From NCBI RefSeq assembly GCF_014284275.1, contig NZ_JACOFU010000005.1:124001-188000 (forward strand): a stretch of 64,000 bases of DNA, in the 5' to 3' direction. Under the pieces are notes generated by a model, which was not told the DNA's origin, searched no databases, and saw only the letters and a list, made by a program, of their open reading frames with translations. The DNA is from Affinundibacterium amnicola (lineage in GTDB: Bacteria; Pseudomonadota; Gammaproteobacteria; Burkholderiales; Burkholderiaceae_D). Below are positions 1 to 64,000 of this stretch, piece by piece. Within the stretch, counting starts at the first letter, position 1; each line of letters opens with the position of its first letter. The translations under genes were made by a program, and so were the position numbers.

Positions 1-1090
1 GCTTTTTCTTCGTGCTGGCGTTGAACATGGTCGGGATATCGTTCTTGAAAATGTTGGTCACTTCCTCGTCGCTGGTGCCATAGTCGCCACCAGGTTTGAA
101 GCGCCCTTGATTGCCCAGACTGATCAGGTGCGGGCGCAGGTCGCTGTAGGTGTAAGCCACCGACATGCCAGAGCCGCTGGCGTGGGCAGTCGCAAATGAA
201 AGCGGTTTGTTGAGCACTACTGGTGCGCCAAGGCGCGCGACCCAGACATCGGTGCCGTTTTCGAGCCAGTCGTCGTAGCTGACGTGGCCCATGCCGTCCT
301 TGCCCCATCCGCTGCCCCATGAGTTCTGAATCCAGAATCCTTTGCTATCATAAGCGACGATCGCGAATGCGTGCCCGCCCAGCACGTCGGGGCTGTACTT
401 GATTTCGCCATCGGCGCCGACCGCTTGCCAGCCGGCGTGCACCATTGAAGTCGCGTACAGTGCGCCGACGTCGGCAATCGCGGCATGCATCGCAATAAGG
501 TCTTTATGGTTGACCCGGTAGTAGGCGCCCAGCGGGCAGGCGCGCGCGGCCACCAAACGCGCGTCATTGAGGCTGCCGCGCTTGCTTTTTTCAACGTGAT
601 AAGGCCACTCTTCGTCGCGGCAAACACCATGCTTGTTCCATCCCTTCATGGCGCCGCGCGCGCTCGATCCGTCGTAGTTTTCGCCTGGCCATTCGTCGTA
701 GCGGCGCGCCAGCTCGTAAAACATGCGCGGACTCACCTTGTTCAGGTCCGGGACGTGCTGGCGTCGGCGCAGCAGATAGTTGGCGACCGTGGCCAGGCCG
801 AATCCAGTGCAAGCGCCCTCCGCACCCTGGTCAAGCACCGGCACCTTGTGTTTCAGGTAGTCGTTAAGCGGGATCTCGCAGGGCACTTCGACCAGGCTGG
901 CAACGTACATCCGGTCGCGAAAATCGAGACTGTCACGGCGGGCGTTGAAGCGCCGCGCTGGCTCTGCCGCTGTATCGGCCGCCACCCCAGCTTTACCTGT
1001 CTTTCCAGCCTTGACTGGTTTCTCAGCCTTGCCATCTTTTTGCGTCGTGCTCGACTTGTTCGCTGTTTTGCCTGCCGGGGATTTTGCCAT
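1..1090 (-). CDS. Papain-like C1 family cysteine peptidase (3' end off window)
   Basis: The minus-strand frame is open from ATG at 1090 to the window edge, about 363 codons, so the C-terminus is missing. All papain hallmarks are visible: VLDQGAEGACTGF carries the oxyanion Gln (about residue 88) and the nucleophile Cys (about 94), GGHAFAIVAYD gives the catalytic His (about 240), and WIQNSWGSGWG gives the Asn (about 256). The first 45 residues are Lys/Ala/Thr-rich and probably disordered; no signal peptide is seen. Family knowledge: these cut peptide bonds through a Cys-His-Asn triad. The substrate is unknown. The gene is clearly GC-rich (many GCG/CGC codons), unlike the AT-rich genes next to it, so it probably came from another donor. 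Confidence 0.85.
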   Translation of the reverse strand, partial: MAKSPAGKTANKSSTTQKDGKAEKPVKAGKTGKAGVAADTAAEPARRFNARRDSLDFRDRMYVASLVEVPCEIPLNDYLKHKVPVLDQGAEGACTGFGLATVANYLLRRRQHVPDLNKVSPRMFYELARRYDEWPGENYDGSSARGAMKGWNKHGVCRDEEWPYHVEKSKRGSLNDARLVAARACPLGAYYRVNHKDLIAMHAAIADVGALYATSMVHAGWQAVGADGEIKYSPDVLGGHAFAIVAYDSKGFWIQNSWGSGWGKDGMGHVSYDDWLENGTDVWVARLGAPVVLNKPLSFATAHASGSGMSVAYTYSDLRPHLISLGNQGRFKPGGDYGTSDEEVTNIFKNDIPTMFNASTKKK

Positions 1091-1181
1091 TGTCGCTTCC
1101 TGGTTGTGCTGCCGTTGAAATAGCGAATTAAAATACTTTTATGAAATAAACATAATGATATTGAATATCTTAATGTTCTGA

Positions 1182-2042
1182 TTAAAGTTTAACCCCCAAA
1201 TAGATGCCAGTCGACACCTTCTTTTCTATTGATGTGCTGAGCATTTCCCGACCAATTGAACGTTCAATAAGCAAGGAAAAAAGTGTTTGGCCTTTGGGTG
1301 GATTAGCTGCATCGTAGAATGCGTATTCAAGTTGAATTTTGCCTTTTTTATAGGTATCTTTTAATCGATCACCCGAAGCCGTGATGTCTCGGGCATATGT
1401 ACCGGAGAAAGTAATCTTCGCCCGGTCGCAAAATGATGTGAACAAGTCAACATTTATATTGACTGATAATCCAGCAGTCCGCCCTTTTGGTGCTTTTACT
1501 GGATCGTCCGTCTCGAGCGTATTTAGATAATAAATATTCGTCTTTGGACGAATAAATAGTCCCCAAGTATTCGGAGTGTAGCCTAGCCCAAATTTTAGCG
1601 AGGGTACATTAACAGGTTCGACAGAAAATTTACCTTCAAGGCTACTTGTTCCAGCAATTCTATCTCGAGATCGTGCTAAGTCCGAGTCAATCAACCAAGA
1701 GGTTCCATGTGTAATATCACCAAAAACGGATTTAACACCGAGTTCAAATGACTTTTGATCGGATCCGACCGATGCGTTGTCATTAACCACAAGTGCGATA
1801 AATGGTTCATACAAAAAATTACTGTTGGAACCACCCTTAACGATGCTATAAGCCAAAGCGAATTGTGTCACTCCACCATTTGCTTTATTACTTGAGGAGT
1901 ATCCTAATCTTGCAGGCATGGAACTAGTCCCAGGATCATCTAATGCAGGATCTAACCGCAGGGTCATTTGTGCACATACTGACGACGATGTCATGAAAGC
2001 AGCTATGAGCACAACTCCGTGTAGGGTCTTTAGCTTACTCAT
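1182..2042 (-). CDS. Secreted, beta-barrel-like outer membrane protein, unknown
   Basis: The protein has 286 aa and opens with a Sec signal peptide (MSKLKTLHGVVLIAAFMTSSSVCAQ, given here only to show the start; cleavage likely after SVCA). The mature part is rich in alternating polar/aromatic strands and Ser/Thr/Gly and ends in GIYLGVKL, a pattern like porin-type outer membrane barrels. No family is recognised. It starts 2 bp after the stop of the 99-aa gene, whose last codons carry the GGGGAG ribosome site, so the two are translationally coupled. The AT-rich composition contrasts with the peptidase gene downstream. The barrel assignment is inference; it could be a periplasmic beta-rich protein. 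Confidence 0.6.
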   Translation of the reverse strand: MSKLKTLHGVVLIAAFMTSSSVCAQMTLRLDPALDDPGTSSMPARLGYSSSNKANGGVTQFALAYSIVKGGSNSNFLYEPFIALVVNDNASVGSDQKSFELGVKSVFGDITHGTSWLIDSDLARSRDRIAGTSSLEGKFSVEPVNVPSLKFGLGYTPNTWGLFIRPKTNIYYLNTLETDDPVKAPKGRTAGLSVNINVDLFTSFCDRAKITFSGTYARDITASGDRLKDTYKKGKIQLEYAFYDAANPPKGQTLFSLLIERSIGREMLSTSIEKKVSTGIYLGVKL

Positions 2043-2044
2043 AG

Positions 2045-2344
2045 TTACTCCCCGTCGAATGGTAAACCGTCGGCTGCTGCACTCGTTAGATCGATCGCAC
2101 CTTTCACCGTTTTAAGCGCAGATGTCTCAGTTTGAGATATAGGACGGCTTTTTGATAGTCCATTTCTGCGTGCAATCTTAGTTAACGGGATGCACAACGC
2201 ACGCTTCATTGAACTGTCGAACCCTGTAGTGACATTGATCTTTACGCCCTCCACTGCATTATCCTCCATGCTTGCTAAATCAAGTGGACTCAACATATCG
2301 ATCACCTGCACTACCTCTTTCTTAATTTTCGCTCGGTCAGCCAT
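2045..2344 (-). CDS. Small hypothetical protein upstream of the barrel-like protein
   Basis: The protein has 99 aa, is hydrophilic, and has no signal peptide or membrane segment. The N-terminal third is charged (MADRAKIKKEVVQVIDML); the rest has no recognised motif. It is the first gene of a two-gene unit with the 286-aa secreted protein, separated by 2 bp. A nested palindrome at 2388-2430 lies directly in its upstream region and may control it. I do not recognise the family and propose no function. Confidence 0.55.
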   Translation of the reverse strand: MADRAKIKKEVVQVIDMLSPLDLASMEDNAVEGVKINVTTGFDSSMKRALCIPLTKIARRNGLSKSRPISQTETSALKTVKGAIDLTSAAADGLPFDGE

Positions 2345-2387
2345 GTGTTCTCCGTTCTATCGTTGATTAATACAACAATTGAGACTT

Positions 2388-2430
2388 CATGCAATTTATA
2401 TTGTTGCTTAACAATAAAGTGAATTGCATG
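2388..2430. promoter_or_regulatory. Nested palindrome upstream of the 99-aa gene
   Basis: Outer arms CATGCAATT (2388-2396) and AATTGCATG (2422-2430) are perfect inverses. Inside them ATTGTT-GCTT-AACAAT (2400-2415) forms a second perfect inverted repeat. The site sits 45-85 bp upstream of the minus-strand start at 2344, as expected of an operator, but no regulator can be assigned. Confidence 0.45.
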
Positions 2431-2890
2431 TACTTTTCGTTTTGCAACTATTGTTTTTATGCAAAAAAATTACAGCCAAGACGAAAAGCAAATGCGATTT
2501 CTCTGGAAAATATGAGCAATTTATGTACCAGGTAGCTTGAACGAATTCTTAGCTAGTATCAGGATCGCAATAAGAAAATCGATCAGTAAATCCGGCAAAT
2601 ATTGACACGTAAATTACATGCAATAATTTCCATAGAATGAGAAAACTCACTAAATATTTACGTATCAAACAATAATGGCGGCAGCCATCAAGGATGATTG
2701 GGTAAGCACCAATTTGACATTGATGTGCCAAGGAATGGGTGACAAAAACATTTAGGTCAAAGACTTCGTAACAGTTATACCCGTACTTCACAAATTCAGA
2801 GAATCTAAAAAAATTTCGGTAACAATTGACGGCATCAAAATTGCTTATTTTCAATGCAAGCAAAATCAATTCAAATTGAAAGGAATCGTT
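2431..2890. other. AT-rich intergenic region, no supported gene
   Basis: Apart from the palindrome to its left, this stretch is AT-rich and holds only short open frames without a convincing ribosome site or domain. It separates divergent transcription units and should contain the promoter of the metallo-beta-lactamase gene. No strong -35/-10 pair stands out. Confidence 0.5.
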
Positions 2891-4234
2891 ATGCCTAAGA
2901 TTTTTGCCAGCTTATGGATGCTATCGAATTCTAGGTCTGCCATTGCTGTCGCACTGGGTTTCTTAGTACATATTGAGGTAGCAACAGCATCAGATTGCAT
3001 CGCGCCATCTGGAGGTGCCGTGGCCGCGGTAACACTGCGCACGTCACCTACTGCAAAAAGCGCGGCCAACGGCAAACTTGAGCCTGGTCAAACATTACCG
3101 CTCATCGCATCAATGCCTGGATGGTACGAAATCCAGCTAGCAAACGGTCAAACAACTTTTGCGTCTAAACGTTCAACTGAAGTTATTACTTGTGCAGAGA
3201 ATTCTACGAAGGTATCAACAGCACCTGAGGTTCAATACGAGTTGCACGCAATTGATGTCGGTACCGGGTTATCGGTGCTGGTTCGCGGACCAGACTTTGC
3301 TCTTCTTTATGATGCAGGTAGCAACGACGATATGGAACGCGGGGACAATAATAGAACGCTGGCTTATCTCAATACGTTGCAACCACCAATACAGAAACTC
3401 TCCCACGTCATCCTCAGTCACCCACACCGAGATCACGTCGAATTACTACCTGATGTAGTCACTCGATTAAAGCCTAGTAATGTATGGAACTCTGGTGCCT
3501 ACAACGACATCTGTGGCTACCGGAATTTTCTGTTTGCGATCGCCGCAGATCCTTCGATCCAGTATCACACTGCGACCCAGGATGAAGGTAGTGAATCCAT
3601 CGAAATGGCAGCAAAGAACTGCTATGGCGACAAACAGCCATCACAAACATTAACGCTCAATCACGGTAAGAAAATCACCAACGAGAAAATCTCTCTTGGC
3701 CAAGGTGCCTTCATGACTTTTTTGTTTGTGGACGGATCACCTAGATCGAGCCTCAATGAGAACAGCTTAGCTGTACGACTAGACCTAGGCACTCACAAAA
3801 TACTTCTCATGGGAGATGCAGAGGCTGGCGGTAGAAATTTGCCTTCGACAACACCAAAAGAATCATCTATCGAAGGAAAGCTTTTAGCCTGCTGCACAGA
3901 AGATTTGAAGGCAGATATTTTGGTAGTGGGGCACCATGGAAGTAAAACTTCCTCTAGAAAGAAATTCCTTGATGCGGTGGGAGCAAAAACTTTTATTGTT
4001 TCTGCTGGCCCGACTAAGTATGCAACCGTTGTATTACCGGATCAGGAAATCATCACCGAATTAGAAAAACTTGGACAAGTTTTTAGAACAGATATTGAAG
4101 ACGCTTCATGTCTTATGTCACCGGATAAAGTCGGATCTGATTCAGATGGTAAACCAGGTGGGTGCGATAATGTCCTAGTAAAAATACCTACTAATAAATC
4201 GGTCTCGGTAAATTATCGACGAGTGTCAGACTAA
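2891..4234 (+). CDS. Secreted SH3-like plus ComEC-type metallo-beta-lactamase fold hydrolase
   Basis: The ATG at 2891 is preferred because AAAGGA sits 8 bp upstream; an in-frame TTG at 2876 lies inside that ribosome site. The 447-aa product has an N-terminal signal-like segment (about residues 1-35), a bacterial-SH3-like region (about 40-100, VTLRTSPTAKSAANGKL) and a metallo-beta-lactamase domain. Metal-ligand motifs are SHPHRDHVELL, LLMGDAEAGG and VVGHHGSKTSS. The arrangement N.NSLAVRL...LLMGDAE is that of the ComEC/Rec2 C-terminal domain, a DNA or phosphodiester hydrolase family. It lacks the ComEC channel, so it is probably a stand-alone exported phosphodiesterase. It is convergent with the six-gene operon that follows, so not part of it. 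Confidence 0.7.
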   Translation: MPKIFASLWMLSNSRSAIAVALGFLVHIEVATASDCIAPSGGAVAAVTLRTSPTAKSAANGKLEPGQTLPLIASMPGWYEIQLANGQTTFASKRSTEVITCAENSTKVSTAPEVQYELHAIDVGTGLSVLVRGPDFALLYDAGSNDDMERGDNNRTLAYLNTLQPPIQKLSHVILSHPHRDHVELLPDVVTRLKPSNVWNSGAYNDICGYRNFLFAIAADPSIQYHTATQDEGSESIEMAAKNCYGDKQPSQTLTLNHGKKITNEKISLGQGAFMTFLFVDGSPRSSLNENSLAVRLDLGTHKILLMGDAEAGGRNLPSTTPKESSIEGKLLACCTEDLKADILVVGHHGSKTSSRKKFLDAVGAKTFIVSAGPTKYATVVLPDQEIITELEKLGQVFRTDIEDASCLMSPDKVGSDSDGKPGGCDNVLVKIPTNKSVSVNYRRVSD

Positions 4235-4282
4235 AAATATCTGCTTCCTTTAAAATTTTTCTGAATGATTTGAATTGCGTCG

Positions 4283-6118
4283 TTACTTCGCACGGATCAT
4301 GATCATATATTCGTCAACTGGCTTCAGTTTTCCAGATCTCCCCTTACTTAACGCATTGTTACCTGAGGTATTCAGATCCTTGGATTCAGTCAATATCGAT
4401 TCATTATCGGTTTCGACCTGAATATTACGCTTACCTTGAGGCTTATAAGAGTATTTTGTTGTGTAAATTTCGAGTCCCTTTGGCCTAGAACCGAGTTGCT
4501 CGATCACTTTATCAACACTCGCCAAACCACTACTGGAGTAACTCCACAAACAACTCCAGTTGTTTTCTAAACAAGTATTGATTACTCGTCCAATGGTAGT
4601 TTCAATGGATGATACATTCCTCGTAAAGAATTCCGATGCGAATCGTCCATTTCGACCTTTAGTTGGAATTGCCGCCTTTCCACCAATGACCGGATAATTA
4701 TAGTTAACAAGCGTTTCTAAAACATGATAATACCTACTGTATTCATCCCTAGTATAAGGAGGATCAAGATAGACTAAAGTTGGTTGGCCTTTTAAAATCT
4801 TTGTGGCTTCTAATATTGCATTTTGCCAGGGGCCTGGAATTGTCCTAATCGGGCGGCTTGACACCTGACTTTCTTGTGAAAGACTAATCAATCGAGCGGA
4901 AAATTCTTGAGTAACCGACATACTCCGACGCAAGATTGTTTCTTTTATTTTAGTTGCTAATTTCTCTGGATGTGCGGTATCAAACCTGGGTTGTGCAAAG
5001 TGACCTCCATAATTGTCCGCACAAGCGCTTACTGCGCAAATAAGTGCTCCAAGTGCCCATTTTTTCTGATTCTCATCGTTCAGACTTTCAATTGCTAACC
5101 TTAGGCTATCAATTTCTACAGCTTGACGCACACCAAAAAATAGATTCGCATAGTATCTAGTGAATAGCGTTGCGGGAGCTGTTAATGGGTGTCGCCTTCT
5201 TATCGCAAGTTCATTAGATAGATAAGGATTAAGTTCGAAACTTGAGTTGTTTACATTAAGATATTGTGTAGCCCATTCAACAAAATTTTCACAGTCAATA
5301 CCCGTCATTTCTGACATTAGAAAACTTTCTTCGATCTCCATTTCATGCCCGACTAGTGCCGTAAGTTGATCAAAATGAGATCTAGCATTTGTCGTAACTC
5401 GTTGCACGATGCTACGTGCACCAATTTCGTCCATACCGCCCCCTTGGATAGCGGCCAAATGTCTTGAAAATGCTTGAGCGTCTGAGGCATACACCTGCCA
5501 GCGTTGAGCAAATGCACCAGATGTTGCACCCGATCCACACATCAAATCGAGTATGACACCATCACGAGGATGATACTCTTCAACAATTTCACAAAGAGCA
5601 GGGCAAAGAAGTGTTTTAGCTCCCATGTAACTTGCGGAACGCGCCAAAATATTTAGCTTTTCTCGCTCTAAAGCCCTATTAAAGAAACGTTCTGTTTTTT
5701 GTTCAACATCGAACAGAACTTGAGGATCTTTACTTAGGACAGATATACCTTTCATTGGCAAATGAACTTCGCCAATTGCAGAAAAAACTGACTTGCCAGA
5801 TGCCTTCTCAATTATTTTTGGTAAAATTTGTGAGATTACTGTTCCCCCAGGCACTTCCCGCCCATTCTCCATTTTCCGAAATAACCCTGTCGAAGGCGAA
5901 AGCATCAACTCATGTTCTGATGGAAAGAGGTGCAACAAATTGTTTACTTTATCCCTTTCGATTAAACCATCACCTGCAATTTTCCGTATACGCTGAAATT
6001 GTTCCGTACTTACAAACGCCGCTTGATCAACACCAATGATAGATAAAACACCCCAATCATTTAATATGTTGCAAAGCTTTCGTTCAGCCTCATCCATTTG
6101 AACTAAGTAGGTCAGCAT
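4283..6118 (-). CDS. D12-class-like DNA adenine methyltransferase, large (last gene of six-gene operon)
   Basis: The protein has 611 aa, about twice the length of Dam. It has a winged-helix-like N-terminal part (about 1-160), then SYMGAKTLL (the F/Y-x-G-x-K SAM-site motif) followed by VILDLMCGSGATSG (motif I). A helical insertion of about 200 residues precedes the catalytic motif LVYLDPPYTRDEYSRYYHVLE. Order and motifs match the D12 (alpha) class of N6-adenine methylases. The start ATG overlaps the preceding stop (sequence TTATGCTGA), indicating coupling. The extended DPPY....Y..YYH..E motif is shared with the 337-aa methylase of the same operon, so they are probably paralogs. Target sequence is unknown; an RNA substrate cannot be excluded. 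Confidence 0.7.
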   Translation of the reverse strand: MLTYLVQMDEAERKLCNILNDWGVLSIIGVDQAAFVSTEQFQRIRKIAGDGLIERDKVNNLLHLFPSEHELMLSPSTGLFRKMENGREVPGGTVISQILPKIIEKASGKSVFSAIGEVHLPMKGISVLSKDPQVLFDVEQKTERFFNRALEREKLNILARSASYMGAKTLLCPALCEIVEEYHPRDGVILDLMCGSGATSGAFAQRWQVYASDAQAFSRHLAAIQGGGMDEIGARSIVQRVTTNARSHFDQLTALVGHEMEIEESFLMSEMTGIDCENFVEWATQYLNVNNSSFELNPYLSNELAIRRRHPLTAPATLFTRYYANLFFGVRQAVEIDSLRLAIESLNDENQKKWALGALICAVSACADNYGGHFAQPRFDTAHPEKLATKIKETILRRSMSVTQEFSARLISLSQESQVSSRPIRTIPGPWQNAILEATKILKGQPTLVYLDPPYTRDEYSRYYHVLETLVNYNYPVIGGKAAIPTKGRNGRFASEFFTRNVSSIETTIGRVINTCLENNWSCLWSYSSSGLASVDKVIEQLGSRPKGLEIYTTKYSYKPQGKRNIQVETDNESILTESKDLNTSGNNALSKGRSGKLKPVDEYMIMIRAK

Positions 6119-6909
6119 AAAATACTCTTATCAGAAATCTTCAAAATTTCTAAAACTGAACCATATGGTGAAGGCGAAACTGAGTGAGTAAAAGAACTAT
6201 CGTTAATTGTATTTACAAATTCAATAATTTTCTCAAGTTGAATATCCTTATGAAAGTTTGCCACCAGAATCCCACCGCTACTCAAAAAGTTTACTAAATT
6301 CATAAATGTTATTAAGTTCAGTCCATAGTGCATTACGTAAGATACAAGAATAATGTCAAAATTTTCATGGCATCTCGCTGTAAAAGATGATGAGGAAATG
6401 ATTTTAATTCCCTTTAACTCAGCTATTTGGCTCATTTGAACACAGATGTCTGAGCCTACGAGAACTTCTAACTCCATCACAAAGTTTGCTTGTAATATCA
6501 AGCCTGTGCCACATCCGAAATCTAATGTCCGAGAGCGGTTTATTTGTTTCTTCTTTTTTGCGATCGAATACAAATATTCATAACAACCAATATTTTTCTC
6601 TTTGGTTACGAGCTGATCATAATTACCAGCGATTTCTTTAAAGAGAGAACTAACAAGGCTGGATCGATCATAATTATCGTAGTTAATTGGCAACCAACAA
6701 TTTTCAAAAATCCTTTCATAGCCTAACGAGTGAAGCTGCAATATTAGAGACTCTTCCTCTTTGGCGAGCATTTTTTGTGTTGCATAAATATTGGCCTCCT
6801 CACTGTCACCGCTAACATGCACCAGTCCTTGGAAAATACTGGTGTTTTTTAGGTTCATTCCAATTGGAACAGCAATGTAATGAACTTGACGATCAAACAC
6901 TAGCGGCAT
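6112..6909 (-). CDS. Class I SAM-dependent methyltransferase (fifth gene of operon)
   Basis: The product is 265 aa from ATG at 6909; a TTG 18 bp upstream is also in frame. Residues about 1-120 match nothing I know. The Rossmann core follows with TLDFGCGTGLILQ (SAM motif I), GSDICVQM (motif II acidic residue region) and FDIILVSYVMHYGL (motif IV/V). No DPPY or NPPY motif is present, so a DNA N6-adenine target is unlikely; small molecules, proteins or RNA are all possible. It overlaps the GGDEF/TS gene by 17 bp and the large D12 methylase by 7 bp. The AT-rich codons resemble its neighbours. Confidence 0.65.
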   Translation of the reverse strand: MPLVFDRQVHYIAVPIGMNLKNTSIFQGLVHVSGDSEEANIYATQKMLAKEEESLILQLHSLGYERIFENCWLPINYDNYDRSSLVSSLFKEIAGNYDQLVTKEKNIGCYEYLYSIAKKKKQINRSRTLDFGCGTGLILQANFVMELEVLVGSDICVQMSQIAELKGIKIISSSSFTARCHENFDIILVSYVMHYGLNLITFMNLVNFLSSGGILVANFHKDIQLEKIIEFVNTINDSSFTHSVSPSPYGSVLEILKISDKSILC

Positions 6910-9448
6910 CAGCAATTTGTTTAGCAATACGACGATGAAATTCGTCTACACGCATATGAAGACTTAATGCGAGGTAAGTTAACTTCCCAAGCTCCACACG
7001 AACGTCTATTCCCATTTCCTTATGCAGATCACCTACATTTTTAATCACAAATTCAGAGAATCTAATTGAACCGAACAAGCTATATGGCAAGCCCACTAAT
7101 GTCTCAACGGTTCGCCACGAAAAACAAAACTCAATTGAGCATATACCGTCATGGTGACGTGGCGTTGCCCAAATACTAACTAATCCTAGTGGGCGCAATT
7201 GATTATCGTGAACGATATTCTCAACCACTAAAATTGCTCGGCGAGTCGACTTTCTACTATTTTTGGGGTCGCAGTAATCAGCAAGTTGACTGATAAATGC
7301 CACGAACTGACCGTCATCATGAAATTTTTTTGAAATGAATGAATCGGAATTAATGAGTACAGACCCCGCATAGCCTTCAAACGCGTCTTTCTGATCTGCC
7401 CAATAATCAGGGATAGGATCTTGAATTGGATTTTCTAAAACTAACTTGAATCCCACGATCTCACGAAGAGTTTGTGAAGCATCATCATAGGTAGTTGCTA
7501 CAAGGTTACTCGTCCTCATTATTTCTACGACTAAGGGGTAGGCTTGAGCCGCCGAATCACATCGCACTCCATCGATAGTTCCTAAAGTCAGCCCCTCGGC
7601 ATCCAACTTTCTCTTAAGTTTGGGCGGCCGCTCCCGAGAAATTTCTGGTTCCTTTGTTTGCCACGTCTTAAGTCTTAACGACGCCTCATACAATATATCG
7701 ATGATCTTTTCGAAGTCATTCGCAAACAGCATTGCACCCGAGCACCTAAGTGCGTCAAGTGAATGATCTACAGTTTCTCTTGATAGAGCGGTAACCACTG
7801 ATAGTTCCCCGCTGTTTATAGAAATCTCACCCTTAATTCGTTTTATTGTTTCTGGAGCATTTTCTGGGTTGCCTATGACCACTAAATTTTGAAAATTTGA
7901 ATTATTCCCGACTACAGAAATCAAATTGGCCACTCCCGCTTGCCAAAAATCTGGTAAACCACCTCCGGTTTTGGGGCGGTCATCGACAACAACAGTATCA
8001 ATAAATAACTTTTGAGGAAGGTCACTTCCCGAAGGCAAAAAGACCGTGTTCTTAAAACCAACCTGAAATGCTATCGCTGTGGCATAGGCACACGGAGCTA
8101 ACGTGATTATTGGCGATCCTATTGGCACTTCAAATCCTGTGCAATTTACATCACCCCAAATCAACAAATCTTCTTGGAACAGTCCTGCTTTCATTAGGCA
8201 TTGTGAAAGCCGGAGAGAAAATTGACCTTTTTCGGGGTTTGTCCGTTCTCCTTGCGCTCGCGCAATTCCGTGATAAATCGCTATAGCAATTGCTGCGAGA
8301 GAAAGATCTGTACTTGAATTTTCAATGCCGACTAAACTATCCTCCGTAAGCCCATCCGAAACTTGAACTCCAAAAAAACTTGTAGCTTGGTCTATTTTTG
8401 ACGATAGTGACTCTAACGAATTTTCAGACACTACAGAGTTACATACAATTCGACTTAATAGATTGAGGTAAATATTTGCAAACGGCGCTTTATCAACTTG
8501 AAATGTACGTGCTAAAAGCACACCAAATTTCATAAATAATAAAGGACTAAGTTGTGTTTTAGTTGAATTCGAATAACTAACAATTGAAACTGTCCCACGC
8601 TTTTTATTGTTTTGATTCTCAGGATTTTTTGTCACACTTTCAGCACTGCTTAATGAACTCTCGAATTGAGAGAATGTTTCAAAATCATTCAGTGGCGCTA
8701 TTCCTGCTGTGAAACCTACTGAATATTTCTCCGTGCCAAATTCTTTTGCAGCAATCATTTCATTCAAAAGCCAGAGATCTTCCACGAGTGCAGCGATCGG
8801 CATCCCAGCGACGATCAAACAAAATTCATCCCCCCCATTTCGAAATCCAAATATTGGTTTATTCTTTGAAATTTGTTCGATACACTGGGCGACATGGCGT
8901 ATCGCGTCATCACCAACGGCATGCCCTAACTGATCGTTAATTATCTTGAAGCGATCTAAGTCAATATAAACAACATATAAATTCGCATCTCCCATTTCGC
9001 CTACAAGACGTCTAATTGTTCGTGGTAGACGTGATTTAACTAGCTCTGCTTTAAATTTCAGTAAACCAAAATCTCCTTCCCTTAACTCTGCTCGCCATGC
9101 TGCAAGAACTAAGTCCTTAACTGGTTGATACCAAGTACTTGTCGACACTACGCTCCCACTAGAAGACCAAGCCAAAACCTCCAATCCACCGGGAATCGCT
9201 CCATCCTCACCTAAAGGCTCAATTTGAGTTGAAAGCTGCTTATCGGCAATGGTTCCAACAAATATTTCATGTTCAACATGATGTTGCTTGATTATCACCT
9301 TAATACCACTGAGCGGTGATGAATCCATACGAATCAGCTGTTCCAAACTTCGCTGAAGCATGTATACGGAAAATATTTGTTCATTTGCCGCTGAAGTGAA
9401 TTTTTCAGCCGCATCTCGCCATGGGTGCGGCTTATCAATATTAGTCAT
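6893..9448 (-). CDS. GGDEF domain fused to degenerate thymidylate-synthase-like domain
   Basis: The protein has 851 aa and no membrane segment. Residues about 155-290 form a GGDEF domain with intact signature: IDLDRFKIINDQLGHAVGDD and, at about 205-209, GGDEF; no RxxD inhibitory site precedes it. Residues 300-620 are not recognised. Residues about 640-845 resemble thymidylate synthase in order: LREIVGFKLVLENP, STRRAILVV (compare PDSRRxIVSAWN), FSWRTVETLVGLPYSLFGS (compare QRSCDxxLGxPFNIAS) and LTYLALSLHM (compare THLYSNHM). The catalytic PCH Cys is replaced (PLG at about 753), and the Asn of PFN is Ser, so thymidylate synthesis is unlikely. A nucleotide-binding or sensing role linked to a nucleotide polymerase/cyclase is inferred. 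The start lies 2 bp after the HAD stop. Confidence 0.7.
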   Translation of the reverse strand: MTNIDKPHPWRDAAEKFTSAANEQIFSVYMLQRSLEQLIRMDSSPLSGIKVIIKQHHVEHEIFVGTIADKQLSTQIEPLGEDGAIPGGLEVLAWSSSGSVVSTSTWYQPVKDLVLAAWRAELREGDFGLLKFKAELVKSRLPRTIRRLVGEMGDANLYVVYIDLDRFKIINDQLGHAVGDDAIRHVAQCIEQISKNKPIFGFRNGGDEFCLIVAGMPIAALVEDLWLLNEMIAAKEFGTEKYSVGFTAGIAPLNDFETFSQFESSLSSAESVTKNPENQNNKKRGTVSIVSYSNSTKTQLSPLLFMKFGVLLARTFQVDKAPFANIYLNLLSRIVCNSVVSENSLESLSSKIDQATSFFGVQVSDGLTEDSLVGIENSSTDLSLAAIAIAIYHGIARAQGERTNPEKGQFSLRLSQCLMKAGLFQEDLLIWGDVNCTGFEVPIGSPIITLAPCAYATAIAFQVGFKNTVFLPSGSDLPQKLFIDTVVVDDRPKTGGGLPDFWQAGVANLISVVGNNSNFQNLVVIGNPENAPETIKRIKGEISINSGELSVVTALSRETVDHSLDALRCSGAMLFANDFEKIIDILYEASLRLKTWQTKEPEISRERPPKLKRKLDAEGLTLGTIDGVRCDSAAQAYPLVVEIMRTSNLVATTYDDASQTLREIVGFKLVLENPIQDPIPDYWADQKDAFEGYAGSVLINSDSFISKKFHDDGQFVAFISQLADYCDPKNSRKSTRRAILVVENIVHDNQLRPLGLVSIWATPRHHDGICSIEFCFSWRTVETLVGLPYSLFGSIRFSEFVIKNVGDLHKEMGIDVRVELGKLTYLALSLHMRVDEFHRRIAKQIADAASV

Positions 9449-9450
9449 TC

Positions 9451-10380
9451 TTATCTCTTTGTTCGGTGTAATCGCTTTGCGCGACGTACTATTTCAAGAA
9501 CATCGATCGCAGCGTTTTCAGCGCCGAATCTCGACACATAGTCGCTCGCGGATTTAGCCATTGGTGATGCGCCTTGTACCGACACCCCAATCCCCGCCCA
9601 TTCAAGCAACTCAACATCATTATCGTTATCTCCAACTGCCAACACATCCTTTTGTGACAACTTTAAACTTCGAATCACATCGGTCATACCAGCCGCTTTT
9701 GAAGAGCCTTTCGGTCTCAGTTCGATAAAACGGGAGCCACTAGATGTGATTGAGATTCCATCTAAATTTTTAAGAACCTTATTCAGACGGACTTGATCAC
9801 TTTGAGGCTTAAGTAGTATTAGCATTGCTGTTACGGCTAATTGGACATACTCTGTTTCGAGGTTGAAGACTTTCATACCATTGAATTCTCTTGCTGGCGG
9901 AACAGCGCCGACAAAACTTACTGTCTCCCAAGTACCAATTTCACTACAACCTTCCGCATTTTCATCGCTTACTGTATAAATGAACAAGTCAACGTCATTA
10001 TCACGTGCAATTTCTATCACCTTATTCGCTGCCAATGCTTCTATTTTTCGATGTGCAATTATTTTTTTTAGTCCTGGCTGTACAACCAGACTTCCGTTGT
10101 AAAGAATAATCGGAGTACTTCCCAAATCTCCAAGTGCTGATAATGTATTCTGAGCACCTGTCAGCGTGCGCCCAGTAGCTAAAGTAATACGCACACCAAG
10201 ACTCTTCGCTGAACCTTGAAGTCGTTTAATCCTTTCGCCTGGAGCCTCATCTGGAGCCTTAAGTAAAGTTCCATCGAGATCAAATGCAATGAGCTGAACG
10301 CGACTAAATGGTTCAAGCTCCTCAAGTGGAGCCAGGTAATCCGGCAAATTAATTGGCTGATGCGCTAACGACGAAAACAT
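9451..10380 (-). CDS. Cof-type HAD hydrolase (third gene of operon)
   Basis: The protein has 309 aa and all four HAD motifs: FDLDGTLL (nucleophile and acid Asp), ATGRT (Thr/Ser motif II), the Lys in KGSSKAAGM, and GDNDNDVELLEWAGIGV (Mg-binding Asp pair). The large C2 cap between motifs II and III is of the Cof/sugar-phosphatase type. Family members dephosphorylate sugar phosphates, nucleotides or flavins in the cytoplasm; the substrate here is not visible. It overlaps the preceding methylase gene by 32 bp and precedes the GGDEF/TS gene by 2 bp, so it belongs to the same transcript. In this context it may process a nucleotide made or sensed by the GGDEF/TS protein (inference). Confidence 0.8.
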   Translation of the reverse strand: MFSSLAHQPINLPDYLAPLEELEPFSRVQLIAFDLDGTLLKAPDEAPGERIKRLQGSAKSLGVRITLATGRTLTGAQNTLSALGDLGSTPIILYNGSLVVQPGLKKIIAHRKIEALAANKVIEIARDNDVDLFIYTVSDENAEGCSEIGTWETVSFVGAVPPAREFNGMKVFNLETEYVQLAVTAMLILLKPQSDQVRLNKVLKNLDGISITSSGSRFIELRPKGSSKAAGMTDVIRSLKLSQKDVLAVGDNDNDVELLEWAGIGVSVQGASPMAKSASDYVSRFGAENAAIDVLEIVRRAKRLHRTKR

Positions 10381-11362
10381 GGTGATGAATTGTCCTAGTG
10401 GATTTTGTTGTTGTATAACCTAGTGCGGGTAGGGTGAATTCATTTAACGAACCAAATTTCTTAAGTGCACATCGCATCGTTTCTAAAGGAATAAGTGCAC
10501 CATCACAGTAGTGAACAATTAACCATTTCCAGCCAACTTGTGCAGCGAGTTTTTCAATGTATTCCACGGTCATGCCATCTCGAATATTTATTGATGCTGG
10601 ATGAGGGTGGATAGGCACTCCAGAGGCGCGCTCATAATTTGTTTTAGGTTGCTTGAGTGTGGACATTGACTCCGGCAAATGATAATAGCTTGCATAGTTT
10701 CTATTATTATATGGCGGATCCAAATAAAGAACGTCAAAATTTTTACCCGCTAAGCAAGACAATGCATCTCCCAATAAGGCGTGACCGACATATTGTCCAC
10801 CCCTCACGGGAAACCACTCAAAGTTGAAAGTCTTGACTGCTTTGCGATGGAACGATTTAAGGTATGCATAATATGTGCCTGCTGTATTTGCAACAGCATC
10901 CATGCTATTTAGCAAAGACGCTATTAGCAGTGCCCTTTCGCGACGGTTAAGAAGTCCCTCCTCATGCCATCGCTTAATTTGATGCCAAGCACCCGCAATT
11001 CTTACCGCATTTTCACGAGTAAAAAACAACCGCTCCACAGCATACTCATTCACAAGCCAACTGTTTGGAGCGTATGACATATTTAGAATAGAACTGATCT
11101 GCTCCATAGACTGGATATCCATGCTCTCCCGCAGCTTACTAAATGGTAAAGTGGATTTACCTTCAATTCGTGCAATCTGGAAGGTATGAGGAAAGGTAAG
11201 AACGTCGCACGTAGTAACTCTAAATCCATTTAACCTCAACTCAGCACCAATAGTTCCCAAGCCACCGAAGGCATCTGCTACAGACCCTGTAGGTGTGAGA
11301 CTTGAAATGAGCTGAGAAATTTGCGAACTGGTCGATGCTTTTGAACCAAAATATCGAAACAT
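10349..11362 (-). CDS. D12-class DNA adenine methyltransferase (second gene of operon)
   Basis: The protein has 337 aa. It begins MFRYFGSKASTSSQ, the typical FxGxK SAM-binding start of D12/Dam enzymes, followed by VADAFGGLGTIGAEL (motif I) and VTTCDVLTF. The catalytic motif is DVLYLDPPYNNRNYASYYH at about residue 215. Length and order fit a complete N6-adenine DNA methylase. The ATG follows the TAA of the HTH gene with no gap, and GAGGTG in the HTH gene's last codons is the ribosome site, so translation is coupled. No cognate restriction endonuclease is recognised nearby. The motif DPPY....Y..YYH..E also occurs in the 611-aa protein, suggesting the two act as a pair. Confidence 0.75.
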   Translation of the reverse strand: MFRYFGSKASTSSQISQLISSLTPTGSVADAFGGLGTIGAELRLNGFRVTTCDVLTFPHTFQIARIEGKSTLPFSKLRESMDIQSMEQISSILNMSYAPNSWLVNEYAVERLFFTRENAVRIAGAWHQIKRWHEEGLLNRRERALLIASLLNSMDAVANTAGTYYAYLKSFHRKAVKTFNFEWFPVRGGQYVGHALLGDALSCLAGKNFDVLYLDPPYNNRNYASYYHLPESMSTLKQPKTNYERASGVPIHPHPASINIRDGMTVEYIEKLAAQVGWKWLIVHYCDGALIPLETMRCALKKFGSLNEFTLPALGYTTTKSTRTIHHHVFVVSASAN

Positions 11363-11758
11363 TTATTCACCTCTTTTTATTGATTTTTCACCCGAATGAA
11401 GCCTTTTAGTAAAGCGTCCTGTCACTAAAATAAGGTGGGCGATTACATCTGCATGCTCTTTTGTTCCATCCCAAACTGTATCAAACGCCTTCAAAACACG
11501 GTCCCGATCAGGTGGCTCTTCCATTTCGTGAACGCCAAACTCGCTCAACTTCGAATAGTCACAATTTGCATATTTGCATAAAATTTTCAAGTTGCTTGAT
11601 ACTCTTCGAAAGTTTCCATTAAAGATTTTACTAATTTGAGTCTGGTCTACTCCAGTTACTATTTCAATCCTTGATTGCGACGAAAGACCTACCTTAGCAA
11701 ATTCTTGCCTAAGATAATTTCCGAAATTTTTAGCTTCATTTTCCGTAATATTTCTCAT
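11363..11758 (-). CDS. Small HTH regulator, first gene of six-gene operon
   Basis: The protein has 131 aa. The segment RIEIVTGVDQTQISKIFNG followed by RRVSSNLKILCKYAN reads as an XRE-like helix-turn-helix at about residues 30-75. The C-terminal half has no recognised domain. It leads the operon and is divergent from the gene at 11976 across a 217-bp AT-rich gap, so it probably represses or senses activity of its own operon. Control by a leading HTH gene is common for defence and modification modules whose expression is harmful when unbalanced; that role here is inference. Confidence 0.65.
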   Translation of the reverse strand: MRNITENEAKNFGNYLRQEFAKVGLSSQSRIEIVTGVDQTQISKIFNGNFRRVSSNLKILCKYANCDYSKLSEFGVHEMEEPPDRDRVLKAFDTVWDGTKEHADVIAHLILVTGRFTKRLHSGEKSIKRGE

Positions 11759-11975
11759 ACATTAATTATGACACTTGCATAAATTTATGCAAGAAGATAG
11801 TTCGCTTAATTAGTTGTCAATAATGATTGCGTTGTACGATTGAAGCAAAAATCAATACTTTTCGAACGACGACAGCATAGATGAATGAAGTAATATCATC
11901 GGCACTGTCTAGTACATTAAAAATATTCCATTAAAAATACTTAAATTATTATTTTTTATTAAGTACACTTCGCAT

Positions 11976-13850
11976 ATGAATGCTATTAAAAATTTTGAAA
12001 TTTTGAATTTCACCGATGGACACACTATGTGGAGAATTGACTGGTTCGGATCGGTATCACTTGCAGAAATCTATCGGCGCTCCAGTCAACCAAAGATCGA
12101 AGTGCAACTTTCTCAAATTCCAGATCAGGTAATCGACACATCAGGCATTTTTGATTCAGAGAATTTCAAGAAATCCAGAAAACGGTTAATAAGGCTCCCA
12201 GTCGGTCTTTTGTCCATCCTAAAAATTGGCGATATTTGGAAAAACGGTACTTTTTTCGAACGACCGGACTACGACGTAATGTCTTTCAATCAGTTAAAAA
12301 TTACACGGAACAGCTCATCACTGATTAAGGCAGGACTACCGGATCCTGAAACAAGTCAATATTTTCTTCCGATGTCGCACCATCCACAGCATATGGAACA
12401 TACACAATCTTACTGTGTACATATCAAAACAGATGCTTACCATATCATCGTTCCCTGTATTGAACTGATTCGCTTCTATTTCGGTTCCTCAAGTACAGTC
12501 CTGGCGAAAATTTTTGACGCACCATTTGCTCAAGAAAACTTTTGGATTAGCACCGAAAATACTTCCTCATCAAGACCAACAATTCATCTCGCGCCTGGCA
12601 TATCAGGACATTCGGCACCACACATTGGTCGCATCGCATTCTCAAAGGTAGCTCGCTCAGCAGCTGAGTTGATTGGTAACTCATGCATTACGGCCACTGC
12701 TCGGAATGAACCCGCTTTTCCTAAAGCCCTGTTTCCCTTTGAGGGAGAAACTGACTTAGTCGTTTCGGGAAAGTGGCTTCCATTCAACGGAAATAGTAAA
12801 GGCGTCTTTTTAGTATTCAGCCTTATTTCTTGCTCACATCCATTTCCATTTAAGGAAATCAAATACACCTCTACAAAAAAGTCGACTTCGAAGTCAGGAG
12901 AGGCTCCTAAAACTGATTTAAAAGCAAAACAAGAGAAGAGTGGGCTTCTATTCTCAAAAGCCCGTCAGGCGAATAATACGGTTATTGATGAAGAGCCAGA
13001 TAAGAAAAGAGTTGCAGAGAGAATCAACACGCAACATTCAAGTGCTCAATTTCCAGATCTAATACGCAAGTCAATTACAAAAATTGAAAATGAGCACATC
13101 CCAACCCTAATGCTACGCAAAGAAGGGATATCAGTCGTTGATGGACTATCTGTTGGTGATGAGGGGAACCTATCCACGATTCACCCAATTGAATTTTCTG
13201 ATTACGATGACGAAGATTTCCAAATTCCAAAATCTACAAACAAAAAATTATCTTTAACTTCCTTAGTATTTTTCGAGTTACTCAAAAGGATTCGTCAGGA
13301 CTACCAGCACATGCCAATTAACTTAGTTCGCCTAGACTCGAGGCAACGATTTAACTACCTTTCGACCATGCCCAGAATCGTTAACGAGGATGGAGAACTA
13401 CTTTCGTCTTGCGTAATGTCATTTCCTGAGTCTTCCAACAATTCAAAAACATTTACTCGAAATCGACACATTTCAGTTGCAAGAATTATTGACGCCTACA
13501 GCTGTGTTTACCTCATCGTTCCGGAGATGTCAGAAACCGCGAAAGAGCTCGAATTGCACGTCATCCTTGATAAGTCAAAGGCGATAAGAACGACTCAGGA
13601 TTTATTGGCCGCAATTGGTATCCATTTTTCGAAATATGTCGAAACAGAATCCAATTACGAACTCGGTCAAGGTGCGATATCGACCGTGCATAAAGCAGAA
13701 TTATTGAATGTTCAAGATAACCATGAATTAATCGCAGATATTTTTCATTCAACGGTCAGTGGAATGTTGACACAAGAATTTGAAAATGCATGCAAGGATT
13801 CTTCATCCACTTTGATCGACAAAGAACTTAACGCGCTTACTTTGAATTAA
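11976..13850 (+). CDS. TnsE-like transposition targeting protein (tentative)
   Basis: The protein has 624 aa and no obvious catalytic motif or membrane segment. Its layout recalls Tn7 TnsE from memory: an N-terminal TMWRIDWFGS resembling HKEWRIFVWF, a following SRKRLIRLP resembling RAKIIDFP, then YHIIVPCIELIRFYF resembling YHIPQLELARSLF. A Lys/Ser-rich linker (about 285-345) leads to a C-terminal domain (about 425-540) with RHISVARIIDAYSCVYLIV. TnsE directs Tn7 to replicating or conjugating DNA. Disregarding the later 10-kb insertion, this gene lies only 1.6 kb beyond tniQ, which fits a transposition gene. It is convergent to tniQ, unlike Tn7. A profile comparison would decide; otherwise it is an unknown cargo protein. 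Confidence 0.45.
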   Translation: MNAIKNFEILNFTDGHTMWRIDWFGSVSLAEIYRRSSQPKIEVQLSQIPDQVIDTSGIFDSENFKKSRKRLIRLPVGLLSILKIGDIWKNGTFFERPDYDVMSFNQLKITRNSSSLIKAGLPDPETSQYFLPMSHHPQHMEHTQSYCVHIKTDAYHIIVPCIELIRFYFGSSSTVLAKIFDAPFAQENFWISTENTSSSRPTIHLAPGISGHSAPHIGRIAFSKVARSAAELIGNSCITATARNEPAFPKALFPFEGETDLVVSGKWLPFNGNSKGVFLVFSLISCSHPFPFKEIKYTSTKKSTSKSGEAPKTDLKAKQEKSGLLFSKARQANNTVIDEEPDKKRVAERINTQHSSAQFPDLIRKSITKIENEHIPTLMLRKEGISVVDGLSVGDEGNLSTIHPIEFSDYDDEDFQIPKSTNKKLSLTSLVFFELLKRIRQDYQHMPINLVRLDSRQRFNYLSTMPRIVNEDGELLSSCVMSFPESSNNSKTFTRNRHISVARIIDAYSCVYLIVPEMSETAKELELHVILDKSKAIRTTQDLLAAIGIHFSKYVETESNYELGQGAISTVHKAELLNVQDNHELIADIFHSTVSGMLTQEFENACKDSSSTLIDKELNALTLN

Positions 13851-13874
13851 AAGCACCTTTCAATCAATCCGCTC

Positions 13875-14117
13875 TTACTCAGCCTCAATAGGCATAATTA
13901 ATTCCACCACATCGACACCTAATGCGATAGCCAGTTGCTCTAAGCCATCAATGGATATATTCGTGATGCAACGTTCCAATTGCGAAACATACGTGCGATG
14001 AAAGTCCGCAGCCTCGGCCATGTACTCTTGACTCCAACCACGCTCTTTGCGCAGGCGCTTCAAATTAATGGCAATTCGATGCCGTGCATTCTCTATAGGT
14101 TTTTTTCTTGCATTCAT
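13875..14117 (-). CDS. XRE-family HTH transcriptional regulator
   Basis: The 80-aa protein is almost entirely one HTH_XRE domain: RIAINLKRLRKERGWSQEYMAEAADFHRTYVSQLER (shown only as the region, residues about 14-50; key residues are the SQE turn and YVSQLER recognition helix), followed by the helix pair ISIDGLEQLAIALGVDV. No effector domain is attached, as in Cro/CI-type repressors. It is convergent with the TnsE-like gene (25-bp gap) and divergent from the membrane protein at 14251, which it may control. Such small XRE proteins are common regulators inside mobile elements. Confidence 0.8.
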   Translation of the reverse strand: MNARKKPIENARHRIAINLKRLRKERGWSQEYMAEAADFHRTYVSQLERCITNISIDGLEQLAIALGVDVVELIMPIEAE

Positions 14118-14250
14118 ACATGCAAGGTTGAACCTCTACCGCTTTTGAATCTACAGCCTATAACTCTACTGTTTTTAAATCTCATTTTCAGGTAAGATTA
14201 ACGAAGTTGCATCGTCAAATTCAACAAACTATTGAAAACTGAGGATACCG

Positions 14251-14865
14251 ATGGCGAATACCTTAAAAACAGCTGGCACTATCATGGCCGCGTCTCTTGC
14301 AATTCCCATCGCAGGGCTCTCTGGGCTCGGTGCACTTGGTTCAATGCTCGGCTGGTTGTTTATCAAAGGTAATCGAACAAGTGGTGTATTCCTTTTCTTT
14401 GTCATCGCTTCTGCCATTTTTTACATCACGTTTCGCTTTTTAATCAATCTTCAAAAAAAGGCACATAACCTCGTGATAAAAACAAACGAGGAAACAAACT
14501 TCAAATTCGACAAATCCAACTTGCTTGGCTACCCCAGTCCAGTTTTCTTTGCATTTGATCGAGAAAATCGAAAAATGGCTTCCTTCAATAGTGTGGATGG
14601 GTCCTCACAAATATATGAACTCTCGCACCTATTAGCGTGGCAAGTTGAATGGACCAATAAGAATAGAATGGAAGTTTCCGGGATGGGGAATCAAATTGAC
14701 GGCACCAACATGCGCGTACCAGCCTTCCAGAACACGACTCGACGAGAGAGCTTTTGTCTCGCCATTGAAGTAGCCAATATGGACAATCCGATTCTCAAAT
14801 TCCCCATGAATGAAAGAGCGGCAAACGAATGGTGCGCAAGACTCAACGCCATTGTTAATGGCTAA
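14251..14865 (+). CDS. Small membrane protein with cytoplasmic C-terminal domain, unknown
   Basis: The protein has 204 aa. Two hydrophobic segments (about 4-30, containing Gly/Ala/Ser-rich helix residues, and about 37-60, VFLFFVIASAIFYITF) anchor it to the inner membrane. The C-terminal 140 residues are soluble and look like a PH-like or DUF4755-type beta fold, with conserved-looking SSQIYELSHLLAW and NERAANEWCARLNAI. The start is supported by GAGG 8 bp upstream. No function is known to me. It is divergent from the XRE gene and may be its regulatory target. Confidence 0.6.
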   Translation: MANTLKTAGTIMAASLAIPIAGLSGLGALGSMLGWLFIKGNRTSGVFLFFVIASAIFYITFRFLINLQKKAHNLVIKTNEETNFKFDKSNLLGYPSPVFFAFDRENRKMASFNSVDGSSQIYELSHLLAWQVEWTNKNRMEVSGMGNQIDGTNMRVPAFQNTTRRESFCLAIEVANMDNPILKFPMNERAANEWCARLNAIVNG

Positions 14866-14934
14866 ATATTTTCAAGAATAATGATTTGTATCATCTAAAA
14901 ATGAACATTCAACCCCAAATTAAGTAAAAATCTA

Positions 14935-15174
14935 ATGCACTCTGTTAAAGATTTAAAAGCTGCATCCAATGACATCAAATTAATTTGCTTAGATGCGGTA
15001 ACCAAATTCGCCCATCAAAATCCAAATGTACCAGCACAAGCGGTCATGATTGGTGTTGGTGAATTACTGATTCAATTTTCCGTATCACATACAGGATGCG
15101 AAAAAACCATCCATTTACTTAACTCACTTCGAGATGCCGTCGTTCATCTAGGCTCAAACGAGGAGTTAGTTTAG
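14935..15174 (+). CDS. Small hypothetical protein
   Basis: The protein has 79 aa and no signal peptide or membrane segment. It is alpha-helical in appearance, with a central stretch QAVMIGVGELLIQFSVSHTG and a single Cys. It follows the 204-aa membrane protein by 69 bp on the same strand, so the two may be co-transcribed. I do not recognise it. The ribosome site is weak, which lowers confidence that it is a gene. Confidence 0.45.
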   Translation: MHSVKDLKAASNDIKLICLDAVTKFAHQNPNVPAQAVMIGVGELLIQFSVSHTGCEKTIHLLNSLRDAVVHLGSNEELV

Positions 15175-15454
15175 CTCTTATAGGTATTAACTACACTTTA
15201 CTATTGGCAACTGAAATTTCTCTTTTTACTTGCACACCATGCGCATCTTTATCGATACGGAATTCACAGATTTCATCAATTGCGAGTTAATAAGACTAGG
15301 CTAGATGAATGACTTGGGAAAGACTCACGGCAAGATCGATCTGAAACACATGCAAAGTCGTAAATAACTACGTCTCGAACTTTTTTAGACACTCAACGTT
15401 GCTAAATGTGACGTGTGTGATTCATAGACATCATTTCAATTTATGAAGTATTTT
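15175..15454. other. Intergenic region containing the displaced original end of tniQ
   Basis: No gene is seen. At its right edge, minus-strand bases 15441-15454 encode the codons that would have ended tniQ before the 10-kb insertion: joined to the tniQ body they give ...LENTS and a TAA at 15443-15441. The rest is AT-rich sequence without recognised signals. Confidence 0.6.
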
Positions 15455-15486
15455 CCGGAATTATGTAGCAGCCGCACAAAGCTTTT
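15455..15486 (+). repeat. Left terminal inverted repeat of the 10-kb transposon
   Basis: The 32 bp are a perfect inverse of 25418-25449. Outside lies TATTTT (15449-15454), matching the six bases outside the right repeat. Similarity between the two ends stops abruptly after the AAAGCTTTT at the inner edge. Confidence 0.85.
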
Positions 15487-15542
15487 CTTGAACTAAAAAC
15501 TTACACTATCCCCATTCAAAACTCACTTTTGGGGAAATCAAC

Positions 15543-15980
15543 ATGGCAGAATCTCACGTCATATCGGGCTTAGTAGCGAAACGCGCCGAAGTCGCCGGAC
15601 AAATCACCTCGTATCAATCCGAAATCCAGCGCTTGCAAAGTGCATTGTCGCATTTAGATGGAACGATTAAATTATTTGCGCCGGAATTTGATTTGCGTAC
15701 AGTGAAGTCTAAGCGAACTAACGCACGTAATCAATACTTTGGGCATGGTGAAGCGCAGCGCATGACGTTGGATGTGTTACGTGAAGTTGGCGAGCCAATG
15801 TGTAGCCGTGAAATTGCCAATGCGTTGATACAGCGTAAGCACATAGAATCAACGGCGGCCATTGTGGCGCGAATTCAAAAAAATATTCTGGCCGTGTTGC
15901 ACCGCTTAATGGCAAATAATATTATTAAGGCCATTGATGCGCAGGGTGAACCTGGTGTGATGCAGTGGGAAATTGTCTAA
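15543..15980 (+). CDS. Small coiled-coil plus winged-helix-like protein of the IS1595-type element
   Basis: The protein has 145 aa. Residues about 5-48 look like a coiled coil (KRAEVAGQITSYQSEIQRLQ). Residues about 70-145 resemble a winged helix, with TLDVLREVGEPMCSREIANAL and IQKNILAVLHRLMANNIIKA. GGGGA lies 7 bp upstream of the ATG. It is the first gene inside the left repeat and is convergent with the transposase, only 4 bp from its stop. A DNA-binding or regulatory role is inferred; no characterised family is recognised. Confidence 0.65.
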   Translation: MAESHVISGLVAKRAEVAGQITSYQSEIQRLQSALSHLDGTIKLFAPEFDLRTVKSKRTNARNQYFGHGEAQRMTLDVLREVGEPMCSREIANALIQRKHIESTAAIVARIQKNILAVLHRLMANNIIKAIDAQGEPGVMQWEIV

Positions 15981-15984
15981 GCGT

Positions 15985-17019
15985 TTAAGCTGCCAGTCGC
16001 TCAGCAGTCCGTTTGTTCCCTTGCCAGTAACCGCACCAGTCATGGTGCGTTTTTGTTTGTACGCACTTCTCGCAAATATCATCAAATATGTCGCCGTTAC
16101 TCATGCGTCGTGTATCTTCACGGTAGGCCGCTTCATTGGCATAATTCGCCAGGTACAAATTGCCGAACTTATGTGTCTGGCCGTATTGCATGCGGCGGAA
16201 GCGTGAGAAATACGATTCCGCTAAATTGTTTGTGATACCTGCATCGCTGCGATATTCCACAGCATGATTGACGCGGCGCGTATCAAATTTGGCGTGCAGG
16301 CCATCGTAAGCGTTAGATTCATCTGCGCAAATGACAGAACCCTTCTGCACATACAGTTCAGCCAGTTTGCCCACGTCGGCTTGATTCTCCGCTTTAATCA
16401 CGAACGAGATTGTTTTGTTTGCGCCCTGAATAGCATCACCCACAATATTAACTTTCTGGCGCATGACCAGCACGCAGCGTTTAGCAGGGTTTTGATGCTC
16501 AGCTAAACGGCGGTCAACCCGATCCTCCTTTTTATTCTTAGGGCGAATATGCCCGTTGACGTAGGCACCATCCACATGCACTTCACCGGACAGCGGCGAC
16601 ATGTCGCGGCGCTCCATCAGAGATTCCCTGATTTTATGGCACAGGACAAACGCGGTTTTGTACTGCACATCCAAATCCCGTCCCATTTGTAAGGCGGAAA
16701 TGCCCTTTGCGGCATTGGTGTAGATCGCAATCGCTGCTAAGTACATTTTAAGCGGTAGTTTGTGAAACGCGAAGATCGTGCCAGAGGTCACACTAAACGT
16801 GTGATGACAGTCTTTGCAGCGCCACTGGCGGCGCGTGGCAATGAAATAGTGCTCGTGCACCACGCCACACATTGGGCAGGTCACAGCCTTGCTATCGCCC
16901 CAACGTACTTTCTTGAATACCTTAAATGCTTGTTCGTCATTCATTTCAAACACACGGCGCAAAGACAGAGTACGGGCTTTGGCTGAGAGTAGGAAGTGCT
17001 GTGTCATTACCTTCTCCAT
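15985..17019 (-). CDS. IS1595-family (ISXO2-like) transposase
   Basis: The protein has 344 aa. It has an N-terminal zinc-ribbon of the family type (CPMCGVVHEHYFIATRRQWRC followed by KDCHHTFSVTSGTIF, Cys pairs at about 48-51 and 69-72), then the DDE-like nuclease of the ISXO2 type: VHVDGAYVNG (first Asp), VICADESNAYDGL (second Asp) and the NLAESYFSRFRR segment carrying the final acidic residue. Length is normal and the frame is intact, so the enzyme may be active. It moves the surrounding element by cutting its 32-bp ends. The last bases of both ends and the ssp passenger operon are consistent with this family, which is known to carry extra genes. Confidence 0.88.
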   Translation of the reverse strand: MEKVMTQHFLLSAKARTLSLRRVFEMNDEQAFKVFKKVRWGDSKAVTCPMCGVVHEHYFIATRRQWRCKDCHHTFSVTSGTIFAFHKLPLKMYLAAIAIYTNAAKGISALQMGRDLDVQYKTAFVLCHKIRESLMERRDMSPLSGEVHVDGAYVNGHIRPKNKKEDRVDRRLAEHQNPAKRCVLVMRQKVNIVGDAIQGANKTISFVIKAENQADVGKLAELYVQKGSVICADESNAYDGLHAKFDTRRVNHAVEYRSDAGITNNLAESYFSRFRRMQYGQTHKFGNLYLANYANEAAYREDTRRMSNGDIFDDICEKCVQTKTHHDWCGYWQGNKRTAERLAA

Positions 17020-17136
17020 TAATCTACGTTTATGTGGAAATTATACCTATTTTGTAGAATGTCGCAATACATATTTGTGGAATATTCTATTTATATGTAG
17101 AATTGATGATTAATCAGTAAATAAAATGGATAGCTT

Positions 17137-17361
17137 ATGCAAAATAACGATTGGAACAGCCGCGCGACCAATTTATTAAAGTCCGAACTAAAACTAGCTG
17201 GAATTGGCTATGAAGAATTGATAAAACGCCTCGCCGAAATAGGTGTTGAAGAAAGCTACAAAGGCATCGCCAACAAGATCAACCGAGGTGCGTTCACATT
17301 CGCATTCTTTATGCAATGTATGAAAGCATTAGGCAAAGATACGATACGATTCGACCACTAA
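17137..17361 (+). CDS. DUF6471-type small protein next to the transposase
   Basis: The protein has 74 aa and reads as one DUF6471 domain: LLKSELKLAGIGYEELIKRL, then VEESYKGIANKINRGAF and MQCMKALGKDTIRF. The helical pattern is like a small helix-turn-helix. It is divergent from the transposase, sharing a 117-bp control region, and such genes are often seen beside IS1595-type transposases. A role as a regulator of the element is inferred. It lies 168 bp upstream of the ssp operon on the same strand. Confidence 0.7.
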   Translation: MQNNDWNSRATNLLKSELKLAGIGYEELIKRLAEIGVEESYKGIANKINRGAFTFAFFMQCMKALGKDTIRFDH

Positions 17362-17529
17362 GGTAGAATTGATTATACTGTATATATAATCAGTATTATG
17401 TGTAGAATATAGCGTTGGAAAAATGGCGTGGAATTAGCTTCAATTTACCCATTTCCTAGCCTATTTCTTGCAGAACTGGTAGACTTCACCAGTCAACCCT
17501 ACTAATCAACTGGCGAAGGTCTCCAGCCA

Positions 17530-18468
17530 ATGACTCTGATTCGATTCCCCTCCGATATAAAGCCAATGTTTTCTGGACATGAGACGTTTCCATTGCGTCA
17601 GCTTTGGTTGCGTAAGGCATTCTGTGAAGTTGAACGCCATGGTAAGTTCGCGCCAAAAGGAGTGTTCTCTAATGACGATGCAATTGAGCGTTTTGGTGTT
17701 GGTAAAAATATGGTGTCGTCAATCCGTCATTGGGCACTTGCTTGTGATGTCATTCGCGAATGTAAAGATGTTGAAGGCTTTGAGATTGGCGATATTGGCA
17801 ACTTGCTCTTTGGATCGCACGCATGCGATCCATATTTAGAGCGTGATGCGACCGTTTGGTTGGTACATTGGTTGTTAGCAGGTCGTGCAAAACGTTCAGC
17901 AACTTGGTATGTAGTGTTTAATTACGTGCAGAGCCAATCATTCCAACCAAAAGATATTGTGGCGCTAATTGATGAGTATGCGACTGCCAATAAATCGGTG
18001 CGATCAGGCACTACGCTAACGCGAGATGTGGAAGTTTGTTTGCGTTGCTATACCTCAGTTGCGCTTACGAATGCAACAGAAGACAGCGCAGAACCGCTCC
18101 TATCCGACCTCGGATTATTATCAGCTAGTGGTAACACATATCACTTCCATCGTGGACCGCAACATTCATTACCTGATGGAGTATTTGCTTTCGCCCTACT
18201 CGACTTTTGGAGGCGGTGGGAACAGATCACAAATACATCGCAATCAACACTCTCATTCAATATGATTGCTCATGAATATGGGTCGCCGGGACGGGTTTTT
18301 AAATTAGATGAAGATTCTGTTAGCGATAGGCTATCCAAAATTGCAGACATTACGCGTGACTACTTGGCTTGGACCGATTCATCGGGAGTGCGGCAAGTTA
18401 GTCGTGTTGGAAGTGGTTCCATAGATGATGCCATCACCAATACTTTGAGGAGGGCTTATGCAAGATAA
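17530..18468 (+). CDS. sspB: SspB-like DUF4007 protein (phosphorothioate DNA modification/nicking)
   Basis: The protein has 312 aa. The N-terminus carries the DUF4007 signature FSGHETFPLRQLWLRKAF (about 14-31) followed by GVGKNMVSSIRHWALA, a winged-helix-like segment. In the described Ssp systems SspB is a DUF4007 protein that nicks DNA so that sulfur can be inserted in one strand. Gene order sspB-sspC-sspD-sspE, sizes and overlaps match that system. It overlaps sspC by 11 bp, so translation is coupled. Base composition is nearer 45% GC and differs from the AT-rich island genes, fitting its separate arrival on the 10-kb transposon. Confidence in the name rests on context as well as the motif. 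Confidence 0.75.
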   Translation: MTLIRFPSDIKPMFSGHETFPLRQLWLRKAFCEVERHGKFAPKGVFSNDDAIERFGVGKNMVSSIRHWALACDVIRECKDVEGFEIGDIGNLLFGSHACDPYLERDATVWLVHWLLAGRAKRSATWYVVFNYVQSQSFQPKDIVALIDEYATANKSVRSGTTLTRDVEVCLRCYTSVALTNATEDSAEPLLSDLGLLSASGNTYHFHRGPQHSLPDGVFAFALLDFWRRWEQITNTSQSTLSFNMIAHEYGSPGRVFKLDEDSVSDRLSKIADITRDYLAWTDSSGVRQVSRVGSGSIDDAITNTLRRAYAR

Positions 18469-21400
18469 GCTATCAAACCACGTTGCCGTCAACCGTCAAT
18501 TTTTACGCTCTGTTCGTCTTGATGCCGATTTTGGGCGAGCTGATGCAATGCAGGGTTATATTCTGCAACCATCAGCTCGAACGCTGTTGGAGACGACAGC
18601 GAAACATCTCATCAATACGCAACAACGTGCATTCACTTGGACTGGCCCGTATGGCGGCGGGAAATCTTCACTCGCTTTAACGTTGGCATCCCTCGCTGGT
18701 GGTGATAGTGCTATCCGCAAAGCGGCACGTCTCGCACTTGGTGGAACAAATAACGATGGTATACAGAAATTTTTCGGTGGCAAGACTCCTTGGGTAGTCC
18801 TTCCTGTCGTTGGAAAACGTGCGTCGGTTATTGATGAAATTGGCACGGCCATAGATAGCCATCTCCGAGGAACAAGAGGGAGAAAACCTCAGTCGGGCGG
18901 TCGAAGAGATGTCGTGATGGAACTTGTGCGTGCCGCAGAAACACGCGACGATATTGGCGGCGTGCTATTGGTGATTGATGAATTGGGAAAATTTCTTGAA
19001 TATGCTTCACATTCAGGTGAAGACATTGGCTTTTATCAAGAGATAGCGGAAGCCGCAAGTCGGTGTCGAGGTAATCTTGTAATCATTGGCGTTTTACATC
19101 AATCATTTGAACAATATGCGTCACGGCTAGGACAATCTGCACAGCAAGAGTGGGCAAAGGTTCAAGGTCGATATGTTGATATTCCACTGGTTGCTGGTTC
19201 TGACGAAGTAGTGTCGCTGATTGGTCGAGCGTTACGTGTTGAGTATAAACATCCAACATCAAAGAAAATCGCAGAACGTGTATCAAAGGTAATTCGTAAC
19301 CGTAGGCCAAGTGCCGCTTCGGATATTACAGAATTGCTCGATGCTTGCTGGCCGCTGCATCCTGTGACTGCTGCAATGCTTGGGCCTGCTTCCAAAAAAC
19401 GTTTCGGACAAAATGAACGAAGTGTTTTTAGTTTTCTTGCGTCTGCGGAGCCTCTGGGATTTACGGAAGTGCTGAGAGGGCTGGATGTTAATCCAAATAG
19501 CTATTATTGGCCGTCTCAATTTTGGGATTATTTACGAACCAATTTTGAACCAGCAATTCTTGCATCTTCAGATGGGCATCGCTGGGCAGCAGGCGCTGAG
19601 GCAGTCGAGCGTGCGGAATCGCGGTTTTCGCAACTCCATGTCGCGCTCGTAAAAACCGTTGGCTTAATTGAGTTATTGCGAAACGGTTCTGGCCTAGCCG
19701 CTGAAGACGATTTATTGAAAAGCTGCGTTGAGCAATCTCTGTCAGGTTCGGTCAAGAATGCGCTAGCGGAATTGGCATCTGCATCAATTCTAATTTTTAG
19801 GAAGCACCTTAATGCTTGGGGTGTTTATGCAGGAAGCGATTTTGATATTGAGGCTGCGGTTAGAGACGCAGCAGCTCGATTGGGAACCCACGATTTTTCT
19901 AAACTAGGTGATCTTGTTGATCTTGGCCCTGTAACAGCCCGTCGTCACTATTGGATCACTGGCGCCATGCGTTGGTTTTCTCGTTCCATCGTTCAGGAAA
20001 GTCAAGCACAGTCCTATATCAATAACTATAAATCACAAAGCAAACAATGTGGTGAATTTATCCTTGTATTGTTTGATCAAAGGGTAGATGCGCCAGCTCG
20101 TAATCGGGCTGCGAAAAAACTATCTGCGCTTTCAGAAGGAAATGGACTGCTGGTAGGAACACCAACAAACGCGGATAGAATTGAGGAGTTGGTTGGCGAA
20201 CTTGCTGCATTAGAATACGTGCGTCAAAACAGTCAGAAACTACATTCAGATAGTATAGCGATGAGGGAGATCACCGCCCGCTTGCAGGCGACTCGCTCTG
20301 CGTTGTCTGATGAATTGCGTGATGCATTCCATAACGCGGCATGGTACTACGAAGGTCACTCAAAAAAACAATTGGGTAGCGAAGGCCTGTCGCGTCTTGC
20401 ATCTGACGTCGCTGAAACGATTTACAGTAAGTCACCTCGCGTAAATAGCGAACTTGTTAATCGTAATTCTCTTTCTACCAGTGCTGTTAAAGCGCAACGT
20501 GGCCTACTACACGCAATGCTGTCAAAATCGGATTACCAAAATCTGGGATATACGACTTTTTCAGCAGATGCGGGACTCCAGCATACAGTTGTACGAGCAC
20601 TTGGTTTGCATCGTGAGGTAAAAGGCGTATGGCGCTTTACCGATCCAAGCGGCACGCCCAGTAGTGATTCGATGACCGAGGCTTGGGATGCAGCAAAGGC
20701 TCTTGTCATCAATTCTGACAAAATCGTGAGCTTATCTGAAATTTACGAAGCTTGGATCAAGCCTCCTTTTGGTATCAAGGTGGGTCTACTTCCAATATTC
20801 GCGCTCGCGTTTTTTATGGCACATCGTAACCAGCTTGCGCTCTACGTTGAAGGTATTTTTACTCCAGACGTAACTGAGGCTCATGTTGATGAATGGTTGC
20901 AAGACCCTAAACGTATCGGTTGGCGTTACGTTCGGATTGAAGCAAGTGAGCGCAAGATGCTTGAAGCACTTTCTACAGCGCTCAGCAAACGCTTGGGGAC
21001 AGCGGTTGCCGCCGATGCACTCGATTCCGCGAGAGCATTGGTGACTTTGGTATTTCAATTGCCGTACTGGACAAGACGTACTGATTGCCTCTCTAGTGAA
21101 GCAAAGGGAGTCCGTAATCTTTTGTTGCACGCTTCCGATCCTCACAAGGTGCTATTTGCGGATCTGCCCTTAGTTCTTGATACTCGAAATCCTGCCGAGT
21201 TAGCAAAAAAAATTGCGGCGATTACTGGTGAACTAACAGAAGCATTCGATGCTCGTTTGCGCGCAGTTGAGAAACGCCTTTTTAATGCACTTGATCATCA
21301 AGGCGATTTAAGTCAATTGATAACACGTGGCAAAACGGTGTCAGGCGTAGGGGCTGACTTTAAGCTTGATGCGTTTGCCACACGATTTACCGACTATGCT

Positions 21401-21790
21401 GGTTCAATTGGAGATATTGAGGGCTTACTAATGCTCGCATTGGGTAAGCCAAGTAAAGATTGGACTGATCGTGATATCGATGCGGGCGAGGTTCAATTGT
21501 TGTCTTGGGCAATGGAGTTTCGAAGATTGGAATCGTTGGCCGAAGTGCGCGGTCGCCCAGCGACCAGACGCGCCATTGGTGTTGTATTTGGCTCAACGCG
21601 AACCGTCACTGGGACGTTTGATGTTTCCGAAAGCGACAGTCTTGCGATCCAAACCCTTGCTAACGAATTGCTTGGAAAATTGGCATCCGGCACATTGAAG
21701 CGCGAAATATTTTTAGCTGCAATCGCTGAAGTTGGCGCAAATATTTTTGAGAATTTAAACATGGAACGGGAAGGATCTAGCCATGAGTGA
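18458..21790 (+). CDS. sspC: SspC-like large P-loop ATPase
   Basis: The protein has 1110 aa. Walker A is WTGPYGGGKSSLAL at about residue 62 and Walker B is GGVLLVIDELGKFLEYA at about 170. The remaining 850 residues have no recognised domain and resemble the long C-terminal parts of other modification-system ATPases. In Ssp systems SspC is the ATPase of the modification complex acting with SspB and SspD. It overlaps sspB by 11 bp and sspD by 8 bp, which indicates a single polycistronic unit. BrxC/PglY-type ATPases of BREX were considered, but no PglZ or BrxX is present. Confidence 0.75.
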   Translation: MQDKLSNHVAVNRQFLRSVRLDADFGRADAMQGYILQPSARTLLETTAKHLINTQQRAFTWTGPYGGGKSSLALTLASLAGGDSAIRKAARLALGGTNNDGIQKFFGGKTPWVVLPVVGKRASVIDEIGTAIDSHLRGTRGRKPQSGGRRDVVMELVRAAETRDDIGGVLLVIDELGKFLEYASHSGEDIGFYQEIAEAASRCRGNLVIIGVLHQSFEQYASRLGQSAQQEWAKVQGRYVDIPLVAGSDEVVSLIGRALRVEYKHPTSKKIAERVSKVIRNRRPSAASDITELLDACWPLHPVTAAMLGPASKKRFGQNERSVFSFLASAEPLGFTEVLRGLDVNPNSYYWPSQFWDYLRTNFEPAILASSDGHRWAAGAEAVERAESRFSQLHVALVKTVGLIELLRNGSGLAAEDDLLKSCVEQSLSGSVKNALAELASASILIFRKHLNAWGVYAGSDFDIEAAVRDAAARLGTHDFSKLGDLVDLGPVTARRHYWITGAMRWFSRSIVQESQAQSYINNYKSQSKQCGEFILVLFDQRVDAPARNRAAKKLSALSEGNGLLVGTPTNADRIEELVGELAALEYVRQNSQKLHSDSIAMREITARLQATRSALSDELRDAFHNAAWYYEGHSKKQLGSEGLSRLASDVAETIYSKSPRVNSELVNRNSLSTSAVKAQRGLLHAMLSKSDYQNLGYTTFSADAGLQHTVVRALGLHREVKGVWRFTDPSGTPSSDSMTEAWDAAKALVINSDKIVSLSEIYEAWIKPPFGIKVGLLPIFALAFFMAHRNQLALYVEGIFTPDVTEAHVDEWLQDPKRIGWRYVRIEASERKMLEALSTALSKRLGTAVAADALDSARALVTLVFQLPYWTRRTDCLSSEAKGVRNLLLHASDPHKVLFADLPLVLDTRNPAELAKKIAAITGELTEAFDARLRAVEKRLFNALDHQGDLSQLITRGKTVSGVGADFKLDAFATRFTDYAGSIGDIEGLLMLALGKPSKDWTDRDIDAGEVQLLSWAMEFRRLESLAEVRGRPATRRAIGVVFGSTRTVTGTFDVSESDSLAIQTLANELLGKLASGTLKREIFLAAIAEVGANIFENLNMEREGSSHE

Positions 21791-22625
21791 ACATCATGTA
21801 CTTGGTTTATCAGGCGGGAAAGACAGCGCAGCATTAGCGATTTTTATGCGTCAGAAATATCCGCACTTAAATATCAAATATTTTTTTACGGATACCGGAA
21901 AGGAGCTGCCCGAGGTCTATGATTTTTTAGCGAAGCTTGAAGGGTTTTTAGGTAAGAAAATTGAGCGCCTTAATTCTCAGCGTGATTTTGATTTTTGGCT
22001 TAGACAGTATGGAAATTTTTTGCCAAGCCCGAATACACGCTGGTGTACACGCCAGCTTAAACTTTTACCTTTCAAAAATTGGGTTCGCCCTTGGCTTGAT
22101 AGTGGCGACAAAGTTTACAGCTATGTAGCCATTAGGTCTGATGAGGATCATCGCGAAGGGCTAATATCTCAGCATGACAATCTCATAGTCAAGTTGCCTT
22201 TTCGTGAGCATGGCATTGATAAGCCAGGAGTTTATGATTTATTGGATGCTTCTGGCGTCGGCATGCCGAAATATTACGAATGGCGCTCCCGAAGTGGCTG
22301 TACTTTTTGCTTCTTTCAACAGAAAATAGAGTGGGCTAGACTTCGTGACAGGCATCCTGATGAATTTGAAAAGGCGAAGGCATACGAAAAAACGGCTTTA
22401 GATAGCGGATCACCTTTTACCTGGACCCAAGGCGAATCGCTTGTTGAATTGGAGCAGCCAGAGCGCCTAGCTGCTATTCACGCGGATTTTGAAATAAGGA
22501 AGCAACGTGAATATGCGCGTATAAGAATAAATCCGTTAAGACCAAAAGTTGAACACCCCCTTGAAATTGACGATCTTTACCTTGAGGACGAAGGCGGCGG
22601 AGCGTGCCTAATCTGTCACAAATAA
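21783..22625 (+). CDS. sspD: SspD/DndC-like PAPS-reductase-family sulfurtransferase
   Basis: The protein has 280 aa. The PP-loop SGGKDSAALA lies at residues about 9-18, followed by FTDTGKELPEVYDF and NTRWCTRQLKLLPFKNW, typical of the phosphoadenosine-phosphosulfate reductase superfamily and its DndC/SspD branch. Cys residues in WCTRQLK, GCTFCFFQ and C-terminal ACLIC could hold an iron-sulfur cluster. Family knowledge: such enzymes adenylate a backbone phosphate and pass sulfur into DNA, using a cysteine desulfurase as donor. No desulfurase (SspA/DndA) is present in the window, so the host IscS would have to serve. A 30-bp gap separates it from sspE. Confidence 0.8.
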   Translation: MSEHHVLGLSGGKDSAALAIFMRQKYPHLNIKYFFTDTGKELPEVYDFLAKLEGFLGKKIERLNSQRDFDFWLRQYGNFLPSPNTRWCTRQLKLLPFKNWVRPWLDSGDKVYSYVAIRSDEDHREGLISQHDNLIVKLPFREHGIDKPGVYDLLDASGVGMPKYYEWRSRSGCTFCFFQQKIEWARLRDRHPDEFEKAKAYEKTALDSGSPFTWTQGESLVELEQPERLAAIHADFEIRKQREYARIRINPLRPKVEHPLEIDDLYLEDEGGGACLICHK

Positions 22626-22655
22626 CGATCAAATACTAAGAAAGCGATAAACGTC

Positions 22656-25001
22656 ATGGCGATGGAAGCGAAAGAGATTTTTGAGGCATTATCAAAAAAT
22701 GTCCGTGAGATGCTAAGTGAGCGAGGTTTGGGTCTCTACGTCCCGCCTTATCAGCGCCCCTACGGATGGGATAAAGAAAAAGTCAGTAAGCTTCTCGATG
22801 ACATATTGCATGGCTACGGTACGCTACTGACAGGTGAAGAAAGCTTCACATTTCTTGGTACGGTCATCACTATTCATGATATTAACTTTACGACTGTTCA
22901 ACCGATTGTGCGTCCAGAAGTGCCTGCAAAAGTCCTTACAGTAATTGATGGGCAACAGAGACTTACAACGTTACTTTGCTTGTGCATCGCTTTACATAAT
23001 CACATTCGATTAGCTCATGGAAAAATGCTTAAAGGCAAGACTACGGATAGCATGTCTAGCGTCGAGGGTTGGTTAGATGGGCAGACCTTGCGTTTGATTG
23101 ATGAGTTGGCATCAACTTTTTACGAAAAACAAGCTTCAGGTGACTCTCCTCGATACCCGCGCATGATCAGGTCTTTCGATGATCAGTGGTCACGCACTCT
23201 TTCAAATGCCAAGTATCAATCACCCATAGCGCATCTAATATCGTCTTATACGAATACTTTTGATACAGCAAAGCCCGTCGAATTTAAACCACAGAAACGG
23301 GATGGCCATATTGAAGGTGAGGAAGCACTGGTGGAGCGATATACTCAGATTTCCAAGATGCTCAAGGCTATAACGAATGGTGGAGGTAAAAAGGAGGAAT
23401 TAGAAGAATTACCTACGTTAAAGCAAATCAATGATGATAAACGCTTTCAGCGAGCTTTACTAAACCATGATTTTCCAGAAGACGTTTCTCAAAATATACG
23501 GGACGGCGCACCATCTGAATTTCAGGGTCTTTTACAACTTGTATTGCTCTCTAGTTACGTGCTTAACCGGGTGGCTGTTACCGTGGTGCGGGGTAAAAAT
23601 GAGGACTACGCATTTACGATCTTTGAATCACTCAATACTACGGGGGAACCTCTCACGGCGTTTGAAACGTTTAAGCCCCGTGTAGTTAGCGCAGAAGGTC
23701 TTCCAAATTTTGAAAAATCTCAATCGCGGCAACACATATCTGTCATATCAAACTATCTATCCACGTTTAAGGTAGGTGAACCTTTGCAGGCAGCAACGCG
23801 TGATCTACTAATATTTTTTGCGTCTGCCGAAACTGGTTTCAAGCTATCCAAAAGGCTGGCTGATCAACGGAAATATTTGAAAGATGAATTTGAGCGCTAC
23901 GAAAAGGTTGAAGAGCAGCGAGTTAGCTTTATTCGTCATTTGCAAGATACGACAACTTTCAAAGAGCATGCATGGGATATTAGCGGTAGGACGCCTTCGC
24001 TACATGGTTTACCAGTGGATGCCACCACTGATGCCGTGAAATTATGTCTGGCATTTCTCAGCAATTTGAATCATTCAGTAACGATTGCGCCACTTGTAAG
24101 ATTTTACTCGATAGCGCTATGTAGCAATTCGACTGACCAGTCAGCGAAAATAAAAGAATTTGAAGAAGCATTAAAAGCCATGACCGCTTTCTCGGCATTG
24201 TGGCGAGTTTCTCATCGTACCACCGCAAATATTGACAGGGAATATCGCGATATTTTATCGGGCACAAATTCCCCTACAGGACTTCCTCCATTAGCGAGAG
24301 CTTTAAGAAAAGATGCTCCCGATGATTCATTTGCTCCAGCCGTGGATGTCATTCGACTGAAAGCAGAGTTACGAGCACGCCTAGCCCATGCTGACCACGG
24401 GACGATTGCGGATAGAGATTCTTTCGTAGCAGAAGCCAGTCTTCTTCCCGCTTATCTAAATGCACCCCAAGTCGCACGCTTCATATTGCTCGCGGCATAT
24501 CACGATGCGGTTGCGGATACTGAAAATCCTGGACTGATAAAAAAAGGAAAGCCTGCAGTGTCGCCATGCTTGTCCTACGACGGATTAAAGGATGATCGAC
24601 ACCTTGCTCTTGAACATATAGCCCCGAAACAGCTTGCCCAAGGATGGGATGCGCTCATTTATGAGAATAAAGAAATCGCACATCGCATTGGAAATTTGGT
24701 GCTAGTACAGAATGACGCGAATTCTTCCCTATCAGATAGACCTTGGAGTCAAAAACGTATCCTATATCAGGCGTTAGGCGCGGCGTCCCACGATGCTGCG
24801 GAACGTGTTCTTGCTGATGCTAAATCTAGTGGGATAGAATTTGCTGGCTCAACTCAGTCAATTGTGGAGCTTGCGACTCACATGCCACATCTCGCAGCTA
24901 TTGGTGAAAAAACGGATGATTGGACAGCGGCATTTGTGGAAGTGCGCTCAAAAAGAATCTTGGAACTTGCTTGGGATCAGTTATATTCGTGGCTTGAATA
25001 G
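22656..25001 (+). CDS. sspE: SspE-like DUF262/DUF1524 nuclease (GmrSD fold)
   Basis: The protein has 781 aa. The N-terminal DUF262 domain shows YVPPYQRPYGWDKEKV (about 28-43), FLGTVITI and VIDGQQRLTTLL (about 104-115), the nucleotide-hydrolysing motif. A middle segment FTIFESLNTTGEPLTAFETF is also typical. The C-terminal DUF1524 HNH-type nuclease shows ALEHIAPKQ, HRIGNLVLVQNDANSSL and SQKR. In Ssp systems SspE senses phosphorothioate DNA, hydrolyses nucleotide and nicks or cleaves invading phage DNA. Position, length (about 780 aa) and domain pair fit. A stand-alone GmrSD enzyme is possible but unlikely beside sspBCD. Confidence 0.82.
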   Translation: MAMEAKEIFEALSKNVREMLSERGLGLYVPPYQRPYGWDKEKVSKLLDDILHGYGTLLTGEESFTFLGTVITIHDINFTTVQPIVRPEVPAKVLTVIDGQQRLTTLLCLCIALHNHIRLAHGKMLKGKTTDSMSSVEGWLDGQTLRLIDELASTFYEKQASGDSPRYPRMIRSFDDQWSRTLSNAKYQSPIAHLISSYTNTFDTAKPVEFKPQKRDGHIEGEEALVERYTQISKMLKAITNGGGKKEELEELPTLKQINDDKRFQRALLNHDFPEDVSQNIRDGAPSEFQGLLQLVLLSSYVLNRVAVTVVRGKNEDYAFTIFESLNTTGEPLTAFETFKPRVVSAEGLPNFEKSQSRQHISVISNYLSTFKVGEPLQAATRDLLIFFASAETGFKLSKRLADQRKYLKDEFERYEKVEEQRVSFIRHLQDTTTFKEHAWDISGRTPSLHGLPVDATTDAVKLCLAFLSNLNHSVTIAPLVRFYSIALCSNSTDQSAKIKEFEEALKAMTAFSALWRVSHRTTANIDREYRDILSGTNSPTGLPPLARALRKDAPDDSFAPAVDVIRLKAELRARLAHADHGTIADRDSFVAEASLLPAYLNAPQVARFILLAAYHDAVADTENPGLIKKGKPAVSPCLSYDGLKDDRHLALEHIAPKQLAQGWDALIYENKEIAHRIGNLVLVQNDANSSLSDRPWSQKRILYQALGAASHDAAERVLADAKSSGIEFAGSTQSIVELATHMPHLAAIGEKTDDWTAAFVEVRSKRILELAWDQLYSWLE

Positions 25002-25034
25002 CAAAACAACTATGACTGGCAACTGCCTTATCGG

Positions 25035-25337
25035 TTGGAACAGATCGTGAAAAGATTGGCTAGAATGTATCAAGCTGAAGTGACTGGTACGGGTCGAAAC
25101 ATTGTTGTGGTTATATCTTCCAATGACCCGCAGATCCGTTTCAGTCGCTCATTTAGCTCGATATGTGAAGTTGAACGATGGCTTTACCGACTAGTAAGAA
25201 AAGGGCTTTGCAAGCGAGATCATCAATATTTGTCACAGATTGAAACTCATTCTTTGGAGCTTCCGCCATTGGCCTCAATTGCAGTTTGCGACAAGAGGCC
25301 ATCTCGGCGTTTTGAATTACCAGCCACATTTTCATAG
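25035..25337 (+). CDS. Possible small protein at the right end of the 10-kb transposon
   Basis: A frame of about 100 codons starts at TTG 25035 or ATG 25065. It is basic, contains IVVVISSNDPQIRFSRSF and RWLYRLVRKGLC, and has no recognised domain or clear ribosome site. It lies between sspE and the right inverted repeat. It may be a passenger or a chance frame. Confidence 0.3.
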   Translation: MEQIVKRLARMYQAEVTGTGRNIVVVISSNDPQIRFSRSFSSICEVERWLYRLVRKGLCKRDHQYLSQIETHSLELPPLASIAVCDKRPSRRFELPATFS

Positions 25338-25417
25338 CCACTAAATTTGATTGACGGCCTGGAAAATCAAGCCGAAAGTTGAAAACTGGGGGTATCCCTA
25401 ACTAGTTTTCGCATTTA

Positions 25418-25449
25418 AAAAGCTTTGTGCGGCTGCTACATAATTCCGG
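25418..25449 (-). repeat. Right terminal inverted repeat of the 10-kb transposon
   Basis: The 32 bp perfectly complement 15455-15486. The last codons and stop of the present tniQ frame (encoding TGIM and TAG) are supplied by this repeat. TATTTT at 25450-25455 follows it, matching the left flank. Confidence 0.85.
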
Positions 25450-26608
25450 TATTTTCCAATGTTTGACGCACTGAACCCGTCGAGATTCGTTTAGCGATAA
25501 TTTTCCATAGCTCTGTCTTATATGGAGTGTTTTCGTACTTTATCAGCAATTGAAGCATCGCTGCTTTCTCCCCTTCAGATGGCCCCACTGGCAAATATTT
25601 TAACTCTTGAACGGCGTCGAAAAACCAGAATGGTATTTGATCGAAATCACGTATTAATTCTGAATGACGTACTTTGAGTAAAGTACATAGTTCTAAGAGC
25701 CGATTTGGCCAGTCTAGAAGAAACCAAGTTCCTATTTGCAGCAAGCAATGTCGATCTGTTACACCATAAAATTCAAATGCTTGTCTATTGACGATTTTCA
25801 GAGACCTAGTCACAGGAAATTTCTCTTGAAAATGCTCAAGTAACCTTGATGTGGTCCAGTTCGAAAGCAATTTATAGATTAGATTTCGGAGAGCCGAAAA
25901 ATAGAGATGTGAGTACGGAAAATTTTGTCCGGGAATAAATGTCCATCCATTGTCCAAGAAAAATAATTGTGATTTCAAATTGATCCAAGAGTGGATCTCT
26001 ATTGCGGGGGCTTGAAAAGCCGGTGATCTCTTCAAATCAAAACCACACGTTGTACATAACGTGATCGAATGCACATGATGACGCCATCGGTCACCGAGCT
26101 CCTGTCGATGAAAAACGACCGGTGCTTGGCATTTAGGGCAACAATCATGCAGCAATACATCGTGTTGATCACAAAAAGTATGAAGCGCGAGCCGCCATTG
26201 TTTTCGATAATACGGTACTTGATCCATTGCAAGACACAGTGGACAAAATTGCATACTGCGCCTACGCCGTTTTCGATGAAATACGCCGGCTGGCAAAATC
26301 CAATTGGTATTACTAGTCGTCGTTATTTGATCAAATAGCAGTGTTTCAAAACTTCGAAGAGTTGTGTCGCGTGCACGATCAATATCAGTCGCACAAATCG
26401 AAGCGACTCTCTCTAAAGTGGGCTCGTCAATGGACCTATCGATGTCTCGAGTCCAAATTTGTTTGTCTCGACCAAAAAGTTGCACCTCAAGCGTATGCAG
26501 TTTGATTCCATTTTCTTGCGCGATTCGGCAATACCATGACGAGAATATCTCGTCAGTTTTTGGTTGCGGGTGAATGGGGAGAACATTTCCGGATAAACCC
26601 AACTTCAT
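25436..26608 (-). CDS. tniQ: TniQ/TnsD-family target-selection protein
   Basis: The protein has 390 aa. The N-terminus VLPIHPQPKTDEIFSSWYCR is the typical TniQ opening. Zinc-binding clusters follow: QFCPLCL, then HTFCDQHDVLLHDCCPKC and LCTTCGFDL. TniQ/TnsD proteins bind the attachment site and recruit the TnsC/TniB ATPase; here the site is inferred to be comM. The start is 2 bp after the tniB stop. The final four codons and the stop come from the inverted repeat of the 10-kb transposon; originally the protein ended in NTS one residue earlier, so function is probably unaffected. Confidence 0.85.
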   Translation of the reverse strand: MKLGLSGNVLPIHPQPKTDEIFSSWYCRIAQENGIKLHTLEVQLFGRDKQIWTRDIDRSIDEPTLERVASICATDIDRARDTTLRSFETLLFDQITTTSNTNWILPAGVFHRKRRRRSMQFCPLCLAMDQVPYYRKQWRLALHTFCDQHDVLLHDCCPKCQAPVVFHRQELGDRWRHHVHSITLCTTCGFDLKRSPAFQAPAIEIHSWINLKSQLFFLDNGWTFIPGQNFPYSHLYFSALRNLIYKLLSNWTTSRLLEHFQEKFPVTRSLKIVNRQAFEFYGVTDRHCLLQIGTWFLLDWPNRLLELCTLLKVRHSELIRDFDQIPFWFFDAVQELKYLPVGPSEGEKAAMLQLLIKYENTPYKTELWKIIAKRISTGSVRQTLENTGIM

Positions 26609-26609
26609 C

Positions 26610-27503
26610 TCAATGATCCTTCAGTGCCTTTCTTCTGGCGCTAGGTTTTTCATATCCAGATTTGTCGAGCACGTCGATATCGATTTTTTCGATACCATTA
26701 CTTATCGCGTACCGAGCCGATGCTTTCAACAAGGTTACGGTCTCTCCGATGGTTCCCTCCGCTCTTGCCCAGATGTCATGAGCTAAAATTTTTTCAGATA
26801 AATTCGAAGGATAGGATAGGGGTAACATTTGTTCATAGCTAGCTAAGAACCGACGAAATTCAGTATCAAAACCCCACTTAGGAAGTATCATCGGATTAAA
26901 TCGATTTTCAAGCTGCCGATCCGTCTTTATCGCTCTAATCGCATCTTCTGTACCAGCAGCTACAATAGGAATTTGCAGCTCATTGCTTAGATGTTTCAAG
27001 ACCGTAAGAAACTGCCTCTGTCTTGCAGACGAACCAGACAATATGCTATTTAGCTCGTCAATGATCAACATACGTACGCCAATACGGGAAAATTTGTCCT
27101 TTACATTACTCAGCAACTTGTGCGGATGGTCAGATACAGAATACTTTGCAAACAAGGTATTCAAGATGTCTGCATACAGTCTTTTTTCATCAGGCACGGC
27201 AGGAGCTTGAACGTAGACAACTGGTACACTGATCGCCTCTTCTCCCAAATTATCATTTGCAGGATGTAGCTCCCGAAACCTCTTCAAAATTTGTGTCTTT
27301 CCATTGTTTGTACTGCCAACCAAGAGCATATTTGGCATGCGACTGATTCTAGGAAAATTCAGTAGTTCTTCCATTCTATCCAATATCAATCTTGCGTGAG
27401 AATACCCAACCCATTGATCTTGATTCATGAGAAAAATACGTTCAGCCCGCGATAATTTCATCCTGCTTTGGGTTTCTGCGTTGAGATGCGGAAAATCACT
27501 CAT
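26610..27503 (-). CDS. tniB: TniB/TnsC-family AAA+ transposition regulator
   Basis: The protein has 297 aa, a TniB-like length (Tn7 TnsC is 555 aa). Walker A is LLVGSTNNGKTQILKRF at about residues 60-76 and Walker B is VRMLIIDELNSIL at about 145. A sensor-like GTEDAIRAI follows. The ATPase bridges target-bound TniQ and the transposase and provides target immunity. It overlaps the tniA stop by 4 bp and precedes tniQ by 1 bp, forming one operon tnsA-tniA-tniB-tniQ. Confidence 0.88.
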   Translation of the reverse strand: MSDFPHLNAETQSRMKLSRAERIFLMNQDQWVGYSHARLILDRMEELLNFPRISRMPNMLLVGSTNNGKTQILKRFRELHPANDNLGEEAISVPVVYVQAPAVPDEKRLYADILNTLFAKYSVSDHPHKLLSNVKDKFSRIGVRMLIIDELNSILSGSSARQRQFLTVLKHLSNELQIPIVAAGTEDAIRAIKTDRQLENRFNPMILPKWGFDTEFRRFLASYEQMLPLSYPSNLSEKILAHDIWARAEGTIGETVTLLKASARYAISNGIEKIDIDVLDKSGYEKPSARRKALKDH

Positions 27504-29437
27504 GATCTGTTCACCACAATGTCTTCAAACGGCAATATCAAATCATCTTCGTCCAAGAATCCATCACTTGAACTGACACTGTCTTCAGACGAATTTGAGT
27601 TATCTTGGTAATCTAAAATTGCTGTTGGTAATTGCATTTTTTTTGCGGTCACATTCTTTTTCCGTTTATCTTCATGATCTTGGCGTTTTTGTTGATTTCT
27701 ACGTGCTGTTTTCTTCTTTTCAGCTGCTAGTCTTTCTACCTCTCGCATTTCTAGAATGCCTTCAAAAATAATATTTTCGTCGACTTGCGAATTTCCTTTT
27801 GCGTTCTGCTCTCGAACTATAGTGCGAACTTCCCAAAGAGACGCCGGTGGACGCCCCAGATGTGCATATGGAATTTCACGATAGTTTTTTGAATCAGGAT
27901 CCCAAAAATAAATCACGCTAACATCGACAGGGTCACGTCGAAAAATAAATTTCCTGGCGTTCTTTGGGTTTTCAGGATCTGGCTCATCAACCCTCATTCG
28001 CAAAACATCATCAAAATAATAGATGTGATCGATTAAGACGCCGTATCGTTGTACCGTTCTTTCATAGAATGGGAGGAAATCTATTCTAAAAGTTTCTGGA
28101 TCCGCAAAAATTTCAAGTTCCCCAATGCCTGGCTTATCATCAGTGCCACCAATGCCTTCCTGAAATCGTGCCAAAGGTGTGGTATTGATACCAGAGTGCT
28201 TTTTTTGATGATAAATCTTGGTGATGTACAAGGTGAACCAATACTCAAACTCTTTGAGCGTGAAGATTGCCTTTCCTTCGGAATCATATTCAAATTTAGA
28301 TTTGACATTTGAGAAGGTCGTACCTGGTGCTGCATGTATCTTACGCATATAGGTTCTAAAGCTTCGCTCAACCGTGCCACCATGTTTCGGCGAACCACGC
28401 GGTCGCTGCTCTAGGTCTATTCCATAGTTTTCACAGGCACGACCAAGTACCGTTCCGCGAAATTCTTTTGCGTTATCTGTATGAATTTTTCGAGGGCGCC
28501 CATAGCAAGGCCAACTGATATCAATACCTAGGCCTTTTAGCCATTTATCTTTCGGCATAAGTGCATGCATCAAACACAAACCTGTGCTTGCCACACTCGG
28601 TGCATCCAACCACAAATTGAAACCCATTAGTACCCGTGAATTCACGTCAATAGCTATGGTAAGAGTTGGGCGTCCGATGGGCTTTCGATAGACGTCGTCC
28701 ACAATAATAATATCTGCTGGCGTATGGTCAATTTGAATGACATCTAAGGGGTGTTCTGCGCCAGGAAATTCTCCCAAGGTTGGCATAAATCGTTGTTTGG
28801 AAGCCTTCTTGCCTTGTCTACTTGAAACTCGCTCTTTCTCAGAGATTTGGGAGAATCGATTACGAATAGTCGAAACACTTGGCGCTTTAATGTTTTGCTT
28901 TATACATGCTTGCTTCACTTCGAGATAGACGTCACCAAAGGTACCAAACTCTTGTTTCATCAACAGTCGCTTCATCGCTTCCGCAATAATGGGTTCAACT
29001 TCGGGCACTAAGCGGGAGCTACCTTTGTCGATTCTCTCTTCTTTGAGAAACGTCCTTACAGTCGAGTCCTTCTCGAACTTTGCTATCCATCTATAAATCG
29101 TAGGTAGCGATCGATCAAACTCTTTTGCGATTTTTTCCACTTCCTCGCGAGTTTTTTGTCGTCGCCCCATTTCAAAGAGCGCTTTTACCTGCGCCATTTG
29201 CTTTGTTGCTAGGCTCCATTCCTCAGAATTCACTGCACCCAGATCTATTTTTTCTTTACGCTTTTTCGATGCTTTTTCCGAATCCCTCTCAAGCTCGACA
29301 ATAAGTAATTTCGTCGTTTCTCTACTCGATAACTTTCGACACAAAACAGACTCTAAATCAATAAGGCTCACAACAATATAGCGCTCGCCTTGATGCCGAA
29401 CGAAAATACCTGGCTTTAATTTGAAGATAGTATTCAT
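27500..29437 (-). CDS. tniA: TniA/TnsB-family DDE transposase
   Basis: The protein has 645 aa. An N-terminal helix-turn-helix region (about 98-120, VEKIAKEFDRSLPTIYRWI) is followed by an rve-type integrase core with catalytic residues in VIQIDHTPAD (Asp about 237), KIHTDNAKEF (Asp about 321) and GGTVERSFRTYM (Glu about 357). A Mu-type C-terminal domain and a Lys/Arg-rich tail (about 575-615) follow. It cuts the 3' ends and joins them to target DNA, binding the repeats near 31977-32096. It overlaps both neighbours by 4 bp. The frame is intact. Confidence 0.92.
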   Translation of the reverse strand: MNTIFKLKPGIFVRHQGERYIVVSLIDLESVLCRKLSSRETTKLLIVELERDSEKASKKRKEKIDLGAVNSEEWSLATKQMAQVKALFEMGRRQKTREEVEKIAKEFDRSLPTIYRWIAKFEKDSTVRTFLKEERIDKGSSRLVPEVEPIIAEAMKRLLMKQEFGTFGDVYLEVKQACIKQNIKAPSVSTIRNRFSQISEKERVSSRQGKKASKQRFMPTLGEFPGAEHPLDVIQIDHTPADIIIVDDVYRKPIGRPTLTIAIDVNSRVLMGFNLWLDAPSVASTGLCLMHALMPKDKWLKGLGIDISWPCYGRPRKIHTDNAKEFRGTVLGRACENYGIDLEQRPRGSPKHGGTVERSFRTYMRKIHAAPGTTFSNVKSKFEYDSEGKAIFTLKEFEYWFTLYITKIYHQKKHSGINTTPLARFQEGIGGTDDKPGIGELEIFADPETFRIDFLPFYERTVQRYGVLIDHIYYFDDVLRMRVDEPDPENPKNARKFIFRRDPVDVSVIYFWDPDSKNYREIPYAHLGRPPASLWEVRTIVREQNAKGNSQVDENIIFEGILEMREVERLAAEKKKTARRNQQKRQDHEDKRKKNVTAKKMQLPTAILDYQDNSNSSEDSVSSSDGFLDEDDLILPFEDIVVNRS

Positions 29438-30081
29438 TTACGGAGGCTAATTTGGGAATTCATTGTGAGGGGTGACTGAAGATCGACCGAGATCAACCCG
29501 TTTGCAACAAGATGCCATAGACAGCAAATTAGCTCAGCTTGCCTCATTGGACTTTCACTCACAGAGTTTATTAATATTTTGGGGGTAACCACCTTATCTG
29601 TTGCGATTAGCTCCAGCAAAAGCTCTCGATCAGATTGTGAAACTAATCGTTTTTTATAACGAAACAAAAATTTTAGATTAGCAAACCGAATCGTTCTTAT
29701 GCGCCTTTCGGTAACAACTTTAAATATCCAACCACGTTCTCTGGCAAAACGACGCGCAACGAGAAACCGCTCTCTAAATTTATCAAACTCATTTTCGAGT
29801 TCCTCCCTGTACTTCACTTCGCAAAGTATTGAGCGGCGAGGAGGTTTTCCTGCCGCGAGTGATTTGAAGTGCACCAGTACATCCGGTGTATAGCGGCGCG
29901 ATTTATTCGCGCTGGTTCTGTATTTAATTTTGATCGGTTGTGCTTCCAAGCGATCAAAGTCTGGTTCCATCATCATGCACTCAAAGAAATCTCGCTCAAG
30001 TGAGGACTCATATCTTGCTCCGGTACCAGCGTGTAGACCCGTCACAGCGCGATTACTAATTGGAATTTTACGCACTGGCAT
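29434..30081 (-). CDS. tnsA: TnsA-like transposon-end endonuclease
   Basis: The protein has 215 aa. The restriction-endonuclease-like core shows YESSLERDFFE (Glu), SRRYTPDVLVHF (Asp) and SILCEVKYREEL (Glu-x-Lys), the arrangement of TnsA catalytic residues. The C-terminal winged-helix part that contacts TnsC is represented by SPMRQAELICCLWHLV. TnsA cuts 5' transposon ends so that the element moves by cut-and-paste; its presence separates this element from Tn5053-type relatives, which lack it. It is the first gene of the transposition operon. Its 5' side faces three small cargo genes and the right end at 32096. Confidence 0.87.
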   Translation of the reverse strand: MPVRKIPISNRAVTGLHAGTGARYESSLERDFFECMMMEPDFDRLEAQPIKIKYRTSANKSRRYTPDVLVHFKSLAAGKPPRRSILCEVKYREELENEFDKFRERFLVARRFARERGWIFKVVTERRIRTIRFANLKFLFRYKKRLVSQSDRELLLELIATDKVVTPKILINSVSESPMRQAELICCLWHLVANGLISVDLQSPLTMNSQISLRK

Positions 30082-30673
30082 TTTTTGTAACCGCTTTAGT
30101 TAATATTACTGTGAACAGAAAAGAATAAGGCCTACTGATTCAAATTGACGTTTCCACATTAAATTGTAGCTAAAAATCCAAAGCTACTGAAATTTATGTT
30201 CCCTTAGCTAAAAGTCGTTCTAAATTTCGAACTCTTCCCTTAAAGTAAGGGTATCGAATTTTGCTGATCTGGCTTGACATAGTCAAAAGAAATCTTTGAT
30301 GAAAAAAATATGGCTATCATTTGATTAAACCCAATGCTCATGTAGGTGACATCAAAAGTATCTGGTAGGCAGATGTAATACCGGTGTGAGGCGTATGAAG
30401 AGTATTGTTTGCAATTTCAGTTTGAAAATTCGAGCATTCAGTCATAGCTTCTTTCGTTCTGCTTTAATAACTCAATTTGAATTTGATCTGAAGATCATCT
30501 GCAACAAAAATATTTGGGCACCTATTGATTATTAAGTTTGTGGTGCAGATAAACCCCAAGTAGGAAATCTAGTCAAATATAGTCGCTCCAAAGTCTTACA
30601 ATAGAAATGTATGAACGCTATACATACGAATCAAATTCGCTTTAACGAGCAATAACAATGTGAGAGAAATAGC
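30082..30673. other. AT-rich intergenic region between tnsA and small cargo genes
   Basis: No gene is seen in 590 bp. A perfect palindrome CCCTTA-AAG-TAAGGG lies at 30237-30251, framed by TTCGA (30227-30231) and TCGAA, which looks like an operator or small hairpin. A TTGACA at about 30275 is not followed by a good -10. The region must hold promoters for the divergent tnsA and 30674 genes. Confidence 0.45.
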
Positions 30674-30988
30674 ATGACTACCAATAAGTCTAGTCGACAA
30701 AAAAAAATTGCAAGCCGTTTAAAGGCCTTAAAGGATATTGATGAGGTAACGGTTTCTGTGACTGACGCAGAAAAGACAATAAAGATTTCTCACAAAAGAC
30801 ATCATGTTGCTGATTTTTTGTTTGTTTGGACAGACAAAAATCATTATGTTGGTTACTTCCTCAATGCAAAAGGTGGAAAAAGCCACGCTATTATTTCGCT
30901 TTGGACTCCAATGGAGTGTGTGAAGTTTATGGTGATGTATTTGAATTTCGTTGAGCTCGGTGCAAAACGCCCTGATCCGACTATTTGA
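30674..30988 (+). CDS. Small hypothetical cargo protein
   Basis: The protein has 104 aa and a basic N-terminus (TTNKSSRQKKIASRLKALK). The central part VADFLFVWTDKNHYVGYFL suggests a small alpha/beta domain. GAGAG lies upstream of the ATG. It is one of three small plus-strand genes between tnsA and the transposon right end. I do not recognise the family. Confidence 0.5.
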   Translation: MTTNKSSRQKKIASRLKALKDIDEVTVSVTDAEKTIKISHKRHHVADFLFVWTDKNHYVGYFLNAKGGKSHAIISLWTPMECVKFMVMYLNFVELGAKRPDPTI

Positions 30989-31004
30989 GAAAGACCAATA
31001 GACC

Positions 31005-31289
31005 ATGACTTTTACGCATATTTGCCGCAGCGACAATTGGACCCAAGTACTTAGAAACCCTTCCCCACGCTCCGTCCAATGGCAAAAGGCCGGATCTTCA
31101 TTAAACACTAGGCGACTGTTAAAAAACGCCACTAAATGGCACTATACGGAGGGAAACGGAAGTTTTACAGCGTGCGGACTACCTGTTGCATTCGCAAGTG
31201 ACGGTGAATCAACCTTTCCGAGTGAGGCAAGCTTGGATAAAGTGAACTGTAATAACTGCTTGATGAAAATGCTGGTGGTGGCAATTTAG
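31005..31289 (+). CDS. Small Cys-containing hypothetical cargo protein
   Basis: The protein has 94 aa. TACGLPV and, 28 residues later, VNCNNCLMK form a C-x-n-C-x2-C pattern that could bind zinc, as in small phage-type zinc proteins. It lies 16 bp after the 104-aa gene on the same strand, so they may share a transcript. No function is known. Confidence 0.45.
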   Translation: MTFTHICRSDNWTQVLRNPSPRSVQWQKAGSSLNTRRLLKNATKWHYTEGNGSFTACGLPVAFASDGESTFPSEASLDKVNCNNCLMKMLVVAI

Positions 31290-31425
31290 GCTGCTCTATC
31301 TGAATAGATGTTAATTTAACGAAGAAACAGGAGTTGCATCGTTTGACTAAGGCAAATACGGTCAGCGCGCGGTCGACGCGGGACGCAGAGATGGTACTGC
31401 TGAAAAGTTACAGGAGAGAATAGCT

Positions 31426-31815
31426 ATGAAAAGCTTCAGACAATTTAATACAGACCTAGAACGCCAGAATGCTATTTCAAAGTTGCCCCTTGTGCTCGAG
31501 CATGAGACTTATAAGCAGATACCGGGAACCAAGGCTTCCTACAGACAAGATGCTGCCAACACAAATACAATGACAGATAAGCATGCTCACGTGTATGCAA
31601 AGAAGAACGGCGGTGGACAAGAATTGTATTCCGTGAATTTTAACGGAAAAGGACATGACGGTTATAGTGGCACACCAATTTCTTCGTCGCACGCTGATTA
31701 TTTCCGCTCACTAGGGTACAACATACCTGCCACAAACGTTTTAGAGAGTCTTGACAGCAGCGAAGCTTTGGCCGGAATTCATACCCTTATGTTTCTTGAG
31801 GATCTGGTTGGGTAG
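31426..31815 (+). CDS. Small hypothetical cargo protein
   Basis: The protein has 129 aa. The centre reads DKHAHVYAKKNGGGQELYSV followed by NGKGHDGYSGTPIS, which looks like a compact beta-sheet domain; there is no signal peptide. GGAGAG lies upstream of the ATG. It is the last gene before the transposon right end. I do not recognise the family. Confidence 0.5.
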   Translation: MKSFRQFNTDLERQNAISKLPLVLEHETYKQIPGTKASYRQDAANTNTMTDKHAHVYAKKNGGGQELYSVNFNGKGHDGYSGTPISSSHADYFRSLGYNIPATNVLESLDSSEALAGIHTLMFLEDLVG

Positions 31816-31976
31816 CTATCCCTAGGAATAATCGTGAAATTACTTGCTTGGTTGTTAAAAATCGATAAGCCATCATCACCTGATGCGAATATAGTCAATA
31901 CAATAACGTTAGAAGATATGTACGAAAATAGCTCTATTTTTGCCCTTAAAAAATTCGGACACAACGTTTCTAATAG

Positions 31977-32096
31977 TCTCATTTAATTCTATTTTTTTAG
32001 TCGATTTTCTTTGGAATTACCCGCTTTATTCTCATTTAATTCTGTTTTCTGATTGGATTAAGTACATCTTATTCTCACTTAATTTTAATTTTTACA
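31977..32096 (+). repeat. Right end of the Tn7-like island with three TnsB-site-like repeats
   Basis: The motif TCTCATTTAATTCTATTTTT starts at 31977; a related TCTCATTTAATTCTGTTTTC starts at 32030 and TCTCACTTAATTTTAATTTT at 32073. Spacing is 53 and 43 bp, and the last copy ends in ACA at 32094-32096, the expected 3' terminus of a Tn7-family end. comM sequence starts directly after. These are inferred TniA/TnsB binding sites. Confidence 0.7.
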
Positions 32097-32755
32097 GAGG
32101 GGGAACACCAAGACCAGGCGAAATTTCTTTAGCGCATCATGGAGTTTTGTTTTTGGACGAGCTGCCAGAGTTTGATCGCAAAGTGCTAGAAGTGCTACGC
32201 GAACCTTTGGAATCTGGTCACATTCATATCTCGCGCGCGGCAAAACAAGCGCACTTTCCAGCACGATTCCAGTTAATTGCAGCAATGAATCCTTGCCCCT
32301 GTGGCTATTTGGGACATAGCAACAATAAGTGTCGCTGTACACCTGATGCAATCACCCGCTATCAGGGGAAAATTTCCGGCCCTCTACTCGACCGCATTGA
32401 TATGCAGGTACTAGTACAGGCCTTACCGCAAGACGACTTATTTGCCCCACATCAAAGTGAAAATAGTAGCGCGATTCAGGATCGGGTTGAAGCCGCGTTT
32501 CAACGACAATTACTGAGACAAGGCAAACCCAATAATTTGCTCGACAGTAAAGAAATTGATTTGCATTGCCATGCCGATAGCGCAACCGAGCATTTGTTAA
32601 GAAGTGCCATGTTAAAACTTAATTGGTCTGCACGCGCCTACCATCGGGTCTTAAAAGTAGCGCGCAGTATTGCGGATTTAGCAAATTCACCGTCTATCCT
32701 TCCTGCACATGTGGCAGAAGCGATACAGTATCGTCGCGCATTGCGGGAACATTAA
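32097..32755 (+). pseudogene. comM: comM 3' part, separated from its 5' part by the island
   Basis: The remaining 219 codons match the C-terminal half of the ComM/YifB Mg-chelatase-like AAA+ helicase: GGTPRPGEISLAHHGVLFLD with Walker-B-type FLDELPEF, NPCPCGYLGH with its Cys cluster, and the C-terminal AYHRVLKVARSIADL. ComM is normally about 500 aa; the N-terminal Lon-like domain and Walker A are missing because the island separates them. ComM drives branch migration during natural transformation, so transformation is expected to be impaired. An open frame runs from inside the transposon (31940) into this part, but it lacks the ATP-binding half. Confidence 0.88.
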
Positions 32756-33003
32756 CGTCCAGCAATAAGAGCTTCGCAATTTTCAAAACTTTGGCTTACA
32801 CTGTTACCTAACGGTAAGTACTTTAAGGCATACATTACTGTCGCAATTATTAGCCTTCTCGCTCGCGTTAAATTCTCTCTTTCTAAGCAGAAATAAACCA
32901 AGCAAATTCTCTTTTTCACGAAGTACGATTGTGCAGCTGTCTAGCTAGAGTCGGAAAGCAGTGGACTCCGACCGTTTATTACAACATAAGTCGAGGTTTC
33001 TAC

Positions 33004-34662
33004 ATGAGTATCAAACGCAGAATTTGGGCCCTCCCCATCATCGCCACTGTCATCTTTGGTGTTGGTATTGCTGCCAGCGTCTATTTTTCGACGACTGCCA
33101 TGAAGTCGATCAAAACCACAGAAACAATCGATTATCCGGTACTAGACCGCTCAAAGAATATTCAAGCCGATGTTCAAGGCATTGTGGATGCCTTAAAACA
33201 AGCGGTTGGTGAAGACGACAAAAAGGGATTGGACGTCATCGCTGAACGAGCGAAAAAAGTTAAAGAAAAATTCAAAAATTTATCCAGTCTGCAGGGCCAG
33301 CAAGCTTTAGGTGATCGACTTGGAAAAGAGTTTGACGCTTACTATACGCCTGCCATTTCTGTTGCGAAAATTATGCTTGGGGTAGATCAAGGTGATCCAC
33401 AAGCAGCCATTGGACAAATGCAAACCTCACTGAAAGTCTTGGAAGACGACTTAAAGAAAACTGTCGATACCGCACAAGCGCAATTTACCGCGGGGGTTGA
33501 TCGCAGTGCCGATAATGTTAGTCGTGTATTGTGGACCGTGATCATCGCGGGAGTGATTGTGATTCTGGTACTTGGCATAGTGTCCTATTTCATTATTCGT
33601 ACCGTTTGGGCACAACTTGGTGGAGAACCAGAATACGCGCAAGAAATTGCTTCTGCGGTCGCTTCTGGCGATTTGACGATGCACATCGAAGTGGAAAGCG
33701 GGGATACTAGTAGCCTGTTGGCAGCGCTCGGTGAAATGCAAAGTCGCTTGCAAAATATGGTTTCTGAAATCAAAACTTCGGCCGAGACAATTAAAGTGGC
33801 GAGTGCCGAAATTGCTTCAGGCAATACCGATCTGTCTTCACGTACCGAATCACAGGCAAGTAGCTTAGAAGAGACGTCCAGTTCGATGGAAACCATGACT
33901 GAAACCGTCAAACAAAACGCGGACAACGCTCGGCAAGCAAACAAAATGGTGCAAACCGCGTCGGAAGTGGCGGTTAAAGGTGGTGATGTGGTCAGTCAAG
34001 TAGTCACCACGATGGATGATATTAATCAATCCTCGAAGAAAATCGTCGACATTATTAGCGTCATTGACGGCATCGCCTTCCAGACGAATATTCTGGCTTT
34101 GAACGCGGCCGTTGAGGCGGCAAGGGCAGGTGAACAAGGTCGCGGATTTGCGGTAGTCGCATCGGAAGTGCGTAGCCTCGCACAACGTAGCGCAGCGGCG
34201 GCAAAAGAAATCAAAACCTTGATTGGTGACTCTGTCGATAAAGTCAGAACGGGTTCAACGCTGGTAGATCAGGCTGGTCAAACCATGGAAGAAATCGTCG
34301 CTTCAGTACGCCGCGTTAGTGACATCATGTCCGAGATTACGGCAGCAAGTCAGGAACAAAGTACGGGCATTCAAGAAATTGGTTCAGCGATTAATCAAAT
34401 GGATGAAATGACACAACAAAACGCCGCGTTAGTTGAAGAAGCCGCGGCAGCGGCGGAATCACTGGAAGAACAGGCTGATTTATTGACGAAGGCTTTAAAT
34501 GTCTTCAAATTAAATAATGTCCATAGCAGTAGTAAGCCAGCTAGCCGAGCTGCTCCATCTCAACCAAGCCCAAAACCAACACCGGTAAGGATTGCTGCGG
34601 CACCGACAGCAACAAGAAATACGCAAGCTGCGAAATCTGCGGACGACTGGGAAGAGTTTTAA
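33004..34662 (+). CDS. Methyl-accepting chemotaxis protein
   Basis: The product is 552 aa from ATG 33004, chosen because the signal-anchor MSIKRRIWALPIIATVIFGV begins there. Two membrane helices (about 7-30 and 178-202) enclose a roughly 150-residue periplasmic sensor. The HAMP region and the signalling hairpin follow, with the invariant IDGIAFQTNILALNAAVEAA and GRGFAVVASEVRSLAQRS. Gln/Glu pairs typical of methylation sites flank it. The C-terminus DDWEEF is a tether of the xWxxF type bound by CheR/CheB. It relays ligand binding to CheA/CheW. The ligand is unknown. It is transcribed alone and ends at a strong terminator. Confidence 0.93.
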   Translation: MSIKRRIWALPIIATVIFGVGIAASVYFSTTAMKSIKTTETIDYPVLDRSKNIQADVQGIVDALKQAVGEDDKKGLDVIAERAKKVKEKFKNLSSLQGQQALGDRLGKEFDAYYTPAISVAKIMLGVDQGDPQAAIGQMQTSLKVLEDDLKKTVDTAQAQFTAGVDRSADNVSRVLWTVIIAGVIVILVLGIVSYFIIRTVWAQLGGEPEYAQEIASAVASGDLTMHIEVESGDTSSLLAALGEMQSRLQNMVSEIKTSAETIKVASAEIASGNTDLSSRTESQASSLEETSSSMETMTETVKQNADNARQANKMVQTASEVAVKGGDVVSQVVTTMDDINQSSKKIVDIISVIDGIAFQTNILALNAAVEAARAGEQGRGFAVVASEVRSLAQRSAAAAKEIKTLIGDSVDKVRTGSTLVDQAGQTMEEIVASVRRVSDIMSEITAASQEQSTGIQEIGSAINQMDEMTQQNAALVEEAAAAAESLEEQADLLTKALNVFKLNNVHSSSKPASRAAPSQPSPKPTPVRIAAAPTATRNTQAAKSADDWEEF

Positions 34663-34685
34663 AGCAACTAGGTTTCAAATTTCTG

Positions 34686-34722
34686 GCCGACGTGTTTTCT
34701 CGTAAACACGTCGGCTTTTTTC
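34686..34722 (+). terminator. Rho-independent terminator of the chemoreceptor gene
   Basis: A 12-bp perfect stem GCCGACGTGTTT / AAACACGTCGGC with a 6-base loop is followed by seven T residues, 24 bp after the chemoreceptor stop. Confidence 0.92.
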
Positions 34723-34753
34723 TGTCTGAATCTTTCGGTGATAACAAGAGTAT

Positions 34754-35947
34754 TTACGCCGACTTCAAATAAGTTTGCGTTAGGGCGACCCAGTAAGCAG
34801 CCCCTATCGGCAATAAATCATCATTAAAGTCGTAACTAGGATTATGCAAATTGCATGGGCCTAAACCATGGCCAGCGCTGCGATGGTCGCCATCGCCATT
34901 TCCCAAAAACACATAACAACCAGGTTTGGCCTGCAGCATATAGGCAAAATCTTCCGCTCCCATCGTTGCTTCAACTTGGGTATCGACTCGTTGTTCACCG
35001 ACCAATTCACGCATGACTTGAATTGCCAATTGCGTTTCTTGTTCATGATTAATCAATGGTGGATAATTTCGCTTGAATACAAAATCAATTTGGGCATCAA
35101 AAGCGTCGGCGGTGGCACGCGCAATCTTTTCCATGCGGGTTTCAATCAAATCCAGCACCTCGGTACTGAAAGTACGCACAGTGCCGATCAAGCTAGCGTC
35201 ATCCGGAATAACATTGGTCGCGCTACCTGAATGAATCTGTGTTAACGACAATACCGCTGGCTCTAAAGGATTCACATTGCGACTCACAATTGTCTGCCAA
35301 CTTTGTGCAATCTGTACTGCGATCATTACAGGATCTATGCCTTTTTGTGGCTGGGCGGCATGCGCACCCTTGCCACGAACAGTGACTTCAAATTCGTTAG
35401 ACGATGCCATCATGCCACCTGTTTTCACGGCGAAATTGCCCGCAGCAATGCCCGGCCAATTATGCATGCCAAATACCGCATCCATAGGGCATTGATCAAA
35501 AAGTCCGTCTTCAATCATACGACGCGCGCCGCCGCCGCCTTCTTCCGCTGGTTGGAAAATCAAAAAAACCGTGCCATCAAAATCCGCATCATGTGCTAAA
35601 TAGCGTGCTGCACCTAACAACATCGCGGTGTGCCCGTCATGGCCACAGGCATGCATCTTCCCGATATGTGTTGAAGTGTGCTCGAATTGATTAATCTCTT
35701 GCATAGGCAAGGCATCCATATCAGCACGCAGACCAATTGCCCGTGTGCTATTTCCGCGCTGAATGACACCAACAACACCCGTTCCAGCCAAACCCCGAAT
35801 GACAGGAATACCCCATTCTTCTAATTTTTTAGCGACAAGGTCTGCGGTTCTGAACTCCTCAAAACATAATTCAGGATGCGCATGAATATCACGACGAATG
35901 GCTTGAATTTCTTGCTGAAATTTTTGGATGGGATCAATCAAATTCAT
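34754..35947 (-). CDS. M20-family amidohydrolase (hippurate hydrolase-like)
   Basis: The product is 397 aa from ATG 35947, which has GGAGAA 6 bp upstream; an earlier in-frame start lacks this. The M20D signature residues are visible: GLRADMDALPM, HACGHDGHTAMLLGAARYL (metal-binding His/Asp), PAEEGGGGARRMI (catalytic Glu pair) and FGMHNWPG. The dimerisation insert starts near TGGMMASSNEFEVTV. Such cytoplasmic enzymes hydrolyse N-acyl amino acids such as hippurate or N-acetyl amino acids. It is monocistronic and convergent with the chemoreceptor. The exact substrate cannot be read from sequence. Confidence 0.9.
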   Translation of the reverse strand: MNLIDPIQKFQQEIQAIRRDIHAHPELCFEEFRTADLVAKKLEEWGIPVIRGLAGTGVVGVIQRGNSTRAIGLRADMDALPMQEINQFEHTSTHIGKMHACGHDGHTAMLLGAARYLAHDADFDGTVFLIFQPAEEGGGGARRMIEDGLFDQCPMDAVFGMHNWPGIAAGNFAVKTGGMMASSNEFEVTVRGKGAHAAQPQKGIDPVMIAVQIAQSWQTIVSRNVNPLEPAVLSLTQIHSGSATNVIPDDASLIGTVRTFSTEVLDLIETRMEKIARATADAFDAQIDFVFKRNYPPLINHEQETQLAIQVMRELVGEQRVDTQVEATMGAEDFAYMLQAKPGCYVFLGNGDGDHRSAGHGLGPCNLHNPSYDFNDDLLPIGAAYWVALTQTYLKSA

Positions 35948-36155
35948 ACTTTTCTCCAGACTGCATACACTTATTAAGAGAGCTAGAGTGTAAAGCATTT
36001 CAGCGAAAAACCACGCTGCATTGCGATGTCAGGATAAAAACGCCAATCTCGTAAAGTGGCTTGTTAAAGACTTGTAGCTGAAAGATAAAGAAAATAAGAA
36101 GAAATTACAGAAAAATCTAGATATATATTTGGTTTATATCTGGTATACGAAAATG

Positions 36156-36258
36156 CAAGCAGACTTATTTGCTGCACTGCGATAAAGTTACACCTGTCTC
36201 CTCCAACACCTCCTAAGGTTTGGACTTAACCCGCAGCTTAGGCTAGCGGGTTTTTTTT
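36156..36258 (+). ncRNA. Candidate small RNA with anti-Shine-Dalgarno motifs
   Basis: In the 410-bp gap between convergently read genes there is an extended -10 (TGGTATACG, 36142-36149) and, 110 bp on, a rho-independent terminator (stem AACCCGC/GCGGGTT, eight T residues, 36228-36258). Between them TCTCCTCC (36197-36204) and CACCTCCT (36207-36214) are complementary to ribosome binding sites. No open frame occupies it. A trans-acting small RNA of about 100 nt is inferred. The -35 is poor. Confidence 0.45.
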
Positions 36259-36358
36259 CGCCATGACATTTGAAAAAGTACATTGACAAAGAAAAACAGC
36301 GCTTAATCGAAAGAATAAGCGCTGTTAATTAACTTTGGTACTGCTATGCTTACTGGTA

Positions 36359-36616
36359 TCAATGCAATAGTACTGCCTGTCCCATATAGGAATCAAACTT
36401 AGCAAGAAATTCATCAATTTCTTCTATGCTAGGCTCATTTGAAATCAACTCTTGTACATCATGACGGAAAGTCTCGGCCTGAATACCGCCAATAAAACAT
36501 TCACGGCGCACTGACTTATCGGTAATTTCATAACCACCAAAGCGTAATACTTCGTGATCAGTTTGCGCACCAAACTCGACCACACTGTATTGGTCGCTGT
36601 TATAAATAATATTCAT
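36359..36616 (-). CDS. DUF3567 family protein
   Basis: The product is 85 aa from ATG 36616; AGGAAG 7 bp upstream decides this start over one five codons earlier. Sequence MNIIYNSDQYSVVEFG and GGYEITDKSVRRECFI match the betaproteobacterial DUF3567 family. Length is as usual for the family. No function is established. It is a good lineage marker. It stands alone, with its stop facing the candidate small RNA's terminator. Confidence 0.8.
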   Translation of the reverse strand: MNIIYNSDQYSVVEFGAQTDHEVLRFGGYEITDKSVRRECFIGGIQAETFRHDVQELISNEPSIEEIDEFLAKFDSYMGQAVLLH

Positions 36617-36744
36617 TTTGTTCTTCCTCACACATATTTAGCTCTATTCAAGAACAAACCAAGGTGCTTTTGATCAGTTTTTGGCAGCAAATTCAAATTG
36701 CTTCCATGTGAATAGTTACGGCAAGGAAATGGCTGAACTTTAGC

Positions 36745-37140
36745 TCAAAGTATTATTTCATTTTCGCGTTGTAAAAAAGAAGCATACGCTGGGCTTGATA
36801 ACGAGGCGCGCAAAGCTGACAAATGTTCAACATCGTTCATAGCAATAAACAAATGACTAAGTTGTTGACGCAATAAGCGGTTTAAAGTCACACGCATAGC
36901 GATCTGGCCTATACAACAAAAGCAGCCAGGCGCAATACGTTCGAGCTTTAAATGTGAAGATGCTTGCAAGGACATGCTGCCAGTCGGCAAGCCTTCTAGC
37001 AAGACACCAAATCGATGATGGGACTCAGACGAATCCGAGCGGAGATTTTGTAAAGTGGTAGTTATCCAGGCTTCTCGCTGAGCATAACTACCACCTGCGA
37101 CGATGCTAAGCTTAGTCAGCCTATTCGCCGCGTTTGCCAT
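36745..37140 (-). CDS. Reduced CobW-like protein overlapping ntrX
   Basis: The product is 131 aa from ATG 37140. VAGGSYAQREAWI stands where a P-loop would be but lacks the GK[ST] residues. APGCFCCIGQIAMRVTL carries the GCxCC metal-binding motif of CobW/COG0523 GTPases, followed by helices as in that family. The protein is under half the usual length (about 320 aa) and lacks the NKxD motif, so it is probably not a GTPase; metal binding is plausible. It overlaps ntrX by 20 bp, so it is the last gene of the rsmB-ntrYX unit. Confidence 0.55.
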   Translation of the reverse strand: MANAANRLTKLSIVAGGSYAQREAWITTTLQNLRSDSSESHHRFGVLLEGLPTGSMSLQASSHLKLERIAPGCFCCIGQIAMRVTLNRLLRQQLSHLFIAMNDVEHLSALRASLSSPAYASFLQRENEIIL

Positions 37141-37843
37141 ACTTGACAGATTCAACACCTAATTGTTTGAGCTTGCGATACAAATGCGTACGCTCTAAAC
37201 CTGTTTTTTCCGCTACCCGCGTCATACTGCCACCTTCACGATGCAGATGGTATTCGAAATAAATTCTTTCAAATGCATCACGTGCTTCACGTAAAGGTAA
37301 ATCAAACGATAAATTATTAAATGAATGCTGATTGTTTTGCAGCATATGATTTCCCATTGAGAAATCACGATTATCATAATTTGCAGGTGAAGCAGAAAAT
37401 TGCGTTGTCGCGACGACATTTGAAGTCGCTTCAGATACATTGATTCTGGCTACGGGTACAACAGGGCGCGATACTTCAATGTTTCTAGTTAAACCTTGCT
37501 GCACTGCCTTTAATAACTTTTGCAAAGCAATTGGTTTTTCCAGAAAATTCAAAGCCCCGATACGGGTGGCCTCAACAGCAGTATCGATCGTCGCATGACC
37601 AGACATCATAATCACTGGCATGGTCAATAATCCATCTCGCTGCCATTCTTTTAATAAGGTGACGCCATCTGTATCCGGCATCCAAATATCTAATAAGACT
37701 AAGTCAGGGCGCGATTGCGCTCTTGCTTCACGTGCTTGCTGTGCGTTTTCTGCTAATTGAACGACGTGTCCCTCATCGCCCAAAATTTCCGAGAGTAGCT
37801 CCCGAATTCCCATTTCGTCATCGACGACTAATATGTTTGCCAT
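37121..37843 (-). CDS. ntrX: NtrX-type response regulator without AAA+ domain
   Basis: The protein has 240 aa. The receiver domain (1-120) shows VVDDE, LLDIWMPDTDG with the phosphorylatable Asp (about 53), the MSGHAT switch and EKPIAL with the Lys. A 60-residue linker follows, then a Fis-type helix-turn-helix at the C-terminus (SMTRVAEKTGLERTHLYRKL). The central sigma54 AAA+ domain of classical NtrX is absent, as is normal in betaproteobacteria. It is phosphorylated by NtrY, encoded 100 bp upstream in the same orientation, and regulates nitrogen or redox-related genes in relatives. Confidence 0.88.
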   Translation of the reverse strand: MANILVVDDEMGIRELLSEILGDEGHVVQLAENAQQAREARAQSRPDLVLLDIWMPDTDGVTLLKEWQRDGLLTMPVIMMSGHATIDTAVEATRIGALNFLEKPIALQKLLKAVQQGLTRNIEVSRPVVPVARINVSEATSNVVATTQFSASPANYDNRDFSMGNHMLQNNQHSFNNLSFDLPLREARDAFERIYFEYHLHREGGSMTRVAEKTGLERTHLYRKLKQLGVESVKYGKRGE

Positions 37844-37943
37844 AAATCTACCCTAAACCCTACTCCGCTATTTACGTGATGTCATTCTTCTCTAAGGAAG
37901 CTCTTGAACTATTTTTTAGATCTTAGTGAGATAAAACCTCGCA

Positions 37944-40307
37944 TCATACTAAGGTATTTGCATCCGGTGCTAACTTTAACAGCAAAATCGAAACTTTGGC
38001 ACCGTTTGAATCAGTTCGATTCTGAATATCGACCTTACCGCCATGTTCATCGACAATTTTTTTCACCATCGCTAAACCTAAACCCGTACCACGAGGTTTC
38101 GACGTAGCATATGGCTCGAATGCACGAGCCAATATTTTATTAGAGAATCCCGGGCCATTATCAATCACCGACAGGCGTACTGCGACGCGTTCTGTTTTAT
38201 CGGCACTAATATAATGCACAACTTCGGCGCTGACATCGATACGCGGCGTTTGACCCGCTTTTACATTCTCACTCACCGCATCTTGCGCATTCTGCAGCAA
38301 GTTATGAATAAGCTGACGAATTTGGGTTGCATCACCCATGATCAAAGGAAGCTCGGAAGCAATCTGCAAATGAATAATATCGCGGCCGTCGCCTGACAAG
38401 TATAAATGCAGAACATCATCAATTAAGGCCGATAAATTAATCTTAGATAAGACTGCTTGGGGAATCTTTGCATAATCACGGAAATCATCGACCATCCGCT
38501 TCATTGATGTCACTTGATTGACGATTGTGGTTGTACTCTTATTTAAGAATTGTGCATCGATATCATTCAACTTATCGACTAATTTCATTTGCAAACGTTC
38601 TGCAGACAGTTGAATAGGTGTCAGTGGATTTTTGATTTCATGCGCAAGACGGCGAGCAACTTCACCCCACGCGATTGAACGCTGCGCTGAAATAATATTC
38701 GTAATATCATCAAAAACAATCACATATCCAACATTCGAATTCACAGGCAAATGAGAACCTCGGGCCAGCAAAGTCACGCCTTTTTCCTCTTCACTATTGG
38801 AAGCGAATTTCTCGGTATCGCTAATTCCTTCGAAGGCTGAACTGGGTAATTCAATTTGTTGTTGCCAATGTTCTTGTTCAGGTCCACCAGCAGATTGCGC
38901 ATGTTGTTCTGAAAATGCCTTATCAATTGCCGAAGCAAAAACCTGTAAACCCTGGATTTGCGATAGAGGTTTACCAATTTCTTTATCTAGTTCACGGCGT
39001 AAAATTCGTTCTACCGAATGATTACAACTCACTAGACAAGCATTTTGATCCAGCACCATCACACCTGCAGACATACTTCCTAAAACGGATTCTAGATAAG
39101 CTTTCGCATTTTCTAATTCATTACGATTTTTCTCGACTGATGATCTGGCTTCAAACAATTGATGCGTCATGGTATTAAATGATTGCGTCAAGCTGCCAAG
39201 TTCATCGGAAGTAGTGGTGATAGGGCGTGGTGATAAATTCCCTTCTGCCACCGCTTTTGTCCCCTCCGCCAGTAGCAAAAGCGGCCTAGCTAATTCGCCA
39301 GAAATAAAGAATGCAGCGGTAATTGCGCCGAAAATCGCAAATAGCAAAAGCAAAGTCAGGGTGACAAGATACATATCTTTCAAGCCATTACGACTTGATG
39401 AACGTTCTCTATGTTCTGCAATCGCATTCGTAAAAACCTTGGCTTGGGTATCAAGTAATTCTGGAACCGCTTGAATCACTTGCAGATAATTTCGCTCTTT
39501 CTGAAAGCGTGAATCAATTCCGGAAGACTGTAAAGGAATAATCACCCGCAAAAATTCCTGACTACTATTTTCGGTGCTGGTATGTTGATGCGCTTCGGTA
39601 AACAAATTTCGGGTCGCATCTTCGCCGGTGTGATCGACATGGCTACTGAACTGCGAATATTTTCCCTCAGCCCGTGCTGTTTGTATCATCCCAGCAGTGG
39701 GTAATTCTGGCACTAAAACGCCACTATTTTCATTCGAGGTGGCGATCACACGCCCACGATTACTCACGATGGTTGCTTCTTTCACTTGCATTTGTTCGCG
39801 CAGACGTGACAGGCGAATAGGTAAAGAAGAAGACAGTGAACTATCCGCAATATCGGCTAATTGATTCGCCATACTGCGTGCCTTACCTTCAAGATCCTTT
39901 AAGGTGTAATCTAAGGCGGTGTGTCCTAAATTCACACCCGAATTCAGCAAGGGATCGAGTTTGACAATAAACCAGGAATCAATCGAGCGTGTCACAAACT
40001 GCACTGACACCAGATAAATCAAAGAGCCAGGCAAAATCCCGGTCAAGGCAAACAGAATGACCAAACGCGTCATGATCCGTGAACCAAATTCACGTTGACG
40101 ATAACGACGTATTAATTGCCACAAGAGCGTGGTCACCATCGCTAGCAAACCAAACGCGACCACGGCATTGGCCATCAACAGCAAAGGGAGATTTTCATTA
40201 ATGGCGCGAAAGCGACTTGAGTTTTCTGTCGCCGTCATCAAAATGAAAAGTAAGACGCTCATTAGAACGCCGCCGATGACTAAACCTTGCCGCAAAAATC
40301 TTGTCAC
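37944..40307 (-). CDS. ntrY: NtrY-type membrane sensor histidine kinase
   Basis: The protein has 787 aa. There are four N-terminal membrane helices (two within residues 1-70, then about 88-110 and about 325-350) and a long periplasmic region between the last two. A HAMP domain (ELARPLLLLAEGTKAVAEGN), a PAS domain (LDQNACLVSCNHSVERI), the H-box VARRLAHEIKNPLTPIQLS and the HATPase motifs DNGPGFSN and GTGLGLAMVKKI follow. It phosphorylates NtrX. Its start overlaps the DUF4390 stop by 4 bp. Length and order are normal for the family. Confidence 0.92.
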   Translation of the reverse strand: MTRFLRQGLVIGGVLMSVLLFILMTATENSSRFRAINENLPLLLMANAVVAFGLLAMVTTLLWQLIRRYRQREFGSRIMTRLVILFALTGILPGSLIYLVSVQFVTRSIDSWFIVKLDPLLNSGVNLGHTALDYTLKDLEGKARSMANQLADIADSSLSSSLPIRLSRLREQMQVKEATIVSNRGRVIATSNENSGVLVPELPTAGMIQTARAEGKYSQFSSHVDHTGEDATRNLFTEAHQHTSTENSSQEFLRVIIPLQSSGIDSRFQKERNYLQVIQAVPELLDTQAKVFTNAIAEHRERSSSRNGLKDMYLVTLTLLLLFAIFGAITAAFFISGELARPLLLLAEGTKAVAEGNLSPRPITTTSDELGSLTQSFNTMTHQLFEARSSVEKNRNELENAKAYLESVLGSMSAGVMVLDQNACLVSCNHSVERILRRELDKEIGKPLSQIQGLQVFASAIDKAFSEQHAQSAGGPEQEHWQQQIELPSSAFEGISDTEKFASNSEEEKGVTLLARGSHLPVNSNVGYVIVFDDITNIISAQRSIAWGEVARRLAHEIKNPLTPIQLSAERLQMKLVDKLNDIDAQFLNKSTTTIVNQVTSMKRMVDDFRDYAKIPQAVLSKINLSALIDDVLHLYLSGDGRDIIHLQIASELPLIMGDATQIRQLIHNLLQNAQDAVSENVKAGQTPRIDVSAEVVHYISADKTERVAVRLSVIDNGPGFSNKILARAFEPYATSKPRGTGLGLAMVKKIVDEHGGKVDIQNRTDSNGAKVSILLLKLAPDANTLV

Positions 40308-40897
40308 TTGTCGTCAGCCTTGAACGTAAATCGTTTCCACTCGGAGGCCAAACGCCAATCACTATTGCTAAACGAAGTTATTAACATGGGTTTTGATAAC
40401 TGATTGCTGTCTAATTTAAGTCGTACAGCAACGTTATAGGTAGCGCTAGGATTAAGTGCTTTTTTATCCGCAACTAACCAGCGACGCGGGCGCCAAACCA
40501 GCGCCATCGCTTCTTCTAAACTATTAAAATTTTGCTTTAAGCCACCATTGACGGCGGCGGTATATTGACGTCGCCATAGATCATATTGAATTCTGACAGT
40601 CTGTGACGAACGTATGGTTTTCTCATCGAACCAATACCAACGTGGCCGGTTGATTTCAACTTCTGCAGTAAATGAAACTGGAATACCTTCGTTGATGGCA
40701 CTTTTTAAATCAGATCCTAATTCAAAAGAAAACGAGACAAATACGCGATAACCTTCATCCGTACTTTCTAACTTAGCGTTCATGACTTCGACGTCAGCAG
40801 CATGCGCATGGGCGGACGAAAACAGCATGGGCGCGAAACACATCAGCGCCCATGCAAAAAATATTGATCTCGAAATGTGGATCAAACTTGTGAACAT
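40304..40897 (-). CDS. DUF4390 family exported protein
   Basis: The protein has 197 aa. A signal peptide (ALMCFAPMLFSSAHAHAA, cleavage near residue 34) precedes a beta-rich domain with the family segment EINRPRWYWFDEKTIRSSQT and ending FTFKADDK. The function is unknown, but the gene is found between rsmB and ntrY in many betaproteobacteria, as here. It overlaps ntrY by 4 bp, so it is translated with it. A periplasmic partner of NtrY is a reasonable inference. Confidence 0.85.
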   Translation of the reverse strand: MFTSLIHISRSIFFAWALMCFAPMLFSSAHAHAADVEVMNAKLESTDEGYRVFVSFSFELGSDLKSAINEGIPVSFTAEVEINRPRWYWFDEKTIRSSQTVRIQYDLWRRQYTAAVNGGLKQNFNSLEEAMALVWRPRRWLVADKKALNPSATYNVAVRLKLDSNQLSKPMLITSFSNSDWRLASEWKRFTFKADDK

Positions 40898-41074
40898 GTG
40901 AAAAACCAGAAAGTCCTAAGCCAAACTCAACAAATATCAACAAATGAGGACTGACGCAAAATTTTACTGGCAAGGCGAACACAACAACGCCAGCGTCTGT
41001 TTTGGGTCAATCCTACAAATAGCAAATTATAAAAACTGAACAAGTCTTATTGACATCATAACTTGAAACAAGTT

Positions 41075-42481
41075 TCAAACTTCTGGTTTTTGAAATAAGG
41101 CATAAAACAATCCATCATGTTCGTTGTTGATTTCCGACGTTGGCAACAACTGTCCTGGTGCATCGAGACGAATAGCTGCATGTCGTTCAGCAAAAGCCTT
41201 AGCCTGATTTTCTGATTCTATTGGCCAGATAGAACAAGTGACCAAAAGGAGCTTGCCTCCGGGTTTTAACATCCGCCACAAATTGTCCAAAATCCGGCTG
41301 GAAGTGACTGCCAATTGGGCGGCATCGGTCTTACGACGTAGCCAACGAATATCTGGATGACGACGCACTACACCAGAAGCTGTACAAGGAACGTCCGCTA
41401 AAATACGATCAAATTGCTGACCATCCCACCAGTTTGACCAACTAGCATCACCTTCTTTGATCGTAGCGAATAATTGTAAACGCGCCAGATTGTCATGAAT
41501 TTTATCTAATCGTTTCGCATCAACATCTAAGGCTAATAAATCCACCTTAGCTAATTCAAGAATATGGCCGGTTTTACCACCAGGTGCTGCGCAAGCATCT
41601 AAAACTTTATGTCCATCTTGCACATCCAACAGCACGGCCGCTAGTTGCGCGCCAGCGTCTTGTACCGAAACCATGCCTTGTGCAAAACCAGGAATATTTT
41701 GCACCTGCAAAGCTTTATGTAATCGAATCGCGCTAGGACCAATTTGGCTTGCTTCAATCTGTGCTTGTTTCAACAGAAGTAAATAATTTTCAATAGAACT
41801 TAATCGTTGATTGACCCGTAAAGTCATTGGCGGCGGCGTGTCTGCAGCACTTAGTAGTTGTTGCCAATCTTGTGGGTAGGCCGACTTACATTGATCAACC
41901 CACCATTGAGGATAATTCCAACGCGCTGCCGCTTGTTTGACCACCATCGTCAATAATTCATCTTTCTCGCGCAAGAACCGACGTAACACGGCGTTGACCA
42001 TTCCTTTAGCAAACACCATGTTCGGAGACGACGCCGCCGCGTTGACCGCTTGATCAACGACGACAAAATCATCATAGGGTGCTTCATCGGTATTTTCTGT
42101 GATGAGTAATGTTAGGGCACAACATAAAAGACCATATAACAAAGGCGGCTCAGGTGCTTTTGTGGTCATCGCGGCGATTAATGCATCGACACGTCCAACT
42201 TGTCGCATAGTGCGGTAAGAAATATCTTGAATCGCACCGCGTGCTTGTGGGCTGGCATCTGTTTGTGTAAATACGCGTGACAATGCTTGCGGCAAAGCGA
42301 TGCCATCTAACACATACGCAACTGTTTGCGCCGCACCGACTAAACTAAACGCCAGCGAATCCGCTTTAATTGGCAAAGTCTCGGGTTCTGGTGCTTTAGG
42401 TTTCAATTGTTCTTTCCCTGTCCGCGTTTTAGCTTTATTCAGCGCAGGTCGGGTCAAGATTTTTCTAGTTGGTTCAGCCAT
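41075..42481 (-). CDS. rsmB: 16S rRNA (cytosine-967-C5)-methyltransferase RsmB
   Basis: The protein has 468 aa. The NusB-like RNA-binding domain (about 45-190) is followed by a RsmB/NOP2-type SAM domain with VLDACAAPGGKTGHIL (motif I), LADVPCTASGVVRRHPDI (motif IV Cys) and LLVTCSIWPIESENQ (motif VI catalytic Cys). It methylates C967 of 16S rRNA in the cytoplasm. An N-terminal extension of 45 residues is Lys/Pro-rich. It is the first gene of the rsmB-DUF4390-ntrY-ntrX series; a 177-bp gap to DUF4390 leaves room for a second promoter. Confidence 0.93.
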   Translation of the reverse strand: MAEPTRKILTRPALNKAKTRTGKEQLKPKAPEPETLPIKADSLAFSLVGAAQTVAYVLDGIALPQALSRVFTQTDASPQARGAIQDISYRTMRQVGRVDALIAAMTTKAPEPPLLYGLLCCALTLLITENTDEAPYDDFVVVDQAVNAAASSPNMVFAKGMVNAVLRRFLREKDELLTMVVKQAAARWNYPQWWVDQCKSAYPQDWQQLLSAADTPPPMTLRVNQRLSSIENYLLLLKQAQIEASQIGPSAIRLHKALQVQNIPGFAQGMVSVQDAGAQLAAVLLDVQDGHKVLDACAAPGGKTGHILELAKVDLLALDVDAKRLDKIHDNLARLQLFATIKEGDASWSNWWDGQQFDRILADVPCTASGVVRRHPDIRWLRRKTDAAQLAVTSSRILDNLWRMLKPGGKLLLVTCSIWPIESENQAKAFAERHAAIRLDAPGQLLPTSEINNEHDGLFYALFQKPEV

Positions 42482-42501
42482 AACAATTCCATTAAAACAA
42501 T

Positions 42502-43389
42502 TTAAACTTCCGTCTGATTTTGAACATCTGGTAAGAAATGATTTTGTTCCAACCAGACTCTGACATCATCAAATACCCGCAAGGCTTCTAATTCATTAAA
42601 AACTTCATGATAAAAACCCGGGTAGATGTGTGCCTTGACATAATGTGCATTTGAACTAGCTTGAATTTGCGCTAAAAAATTTTTTGCGCCTTGTGGGTTC
42701 ACTACCAAATCACCATCAGCAATCAATAATAAGCTTGGAATCTTTAGTTTTGTCGCATTACTTTTTACGTACTGCATCGTATTGAGCATGCTTTGAAATA
42801 AGCTGGCACTAATTCTGGCATGCACTAGAGGATCGTTTTGATATGCGGTCACAACCTCACTATCATGCGATAAGTAACGTCCATTGGTTCCATGTCCCAC
42901 CGCTAAATGTGGAATTAATACACGACTAATTTTGAACAAAAATTTTTCTAACCAACTAGTACGTACTGAAAAAGCGGGAGAAGAAAGGATTAAACCACTT
43001 AATGGTGTTAAACCTTCTAGCGCGAAACGCGTAGCAAACAAACCACCCATGCTATGCGCTAAGATCAATGGCGCTTGTTCTAATTGCTTTGCAAAATCAT
43101 TAATGACCAAACGCGTATCACGCAAAATCGCATCGACGTCAGGAATATCACCACGCCCACCGGCGGATTGCCCGTGTCCACGTTGATCAAAATTTCTAAC
43201 TTTAAAACCCAAGGTATTAAAAAACCGGGCGATGTGTACATAACGTCCTGAGTGTTCACCCAAGCCATGCATGATGACAATGCCTGGCGCATTTACTTGG
43301 TCTTTTACATCCCAATCACGAACAAATAAAGAAGTTCCATCTAAAGCATCGATCAAAAATTCTTTCGTATGTTCTACATGCGCGGTCAT
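42502..43389 (-). CDS. Alpha/beta hydrolase, monoacylglycerol-lipase-like
   Basis: The product is 295 aa from ATG 43389, 4 bp after the DUF1840 stop. Motifs are IVMHGLGEHSGRY (oxyanion region), NFDQRGHGQSAG, the nucleophile elbow LILAHSMGGLFATR (Ser), LLLIADGDLVVNP (Asp) and GFYHEVFNE (His). This is the Hydrolase_4/YvaM-type lysophospholipase and monoglyceride lipase group. It likely releases fatty acids from monoacylglycerols in the cytoplasm. It forms an operon with DUF1840. Confidence 0.85.
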   Translation of the reverse strand: MTAHVEHTKEFLIDALDGTSLFVRDWDVKDQVNAPGIVIMHGLGEHSGRYVHIARFFNTLGFKVRNFDQRGHGQSAGGRGDIPDVDAILRDTRLVINDFAKQLEQAPLILAHSMGGLFATRFALEGLTPLSGLILSSPAFSVRTSWLEKFLFKISRVLIPHLAVGHGTNGRYLSHDSEVVTAYQNDPLVHARISASLFQSMLNTMQYVKSNATKLKIPSLLLIADGDLVVNPQGAKNFLAQIQASSNAHYVKAHIYPGFYHEVFNELEALRVFDDVRVWLEQNHFLPDVQNQTEV

Positions 43390-43393
43390 GAAT

Positions 43394-43735
43394 TTACACT
43401 CCCCATAAAACATCTTCTTGTTTTTTATTCGCAGCTCTTAGCATGTCTAGAATAGGAAATAATCGCGCTGATAATGTTACCGTATCGCGTTTCTTTTTTT
43501 CAAATTCATCTAAGTCGGATTCATCGTCAGCATTGTCATTTAAGCTTTCTTGCTGTTTTCTGATTTGCTTATCTTCTTCAATTAATTTTTCTATTAGTGC
43601 AATCGCATTCGCACTTTCAGCAAAAGTAATCACACCGCGATGACTATCTTTACTTAATGCATCCAACACAAGTGCAATATGTTCTTTATACATAATCACT
43701 TCTGCCGCTGCTTTTGATTTAAAAATAATTAACAT
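43394..43735 (-). CDS. DUF1840 family protein
   Basis: The protein has 113 aa. MLIIFKSKAAAEVIMYKEHI at the start and LFPILDMLRAANKKQEDVLW at the end match the DUF1840 family, known mainly in betaproteobacteria. The middle is an acidic low-complexity helix (about 55-85). It has no known function. It lies 4 bp upstream of the lipase-like gene and is read with it. Confidence 0.8.
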   Translation of the reverse strand: MLIIFKSKAAAEVIMYKEHIALVLDALSKDSHRGVITFAESANAIALIEKLIEEDKQIRKQQESLNDNADDESDLDEFEKKKRDTVTLSARLFPILDMLRAANKKQEDVLWGV

Positions 43736-43785
43736 ACTGTCTTTCTAAAAGTACTGATAGAAAAAATTTGAATACCAAATTCATT

Positions 43786-44313
43786 TCAATTAAATTTAAT
43801 CGATCCAAAAAACATATCTGCCACTTCGGGTGTAATTGCTTGTTCATCACCCATCATCACCACTTGGATAATCCACGGACCATGTTGAACAAAGCGCGCA
43901 AGCATTTTGATCGTCTTTCCGCTTTGTGTTTTACCAATCGCTGTTAAGGTATTTTTAGGTGATTCAATCGGTGTAGGTTGAACAATAGTTCCTTGAATAT
44001 TTTTTAGCATCCCAACTTGCATCGCACTGAGAGCACGTTGCTGATGTTGAGTTTGTAGATTTTTGTCACTGTTCTCTAATTTTGCATAAGCGATTGCAAA
44101 ACTAATTTGATTTACATCAGCTGCCGTCATATAGAGTTTTACTTTAAGACCATCTAACTCGATATCTCTGCTATGACTTGCAGGCTTTCCCGGGAAAGTC
44201 GCAACAAATGGCGCATCGTTATTTCTAATCTCACGCCAATCAAATTGAGGACTACAAGCAGAAATGCTGAATATGCTTGTTATTAACAATAGATAACTGA
44301 TCAGTTTCTTCAT
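43786..44313 (-). CDS. Putative lipoprotein
   Basis: The protein has 175 aa. The signal peptide ends in a lipobox SISAC (Cys about 20), so the protein is predicted to be lipidated and held at the membrane facing the periplasm. The mature part starts SPQFDWREIRNNDAPFVATF, a beta-rich fold of unknown role. A stop-to-start gap of 50 bp separates it from the DUF1840 gene downstream, so co-transcription is possible. Confidence 0.65.
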   Translation of the reverse strand: MKKLISYLLLITSIFSISACSPQFDWREIRNNDAPFVATFPGKPASHSRDIELDGLKVKLYMTAADVNQISFAIAYAKLENSDKNLQTQHQQRALSAMQVGMLKNIQGTIVQPTPIESPKNTLTAIGKTQSGKTIKMLARFVQHGPWIIQVVMMGDEQAITPEVADMFFGSIKFN

Positions 44314-44704
44314 TATTTCTTACTTCCCTTGTTGTTCTCTTCTTTATTTTCTTTATCAGTGCTGATTTTTCAGGCAAAACGCCGAGCATAGTATTGAAGT
44401 TAAATCTAGCCTCCATTGTAGGTCATGCTCACTAAGAACTGACATCAATATTCCATGCATAGCGCTAAAAAACGCTATGACTAGCAATTGAACTAAACAA
44501 TTCTCGTTAATTCCTTTCTATTTGGTTTCCAACTCGTATCCATTTCGTATCCACTTATCGCTAAAAATTACCGTTGAGCTATACGTTTGTACGCTTAATC
44601 GCAGAAGCCTAGAGCGGTTTTTCTGCTGGTGCTACTGTGTAGTCATAGAAGTAGCAAAGATCATTCAATTTTTAAGTACAAACAAAAACTTGAGGAGAAA
44701 TAAA
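44314..44704. other. Divergent intergenic region with paired 9-bp direct repeats
   Basis: No gene is supported. TCGTATCCA occurs twice, at 44534-44542 and 44545-44553 (period 11), about 150 bp before the start of the two-component operon. TAGCG-N8-CGCTA lies at 44461-44478. LytTR-type regulators bind direct repeats, so self-regulation is possible, though the usual period is nearer 20. Confidence 0.4.
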
Positions 44705-45118
44705 ATGAATTCAAACAATACAGAAAACCAAACATTCGTTAGCAATGCCGTCGTATTAGAAACAACATCAATGAATTCTTCAGAAAATCCATCGACTACA
44801 GGGAGTAATACCATGAACTCAAACACTAAAAATCCAGTGCTCGAATTTGTTTTGAACGTGGCAGATACAGCTAAATATGTTTGGCAACGTTACGCAGAAT
44901 GGATTATCGATGTCTCTTGGGGAAAATTGTTTCTCGCTTGTTTATTGACCTTGATCGCTGGTGGTTTGTTATCACTACATGTTTTAGCGAATTGGTTGGT
45001 GATTGGTTCCTTATTGTTGAAGTGTTTTATCGGTAAAGATACTCCAGCGGAAACCGAAGCTCCAACAGAAACAAAGGCAGAAAAATCGACAGAAAAGAAA
45101 CCGGATGAGGAGAGCTAA
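44705..45118 (+). CDS. Small membrane protein at the head of the LytS/LytTR operon
   Basis: The product is 137 aa from ATG 44705, chosen for GAGGAG 8 bp upstream. The first 45 residues are Asn/Ser/Thr-rich. A membrane region follows (about 78-115, LFLACLLTLIAGGLLSLHVL then LVIGSLLLKCFIG), and the tail is Glu/Lys/Thr-rich. The segment before the membrane (VLEFVLNVADTAKYVWQR) resembles the corresponding part of the downstream kinase (VLLFMLDLIETSKVFWWKF), so the two may share origin or contact each other. The stop is 1 bp from the kinase start. Confidence 0.65.
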   Translation: MNSNNTENQTFVSNAVVLETTSMNSSENPSTTGSNTMNSNTKNPVLEFVLNVADTAKYVWQRYAEWIIDVSWGKLFLACLLTLIAGGLLSLHVLANWLVIGSLLLKCFIGKDTPAETEAPTETKAEKSTEKKPDEES

Positions 45119-45119
45119 C

Positions 45120-45995
45120 ATGAAAGCGGATGATAAAAACAAAGTACTTTTGTTCATGTTAGATCTGATCGAAACAAGTAAAGTATTTTGGTGGAAATTT
45201 TTTGATTGGTTGGCTGTCATTTCGTGGTCTTACCTGATTTTCGTTTCTTTCTTAGCGATGATTATCGGTGCCATTTTGGGTTTAGGTGGATTAATACCTT
45301 TCTTGGCTTTTGTATCGATCATGATCAAGAGTTTAGCGGGTGGTAAACGTAAAGCTGAATTGGTCGCCAGTGATGCTCTTACACGAGCAGACGTTGAAGC
45401 GCTAGAACGTCGTGTTTTAGAAGCAGAAATGGCGACCTTGCAAGCGCAAATTGAACCCCATTTTTTATTCAATACCTTGGCATTAATTGGACAATTAATT
45501 GAAACCGATCCACAACAAGCATCGATTGTTCATACCCATTTGATTAAGTACTTGCGTGCTGCATTACCGCAAATTCGCGAACAAGGTGGAGGTAAATTAG
45601 GACAGCAATTAGAATTGTCGCGTGCGTATTTAAATATTATGCAGGCACGTATGCAAGAACGTTTAACGTATCAGATTAGCTGTCCACCTGAGCTTACGCA
45701 TTTAGCTTTTCCATCGATGATGATACAAACTTTAGTTGAGAACGCGATTAAGCATGGTTTAGAGCCTAAAACGGATGGCGGCCATATTCATATTATCGCG
45801 CGTCAGGGTGAAGCGGAAGTTCAAGTTGAAGTCAGTGATAACGGTATTGGTTTTGATTTACATGCCGATGACGGCATAGGTTTAAGTAATATCCGTGAAC
45901 GTCTGAAAGTTCTGTATGGATTGAAAGCTAGTTTAGTAATTGAAGTTCCTGAAACCGGTGGCGCTAAATTGACCTTACATATTCCAAATACATAA
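45120..45995 (+). CDS. LytS/YehU-type sensor histidine kinase
   Basis: The product is 291 aa from ATG 45120 (GAGGAG 9 bp upstream). An N-terminal membrane region (about 27-70) is followed by a coiled coil and the His_kinase domain with QAQIEPHFLFNTLALIGQL (phosphorylated His about 117), then NAIKHGLEP (N-box) and DNGIGFDLH and GIGLSNIRERL. No periplasmic sensor is present, so the signal probably arises in the membrane or from the 137-aa partner. It phosphorylates the LytTR regulator whose start is 1 bp after its stop. Confidence 0.9.
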   Translation: MKADDKNKVLLFMLDLIETSKVFWWKFFDWLAVISWSYLIFVSFLAMIIGAILGLGGLIPFLAFVSIMIKSLAGGKRKAELVASDALTRADVEALERRVLEAEMATLQAQIEPHFLFNTLALIGQLIETDPQQASIVHTHLIKYLRAALPQIREQGGGKLGQQLELSRAYLNIMQARMQERLTYQISCPPELTHLAFPSMMIQTLVENAIKHGLEPKTDGGHIHIIARQGEAEVQVEVSDNGIGFDLHADDGIGLSNIRERLKVLYGLKASLVIEVPETGGAKLTLHIPNT

Positions 45996-45996
45996 T

Positions 45997-46806
45997 ATGA
46001 ATAAAATTACTGCCATGATTGTCGATGATGAAGCTCCAATGCGCTCACATCTACGTAGCAAACTAAAGCAAATTTGGCCAGAGCTGGAGATTATTGCCGA
46101 AGCTCAAAATGGTATTGTTGCGATAGAAGAAGCAGAGAAACTTCACCCTCAAATTATTTTTCTAGACATTCGTATGCCTGGAAAAAATGGCATAGAAGCG
46201 GCAGCACAGTTAGCAGAAAACGCGATTCTTATTTTTGTCACAGCTTACGATGAATATGCAATTCAAGCATTTGAACGTGGTGCGATGGATTATCTTTTAA
46301 AGCCTATTGATGTCGAACGTTTAGAGCAAACTTGCTTACGTCTAAAACAAAGAGTTTTAGAAAAATTTGCGGATAAAAAAAATAATGAAGAAGAAAAACC
46401 TGTCGCTAAATCAAATAATCAATCACAACAAGTCGAACAATTATTGACGCAACTGATGCTACAACAAGCACAACAAAAAGAATATCTACGTTGGATACAA
46501 GCCAGTGTTGGTAGCAGTTTGCGCATGATCAGTACCAAAGAAATTCTATTTTTTAAATCGGATGAAAAATATACTTTGGTACAAACAGAACAAGCAGAAT
46601 TTTTGATTCGAAAAACTTTAAAAGAATTAGAAGATGAATTAGATCCTAAAGAATTTTGGCGTATACATCGATCAGCTTTGGTTAGGGTGAGTGCTATTGC
46701 GGAAGTTACGCGGGATTTTCGTGGTCGACAAATGTTAGGTTTAAAAGGATGTTCCGAGAAACTCGAAGTGAGCCGCAATCATACCCATTTATTTCAACAA
46801 ATGTGA
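45997..46806 (+). CDS. LytTR-family response regulator
   Basis: The protein has 269 aa. The receiver (1-120) shows IVDDEAPMR, IIFLDIRMPGKNG (Asp about 57), FVTAYDEYA and LLKPI. A Gln-rich linker (about 140-160) leads to a LytTR DNA-binding domain with EILFFKSDEKYTLVQT, FWRIHRSALVRVSAI and GCSEKLEVSRNH. It controls genes through direct-repeat sites. It ends the three-gene operon, directly before origin-like module A. Confidence 0.92.
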   Translation: MNKITAMIVDDEAPMRSHLRSKLKQIWPELEIIAEAQNGIVAIEEAEKLHPQIIFLDIRMPGKNGIEAAAQLAENAILIFVTAYDEYAIQAFERGAMDYLLKPIDVERLEQTCLRLKQRVLEKFADKKNNEEEKPVAKSNNQSQQVEQLLTQLMLQQAQQKEYLRWIQASVGSSLRMISTKEILFFKSDEKYTLVQTEQAEFLIRKTLKELEDELDPKEFWRIHRSALVRVSAIAEVTRDFRGRQMLGLKGCSEKLEVSRNHTHLFQQM

Positions 46807-46860
46807 ATTATTTCAGCAGATTTTTTGATGAAGAAAAACAAGGTCTTTTTCTTTTAATTG

Positions 46861-47080
46861 AATAAGTTTATATATATGAATAGTAGTAGTTGTTAACGGC
46901 GACAAATTTTGTGGATAAGCTGAGTTTACTAATTAAAATCAAGGCGCTACAGAAAATATAAGTAGGCGGAAAATCTTTGTATGAACGCTCAACAATTTTT
47001 GTATAAGTTTTTTGACTTGGATAAGTAAGACAGTTCTACACAAAATCTGCAAAGCTTATCCACAGCTTTATCCACAAAAA
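46861..47080 (+). other. Origin-like module A (DnaA boxes and TAG repeats)
   Basis: Elements in order: AT tract TATATATA (46869-46877 region), TAGTAGTAG (46881-46889), GC-rich TTAACGGCGAC (46893-46903), perfect DnaA box TGTGGATAA (46910-46918), then perfect TTATCCACA boxes at 47056-47064 and 47068-47076. The order AT tract, DnaA-trio, GC-rich spacer, DnaA box is that of bacterial unwinding elements such as E. coli oriC left of R1. A 28-bp core (46893-46920) is identical in module B. Length of about 220 bp fits an oriC. Confidence 0.75.
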
Positions 47081-47119
47081 AATATTTTTTTCTTTCTTGT
47101 ATTTCTTCTGTTTGATGTT

Positions 47120-47905
47120 TCAATCGACTTGTATTTTTCGATTTTCAAAATAATTCTTCAAAATTTCCAAGGTATACGGCGCAGCGACGTTTTTTACAAA
47201 GCTTAAGAAATCAACATGCGCCGTTTCATCCGCACTATCAGAAATTGTTCTTAAAATCGCGAACGCTAAATCATGTTCGTCACAAACTTGCGCAATTGCT
47301 GCGCCTTCCATTTCTACCGCTAACAAATTAGGTAGCGCTTGCTTTAATTCTTTTAACACTTTGCTGTCGTGAATAAATTGATCGCCACTCGCGATTAATC
47401 CAGTATGCGATTTCACGTCTTGCAATTGAAATTCCGTGATTTGGCTCGCAGAAAAATGTTGATGCATGGTTTTAATGAACTGGTCAGTGGCATTTTGTAA
47501 GGCCATATGCAAATCTTGTTGTACAAAAAAACGTGATTTACCAGTTAACGGAATTTCAAAACGAGGAAACAAGGGCGAAGCATCCATATCGTGCTGTAGC
47601 AAGGTTTCAGCAATCACGATGTCTCCCACCTTTAACTGCGGATCAGCAGCGCCTGCAACGCCACTTAGAATCAGTTGATTCACTTGGAAATGATGAATCA
47701 AGAGATTTGTCGTACTTGCGGCTGCTACTTTTCCTATTCCGGCTAATACCATGACTACTGGATGTCCCCACAGCTCACCTTGTATGAAATTGCGTTTAGC
47801 AATTCGATGAACTGTTTTGTGTTGAATAAAGGCTTCTAATCCTTCTTGTTCTTCACGCATGGCAAAGATTAAGCCTGTGGTATTCGGTTTATTTGAAATA
47901 AGCAT
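47120..47905 (-). CDS. mtnN: 5'-methylthioadenosine/S-adenosylhomocysteine nucleosidase
   Basis: The protein has 261 aa. MtnN/Pfs features: GLIFAMREEQEGLEAF with the catalytic Glu near the start, VMVLAGIGKVAAA, LILSGVAGAADPQLKVGDIV, LLAVEMEGAAIAQVC (nucleoside-binding ME.A) and TISDSADETAHVDF with the catalytic Asp. It cleaves methylthioadenosine and S-adenosylhomocysteine to adenine and thioribose/ribosyl products, feeding methionine salvage and quorum-signal synthesis. It is flanked by the two origin-like modules; module B occupies its promoter region, so DnaA may influence its transcription. Confidence 0.9.
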   Translation of the reverse strand: MLISNKPNTTGLIFAMREEQEGLEAFIQHKTVHRIAKRNFIQGELWGHPVVMVLAGIGKVAAASTTNLLIHHFQVNQLILSGVAGAADPQLKVGDIVIAETLLQHDMDASPLFPRFEIPLTGKSRFFVQQDLHMALQNATDQFIKTMHQHFSASQITEFQLQDVKSHTGLIASGDQFIHDSKVLKELKQALPNLLAVEMEGAAIAQVCDEHDLAFAILRTISDSADETAHVDFLSFVKNVAAPYTLEILKNYFENRKIQVD

Positions 47906-47940
47906 GGTTTTTCAAAAGAAGAAGATAACAAGAACTTCGC

Positions 47941-48170
47941 TTTGTTTTGTATACATAAGGTATATATATACATAGTAGTAGTAGTTAACGGCGACAAATT
48001 TTGTGGATAAGCCGGTTTACTAACTTGAAATCAAGGATTTAGCGCAAGGATAAAGACTGGGACAATGCTTGTACAGAAAAAGAATAGATTCTGCATAAGA
48101 TTTGGACTGTGGAAAGCTCATGTGGTTTTGCACATAAGCTCCTCAAGATATACAAAGACTTATCCACAGA
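47941..48170 (+). other. Origin-like module B (DnaA boxes and TAG repeats)
   Basis: Elements repeat those of module A in the same direction: TATATATATA (47961-47970), TAG x4 (47973-47984), TTAACGGCGAC (47985-47995), TGTGGATAA (48002-48010) and TTATCCACA (48160-48168). The distance between first and last box is 158 bp, exactly as between 46910 and 47068 in module A. Sequence between the boxes differs, so boxes and spacing are conserved rather than the whole stretch. This points to selection for DnaA assembly. Confidence 0.75.
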
Positions 48171-48214
48171 CATTTATTAATATTTTTTTACTTATTTTTG
48201 ATGAATTTTGATTT

Positions 48215-49426
48215 TTAGCAGGATTTTTCGAATACAAATAAGGAACCGTATAAGGCACAGCGATCCTTATTTTGTAGCGCTTGGTTATGTAATGAATTTG
48301 TTTTCCAGTTCGTTTCTGTGGATTGGAAAACGATTTGTGGTAACGGCAATTGTGTTCCCAAACTGCGGATAAGGACTTTTGCACCTGGTGCGGAGCAACG
48401 ATTAATTTCTTGCCAGAGAGTTTTAATGTGGTCTGGATGTAGGTAATCGAGATGATCTTGTAACACGAAGGCATCAATGGATTGGGCACTTTGCTGTTGT
48501 AAAAAATCGATCAGCCGTTGTTGATGCGGATGAACACGGTGTGCATATTGACGTAGTTGTGGGAAAACTTCCTTTTGTAAATACAAGGGTAGGCTTTGTT
48601 GTTGCTGGATTTGGTAAGTTTGCCCTATGACTTGTTGTGCGAAATGGTTGTCGCTAATACTGAAATCACATAATAGACGTCGCAGTCTTTGTATCAAGAT
48701 GGGGGATATTTCTTCTTGATTCGCATTTTTGAGGCGCGTGATTTGGTTTTGACTAAAGCCAAGGCGATTCAAGACAAAGCGGCGTTGCATCAAAAATTGA
48801 AAATACTTATTTTGTAATGCGGGCAAAATGGTTTGTTCAAAGATCAGATTTTGTTGGGGTAAATCTTTAGCTTGCTGTAGTTTGTCGAAGCGGGCACCTA
48901 ATTGGCTCAACAGAAATCGTAGGCCGCGCAGGCTAGTATTGTAATAACCATGTTCTTGTAAATTTTTACTAAAGGCGTAATAGCGCGGGCGACCAAAAAG
49001 ATTACGTTTTTGCCAGTAATGACTAGCTTGTTCGGATAAGTTGGCACGCAAATGACGTTGGTAGCGTTTCAAATTATCACTTTGATGCGGTTGCGCCAAA
49101 AATTTAAGTACGGCATCGTAATCAGGTAAATGCATCAAGGCTTTCGCTTTAATCTCTAATAGCGCTAGTTGTGCCGGATTTTCATCGACGCAGTGAATTG
49201 CTGCGGGTTTTGTACTGAGATAAGCTAAAGCATGACAAGCACCAGCAGCGATCGTGACGATGTTAGCAGCTGGTTTGAGATTCAGCGCCAATAAATCAAT
49301 ATGGCTGTCAGCCCAAGTTTGCGATTGAATTAATTTGTGTTGCGGTTTTAGTTCAGCGAAGAATTTACTGGCTGAAAAGGAATCAAGAATCGTTGTTTTG
49401 CTGTGAAAGTAGGCTTTCGTATTCAT
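48215..49426 (-). CDS. DUF3419/BtaA-like amino-carboxypropyl transferase
   Basis: The protein has 403 aa. The DUF3419 pattern is visible: a SAM-binding start VTIAAGACHALAYLSTKPAA, VDENPAQLALLEIK, then RYYAFSKNLQEHGYYNTSLR and, late, LQDHLDYLHPDHIKTLWQEI and CSAPGAKVLIRS. BtaA transfers the 3-amino-3-carboxypropyl group of SAM to diacylglycerol, the first step of betaine-lipid synthesis, used for phosphate sparing. No BtaB N-methyltransferase lies next to it, so the product may end at another step or the role differs. Confidence 0.75.
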   Translation of the reverse strand: MNTKAYFHSKTTILDSFSASKFFAELKPQHKLIQSQTWADSHIDLLALNLKPAANIVTIAAGACHALAYLSTKPAAIHCVDENPAQLALLEIKAKALMHLPDYDAVLKFLAQPHQSDNLKRYQRHLRANLSEQASHYWQKRNLFGRPRYYAFSKNLQEHGYYNTSLRGLRFLLSQLGARFDKLQQAKDLPQQNLIFEQTILPALQNKYFQFLMQRRFVLNRLGFSQNQITRLKNANQEEISPILIQRLRRLLCDFSISDNHFAQQVIGQTYQIQQQQSLPLYLQKEVFPQLRQYAHRVHPHQQRLIDFLQQQSAQSIDAFVLQDHLDYLHPDHIKTLWQEINRCSAPGAKVLIRSLGTQLPLPQIVFQSTETNWKTNSLHNQALQNKDRCALYGSLFVFEKSC

Positions 49427-49546
49427 GATTTGTACCTGAGAGTTTGCTAGAAATGGAACTACTCTAGGCCGATCAGGTGACAGGTTTATGACAAAAATAA
49501 TGGGCTTCTGAATATTTGTAAAAGTGTATTTTTTTTGTTGGTTTAT

Positions 49547-50242
49547 TTATAGCTGTCCACAGCTTACGGGAAGCGGTGGTGGGGATAATTCTAATTTCTC
49601 GCCAGCCTTGGGGTGTCGTACACAATAGGTACCAAACGGTGTTTTAACTTTGCTCACCGGTCTGCCATCATAGGCAAATTTTTTCTCGATAACGACGCCT
49701 TCCGTTTGACTTTGTGCCATGCCAGCTAAGGTATTCGAAAACTTCTTCATCTTCTCACTGCTACTTTTAATGTCAGGGCGGAAGTTTTTTTCTTGCTTTA
49801 GAAAGTCGTCTTTCAAACTCAAACTTAATTCACGTATGTTTTTTTGTAGTGCTGGAGCTGTAGGAGCTGGCACTGAAAGAGTATCAGGTTCGGATATTGG
49901 TACAGGTGTTTGGGTTTTTGTGGTGATTCGCTCAGCTTGAATTATTGGTTTTTTGTTAGCCGATGTGATTGTCGATCTTGGTTTGGCTTTTACTAAAGTT
50001 CTTTGTTGAGCGACTTCTGTAGTTGGTTTTTGCTGTGGTAATGCGAGTAGAAGCAATACTTTATCGTTATTGGTGATTTTATTTGATGATGATGCGCTTC
50101 TTTGCCAGATTAAAATTATGGCGATGTGTACCAGCAAAATCAGCAAAAAAGTCAGGTATTGATGAAAGCGATGTCTTTGCATAAGGTTTTTGATTGGAGT
50201 GACATTTGACGAACAATACATTTGAATCTGCTGAAAATACAT
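49547..50242 (-). CDS. Membrane-anchored Pro/Lys-rich protein, unknown
   Basis: The product is 231 aa from ATG 50242; later ATGs in frame are possible and no start has a good ribosome site. One membrane helix (about 30-50, YLTFLLILLVHIAIILIW) is followed by a Thr/Lys/Pro-rich periplasmic stretch (about 75-130) and a C-terminal segment with VCRHP-like TYCVRHPKAGEKLELSPPPL. The shape is like TonB or a cell-wall-spanning anchor, but no TonB C-terminal motif is seen. Function unknown. Confidence 0.6.
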   Translation of the reverse strand: MYFQQIQMYCSSNVTPIKNLMQRHRFHQYLTFLLILLVHIAIILIWQRSASSSNKITNNDKVLLLLALPQQKPTTEVAQQRTLVKAKPRSTITSANKKPIIQAERITTKTQTPVPISEPDTLSVPAPTAPALQKNIRELSLSLKDDFLKQEKNFRPDIKSSSEKMKKFSNTLAGMAQSQTEGVVIEKKFAYDGRPVSKVKTPFGTYCVRHPKAGEKLELSPPPLPVSCGQL

Positions 50243-50245
50243 CAA

Positions 50246-50621
50246 ATTATTAACAAACAGCGTAAATTAATTGACGTGAGTATAGAAGCTATTTAGGAGT
50301 TATTTAGGTAGATTTTGGGTCGAGAGTTTTTAGATAATCATTTACCTAAATCACTTTTTCAAAATAAGCAGATACTTTTTAGGGGTTTCGAAGAACAATA
50401 GTTGCCAATTCTAGCGCGTGATAAGACTTTGTATTTACTTGGGTTTTTGTGTAAAAAAATCAGGAACTGCCTGACACCATTTTAGTCTGATGGAACTAGC
50501 AAACTTGGCGTTTTCTGTTCTTGTGAGATTAGCAGGCTTGAGCGATACTGCGGGCTTGCTTATCCTCGTGTTTGGATAGGCAAATAAAATAATTACACTT
50601 AAAAAGAAAGGCAATACGGAG
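50246..50621. other. Intergenic region upstream of putP
   Basis: No gene is supported in 376 bp. An imperfect inverted repeat TTATCC-N7-GGATAG lies at about 50560-50580, 45-60 bp before the putP start, and a tandem GCAGGCTTG / GCGGGCTTG pair lies just upstream (about 50530-50558). These may be regulatory; no regulator can be named. Confidence 0.35.
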
Positions 50622-52100
50622 ATGGATTTTACTAACCCCACCAGCATCACCTTCATTATTTATATCCTGGCGATGCTAGCAATTGGATTCGCCGCCTGGC
50701 GTTTTACCAATAATTTATCCGACTATATTTTAGGTGGTCGCAGCCTTGGTGCTTTCGTCACGGCCATGAGTGCTGGTGCTTCAGACATGAGCGGCTGGTT
50801 GCTGATGGGCTTGCCGGGTGCTTTGTATTTTTCTGGTGTGTCTGAAAGTTGGATTGCGATTGGCCTGACTTTAGGTGCTTGGTTTAACTGGCATTTGGTC
50901 GCAGGTCGTCTGCGTGTGTATACCGAATTGACGAATAATGCTTTGACTTTGCCGGATTATTTTACGCATCGTTTTGAAGATACCAGCAAGTTGTTGCGCA
51001 TTATTTCCGCGATAGTGATTTTGGTGTTTTTCACGATTTACTGTGCGTCTGGCATGGTGGCTGGTGCACGCTTGTTCCAAGAAACCTTTGGTATGAGCTA
51101 TAACGTGTCTTTGTGGGCTGGTGCGGCAGCGACGATTATTTATGTATTTATCGGTGGTTTCTTAGCGGTTAGTTGGACCGATACTGTACAAGCGACCTTG
51201 ATGATTTTTGCTTTGTTATTGGCTCCTGTGATGGTGATCATGCATGTTGGTGGCTTTAGTGAAGCGATTACAGTGATTCAAAATATCAATCCAAAATATA
51301 CGGATTTGTTTAGCGGTACATCTTTGATAGGCATTATTTCCTTGCTGGCTTGGGGTTTGGGTTATATGGGACAGCCGCATATTTTGGCGCGCTTCATGGC
51401 GGCTGAAAATTTCGCGACAATTAAAAATGCGCGTCGCATCGGTATGACTTGGATGATTTTGTGTTTGCTTGGTGCGATTTCTGTTGGCTTCTTTGGCATC
51501 GCTTATTTCGCGATGCATCCTGATCAAGCAGGTGCGGTGACGGCAAATAAGGAAACCGTGTTTATTTCCTTGTCGCAGATTTTGTTTAATCCTTGGATTG
51601 CCGGTATTTTGTTATCCGCAATTTTGGCAGCGGTGATGAGTACTTTGTCTTGTCAATTATTGGTTTGTTCTTCTGCTTTGACGGAAGATTTCTACAAACC
51701 TTTCTTCCGTCCAAATGCATCACAAACTGAATTGGTTTGGTTTGGTCGCATGATGGTGTTGGTGGTTGCGGTGATTGCGATTTCGATTGCCGCCAATCCA
51801 ACTAGCAGTGTATTGAGTTTGGTCAGTAACGCGTGGGCTGGATTTGGTGCTGCATTTGGCCCAGTGGTCTTGTTATCCTTGATTTGGCCTAAGATGAACC
51901 GCAACGGTGCCTTGGCGGGCATGTTTGTCGGTGCCTTGACGGTATTGGTATGGGGCGAGTTTAAATGGTTTGGCTTGTATGAATTGGTACCAGGTTTCTT
52001 CTTTGGTTGTGCGGCAGTTTGGCTAGGCAGCCAGTTTGGCGCGCCAGCATCGGAGAAAATGAAGGCTGCGTTTTCAAATATGCGTGCACAGACTAGTTGA
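50622..52100 (+). CDS. putP: Sodium/proline symporter PutP
   Basis: The protein has 492 aa and about 13 membrane helices of the SSS family. Typical residues are YILGGRSLGAFVTAMSAGAS (helix 2 with sodium-binding Ser), ASDMSGWLLMGLPGALY, ALTLPDYFTHRF, and the C-terminal AAVMSTLSCQLLVCSSALTEDF (sodium-binding Ser/Thr). Length matches PutP (about 500 aa). It imports proline with Na+ at the inner membrane. AATACGGAG precedes the ATG. It is monocistronic and ends at a strong terminator 30 bp downstream. Confidence 0.92.
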   Translation: MDFTNPTSITFIIYILAMLAIGFAAWRFTNNLSDYILGGRSLGAFVTAMSAGASDMSGWLLMGLPGALYFSGVSESWIAIGLTLGAWFNWHLVAGRLRVYTELTNNALTLPDYFTHRFEDTSKLLRIISAIVILVFFTIYCASGMVAGARLFQETFGMSYNVSLWAGAAATIIYVFIGGFLAVSWTDTVQATLMIFALLLAPVMVIMHVGGFSEAITVIQNINPKYTDLFSGTSLIGIISLLAWGLGYMGQPHILARFMAAENFATIKNARRIGMTWMILCLLGAISVGFFGIAYFAMHPDQAGAVTANKETVFISLSQILFNPWIAGILLSAILAAVMSTLSCQLLVCSSALTEDFYKPFFRPNASQTELVWFGRMMVLVVAVIAISIAANPTSSVLSLVSNAWAGFGAAFGPVVLLSLIWPKMNRNGALAGMFVGALTVLVWGEFKWFGLYELVPGFFFGCAAVWLGSQFGAPASEKMKAAFSNMRAQTS

Positions 52101-52124
52101 TTTGGAAGTAGTGGTTTGAATGAG

Positions 52125-52161
52125 AAAAGGGCGGTAAAGTGAGAACTTTACCGCCCTTTTT
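52125..52161 (+). terminator. Rho-independent terminator after putP
   Basis: A stem GGGCGGTAAAGT / ACTTTACCGCCC with GAGA loop and a T run on both strands (AAAAGGG before, CCCTTTTT after) can stop transcription from either side. Confidence 0.92.
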
Positions 52162-52252
52162 GATGAGGTTTTTACTAGTTTTAAAAGGACTTAGATAAAA
52201 CAGATGTTGGCGCTATTGTGTTCGTTTGCAGGGTACTTTAAAGGAGGGGATG

Positions 52253-52315
52253 GTAGGTTGCGCCGTGCGCACCGAAGCAGCAGCCAAAGTATGTGGTGCC
52301 CATGGCGCACCCTAC
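52253..52315. repeat. REP-like imperfect palindrome
   Basis: The arms GTAGGTTGCGCC (52253-52264) and GGCGCACCCTAC (52304-52315) pair with one mismatch; inner GTGCGCACC / GGTGCCCATG also pair. The GC-rich, 63-bp structure differs from its surroundings and resembles repetitive extragenic palindromes. No second copy is seen in the window. Confidence 0.5.
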
Positions 52316-52386
52316 GCGATAAAGCCCTAATCTGACTATTTGCACAAATTTACGTAAGTCTTTTTTATAAGGCTAAATAGAAGTAT

Positions 52387-52917
52387 TTATTTTTTCTCCG
52401 CTACAGCCTTCAAATTCTTCAAGCCATCTTCAAAATCGGGCCCGACCATTTTATCCATAAATGGCGCAAATAATTTCATCATGAAATTGCCTTCGCTGCT
52501 ACCGACCATAGACCACGTCACTTTAGTAGATGTGCCCTCTGGTTCTAAAGTGAGTGCGCCTTTGGATGGTTTTCCCATGTCTTCAAAGTGCAATTCATAA
52601 TTGATGACTTGATTTTCTGCGACCTTGGTCAGTTTCATGCCACCGTTGCCTTGGCTTTCGCTTTTCCAATCCCAACTTGCGCCAGCACCGGTTTCTGGGC
52701 CGGAAAAGAGAATTTCCATTTTTGGATCACGTTGATTCCAGACCGACCATTTTTTCCATTCTTTTGGACTTGCGATCAGTGGATAAATTTTGTCGGGACT
52801 AGCTTGGATTTGTATGCTGCGAATGACGCCATAGTGGTTAGGCATTAAGTAGGCTAGAACTATAATTAACACGAGCAAACTCAATAAGCCGATTAGCATG
52901 CGTTTGAGGATTTTCAT
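52387..52917 (-). CDS. SRPBCC-fold protein with membrane anchor
   Basis: The protein has 176 aa. One N-terminal helix (about 7-25, IGLLSLLVLIIVLAYLM) is followed by a polyketide-cyclase/START-like domain: VIRSIQIQASPDKIYPLIAS, KKWSVWNQRDP and the C-terminal helix MVGPDFEDGLKNLKAVAE. Such domains hold hydrophobic ligands. Ligand and pathway are unknown. AAGGAG precedes the ATG. It follows glpK on the same strand, with a 54-bp gap on the glpK-distal side of its start. Confidence 0.75.
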   Translation of the reverse strand: MKILKRMLIGLLSLLVLIIVLAYLMPNHYGVIRSIQIQASPDKIYPLIASPKEWKKWSVWNQRDPKMEILFSGPETGAGASWDWKSESQGNGGMKLTKVAENQVINYELHFEDMGKPSKGALTLEPEGTSTKVTWSMVGSSEGNFMMKLFAPFMDKMVGPDFEDGLKNLKAVAEKK

Positions 52918-52971
52918 AGCAACTCCTTGGATTTTTGATCCTAATATTTGAAGTCTCTGATTGTGCTTGAG

Positions 52972-54450
52972 TTAATTTGTTGAAAGCAAGCGACTCACGG
53001 CGTTCTTCCAATTTTCTAAGCGATTTGCTGCTTCTGTCCGGCTAATCTGTGGTAAAAAACGCTGTTGTTCTTGCCATAGCGCGGCGCATTCTTCGGGCGC
53101 ACTATAAATTCCTGTTTGTAGGCCAGCGAGGTAGGCAACGCCCAGAGCGGTGGTTTCGATGATCTTGGGTCGGATCACGGGAATGCCGAGCAAGTCTGCT
53201 TGAAATTGTAGAAGAGCGTCATTACTTGCAGCGCCACCATCAACACGTAATTCAATAATCGGTATTGGGCTATCTTTTTGCATCGCAAATAGTAATTCAG
53301 CAGTTTGAAAAGCAATGGCCTCAATCGCAGCTCTGGCGATGTGAGCAGCGCTGCTGCCGCGATGTAAACCTAAAATCGCACCACGTGCGTTCGCATCCCA
53401 ATAGGGTGCACCTAAGCCAGTAAAGGCGGGCACGAAGACGACACCATCGCTATCTTCAACACTTGCGGCTAACTCGCCAATGGCCTTTGCCGTCGGTGCT
53501 AGATGTAGCTGATCGCGTAGCCATTGCACCACTGCGCCACCGACGAAGACGCTGCCTTCTAAAGCATATTGTGGGTGTTGATTAACTTGGCAGGCTGCGG
53601 TGGTGATTAAGCCATGTTGTGATTGACTACAAAAACCGCCTGTTTGTAAGAGCGTAAAGCAACCCGTACCGTAAGTATTTTTTGCCATACCTGAGTTAAA
53701 ACAAGCTTGGCCGAATAACGCTGATTGTTGATCACCAGCGATGCCGGCAATGGGAATGGGTTTACCGAATAAATGCGTATGACCAAAATGATGGCAAGAT
53801 GGATGAACTTCGGGTAAGAGTTGGTGTGGGATGTCAAACAGATTGAGTAGTTCGGCATCCCATTGTTGTGTATGTATATTCCACAGCATGGTACGCGAAG
53901 CATTGGTGACATCCGTGACGTGTAGTCTGTGTTCGCTAAGTTGGTAAGCTAGCCAACTATCGACCGTACCAAATGCCAGCTCACCGTTTTCTGCAAGTTC
54001 TCTGGCATTGGGAATATGGCGCAGTATCCAAGCGACTTTGGTGGCGGAGAAATACGGGTCGAGCAGCAAGCCGGTCTTTTCTTGTATGGTTTTGCCATAG
54101 CCTTGCTGCCGTAAATCATCGCACCAATCCGCGGTACGACGGTCTTGCCAGACGATCGCGCGGCAAATTGGTTTGCCTGTTTTGCGATGCCAGACCACAG
54201 TCGTTTCACGTTGATTGGTGATGCCGATCGCGGCGATATCTTGTGCTTGAAGCTGAGTTTGCTTGAGTACCTGATGAATGGTGGCGAGTTGGCTTTGCCA
54301 AATTTCTTGCGCGTCATGTTCAACCCAACCCGCCAGTGGAAAATGCTGGGTAAATTCTTGTTGCGCTGATGTAATGATGTTGCCAAGATGATCGAATAGG
54401 ATAGAACGGGAACTGGAAGTGCCTTGATCAAGTGCGAGTAAGTAAGTCAT
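52972..54450 (-). CDS. glpK: Glycerol kinase GlpK
   Basis: The protein has 492 aa, normal for the family. FGGY-kinase motifs: LLALDQGTSSSRSILFD (phosphate 1), GITNQRETTVVWHRKTGKP, IVWQDRRTADWC, IAGDQQSALFGQACF, KNTYGTGCFTLLQTG and ELRVDGGAASNDALLQFQAD. It phosphorylates glycerol to sn-glycerol-3-phosphate in the cytoplasm with ATP. No glpF or glpD is adjacent. Start is supported by GGAGG 6-10 bp upstream. Confidence 0.95.
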   Translation of the reverse strand: MTYLLALDQGTSSSRSILFDHLGNIITSAQQEFTQHFPLAGWVEHDAQEIWQSQLATIHQVLKQTQLQAQDIAAIGITNQRETTVVWHRKTGKPICRAIVWQDRRTADWCDDLRQQGYGKTIQEKTGLLLDPYFSATKVAWILRHIPNARELAENGELAFGTVDSWLAYQLSEHRLHVTDVTNASRTMLWNIHTQQWDAELLNLFDIPHQLLPEVHPSCHHFGHTHLFGKPIPIAGIAGDQQSALFGQACFNSGMAKNTYGTGCFTLLQTGGFCSQSQHGLITTAACQVNQHPQYALEGSVFVGGAVVQWLRDQLHLAPTAKAIGELAASVEDSDGVVFVPAFTGLGAPYWDANARGAILGLHRGSSAAHIARAAIEAIAFQTAELLFAMQKDSPIPIIELRVDGGAASNDALLQFQADLLGIPVIRPKIIETTALGVAYLAGLQTGIYSAPEECAALWQEQQRFLPQISRTEAANRLENWKNAVSRLLSTN

Positions 54451-54474
54451 GTTAGACCTCCAGTTAAATGATGC

Positions 54475-54999
54475 TCAACTGCTCCAGACTTCACCGCCGA
54501 AAATATCGATTTGGGTTAGATATAGACGGCAATCAAGTTCGTACTGATGGTAGTTCGGTTCCATATACGAGCACAGCTGATAAAAAGCTTTATCGTGCGC
54601 TTTTTCTTTTAAGTGGGCAAGCTCGTGTACTGTGATCATTTTGAGAAATTCTTCGGGCACCGTTTTGAATAAGCTGGCGATGCGAATTTCATTTTTGGTT
54701 TTGAGTTTACTACCTTGCACTCGGGAGACATAAGTATGTGTGCCCAAGGCATTTTTGATTACGTGCAATTTGTTGTCGTAGACGACTTTGCTGATTTGAT
54801 CGCCATTGCGCAGTGAGGCGCTTTTTAAATCCTGCACATATTGATAGAGCGCTTTGTCGGTGCGTATGGCGTGTGTTTGTGGGTACTTTTTACGCAGATG
54901 TGAAGCCAATTGATCGCTGACGATTAATTGCCTAACCTGGGCTTGTAAGTGCTCAGGATAGGCAGTTAAGTAAGTCAATTTGTTAGATTCTGAATTCAC
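54475..54999 (-). CDS. YgjP-like zinc metallopeptidase domain protein
   Basis: The protein has 174 aa. The zinc motif ITVHELAHLKEKAHDKAFYQ (HExxH plus third His-x3-F) is that of the YgjP/SprT-like (formerly DUF45) family. The N-terminal half, with QLASHLRKKYPQ, is less conserved. Related proteins are presumed metallopeptidases in the cytoplasm; the substrate is unknown. It lies 1 bp after the FKBP stop and upstream of glpK by 24 bp, so it is probably co-transcribed with both. Confidence 0.75.
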   Translation of the reverse strand: MNSESNKLTYLTAYPEHLQAQVRQLIVSDQLASHLRKKYPQTHAIRTDKALYQYVQDLKSASLRNGDQISKVVYDNKLHVIKNALGTHTYVSRVQGSKLKTKNEIRIASLFKTVPEEFLKMITVHELAHLKEKAHDKAFYQLCSYMEPNYHQYELDCRLYLTQIDIFGGEVWSS

Positions 55000-55000
55000 C

Positions 55001-55894
55001 TTATTTTTTTGCTGCGCTGACTTTTAACAAACGCACTTCAAATATTAAATCCGAATTTGCTGGAATCAAACCATTACCAACTTCACGTGCGCCATAGGCG
55101 AGTGCCGCTGGAATGATTAAGGTGCGTTTGCCACCAATTTTCATGCCTTGTACACCGAGATCCCAACCACGAATCACTTCACCGCCATTGATGGTAAAAC
55201 TAAAAGGCTCGCGTTTGACTGAGCTATCAAATTCTTTGCCTTTTTGTCCTTTGGCTTTAGGATCGCGCAACCAACCGGTGTAATGTACGGTGACGGTGTT
55301 ACCGCTTTTCGCTTCATCGCCTTTGCCTAACTTGCTATCGATTTTTTCGACTTCCGGCATTTTGATCACATCAAGTAATTCGATATCGAAAATCAGATCC
55401 GCATCTGGTGGAATCACACCCTTACCAGCACCGCGTGAACCATAGGCCAGTGTCGACGGAATCATCAAGGTACGCTTGCCGCCGACTTTCATACCAGGCA
55501 CGCCTTGTTCCCAACCACGAATCACGCGACCTTCGCCGAGATTGAAGCTAAACGGCGCACGACCTACCGAACTATCGAAAGATTTGCCACGCTGATTTTC
55601 TGCTTGTGGATCGCGTAGCCAGCCGGTGTAATGGACGACCACAGTTTTACCAGTCACGGCTTCTGTGCCTGTGCCGACTACGGTGTCGATTTTTTCTAAA
55701 ACTGGTGCGACGACTGGTGCTGTGACTTCCTGACTTGCGCTTGGGGTACTAGCGCTTGTTGCGGCGGCACTTGCTGTGCTTTCTTGCTGCGTTTTTTGTT
55801 CGGTTTTCTGTTCTGTCTTTTGTTCCTGCGCATGTGCAGGTATTAGGCAAACATTTGCAGCGAGGGCGATGCTAATCAAGAGTGGAGATTTCAT
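55001..55894 (-). CDS. Periplasmic FKBP-type peptidyl-prolyl isomerase, two domains
   Basis: The protein has 297 aa. A signal peptide ends near AHAQ (residue 22), then a Gln/Thr/Glu and Ala/Ser linker (about 23-60). Two complete FKBP domains follow (about 65-175 and 185-295), each with VVVHYTGWLRDP or VTVHYTGWLRDP, the active-site FDSSVGRAPFSF or FDSSVKREPFSF, VIRGWEQGVPGMKVGGKRTL type and AYGSRGAG or AYGAREVG. It accelerates folding of proline-containing proteins in the periplasm. The tandem arrangement indicates internal duplication (over 50% identical by eye). Confidence 0.92.
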   Translation of the reverse strand: MKSPLLISIALAANVCLIPAHAQEQKTEQKTEQKTQQESTASAAATSASTPSASQEVTAPVVAPVLEKIDTVVGTGTEAVTGKTVVVHYTGWLRDPQAENQRGKSFDSSVGRAPFSFNLGEGRVIRGWEQGVPGMKVGGKRTLMIPSTLAYGSRGAGKGVIPPDADLIFDIELLDVIKMPEVEKIDSKLGKGDEAKSGNTVTVHYTGWLRDPKAKGQKGKEFDSSVKREPFSFTINGGEVIRGWDLGVQGMKIGGKRTLIIPAALAYGAREVGNGLIPANSDLIFEVRLLKVSAAKK

Positions 55895-55949
55895 AAGCTT
55901 GATGTCCTTTTGGTCTTGGTAGATGGATTGTAATTGAGTGAGATTTTGT

Positions 55950-56207
55950 TTAAGAGCGTTTTAGTTTGGCTTCAAAAGCGATATCCAATTTGCTGGCTTT
56001 GCGCGGAGCTTCTTTATTCATTCCATTGACGAAGCGGACAAACTCATCGATCTCTAGGGGCGCGCAAAGTTTTTCTTGGGTGTCTGGATCATGTCCAAGT
56101 ACCAGAAAGAAATGCCCGTTGGCTGTAGTCACCATTGAGTAGGGCGCGTTGTTGCTGCGTTGTTGTAATCGCAGTACGGCATTACTGGCTTTGGTTGAAC
56201 GTGCCAT
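55950..56207 (-). CDS. Small hypothetical basic protein
   Basis: The product is 85 aa from ATG 56207 (GAAAG 8 bp upstream); an upstream TTG is in frame. MVTTANGHFFLVLGHDPDTQ forms a beta segment; the C-terminus KASKLDIAFEAKLKRS is basic. I recognise no domain. It is followed by the FKBP gene on the same strand after 55 bp and may be co-transcribed. Confidence 0.55.
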   Translation of the reverse strand: MARSTKASNAVLRLQQRSNNAPYSMVTTANGHFFLVLGHDPDTQEKLCAPLEIDEFVRFVNGMNKEAPRKASKLDIAFEAKLKRS

Positions 56208-56324
56208 GACAACTTTCAAGTGAAAACAGGGTTGAATAATCTGAATCTGCGATGAGTGCTGGTATCGCGATGCTGCAACATGATAATCTAGACGCTTGCT
56301 TTAGAGAATAGCAGAAGGGTAATC

Positions 56325-57818
56325 ATGTCTATCATTTCACATTACATCAATGGCCTTGTCGTAGGAGTGCCAGATGCGCGTCGTCAACCGGTGTTTAATC
56401 CAGCTAGTGGCTTGGAGATCGCGCAAGTCGAATTCGCAGATCAACAGTTAGTGGATCAAGCGGTCGCGTCAGCCAAAGCAGCGTGGCCAGCTTGGTCAGA
56501 AACCGCACCCTTACGTCGGGCGCGGGTGATGTTTAAGTTCAAAGAGCTGCTTGAACAAAATCAAGAAAAATTAGCCGCGATGATTACACGTGAGCATGGC
56601 AAGATTTTTTCTGATGCAATGGGTGAAGTGACGCGCGGTATCGAGGTGGTGGAGTTTGCCTGTGGTTTACCGCAGCTTTTGAAAACCCAATTTTCCGACA
56701 ATATCGGTGGCGGCATAGATAACTGGAATATCCGTCAATCTTTGGGTGTGACTGTGGGTATCACGCCATTTAATTTTCCTTTCATGGTACCGATGTGGAT
56801 GGCACCGCTGGCGATTGCGTGTGGGAATACTTTCATACTTAAACCTTCGGAGCGCGACCCTTCTGCCTCGTTATTGATTGCAGAATTGTTGCAACAAGCT
56901 GGCTTACCTGATGGTGTTTTCAATGTCGTGCAAGGTGACAAGATCGCGGTTGATGCTTTGTTAGCACATCCCGATGTCGCTGCTATTTCATTTGTTGGAT
57001 CGACCCCAATTGCGCAATACATTCATACAGAAGGCAGTCGTTTAGGCAAGCGCGTACAAGCTTTAGGTGGTGCGAAAAATCATTTGGTCGTGATGCCCGA
57101 CGCGAACTTGGAGCAGGCTGTGGATGCCTTGATTGGTGCTGCCTATGGCTCGGCGGGGGAACGTTGTATGGCGATTTCTGTAGCCGTGGCGGTCGGTGAG
57201 ATTGCGGATGCCTTGGTCGCTAAATTAAAGCTACGCGTAGAGGCTTTGAAAATTGGTGATGGGATGGCGCAAGATGTTGAAATGGGACCTGTAATCAGTG
57301 CTGCACATAAGGCGAAGATCGAGAGCTTGATTGCGAGCGGTGTTGAGCAAGGTGCGCAATTGCTAGTCGATGGCCGTGGCCTGCAAGTCGCCGGTCAAGA
57401 GCAAGGCTATTTTATCGGTGGGTCATTATTTGATCACGTGCAAGAGGGCATGCGGATTCATAGCGAAGAAATTTTTGGTCCGGTTTTATGTGTGGTTCGA
57501 GTGCCGGATTTTAGTGCTGCGCTCGATCTGATTAACCGCCATGAATTTGCAAATGGCGTGTCGTTATACACAGCCGATGGCAATACAGCGCGAGAATTTT
57601 CGCGTCGGGTGCAGGTTGGTATGGTCGGTATCAATGTGCCGATTCCAGTACCGATGGCATGGCACTCATTTGGCGGCTGGAAGCGTTCTTTGTTTGGCGA
57701 TATGCATGCTTATGGCGAAGAGGGTATTCGCTTCTATACGCGCTATAAATCGATTATGCAGCGCTGGCCAGATAGTATTGCGAAGGGGGCGGAGTTTACG
57801 ATGCCAGTCGCGAAGTGA
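56325..57818 (+). CDS. mmsA: CoA-acylating methylmalonate-semialdehyde dehydrogenase
   Basis: The protein has 497 aa. Aldehyde-dehydrogenase motifs are present: [15 protein letters not shown] (NAD site), [34 protein letters not shown], the catalytic [14 protein letters not shown] (Cys) and [15 protein letters not shown]. The Lys/Asn-rich GGAKNH and GERCMA sequences are those of MmsA/IolA rather than other ALDHs. It converts methylmalonate semialdehyde plus CoA and NAD+ to propionyl-CoA in valine or inositol catabolism. Neighbouring genes are not of that pathway, so it appears to stand alone. Confidence 0.93.
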
Positions 57819-57904
57819 ATGGTGTGAGGTAGATTGAGAAGAGCTGATCGTATCGATAAGAATGGCGCGCATGGCACACCATTCTGCTTCATTGACATTA
57901 ACGA

Positions 57905-58621
57905 TCAGCAGGCCTCGTATTTACCTGGTTCTACGCCGAGCATTGTGCTTATTTTTAAATAATTCTTTATGCGCATTTGTTGTTGCTTGTAGCCGATATT
58001 ATCGATAGGTTTTGAGCACTCGAGAGCGCCATTAATGCTGCGTACAGTTTCACCAAATCCCAAGTTTTGTTTCATAGCGACGTGACTTGGCAGTGGACCT
58101 GAACCTTTAATTTCCATCCAATACCATAGCGCCGTTTTCCATGCGACAGCCGGATCACGCGACACCATGTCTGGATCGTTCAATAGATCCAAACCTAATG
58201 CTTTACCTGCTAGCGCGTAATTAAAATTCCAGCTTAATTGAATTGGCCCGCGACCAAAATACTGTTTGCCAGGTGCGCAGGGCACGCCTTGTTTATCATT
58301 GCAATAATGATCGTGTACGCTTTTATCCAGTTCATTGATCGCTTGCAGCTCGATAGACTCATGCATGATATTGGCTAGAAAGGCGGCAATCTCACGTTTG
58401 TTATCTGCTTCACTGCCGAAATTGCCAAATTCTGGGTAAGCCTTGATTGCTTCTTGTAAGCCAGCATAAGTGTAAAACGGTATGCGCTTGGGGAAGAGCG
58501 CTTCGAATTGCGCTTCGGTGATCATAAAACCGGTCTTTTTTTCTGATTTTGCGGGTGTGATATTGCACGCGGACAAGGCTATTGCAAGCAGGGCTATGCT
58601 GATGTTGGGGATGTATTTCAT
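57905..58621 (-). CDS. GH19 chitinase-like lipoprotein
   Basis: The protein has 238 aa. The signal peptide ends in a lipobox LSAC (Cys about 19). The GH19 fold shows EIAAFLANIMHESIELQAIN with the catalytic Glu, QYFGRGPIQLSWNFNYALAG (substrate loop) and AWKTALWYWM. It should hydrolyse chitin or chitin-like glycans, anchored to a membrane. Length is typical of a catalytic domain alone, with no chitin-binding module. A role against peptidoglycan is possible, as in related endolysins. Confidence 0.85.
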   Translation of the reverse strand: MKYIPNISIALLAIALSACNITPAKSEKKTGFMITEAQFEALFPKRIPFYTYAGLQEAIKAYPEFGNFGSEADNKREIAAFLANIMHESIELQAINELDKSVHDHYCNDKQGVPCAPGKQYFGRGPIQLSWNFNYALAGKALGLDLLNDPDMVSRDPAVAWKTALWYWMEIKGSGPLPSHVAMKQNLGFGETVRSINGALECSKPIDNIGYKQQQMRIKNYLKISTMLGVEPGKYEAC

Positions 58622-58742
58622 CGTATCTTTGACTTTCTAACGCATGTTGAGAGGTGTGTGGAAAACAGGCTCAGTTAGCTTAATCAAAGATTTATCAGAA
58701 TGCAAAGAAGTGGTATTGAACTATGAAAAAAACTATGCAAAG

Positions 58743-58775
58743 AAGAAAAAAATGGCGAACCGAAGTTCGCCATTC
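58743..58775 (-). terminator. Rho-independent terminator of the TonB receptor gene
   Basis: On the minus strand ATGGCGAAC-TTCG-GTTCGCCAT forms a 9-bp stem with a stable tetraloop, followed by TTTTTTC, 36-68 bp after the receptor stop. Confidence 0.9.
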
Positions 58776-58810
58776 TTAAGCTTAAGTACTAAAAATAAGC
58801 ACTAATCAAA

Positions 58811-61723
58811 TTAGAACTTGATCGTTGCACCTACACTGAAATAACGACCAACTGCATCGTAGTACTGTGGGAAGGTGTTACCGCTGTTAGTACCTGTAGA
58901 ACCAATATTTGCACCGACAACAGGAGGTACTTTATTGGTTGCATTGGTGACGCTCAGGTTCAGACGAATATGCTTATTGAAATTCCAAACAGCACTTAAA
59001 TCGAGGTAGTTATATGACTCGATTTTAGAGTAAGCAGGCAAGAAGATCGGAAGTCCGGCAGTATTGACGTTTGACAGAGGTTCAACTTCTACGCCAGAAA
59101 CATGGCGTAGATTGTAGCCAAATACGAATTCACCAAACGTCCATGCAGTACGTTGAGTAAACTTGTTTTTGTATGTTGGACCACCGCAAGCAACAGAGTA
59201 ATAGCCTAGGCAATTACGATCAATGGAAGCAGGCGTTGGTTGAGCATGATATGACGTTGTTTTGTTCATATCAAAGCCTAAATCCAAACGACCAAACTTA
59301 GAGTCCAAACCTAATGCTGTCATTGGCATTTGGTATTTCACACTCAAATCGTAACCAGCAGTACTTTGTGTGCCGAGGTTAGACAAAGTGGTGACTACAC
59401 CTTTTGAGTCTGTGCCATTGAAACTACCATTTGCTGTGCTACGGAAAATCAAAGCACAAGACGCGTTTAAAGCAAAGCTAGGGTTAAATTTCGCTGAATA
59501 GCAGCCATTCAATACGTCAGTTGTGGTTGGAGAAGAGATCGCTTTGGTGATATCGATTTTGTAGTAATCGAGACTGATTGCCAATTTTGGCAATGGTTCG
59601 ATCACGAAACCGATAGTCTTGGTTTTCGCTTCTTCAGGTCCGAGGTTAGGGTTACCACCAGTTTGGCGATTAATTTGACCTGCGGATGGTTTATCTAATG
59701 AGCCGATAACGCTAGCTGGAACACCAGTTAAACGGCACAAGTTAGACAAGGTACCTGCTGTGTTAGCAGCACCAGCGTTGATCAAATTCAATTGACATGG
59801 ATCTTCAGCCAAATTACTTAAGCCAGTAGTTTGTGGTGCAAACAGTTCATTAACATTTGGCGCACGTGTCGCTAACTGAACCATACCGCGGAAACGGATT
59901 GATTTAACTGGTTCCCATTCGCCACCGTATTTATAGCTACCGTAGTCTTGTGACTTTATCGCTGTTTCAAAGTTTGTTTGGCGATAACCTAATTCCATGT
60001 TCAAAGTACGTACAAATGGCAAATCTTTGATCAATGGAACTAAAGCTTCAACCGCGTATTCTTTTAACTTAAATGTACCAGTACGATCTGGTGTCGGTGC
60101 GCCTGTACCGAGTACTTCACCTTGTATTTGAGAAGCAGAATCTGATCTCGTGTACGCTGTGACTTTACGTTGTTCTGCACTAACCGCGACCTGAATTGGT
60201 TGCTTTGCCCATGGGCTACGAATATTGCCTAAATCACCTGTGGTAGATGCGGCAGCAACGTCTTGTTCAACGCCTTGCATCAAGATCGCACTTTGGTTGA
60301 TGAATGCTGCTTGTGCTGCTGTAATTGAGCCTTCGGCACCCCAAACGTTCAAAGGTACGCAACCACCGGATGCGTCAACGCACTTACCAGCGGCGACAGA
60401 ATTCAAAGCTTGCTTAACTTTTGACAGAGAACCCCAGTTCTTACGAATCTGAGTTTGATCTGCTGTTCCACGACTCCAATAAGCATCGTAGCTCCAAGAA
60501 CCAGCAATTTCACCCTTAGTACCTAAGGTGTATTGCAAAGTCTTGTTATCAAAATCATTGAAACGTGGACCTAATTCAGTAATACGGCGACCAATTGTTA
60601 AAGGAACGATGGTTGTATTACCAACTACGCAATCTGCCGCAGCGATACCACGACGTTGACACAATTGATCACGTGTAGCTGCTGGAATAAATGGATTGCC
60701 GATAGGTACGTTAAAGGTATTGTTGAACGTGCCAGACTCAGCCAAAGTAGAAGCTACTTTGCTCGCTGTGTAAAACATTTCACCATAAACTTCAAAATTA
60801 TCGTTAATTTTGTAGTTAGCTAATGATGTTGCTTGTGAGCGATCTAAACCTGTTACGTAGTAGTTTAGCGGGTTGTAGTTAAACAACTTGACTGGTTGTA
60901 CCAATTTGCCCGTCGCTGGGTCGATTTGCCATGTGCCAGCTAAAGCATCTGTGCCGCCAGTGCCTTTGGTTGTCGACATTGCTGCTGGAACCGTTGTACC
61001 TGAACCATCAGGCAGGCCTGTGGTAGAGCTCAATGCGGTTAAACCCCATGGACGTGTTCCTTGAGTAAGTGGGTCCGATTTTGTACGGCCTAAACTCAAA
61101 ACAACATTGCCACGACCATCATCGAGGCTAGCACCCATGGTGACGTCAGTACGGTAACGTTGCGCATCACCCTTGCTGGTCGTGCCATAAGATGAATTAA
61201 CTTCGAAACCTTGGAAATTCTTTTTTAAGTTAAAGTTGGCAACGCCAGAAACAGCATCTGCACCGTAAACCACGGATGCGCCACCAGTTACCAAGTCAAC
61301 ACGGCTCAATAAAGCGATAGGAATAGAGTTAGTATCAACTGTACCGCTCAAATCGTAAGGAACGATACGACGACCGTTCACGAGAACCAAAGTGCGATTA
61401 GAACCTAAGCCACGCAAGTCAATCGTTGCCGCACCGCCGGAACCATTGTTAGTGCCTGGACCGATAGCGGGTACCGCTGCTGGCAAGCCTTTAAAAAATT
61501 CTTCAACTGCGACTGGCTGTGAAGATTTGATTTCTTCTGCGGTAATGGAACCGATAGGACTATTTGATGTCGTACCTGGTGAAGTAATACGTGTACCAGT
61601 CACCACGACCGTTTCAACTTTTTTGTCTTGTGCTACTGCAGGTAAAGCCATTGCGCCCATACTCGCGACGACACCACCTGTAAACATCAATCGCATAGAT
61701 CGCGATAAGATTTTTTCAATCAT
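58811..61723 (-). CDS. TonB-dependent outer membrane receptor
   Basis: The protein has 970 aa. The signal peptide ends near ALPAVAQ (about 32). The TonB box is ETVVVTG (about 37-43), then the plug domain (about 55-165) with IDLRGLGSNRTLVLVNGRR and GGASVVYGADAVSGVANF. The rest is a 22-strand barrel ending in FSVGATIKF, with the usual C-terminal Phe. Family knowledge: these import siderophores, vitamins or oligosaccharides; the long, Gly/Ser/Thr-rich extracellular loops fit the Oar/carbohydrate-type group. AAGGAG precedes the ATG. It is transcribed alone, between a terminator and a 380-bp upstream region. Confidence 0.93.
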   Translation of the reverse strand: MIEKILSRSMRLMFTGGVVASMGAMALPAVAQDKKVETVVVTGTRITSPGTTSNSPIGSITAEEIKSSQPVAVEEFFKGLPAAVPAIGPGTNNGSGGAATIDLRGLGSNRTLVLVNGRRIVPYDLSGTVDTNSIPIALLSRVDLVTGGASVVYGADAVSGVANFNLKKNFQGFEVNSSYGTTSKGDAQRYRTDVTMGASLDDGRGNVVLSLGRTKSDPLTQGTRPWGLTALSSTTGLPDGSGTTVPAAMSTTKGTGGTDALAGTWQIDPATGKLVQPVKLFNYNPLNYYVTGLDRSQATSLANYKINDNFEVYGEMFYTASKVASTLAESGTFNNTFNVPIGNPFIPAATRDQLCQRRGIAAADCVVGNTTIVPLTIGRRITELGPRFNDFDNKTLQYTLGTKGEIAGSWSYDAYWSRGTADQTQIRKNWGSLSKVKQALNSVAAGKCVDASGGCVPLNVWGAEGSITAAQAAFINQSAILMQGVEQDVAAASTTGDLGNIRSPWAKQPIQVAVSAEQRKVTAYTRSDSASQIQGEVLGTGAPTPDRTGTFKLKEYAVEALVPLIKDLPFVRTLNMELGYRQTNFETAIKSQDYGSYKYGGEWEPVKSIRFRGMVQLATRAPNVNELFAPQTTGLSNLAEDPCQLNLINAGAANTAGTLSNLCRLTGVPASVIGSLDKPSAGQINRQTGGNPNLGPEEAKTKTIGFVIEPLPKLAISLDYYKIDITKAISSPTTTDVLNGCYSAKFNPSFALNASCALIFRSTANGSFNGTDSKGVVTTLSNLGTQSTAGYDLSVKYQMPMTALGLDSKFGRLDLGFDMNKTTSYHAQPTPASIDRNCLGYYSVACGGPTYKNKFTQRTAWTFGEFVFGYNLRHVSGVEVEPLSNVNTAGLPIFLPAYSKIESYNYLDLSAVWNFNKHIRLNLSVTNATNKVPPVVGANIGSTGTNSGNTFPQYYDAVGRYFSVGATIKF

Positions 61724-61936
61724 TTAGTACTCCTTGTGGATATGATGATTTTTTTGAGGAATTGCACCATTTGTTGATAAGTGTGAGATTTGCTACTTCC
61801 CTCTTGCTTGTCTTTCTTTTAGCACGTCTATATTGCGTGTCTTTGTTTGCAACTTTTTTGGAATCCTAGTTGCAGACGACATCAAATCATTTTCGGTTGT
61901 AGCGTGTCAATGAAAGTTCCCGTTCTGTTTGAGTGA

Positions 61937-61974
61937 TACAACAGAGTTTTGCTTTTAAGAAAAACTCTGTTGTA
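61937..61974. promoter_or_regulatory. Perfect 14-bp inverted repeat between TonB receptor and TSUP gene
   Basis: TACAACAGAGTTTT (61937-61950) is perfectly complementary to 61961-61974, with a 10-base loop. It lies in the 380-bp gap (61724-62105), 214 bp upstream of the receptor start and 130 bp upstream of the permease. It could be an operator or a hairpin in a transcript leader; the stem is AT-rich and lacks a T run. Confidence 0.5.
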
Positions 61975-62105
61975 TTTGCAGTTGGTTTGGAGCAATACGG
62001 TTGATTTTTTCCTGCTTTCGTGAATGAAGCTTGATATCCTTGTTGCTTATTTGATGTGCTTTTTTATTGTGTTATTAATGTATTTTCGCTACGAATTGGA
62101 GTGGT

Positions 62106-62867
62106 GTGGCTGATTATTTTATATTGGGAATTGCCGCTTTTCTTGCTGGATTTGTTGATGCAGTAGTGGGCGGTGGTGGCTTGATTCAATTGCCCGCACT
62201 ATTTTCGGTTTTCCCAACATCGGCTCCGGCCAGTTTGCTTGGTACCAGTAAATTCGCTGGTGTGTGGGGAACCTCAGTAGCTGCGATGAATTATGTAAAG
62301 GCGGTGCGCTTGCCTTGGACCATCATCGTCCCGGCTGGTGTCGTTGCGTTTATGTTTTCTTTTGCTGGTGCGATTACTGTTACGCATATCCCACCAACAT
62401 ATTTACGTAAGACACTGCCGTTTATTTTAGTAGCAATAGCGCTTTACACTTTTTGGAAAAAGGATTTGGGCGCGCAATCCAAGGCTTTTTATTCTGGGCG
62501 TAAGGAGTTGCTGTTAGCGTTATTGGTTGGCGGCATCATTGGTTTTTATGATGGCTTCTTTGGCCCAGGTACCGGCAGTTTTTTCATTTTTATTTTTGTG
62601 CGCGTATTTGGGTACGACTTTTTGCAGGCATCAGCCTCTGCTAAAGTATTGAACGTTGCCTGTAATGCTGCTGCTTTGCTGTGGTTCGGCTTTAGTGGTC
62701 ACGTAATGTGGCTTTTAGGAATAGGCATGGCTGTTTGCGGCGTAGTTGGTTCAATTGCAGGAAGTCGCATGGCTATTAAATATGGAAGTGAATTTGTTCG
62801 AAGTTTATTCCTATTGGTAGTGAGCTTGTTGGTGATGAAGACTTCTTATGATGCTTTTTTAAAGTGA
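62106..62867 (+). CDS. TSUP (TauE/SafE) family membrane permease
   Basis: The product is 253 aa from GTG 62106, with GGAG 5 bp upstream. About eight hydrophobic helices are seen. The family duplicates a motif: FVDAVVGGGGLIQLPALF in the first half and GFYDGFFGPGTGSFFIF in the second, each with the Gly-rich turn. TSUP proteins move sulfite, sulfoacetate or organic anions across the inner membrane. The substrate is not indicated. It is followed 26 bp later by the 222-aa gene, with a parS site inside the gap. Confidence 0.88.
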   Translation: MADYFILGIAAFLAGFVDAVVGGGGLIQLPALFSVFPTSAPASLLGTSKFAGVWGTSVAAMNYVKAVRLPWTIIVPAGVVAFMFSFAGAITVTHIPPTYLRKTLPFILVAIALYTFWKKDLGAQSKAFYSGRKELLLALLVGGIIGFYDGFFGPGTGSFFIFIFVRVFGYDFLQASASAKVLNVACNAAALLWFGFSGHVMWLLGIGMAVCGVVGSIAGSRMAIKYGSEFVRSLFLLVVSLLVMKTSYDAFLK

Positions 62868-62870
62868 ATT

Positions 62871-62886
62871 TGTTTCACGTGAAACG
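62871..62886. promoter_or_regulatory. parS-like centromere site 1
   Basis: TGTTTCACGTGAAACG matches the 16-bp parS consensus TGTTTCACGTGAAACA at 15 positions. Family knowledge: ParB binds such sites near the origin. It lies between the TSUP gene and the 222-aa gene. Confidence 0.88.
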
Positions 62887-62892
62887 TTTGAG

Positions 62893-63561
62893 ATGGAATA
62901 TTTGGAGAATATTTTGGGCGAGTTGAAGAGTAAAGTATTTCGTCGCACGAATTTAGGTGATGCAGAAATTCGCAATCGCAATCTTGAGCTCAGTCGGCCT
63001 GAACAGCTTGTCTTGCTGGCTGTTGATCGTGATTTAAGTTATGTCGATTTGCAACTTGTTTTTGAGGGTGACGGTGCGATTGATCTTGATTCAATTGCGG
63101 CAGCTTTAATTGGAAAAGATCTTCTTGTCGCGATACCCGGAGAAGTCGCCGTTGAGCGGGGAGTGAAAATGCGAAGCGATGACGATGCTCAGGTTGGGGG
63201 TCTTAATTCCGATGAGTTCTTTTCATCATCCTTAGATCCTTTGCATAGTGGTTCAGGTTTGGTAGTAGATACCCGAGCGAATTTCATGCGTTCAGTGAAG
63301 CAGCGAAAGAAGGAGGCTGAGAGTGTTTATGATATCGATATCCCACTTTCATTAGAGTTGGACACTAAGCTTAGAATAAAGAAAGAGAAGCGTAGTAGTA
63401 AATTGGTGCAGGTGTTTCCAGAGCCAGAGAAGCCAAAAAAACGTAGGCGTTCTAAGCGGGCCAAACCCGTTCCGGTAAGTAAGTGGCCGATGCGTATTTA
63501 TATTGCTTTGACCGCTGTAGGTCTTATTTTGGTGCTGCTCGCTTTGTTTGGCGGAAATTGA
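62893..63561 (+). CDS. Membrane-anchored hypothetical protein between two parS sites
   Basis: The protein has 222 aa. An N-terminal helical domain (about 1-80, SRPEQLVLLAVDRDLSYVDL) is followed by an acidic region, a Lys/Arg-rich stretch (about 170-200, PKKRRRSKRAKPVP) and one C-terminal membrane helix (IYIALTAVGLILVLLALF). It looks like a tail-anchored cytoplasmic protein. No family is recognised. A parS site lies 7 bp before its start and another just after its stop. Confidence 0.6.
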   Translation: MEYLENILGELKSKVFRRTNLGDAEIRNRNLELSRPEQLVLLAVDRDLSYVDLQLVFEGDGAIDLDSIAAALIGKDLLVAIPGEVAVERGVKMRSDDDAQVGGLNSDEFFSSSLDPLHSGSGLVVDTRANFMRSVKQRKKEAESVYDIDIPLSLELDTKLRIKKEKRSSKLVQVFPEPEKPKKRRRSKRAKPVPVSKWPMRIYIALTAVGLILVLLALFGGN

Positions 63562-63564
63562 GAT

Positions 63565-63580
63565 TGTTTCACGTGAAACG
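63565..63580. promoter_or_regulatory. parS-like centromere site 2
   Basis: The same 16 bases TGTTTCACGTGAAACG as site 1, starting 4 bp after the 222-aa stop. It is 125 bp upstream of mnmG. Confidence 0.88.
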
Positions 63581-63640
63581 TTTTGTGGGCTTTTTCATTC
63601 TTTCTGGGTTGATTTAAGTATTTGCGAGGCAAAAAGCAAC

Positions 63641-63646
63641 TATAAT
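63641..63646 (+). promoter_or_regulatory. Candidate -10 box for mnmG
   Basis: A perfect TATAAT lies 60 bp before the mnmG start. A TATTTG 16 bp upstream could serve as a weak -35. Transcription would begin near 63653. Confidence 0.5.
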
Positions 63647-63705
63647 CGTGCCTCGTATAAGTTTTACCGTGTCGTCACCAAGCAATTCCTCCTTGAGCTA
63701 TCCAC

Positions 63706-64000
63706 ATGTTTTATCCAAATGAATTCGATGTCATCGTCGTTGGCGGCGGTCATGCCGGTACAGAAGCCGCTTTGGCTTCCGCACGCATGGGCCAAAAAAC
63801 GCTATTGTTGACCCATAATATTGAGACCCTAGGGCAGATGTCTTGCAATCCATCGATAGGTGGAATTGGCAAAGGACATCTAGTGAAAGAGGTCGATGCC
63901 ATGGGTGGTGCGATGGCGATTGCGACCGATGAGGCAGGCATACAATTCCGCATTTTGAATTCATCTAAAGGCCCTGCAGTACGGGCAACCCGCGCCCAAG
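63706..64000 (+). CDS. mnmG: tRNA uridine-34 carboxymethylaminomethyl enzyme MnmG, 5' part
   Basis: The first 98 codons are visible; the rest runs off the window. [20 protein letters not shown] is the FAD-binding Rossmann start, followed by [19 protein letters not shown], the family's invariant Cys-Asn-Pro segment, and [13 protein letters not shown]-like [14 protein letters not shown]. MnmG with MnmE adds the cmnm5 group to wobble uridine of tRNAs in the cytoplasm. In many bacteria mnmG lies by rsmG-parA-parB next to the origin; the parS sites just upstream agree with this. Confidence 0.95.

Follow-up and report, generated by a model that had tools for sequence, protein, structure and literature searches.

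Where the chromosome of this Undibacterium starts its replication, and whether two similar intergenic regions lying on either side of one gene, mtnN, can both belong to the starting point, are the questions raised by the locus reported here. A textbook bacterial chromosome carries one oriC with one unwinding element, usually beside dnaA. A sequence-only reading of the window (the whole 64-kb stretch of DNA that was analysed) had proposed that duplicated, co-linear origin modules flank mtnN, and this proposal is supported in the present study by GC skew, anatomy and the comparison of relatives. We consider, with a probability of roughly three in four, that the locus is the Undibacterium chromosomal replication origin and that a pair of complete modules of the E. 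coli oriC type, arranged as a direct repeat flanking mtnN, makes it up. It is located on contig C28 of a 4.58-Mb genome in 32 contigs, and its features are the following (window coordinates; variable columns refer to the own genome and six relatives).

46869–46877, no strand: AT tract of module B, probable unwinding element
46875–47076, minus strand: module B, complete, between the stop of a LytTR regulator gene and the mtnN stop
46881–46889, no strand: DnaA-trio-like repeat of module B, TAG three times (1 of 13 trio columns variable)
46892–46897, no strand: GTTAAC between trios and box, module B (0 of 6 columns variable)
46910–46918, minus strand: R1-like DnaA box of module B, a perfect box
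46937–46949, minus strand: IHF-type site of module B, differing from YAANNNNTTGATW at one position (by eye, in agreement with the relative L024)
47056–47064, plus strand: additional perfect DnaA box, lying 12 bp inward of the far box of module B
47068–47076, plus strand: inverted, R4-like DnaA box at the far end of module B, 158 bp away from the R1-like one
47120–47905, minus strand: mtnN-like nucleosidase gene between the modules (Pfam PNP_UDP_1, E 4e-46)
47961–47970, no strand: AT tract of module A, probable unwinding element
47967–48168, minus strand: module A, complete, flanked by the mtnN start and the stop codon of a DUF3419 gene
47973–47984, no strand: DnaA-trio-like repeat of module A, TAG four times (1 of 13 trio columns variable)
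47984–47989, no strand: GTTAAC between trios and box, module A (0 of 6 columns variable)
48002–48010, minus strand: R1-like DnaA box of module A, a perfect box
48029–48041, minus strand: IHF-type site of module A, 0 mismatches (by eye, in agreement with L024)
48160–48168, plus strand: inverted, R4-like DnaA box at the far end of module A, 158 bp away from the R1-like one

In module B, the AT tract comes first on the plus strand from left to right, followed by the R1-like box, the IHF-type site and the far box, so that reading from far box to trios proceeds on the minus strand; module A points in the same direction. The gene name mtnN was taken from the sequence-only reading, our own support for it being the Pfam match; the product is 97% identical to that of the Oxalobacteraceae metagenome assembly UBA7693 and 89% to that of Undibacterium seohonense, on which basis we assign the genome to Undibacterium. 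All five perfect TTATCCACA boxes of the window fall within 46910–48168 (46910 minus, 47056 plus, 47068 plus, 48002 minus and 48160 plus), against 0.55 expected in 64 kb, and none of 100 shuffles reached five. A chance cluster is thereby ruled out, as had been claimed, and the locus has the DnaA-box cluster exceeding chance that is asked of an oriC. The spacing of 158 bp between the outer boxes, start to start, in both flanks (46910 to 47068 and 48002 to 48160), the three and four TAG copies and the presence of the same 28-bp core on both sides of mtnN had also been described correctly. Outside the window, about 31.5 kb to the right of module A, the same contig carries a co-directional pair of perfect DnaA boxes with a spacing of 160 bp (C28:203695 and C28:203855), which does not form a module of the kind described here.

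The 28-bp core (46892–46919 and 47984–48011, identical in both modules of the own genome) occurs only twice in the 4.58-Mb genome even when up to three mismatches are allowed. It includes the box-to-trio spacer, which changes fast and differs in module B of the nearest relative, L024; possibly, the identical core is a small patch that arose by local conversion or by chance. An in-register alignment of the two modules covers 218 bp and gives 64% identity. Two traits had been overlooked in the sequence-only reading: an IHF-type site that occupies equivalent positions in A and B, and, at −124 and −88 from the inner box of each, boxes deviating by two mismatches (by eye), there being no recognisable box (three or more mismatches, by eye) at −141 or −55 in either module of the window. 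The spacer between box and trios was, by eye, 17 bp in A and 20 bp in B, with four and three perfect trios, respectively; in the Janthinobacterium-type modules of locus L104 it was 16 or 17. Only 0.01% of the 30-bp stretches of the window are less stable than the one starting at 46852, at the AT tract of module B, and 0.03% of the 50-bp stretches less than that from 46846; for module A the values were 0.04% (30 bp from 47950) and 0.26% (50 bp from 47940). A sequence model, R1, built from 47 modules without E. coli, gave 114.4 bits to module B and 130.3 bits to module A, scores that are not independent evidence, since both modules are among the 47 sequences.

With regard to the position in the chromosome, GC skew on the own 414-kb contig turns from negative to positive at the locus, with a minimum at 44.8 kb of the window, about 2 kb to the left of module B, on a curve with local reversals. 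The own skew was drawn on this contig only, no global curve being obtainable from 32 contigs. Because the own genome is so fragmented, five one-contig relatives were sampled (20 stretches in each). In G165, a complete Undibacterium relative of 4,538,647 bp with mtnN modules at 4.5358–4.5370 Mb and dnaA 108 kb from them, sampled in 20-kb stretches, the samples between 0 and 2.2 Mb had skew that was positive or close to zero and those between 2.4 and 4.54 Mb had negative skew; the minimum across the joined ends lay about 350 bp beyond the record end, some 2 kb from module B. The cumulative minimum of the module stretch was found at 5,672,112 in G232, within the module array (5,671,371–5,672,335); at 2,688,636 in G204, beside its three modules; and at 353,712 in G123, where the modules are about 1.2 kb away. 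The dnaA genes of these three genomes were 566, 260 and 353 kb away, in positive, positive and negative skew, respectively, and the nearest flanking samples of the modules were opposite in sign on the two sides. In G028 the module and dnaA stretches, 49 kb apart, were both negative and the curve was flat, so that skew cannot separate them. Location at the GC-skew switch, also asked of an oriC, is therefore met on the own contig and in G165, G204, G232 and G123, and is ambiguous in G028. A skew minimum far from 47–48 kb would have refuted the sequence-only reading; the one found is near it, and the complete relative agrees at its mtnN locus.

An origin at dnaA was excluded for the own genome, given that the 20 kb around this gene contained one perfect box and no match to model R1 at E up to 1. 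Over the whole genome, only two matches were obtained with the strict motif and only two with model R1 (16 of 835 first-look candidates scored). Modules were found 7 to 399 kb from dnaA in 22 of 38 genomes (same contig, ends not crossed) and, around the record ends, at 49, 108 and 566 kb in three more; the remaining 13 were left out because of location on another contig, lack of a strict module or a missing contig size. According to the part of the source available, chromosome 1 of Cupriavidus metallidurans CH34 has its skew switch about 90 kb from dnaA, with three perfect DnaA boxes in 213 nt (PMC2864759), and the exact origin position of Burkholderia cenocepacia chromosome 1 is described as uncertain in the available text of PMC4948915. 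The placing of the origin around mtnN rather than dnaA is supported by skew, but it is not peculiar to this genome, a skew switch away from dnaA having been reported for another member of the Burkholderiales, as far as the accessible portion of PMC2864759 goes.

The anatomy of the module was studied in 228 family modules collected by the box and trio motif alone (one mismatch allowed per part), after dropping repeats of the same DNA and modules too near a locus end. From the far box to the trios, and with the start of the R1-like box as 0, the order is a far inverted box at −158, an IHF-type site at −31, TTATCCACA at 0, GTTAAC, CTACTACTA trios and a TATATATA tract; the family consensus also has weaker boxes near −141, −124, −88 and −55, between the far box and the IHF-type site. 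With up to three mismatches, a box was present at −141 in 69% and at −55 in 35% of 133 family modules. The far box was no part of the search pattern; allowing one mismatch, it was found at 156–160 bp in 222 of the 228 modules (−158 in 133; −156, −157, −159 or −160 in 89; absent in 6). An IHF-type site exactly at −31 had no mismatch in 68 modules, one in 121, two in 38 and three in one, that is, at most one mismatch in 189 of 228, against a frequency of 0.0005 per position elsewhere in the modules. Since 158 bp is about 15 helical turns, it can be inferred that both strong boxes would share one face of the DNA.

The core of an E. coli-type origin, namely an R1 box, an adjoining IHF-type site and an inverted far box, is thus complete, with the far box at 158 instead of 180 bp. 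E. coli oriC (NC_000913) has the same succession of AT tract, R1 box, IHF-type motif (at −31), weaker boxes and a far box in inverted orientation. Its boxes at −55 and −141, offsets at which a box can be recognised in part of the family modules but in neither module of the window, have the same direction, and its far box is at −180. Four motifs with two mismatches are present in its 265 bp, and we take the one at −31 to be the known IHF site. In an ungapped comparison from far box to R1, 34 of 75 informative columns of the family consensus agree with E. coli, better than at 40 other offsets (best 29) and in 2000 mononucleotide shuffles (best 32), and model R1 finds E. coli oriC at E 3e-4 in 184 kb. 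The shared offsets and this agreement indicate that each module is laid out like E. coli oriC with trios added. It differs from the latter in the clear TAG trios beside R1, in the presence of two to three copies instead of one, in the neighbouring genes and in the far-box distance.

The conservation of both modules was assessed in the own genome and the six relatives closest in mtnN, which have this gene between the modules (L024–L029) and of which L024 is very close. The relatives could have refuted the sequence-only reading by lacking both modules; with one mismatch allowed per motif part, all six have both. Among the columns of the elements (box, far box, IHF, GTTAAC, trio and AT), 2 of 58 were variable in A and 2 of 58 in B; the columns between elements varied in 34 of 139 and 77 of 139, and those of the box-to-trio spacer in 6 of 12 and 8 of 12, respectively. 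Mean identity across genomes was 91% between A modules and 83% between B modules, against 61% between A and B of one genome. Because corresponding modules of different genomes are more alike than the two modules of one genome, the doubling predates these species, and a recent duplication of A into B in the own lineage is ruled out. At the level of sequence, three points can be regarded as established: that the locus sits at the skew switch, that the modules have the anatomy described, and that each of the two is conserved independently. A different pattern was observed in the seven genomes of genus g23 (L249–L255, L262–L268), in which the two modules are opposite in direction and near-identical from −90 to +60: within-genome identity was 97–100% in six and 74% in one, and between genomes the means were 78% and 80%, a putative sign, in the sequences, of gene conversion between origin modules.

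It could be argued that only one module starts replication, probably A, which is better conserved, and that the other is a cluster for DnaA titration or recharging or serves to tune neighbouring genes. We regard this as possible but unlikely. Module A is indeed less variable between species, and judging from the inter-element DNA of B, which varies more, B could be a junior partner; moreover, some Undibacterium show a change in a strong box of one module (the R1-like box of A and the far box of B in L028, the R1-like box of B in G165). A titration role is also made plausible by two relatives with 19 perfect DnaA boxes in 12.7 kb (L032, Undibacterium terreum) and 16 in 8.4 kb (L031) at the origin, 0.07 being expected in each. 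This halo of boxes reaches well past the two modules, and a milder one was seen in G204. Nevertheless, module B keeps its trios, GTTAAC, AT tract and IHF-type site with almost no variation in the element columns, and its AT tract is even less stable than that of A. A datA/DARS-type site consists of DnaA boxes and an IHF site without an unwinding element, and neither module fits it, as both retain AT tract and trios; since a titration site needs no trios, AT tract, GTTAAC or IHF-type site, pure titration is disfavoured for B. The doubling is, furthermore, retained beside quite different neighbours, as detailed below.

The strict motif was present in 35 of 43 genomes of the genus (8 without a strict match) and in 229 of 343 genomes of the family, in 25 of 44 genera (114 without); in the family search, a reversed control pattern gave no match in any of the rows displayed. 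When about 3 kb at the first match were inspected with one mismatch allowed, 29 of 30 genus loci had two modules in one direction and one had a single module, while 24 of 30 family loci had two, two had three and four had one, also in one direction. What had been considered unusual is, therefore, no oddity of the own genome, two or three modules being found in most motif-bearing loci of the family. In 13 genomes, chosen for having strict matches on both strands, two such matches were opposite in direction (on different contigs in one of them). Of 80 mtnN loci from named records, 46 had modules (7 one, 30 two, 9 three), among them loci of Undibacterium, Janthinobacterium, Massilia, Pseudoduganella and Herminiimonas, and 34 had none; in L042, L047 and L100, which belong to the 46, the two modules are on opposite strands. 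The loci L300 (G204), L104, L105, L235, L236 and L059 each contain three modules. A role of mtnN as obligatory partner was ruled out, since 30 of the 43 genus genomes have no close mtnN match (19 none, 11 weak only) and the strict motif is in 35. In module loci without an mtnN match, 16 of 20 scanned open frames had a Pfam match, including LysR, AsmA, DUF2059, aldehyde-dehydrogenase and carbamoyltransferase proteins.

In a sample of 150 genomes of the order, the strict motif was found in three, all of the own family (to which five of the 150 belong), as opposed to model R1 matches in 85 at E ≤ 0.001 (E-values are rough). The apparent restriction to the family is, therefore, partly a limit of the strict motif. 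Among these 85, 65 had one match and 20 had two to four, some of them overlapping on opposite strands. Five matches were situated 1.2–1.7 kb into a one-contig genome, as would be expected near dnaA, although dnaA was not located. We infer that the older arrangement was likely one E. coli-type module and that doubling is typical of the family without being confined to it. In L361 (G466), from another family of the order, two opposite R1 matches about 3 kb apart and a third on another contig were observed; doubling may have arisen outside the family too.

A further explanation is that the locus is a single bipartite origin in which DnaA on both modules is bridged across mtnN and neither module suffices, as in Bacillus subtilis and Helicobacter pylori. 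In the origins of these bacteria, the gene between the two halves is dnaA. They share with the present locus two DnaA-box clusters flanking a gene, and one half alone was needed for unwinding in vitro, according to the available part of PMC6669920. In favour of such a bridge, the modules are at most about 3.5 kb apart in the loci examined and mostly in one direction. Unlike those origins, in which labour is split and only one cluster has the unwinding element, each module here is complete, with a candidate unwinding element (AT tract and trios) in both halves. Additionally, the spacing ranges from about 360 bp to 3.4 kb and the orientation is opposite in some genera, which disfavours a rigid bridge or two-part machine, and we hold this explanation to be doubtful. 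The bipartite oriC of the sequence-only reading is supported as an origin around mtnN, but the term is too weak, each half being equipped with an AT tract, trios, a DnaA box, an IHF-type site and a far box of its own. Finally, it is hardly credible that the locus is no origin and only holds DnaA-regulated promoters of mtnN and of the response-regulator operon, for although module A immediately precedes the start of mtnN, the genes on both sides of module B converge on it with their ends, promoter-like matches are rarer in the region than in shuffles (2 vs. 4.8), for which promoters were dropped as an explanation, the skew switches at the locus and relatives carry the same modules beside unrelated genes.

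In comparison with published systems, the basal unwinding system of B. subtilis and other bacteria shares with the modules the DnaA box, the spacer, the 3'-GAT-5' trios and the AT tract, as described in the accessible sections of PMC8287927 and PMC6669920; here, the modules are present two to three times, each joined to an IHF-type site. The rule given in the available text of PMC8287927 is a DnaA box followed, within 16 bp, by at least three trios, and the spacers of 17 and 20 bp exceed this limit. The program of that survey, by the same portion of the source, left a single candidate per origin in more than 99% of genomes (PMC8287927); because it narrows to one candidate, a second module would not have been listed. 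In the part available of PMC6669920, the box-trio unit is proposed as the ancestral element and IHF as an E. coli addition; the modules described here combine both. Cupriavidus metallidurans CH34 shares the skew switch away from dnaA and the DnaA boxes; box clusters are described in the available part of PMC2864759, which makes no mention of trios, an IHF site or a doubled module. Putative double origins on one chromosome, including the hemE and dnaA loci of Ralstonia pickettii, were reported by Gao (2015; PMC4403523, partial text), although those of Ralstonia are about 290 kb apart, compared with about 1.1 kb, in one locus, here. No description of tandem complete oriC modules was found in our literature search, which did not extend to subscription papers or the DoriC tables.

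With respect to the mechanism, inferred from E. coli and B. subtilis in the absence of data on binding, unwinding or copy number, each module would have DnaA at its strong R1-like box and at the far box in inverted orientation, IHF would bend the DNA beside R1, DnaA would be guided from R1 onto the trio repeats, and the AT tract would then be opened by DnaA for helicase loading. DnaA binding, IHF binding, strand opening and the capacity of either module to open alone all remain inferences. In our preferred reading of the doubling, both modules can start replication, being redundant or cooperating in one origin locus, and one firing at the twin-module locus would serve the whole chromosome. Whether the purpose of two modules is redundancy, cooperation or a division between start and control is open. 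The odds appear to us even that, more generally, chromosomes of the family start from two to three complete and individually competent E. coli-type modules, which would combine the IHF layout with B. subtilis-like trios, be redundant or cooperate directionally, and be kept alike in some genera by gene conversion.

What appears new in these findings, within the reach of our literature search, is a probable origin of several complete modules; a skew switch away from dnaA was already known, at least from the part available of PMC2864759. A multi-module origin kept across the family raises the questions of whether each module loads helicases or one suffices, how double firing is avoided and why the doubling is kept. 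The trios and the IHF-type site beside R1 in one module also raise the question of whether the two published opening mechanisms are alternatives or one. In practical terms, family genomes rotated to dnaA would not begin at their origin.
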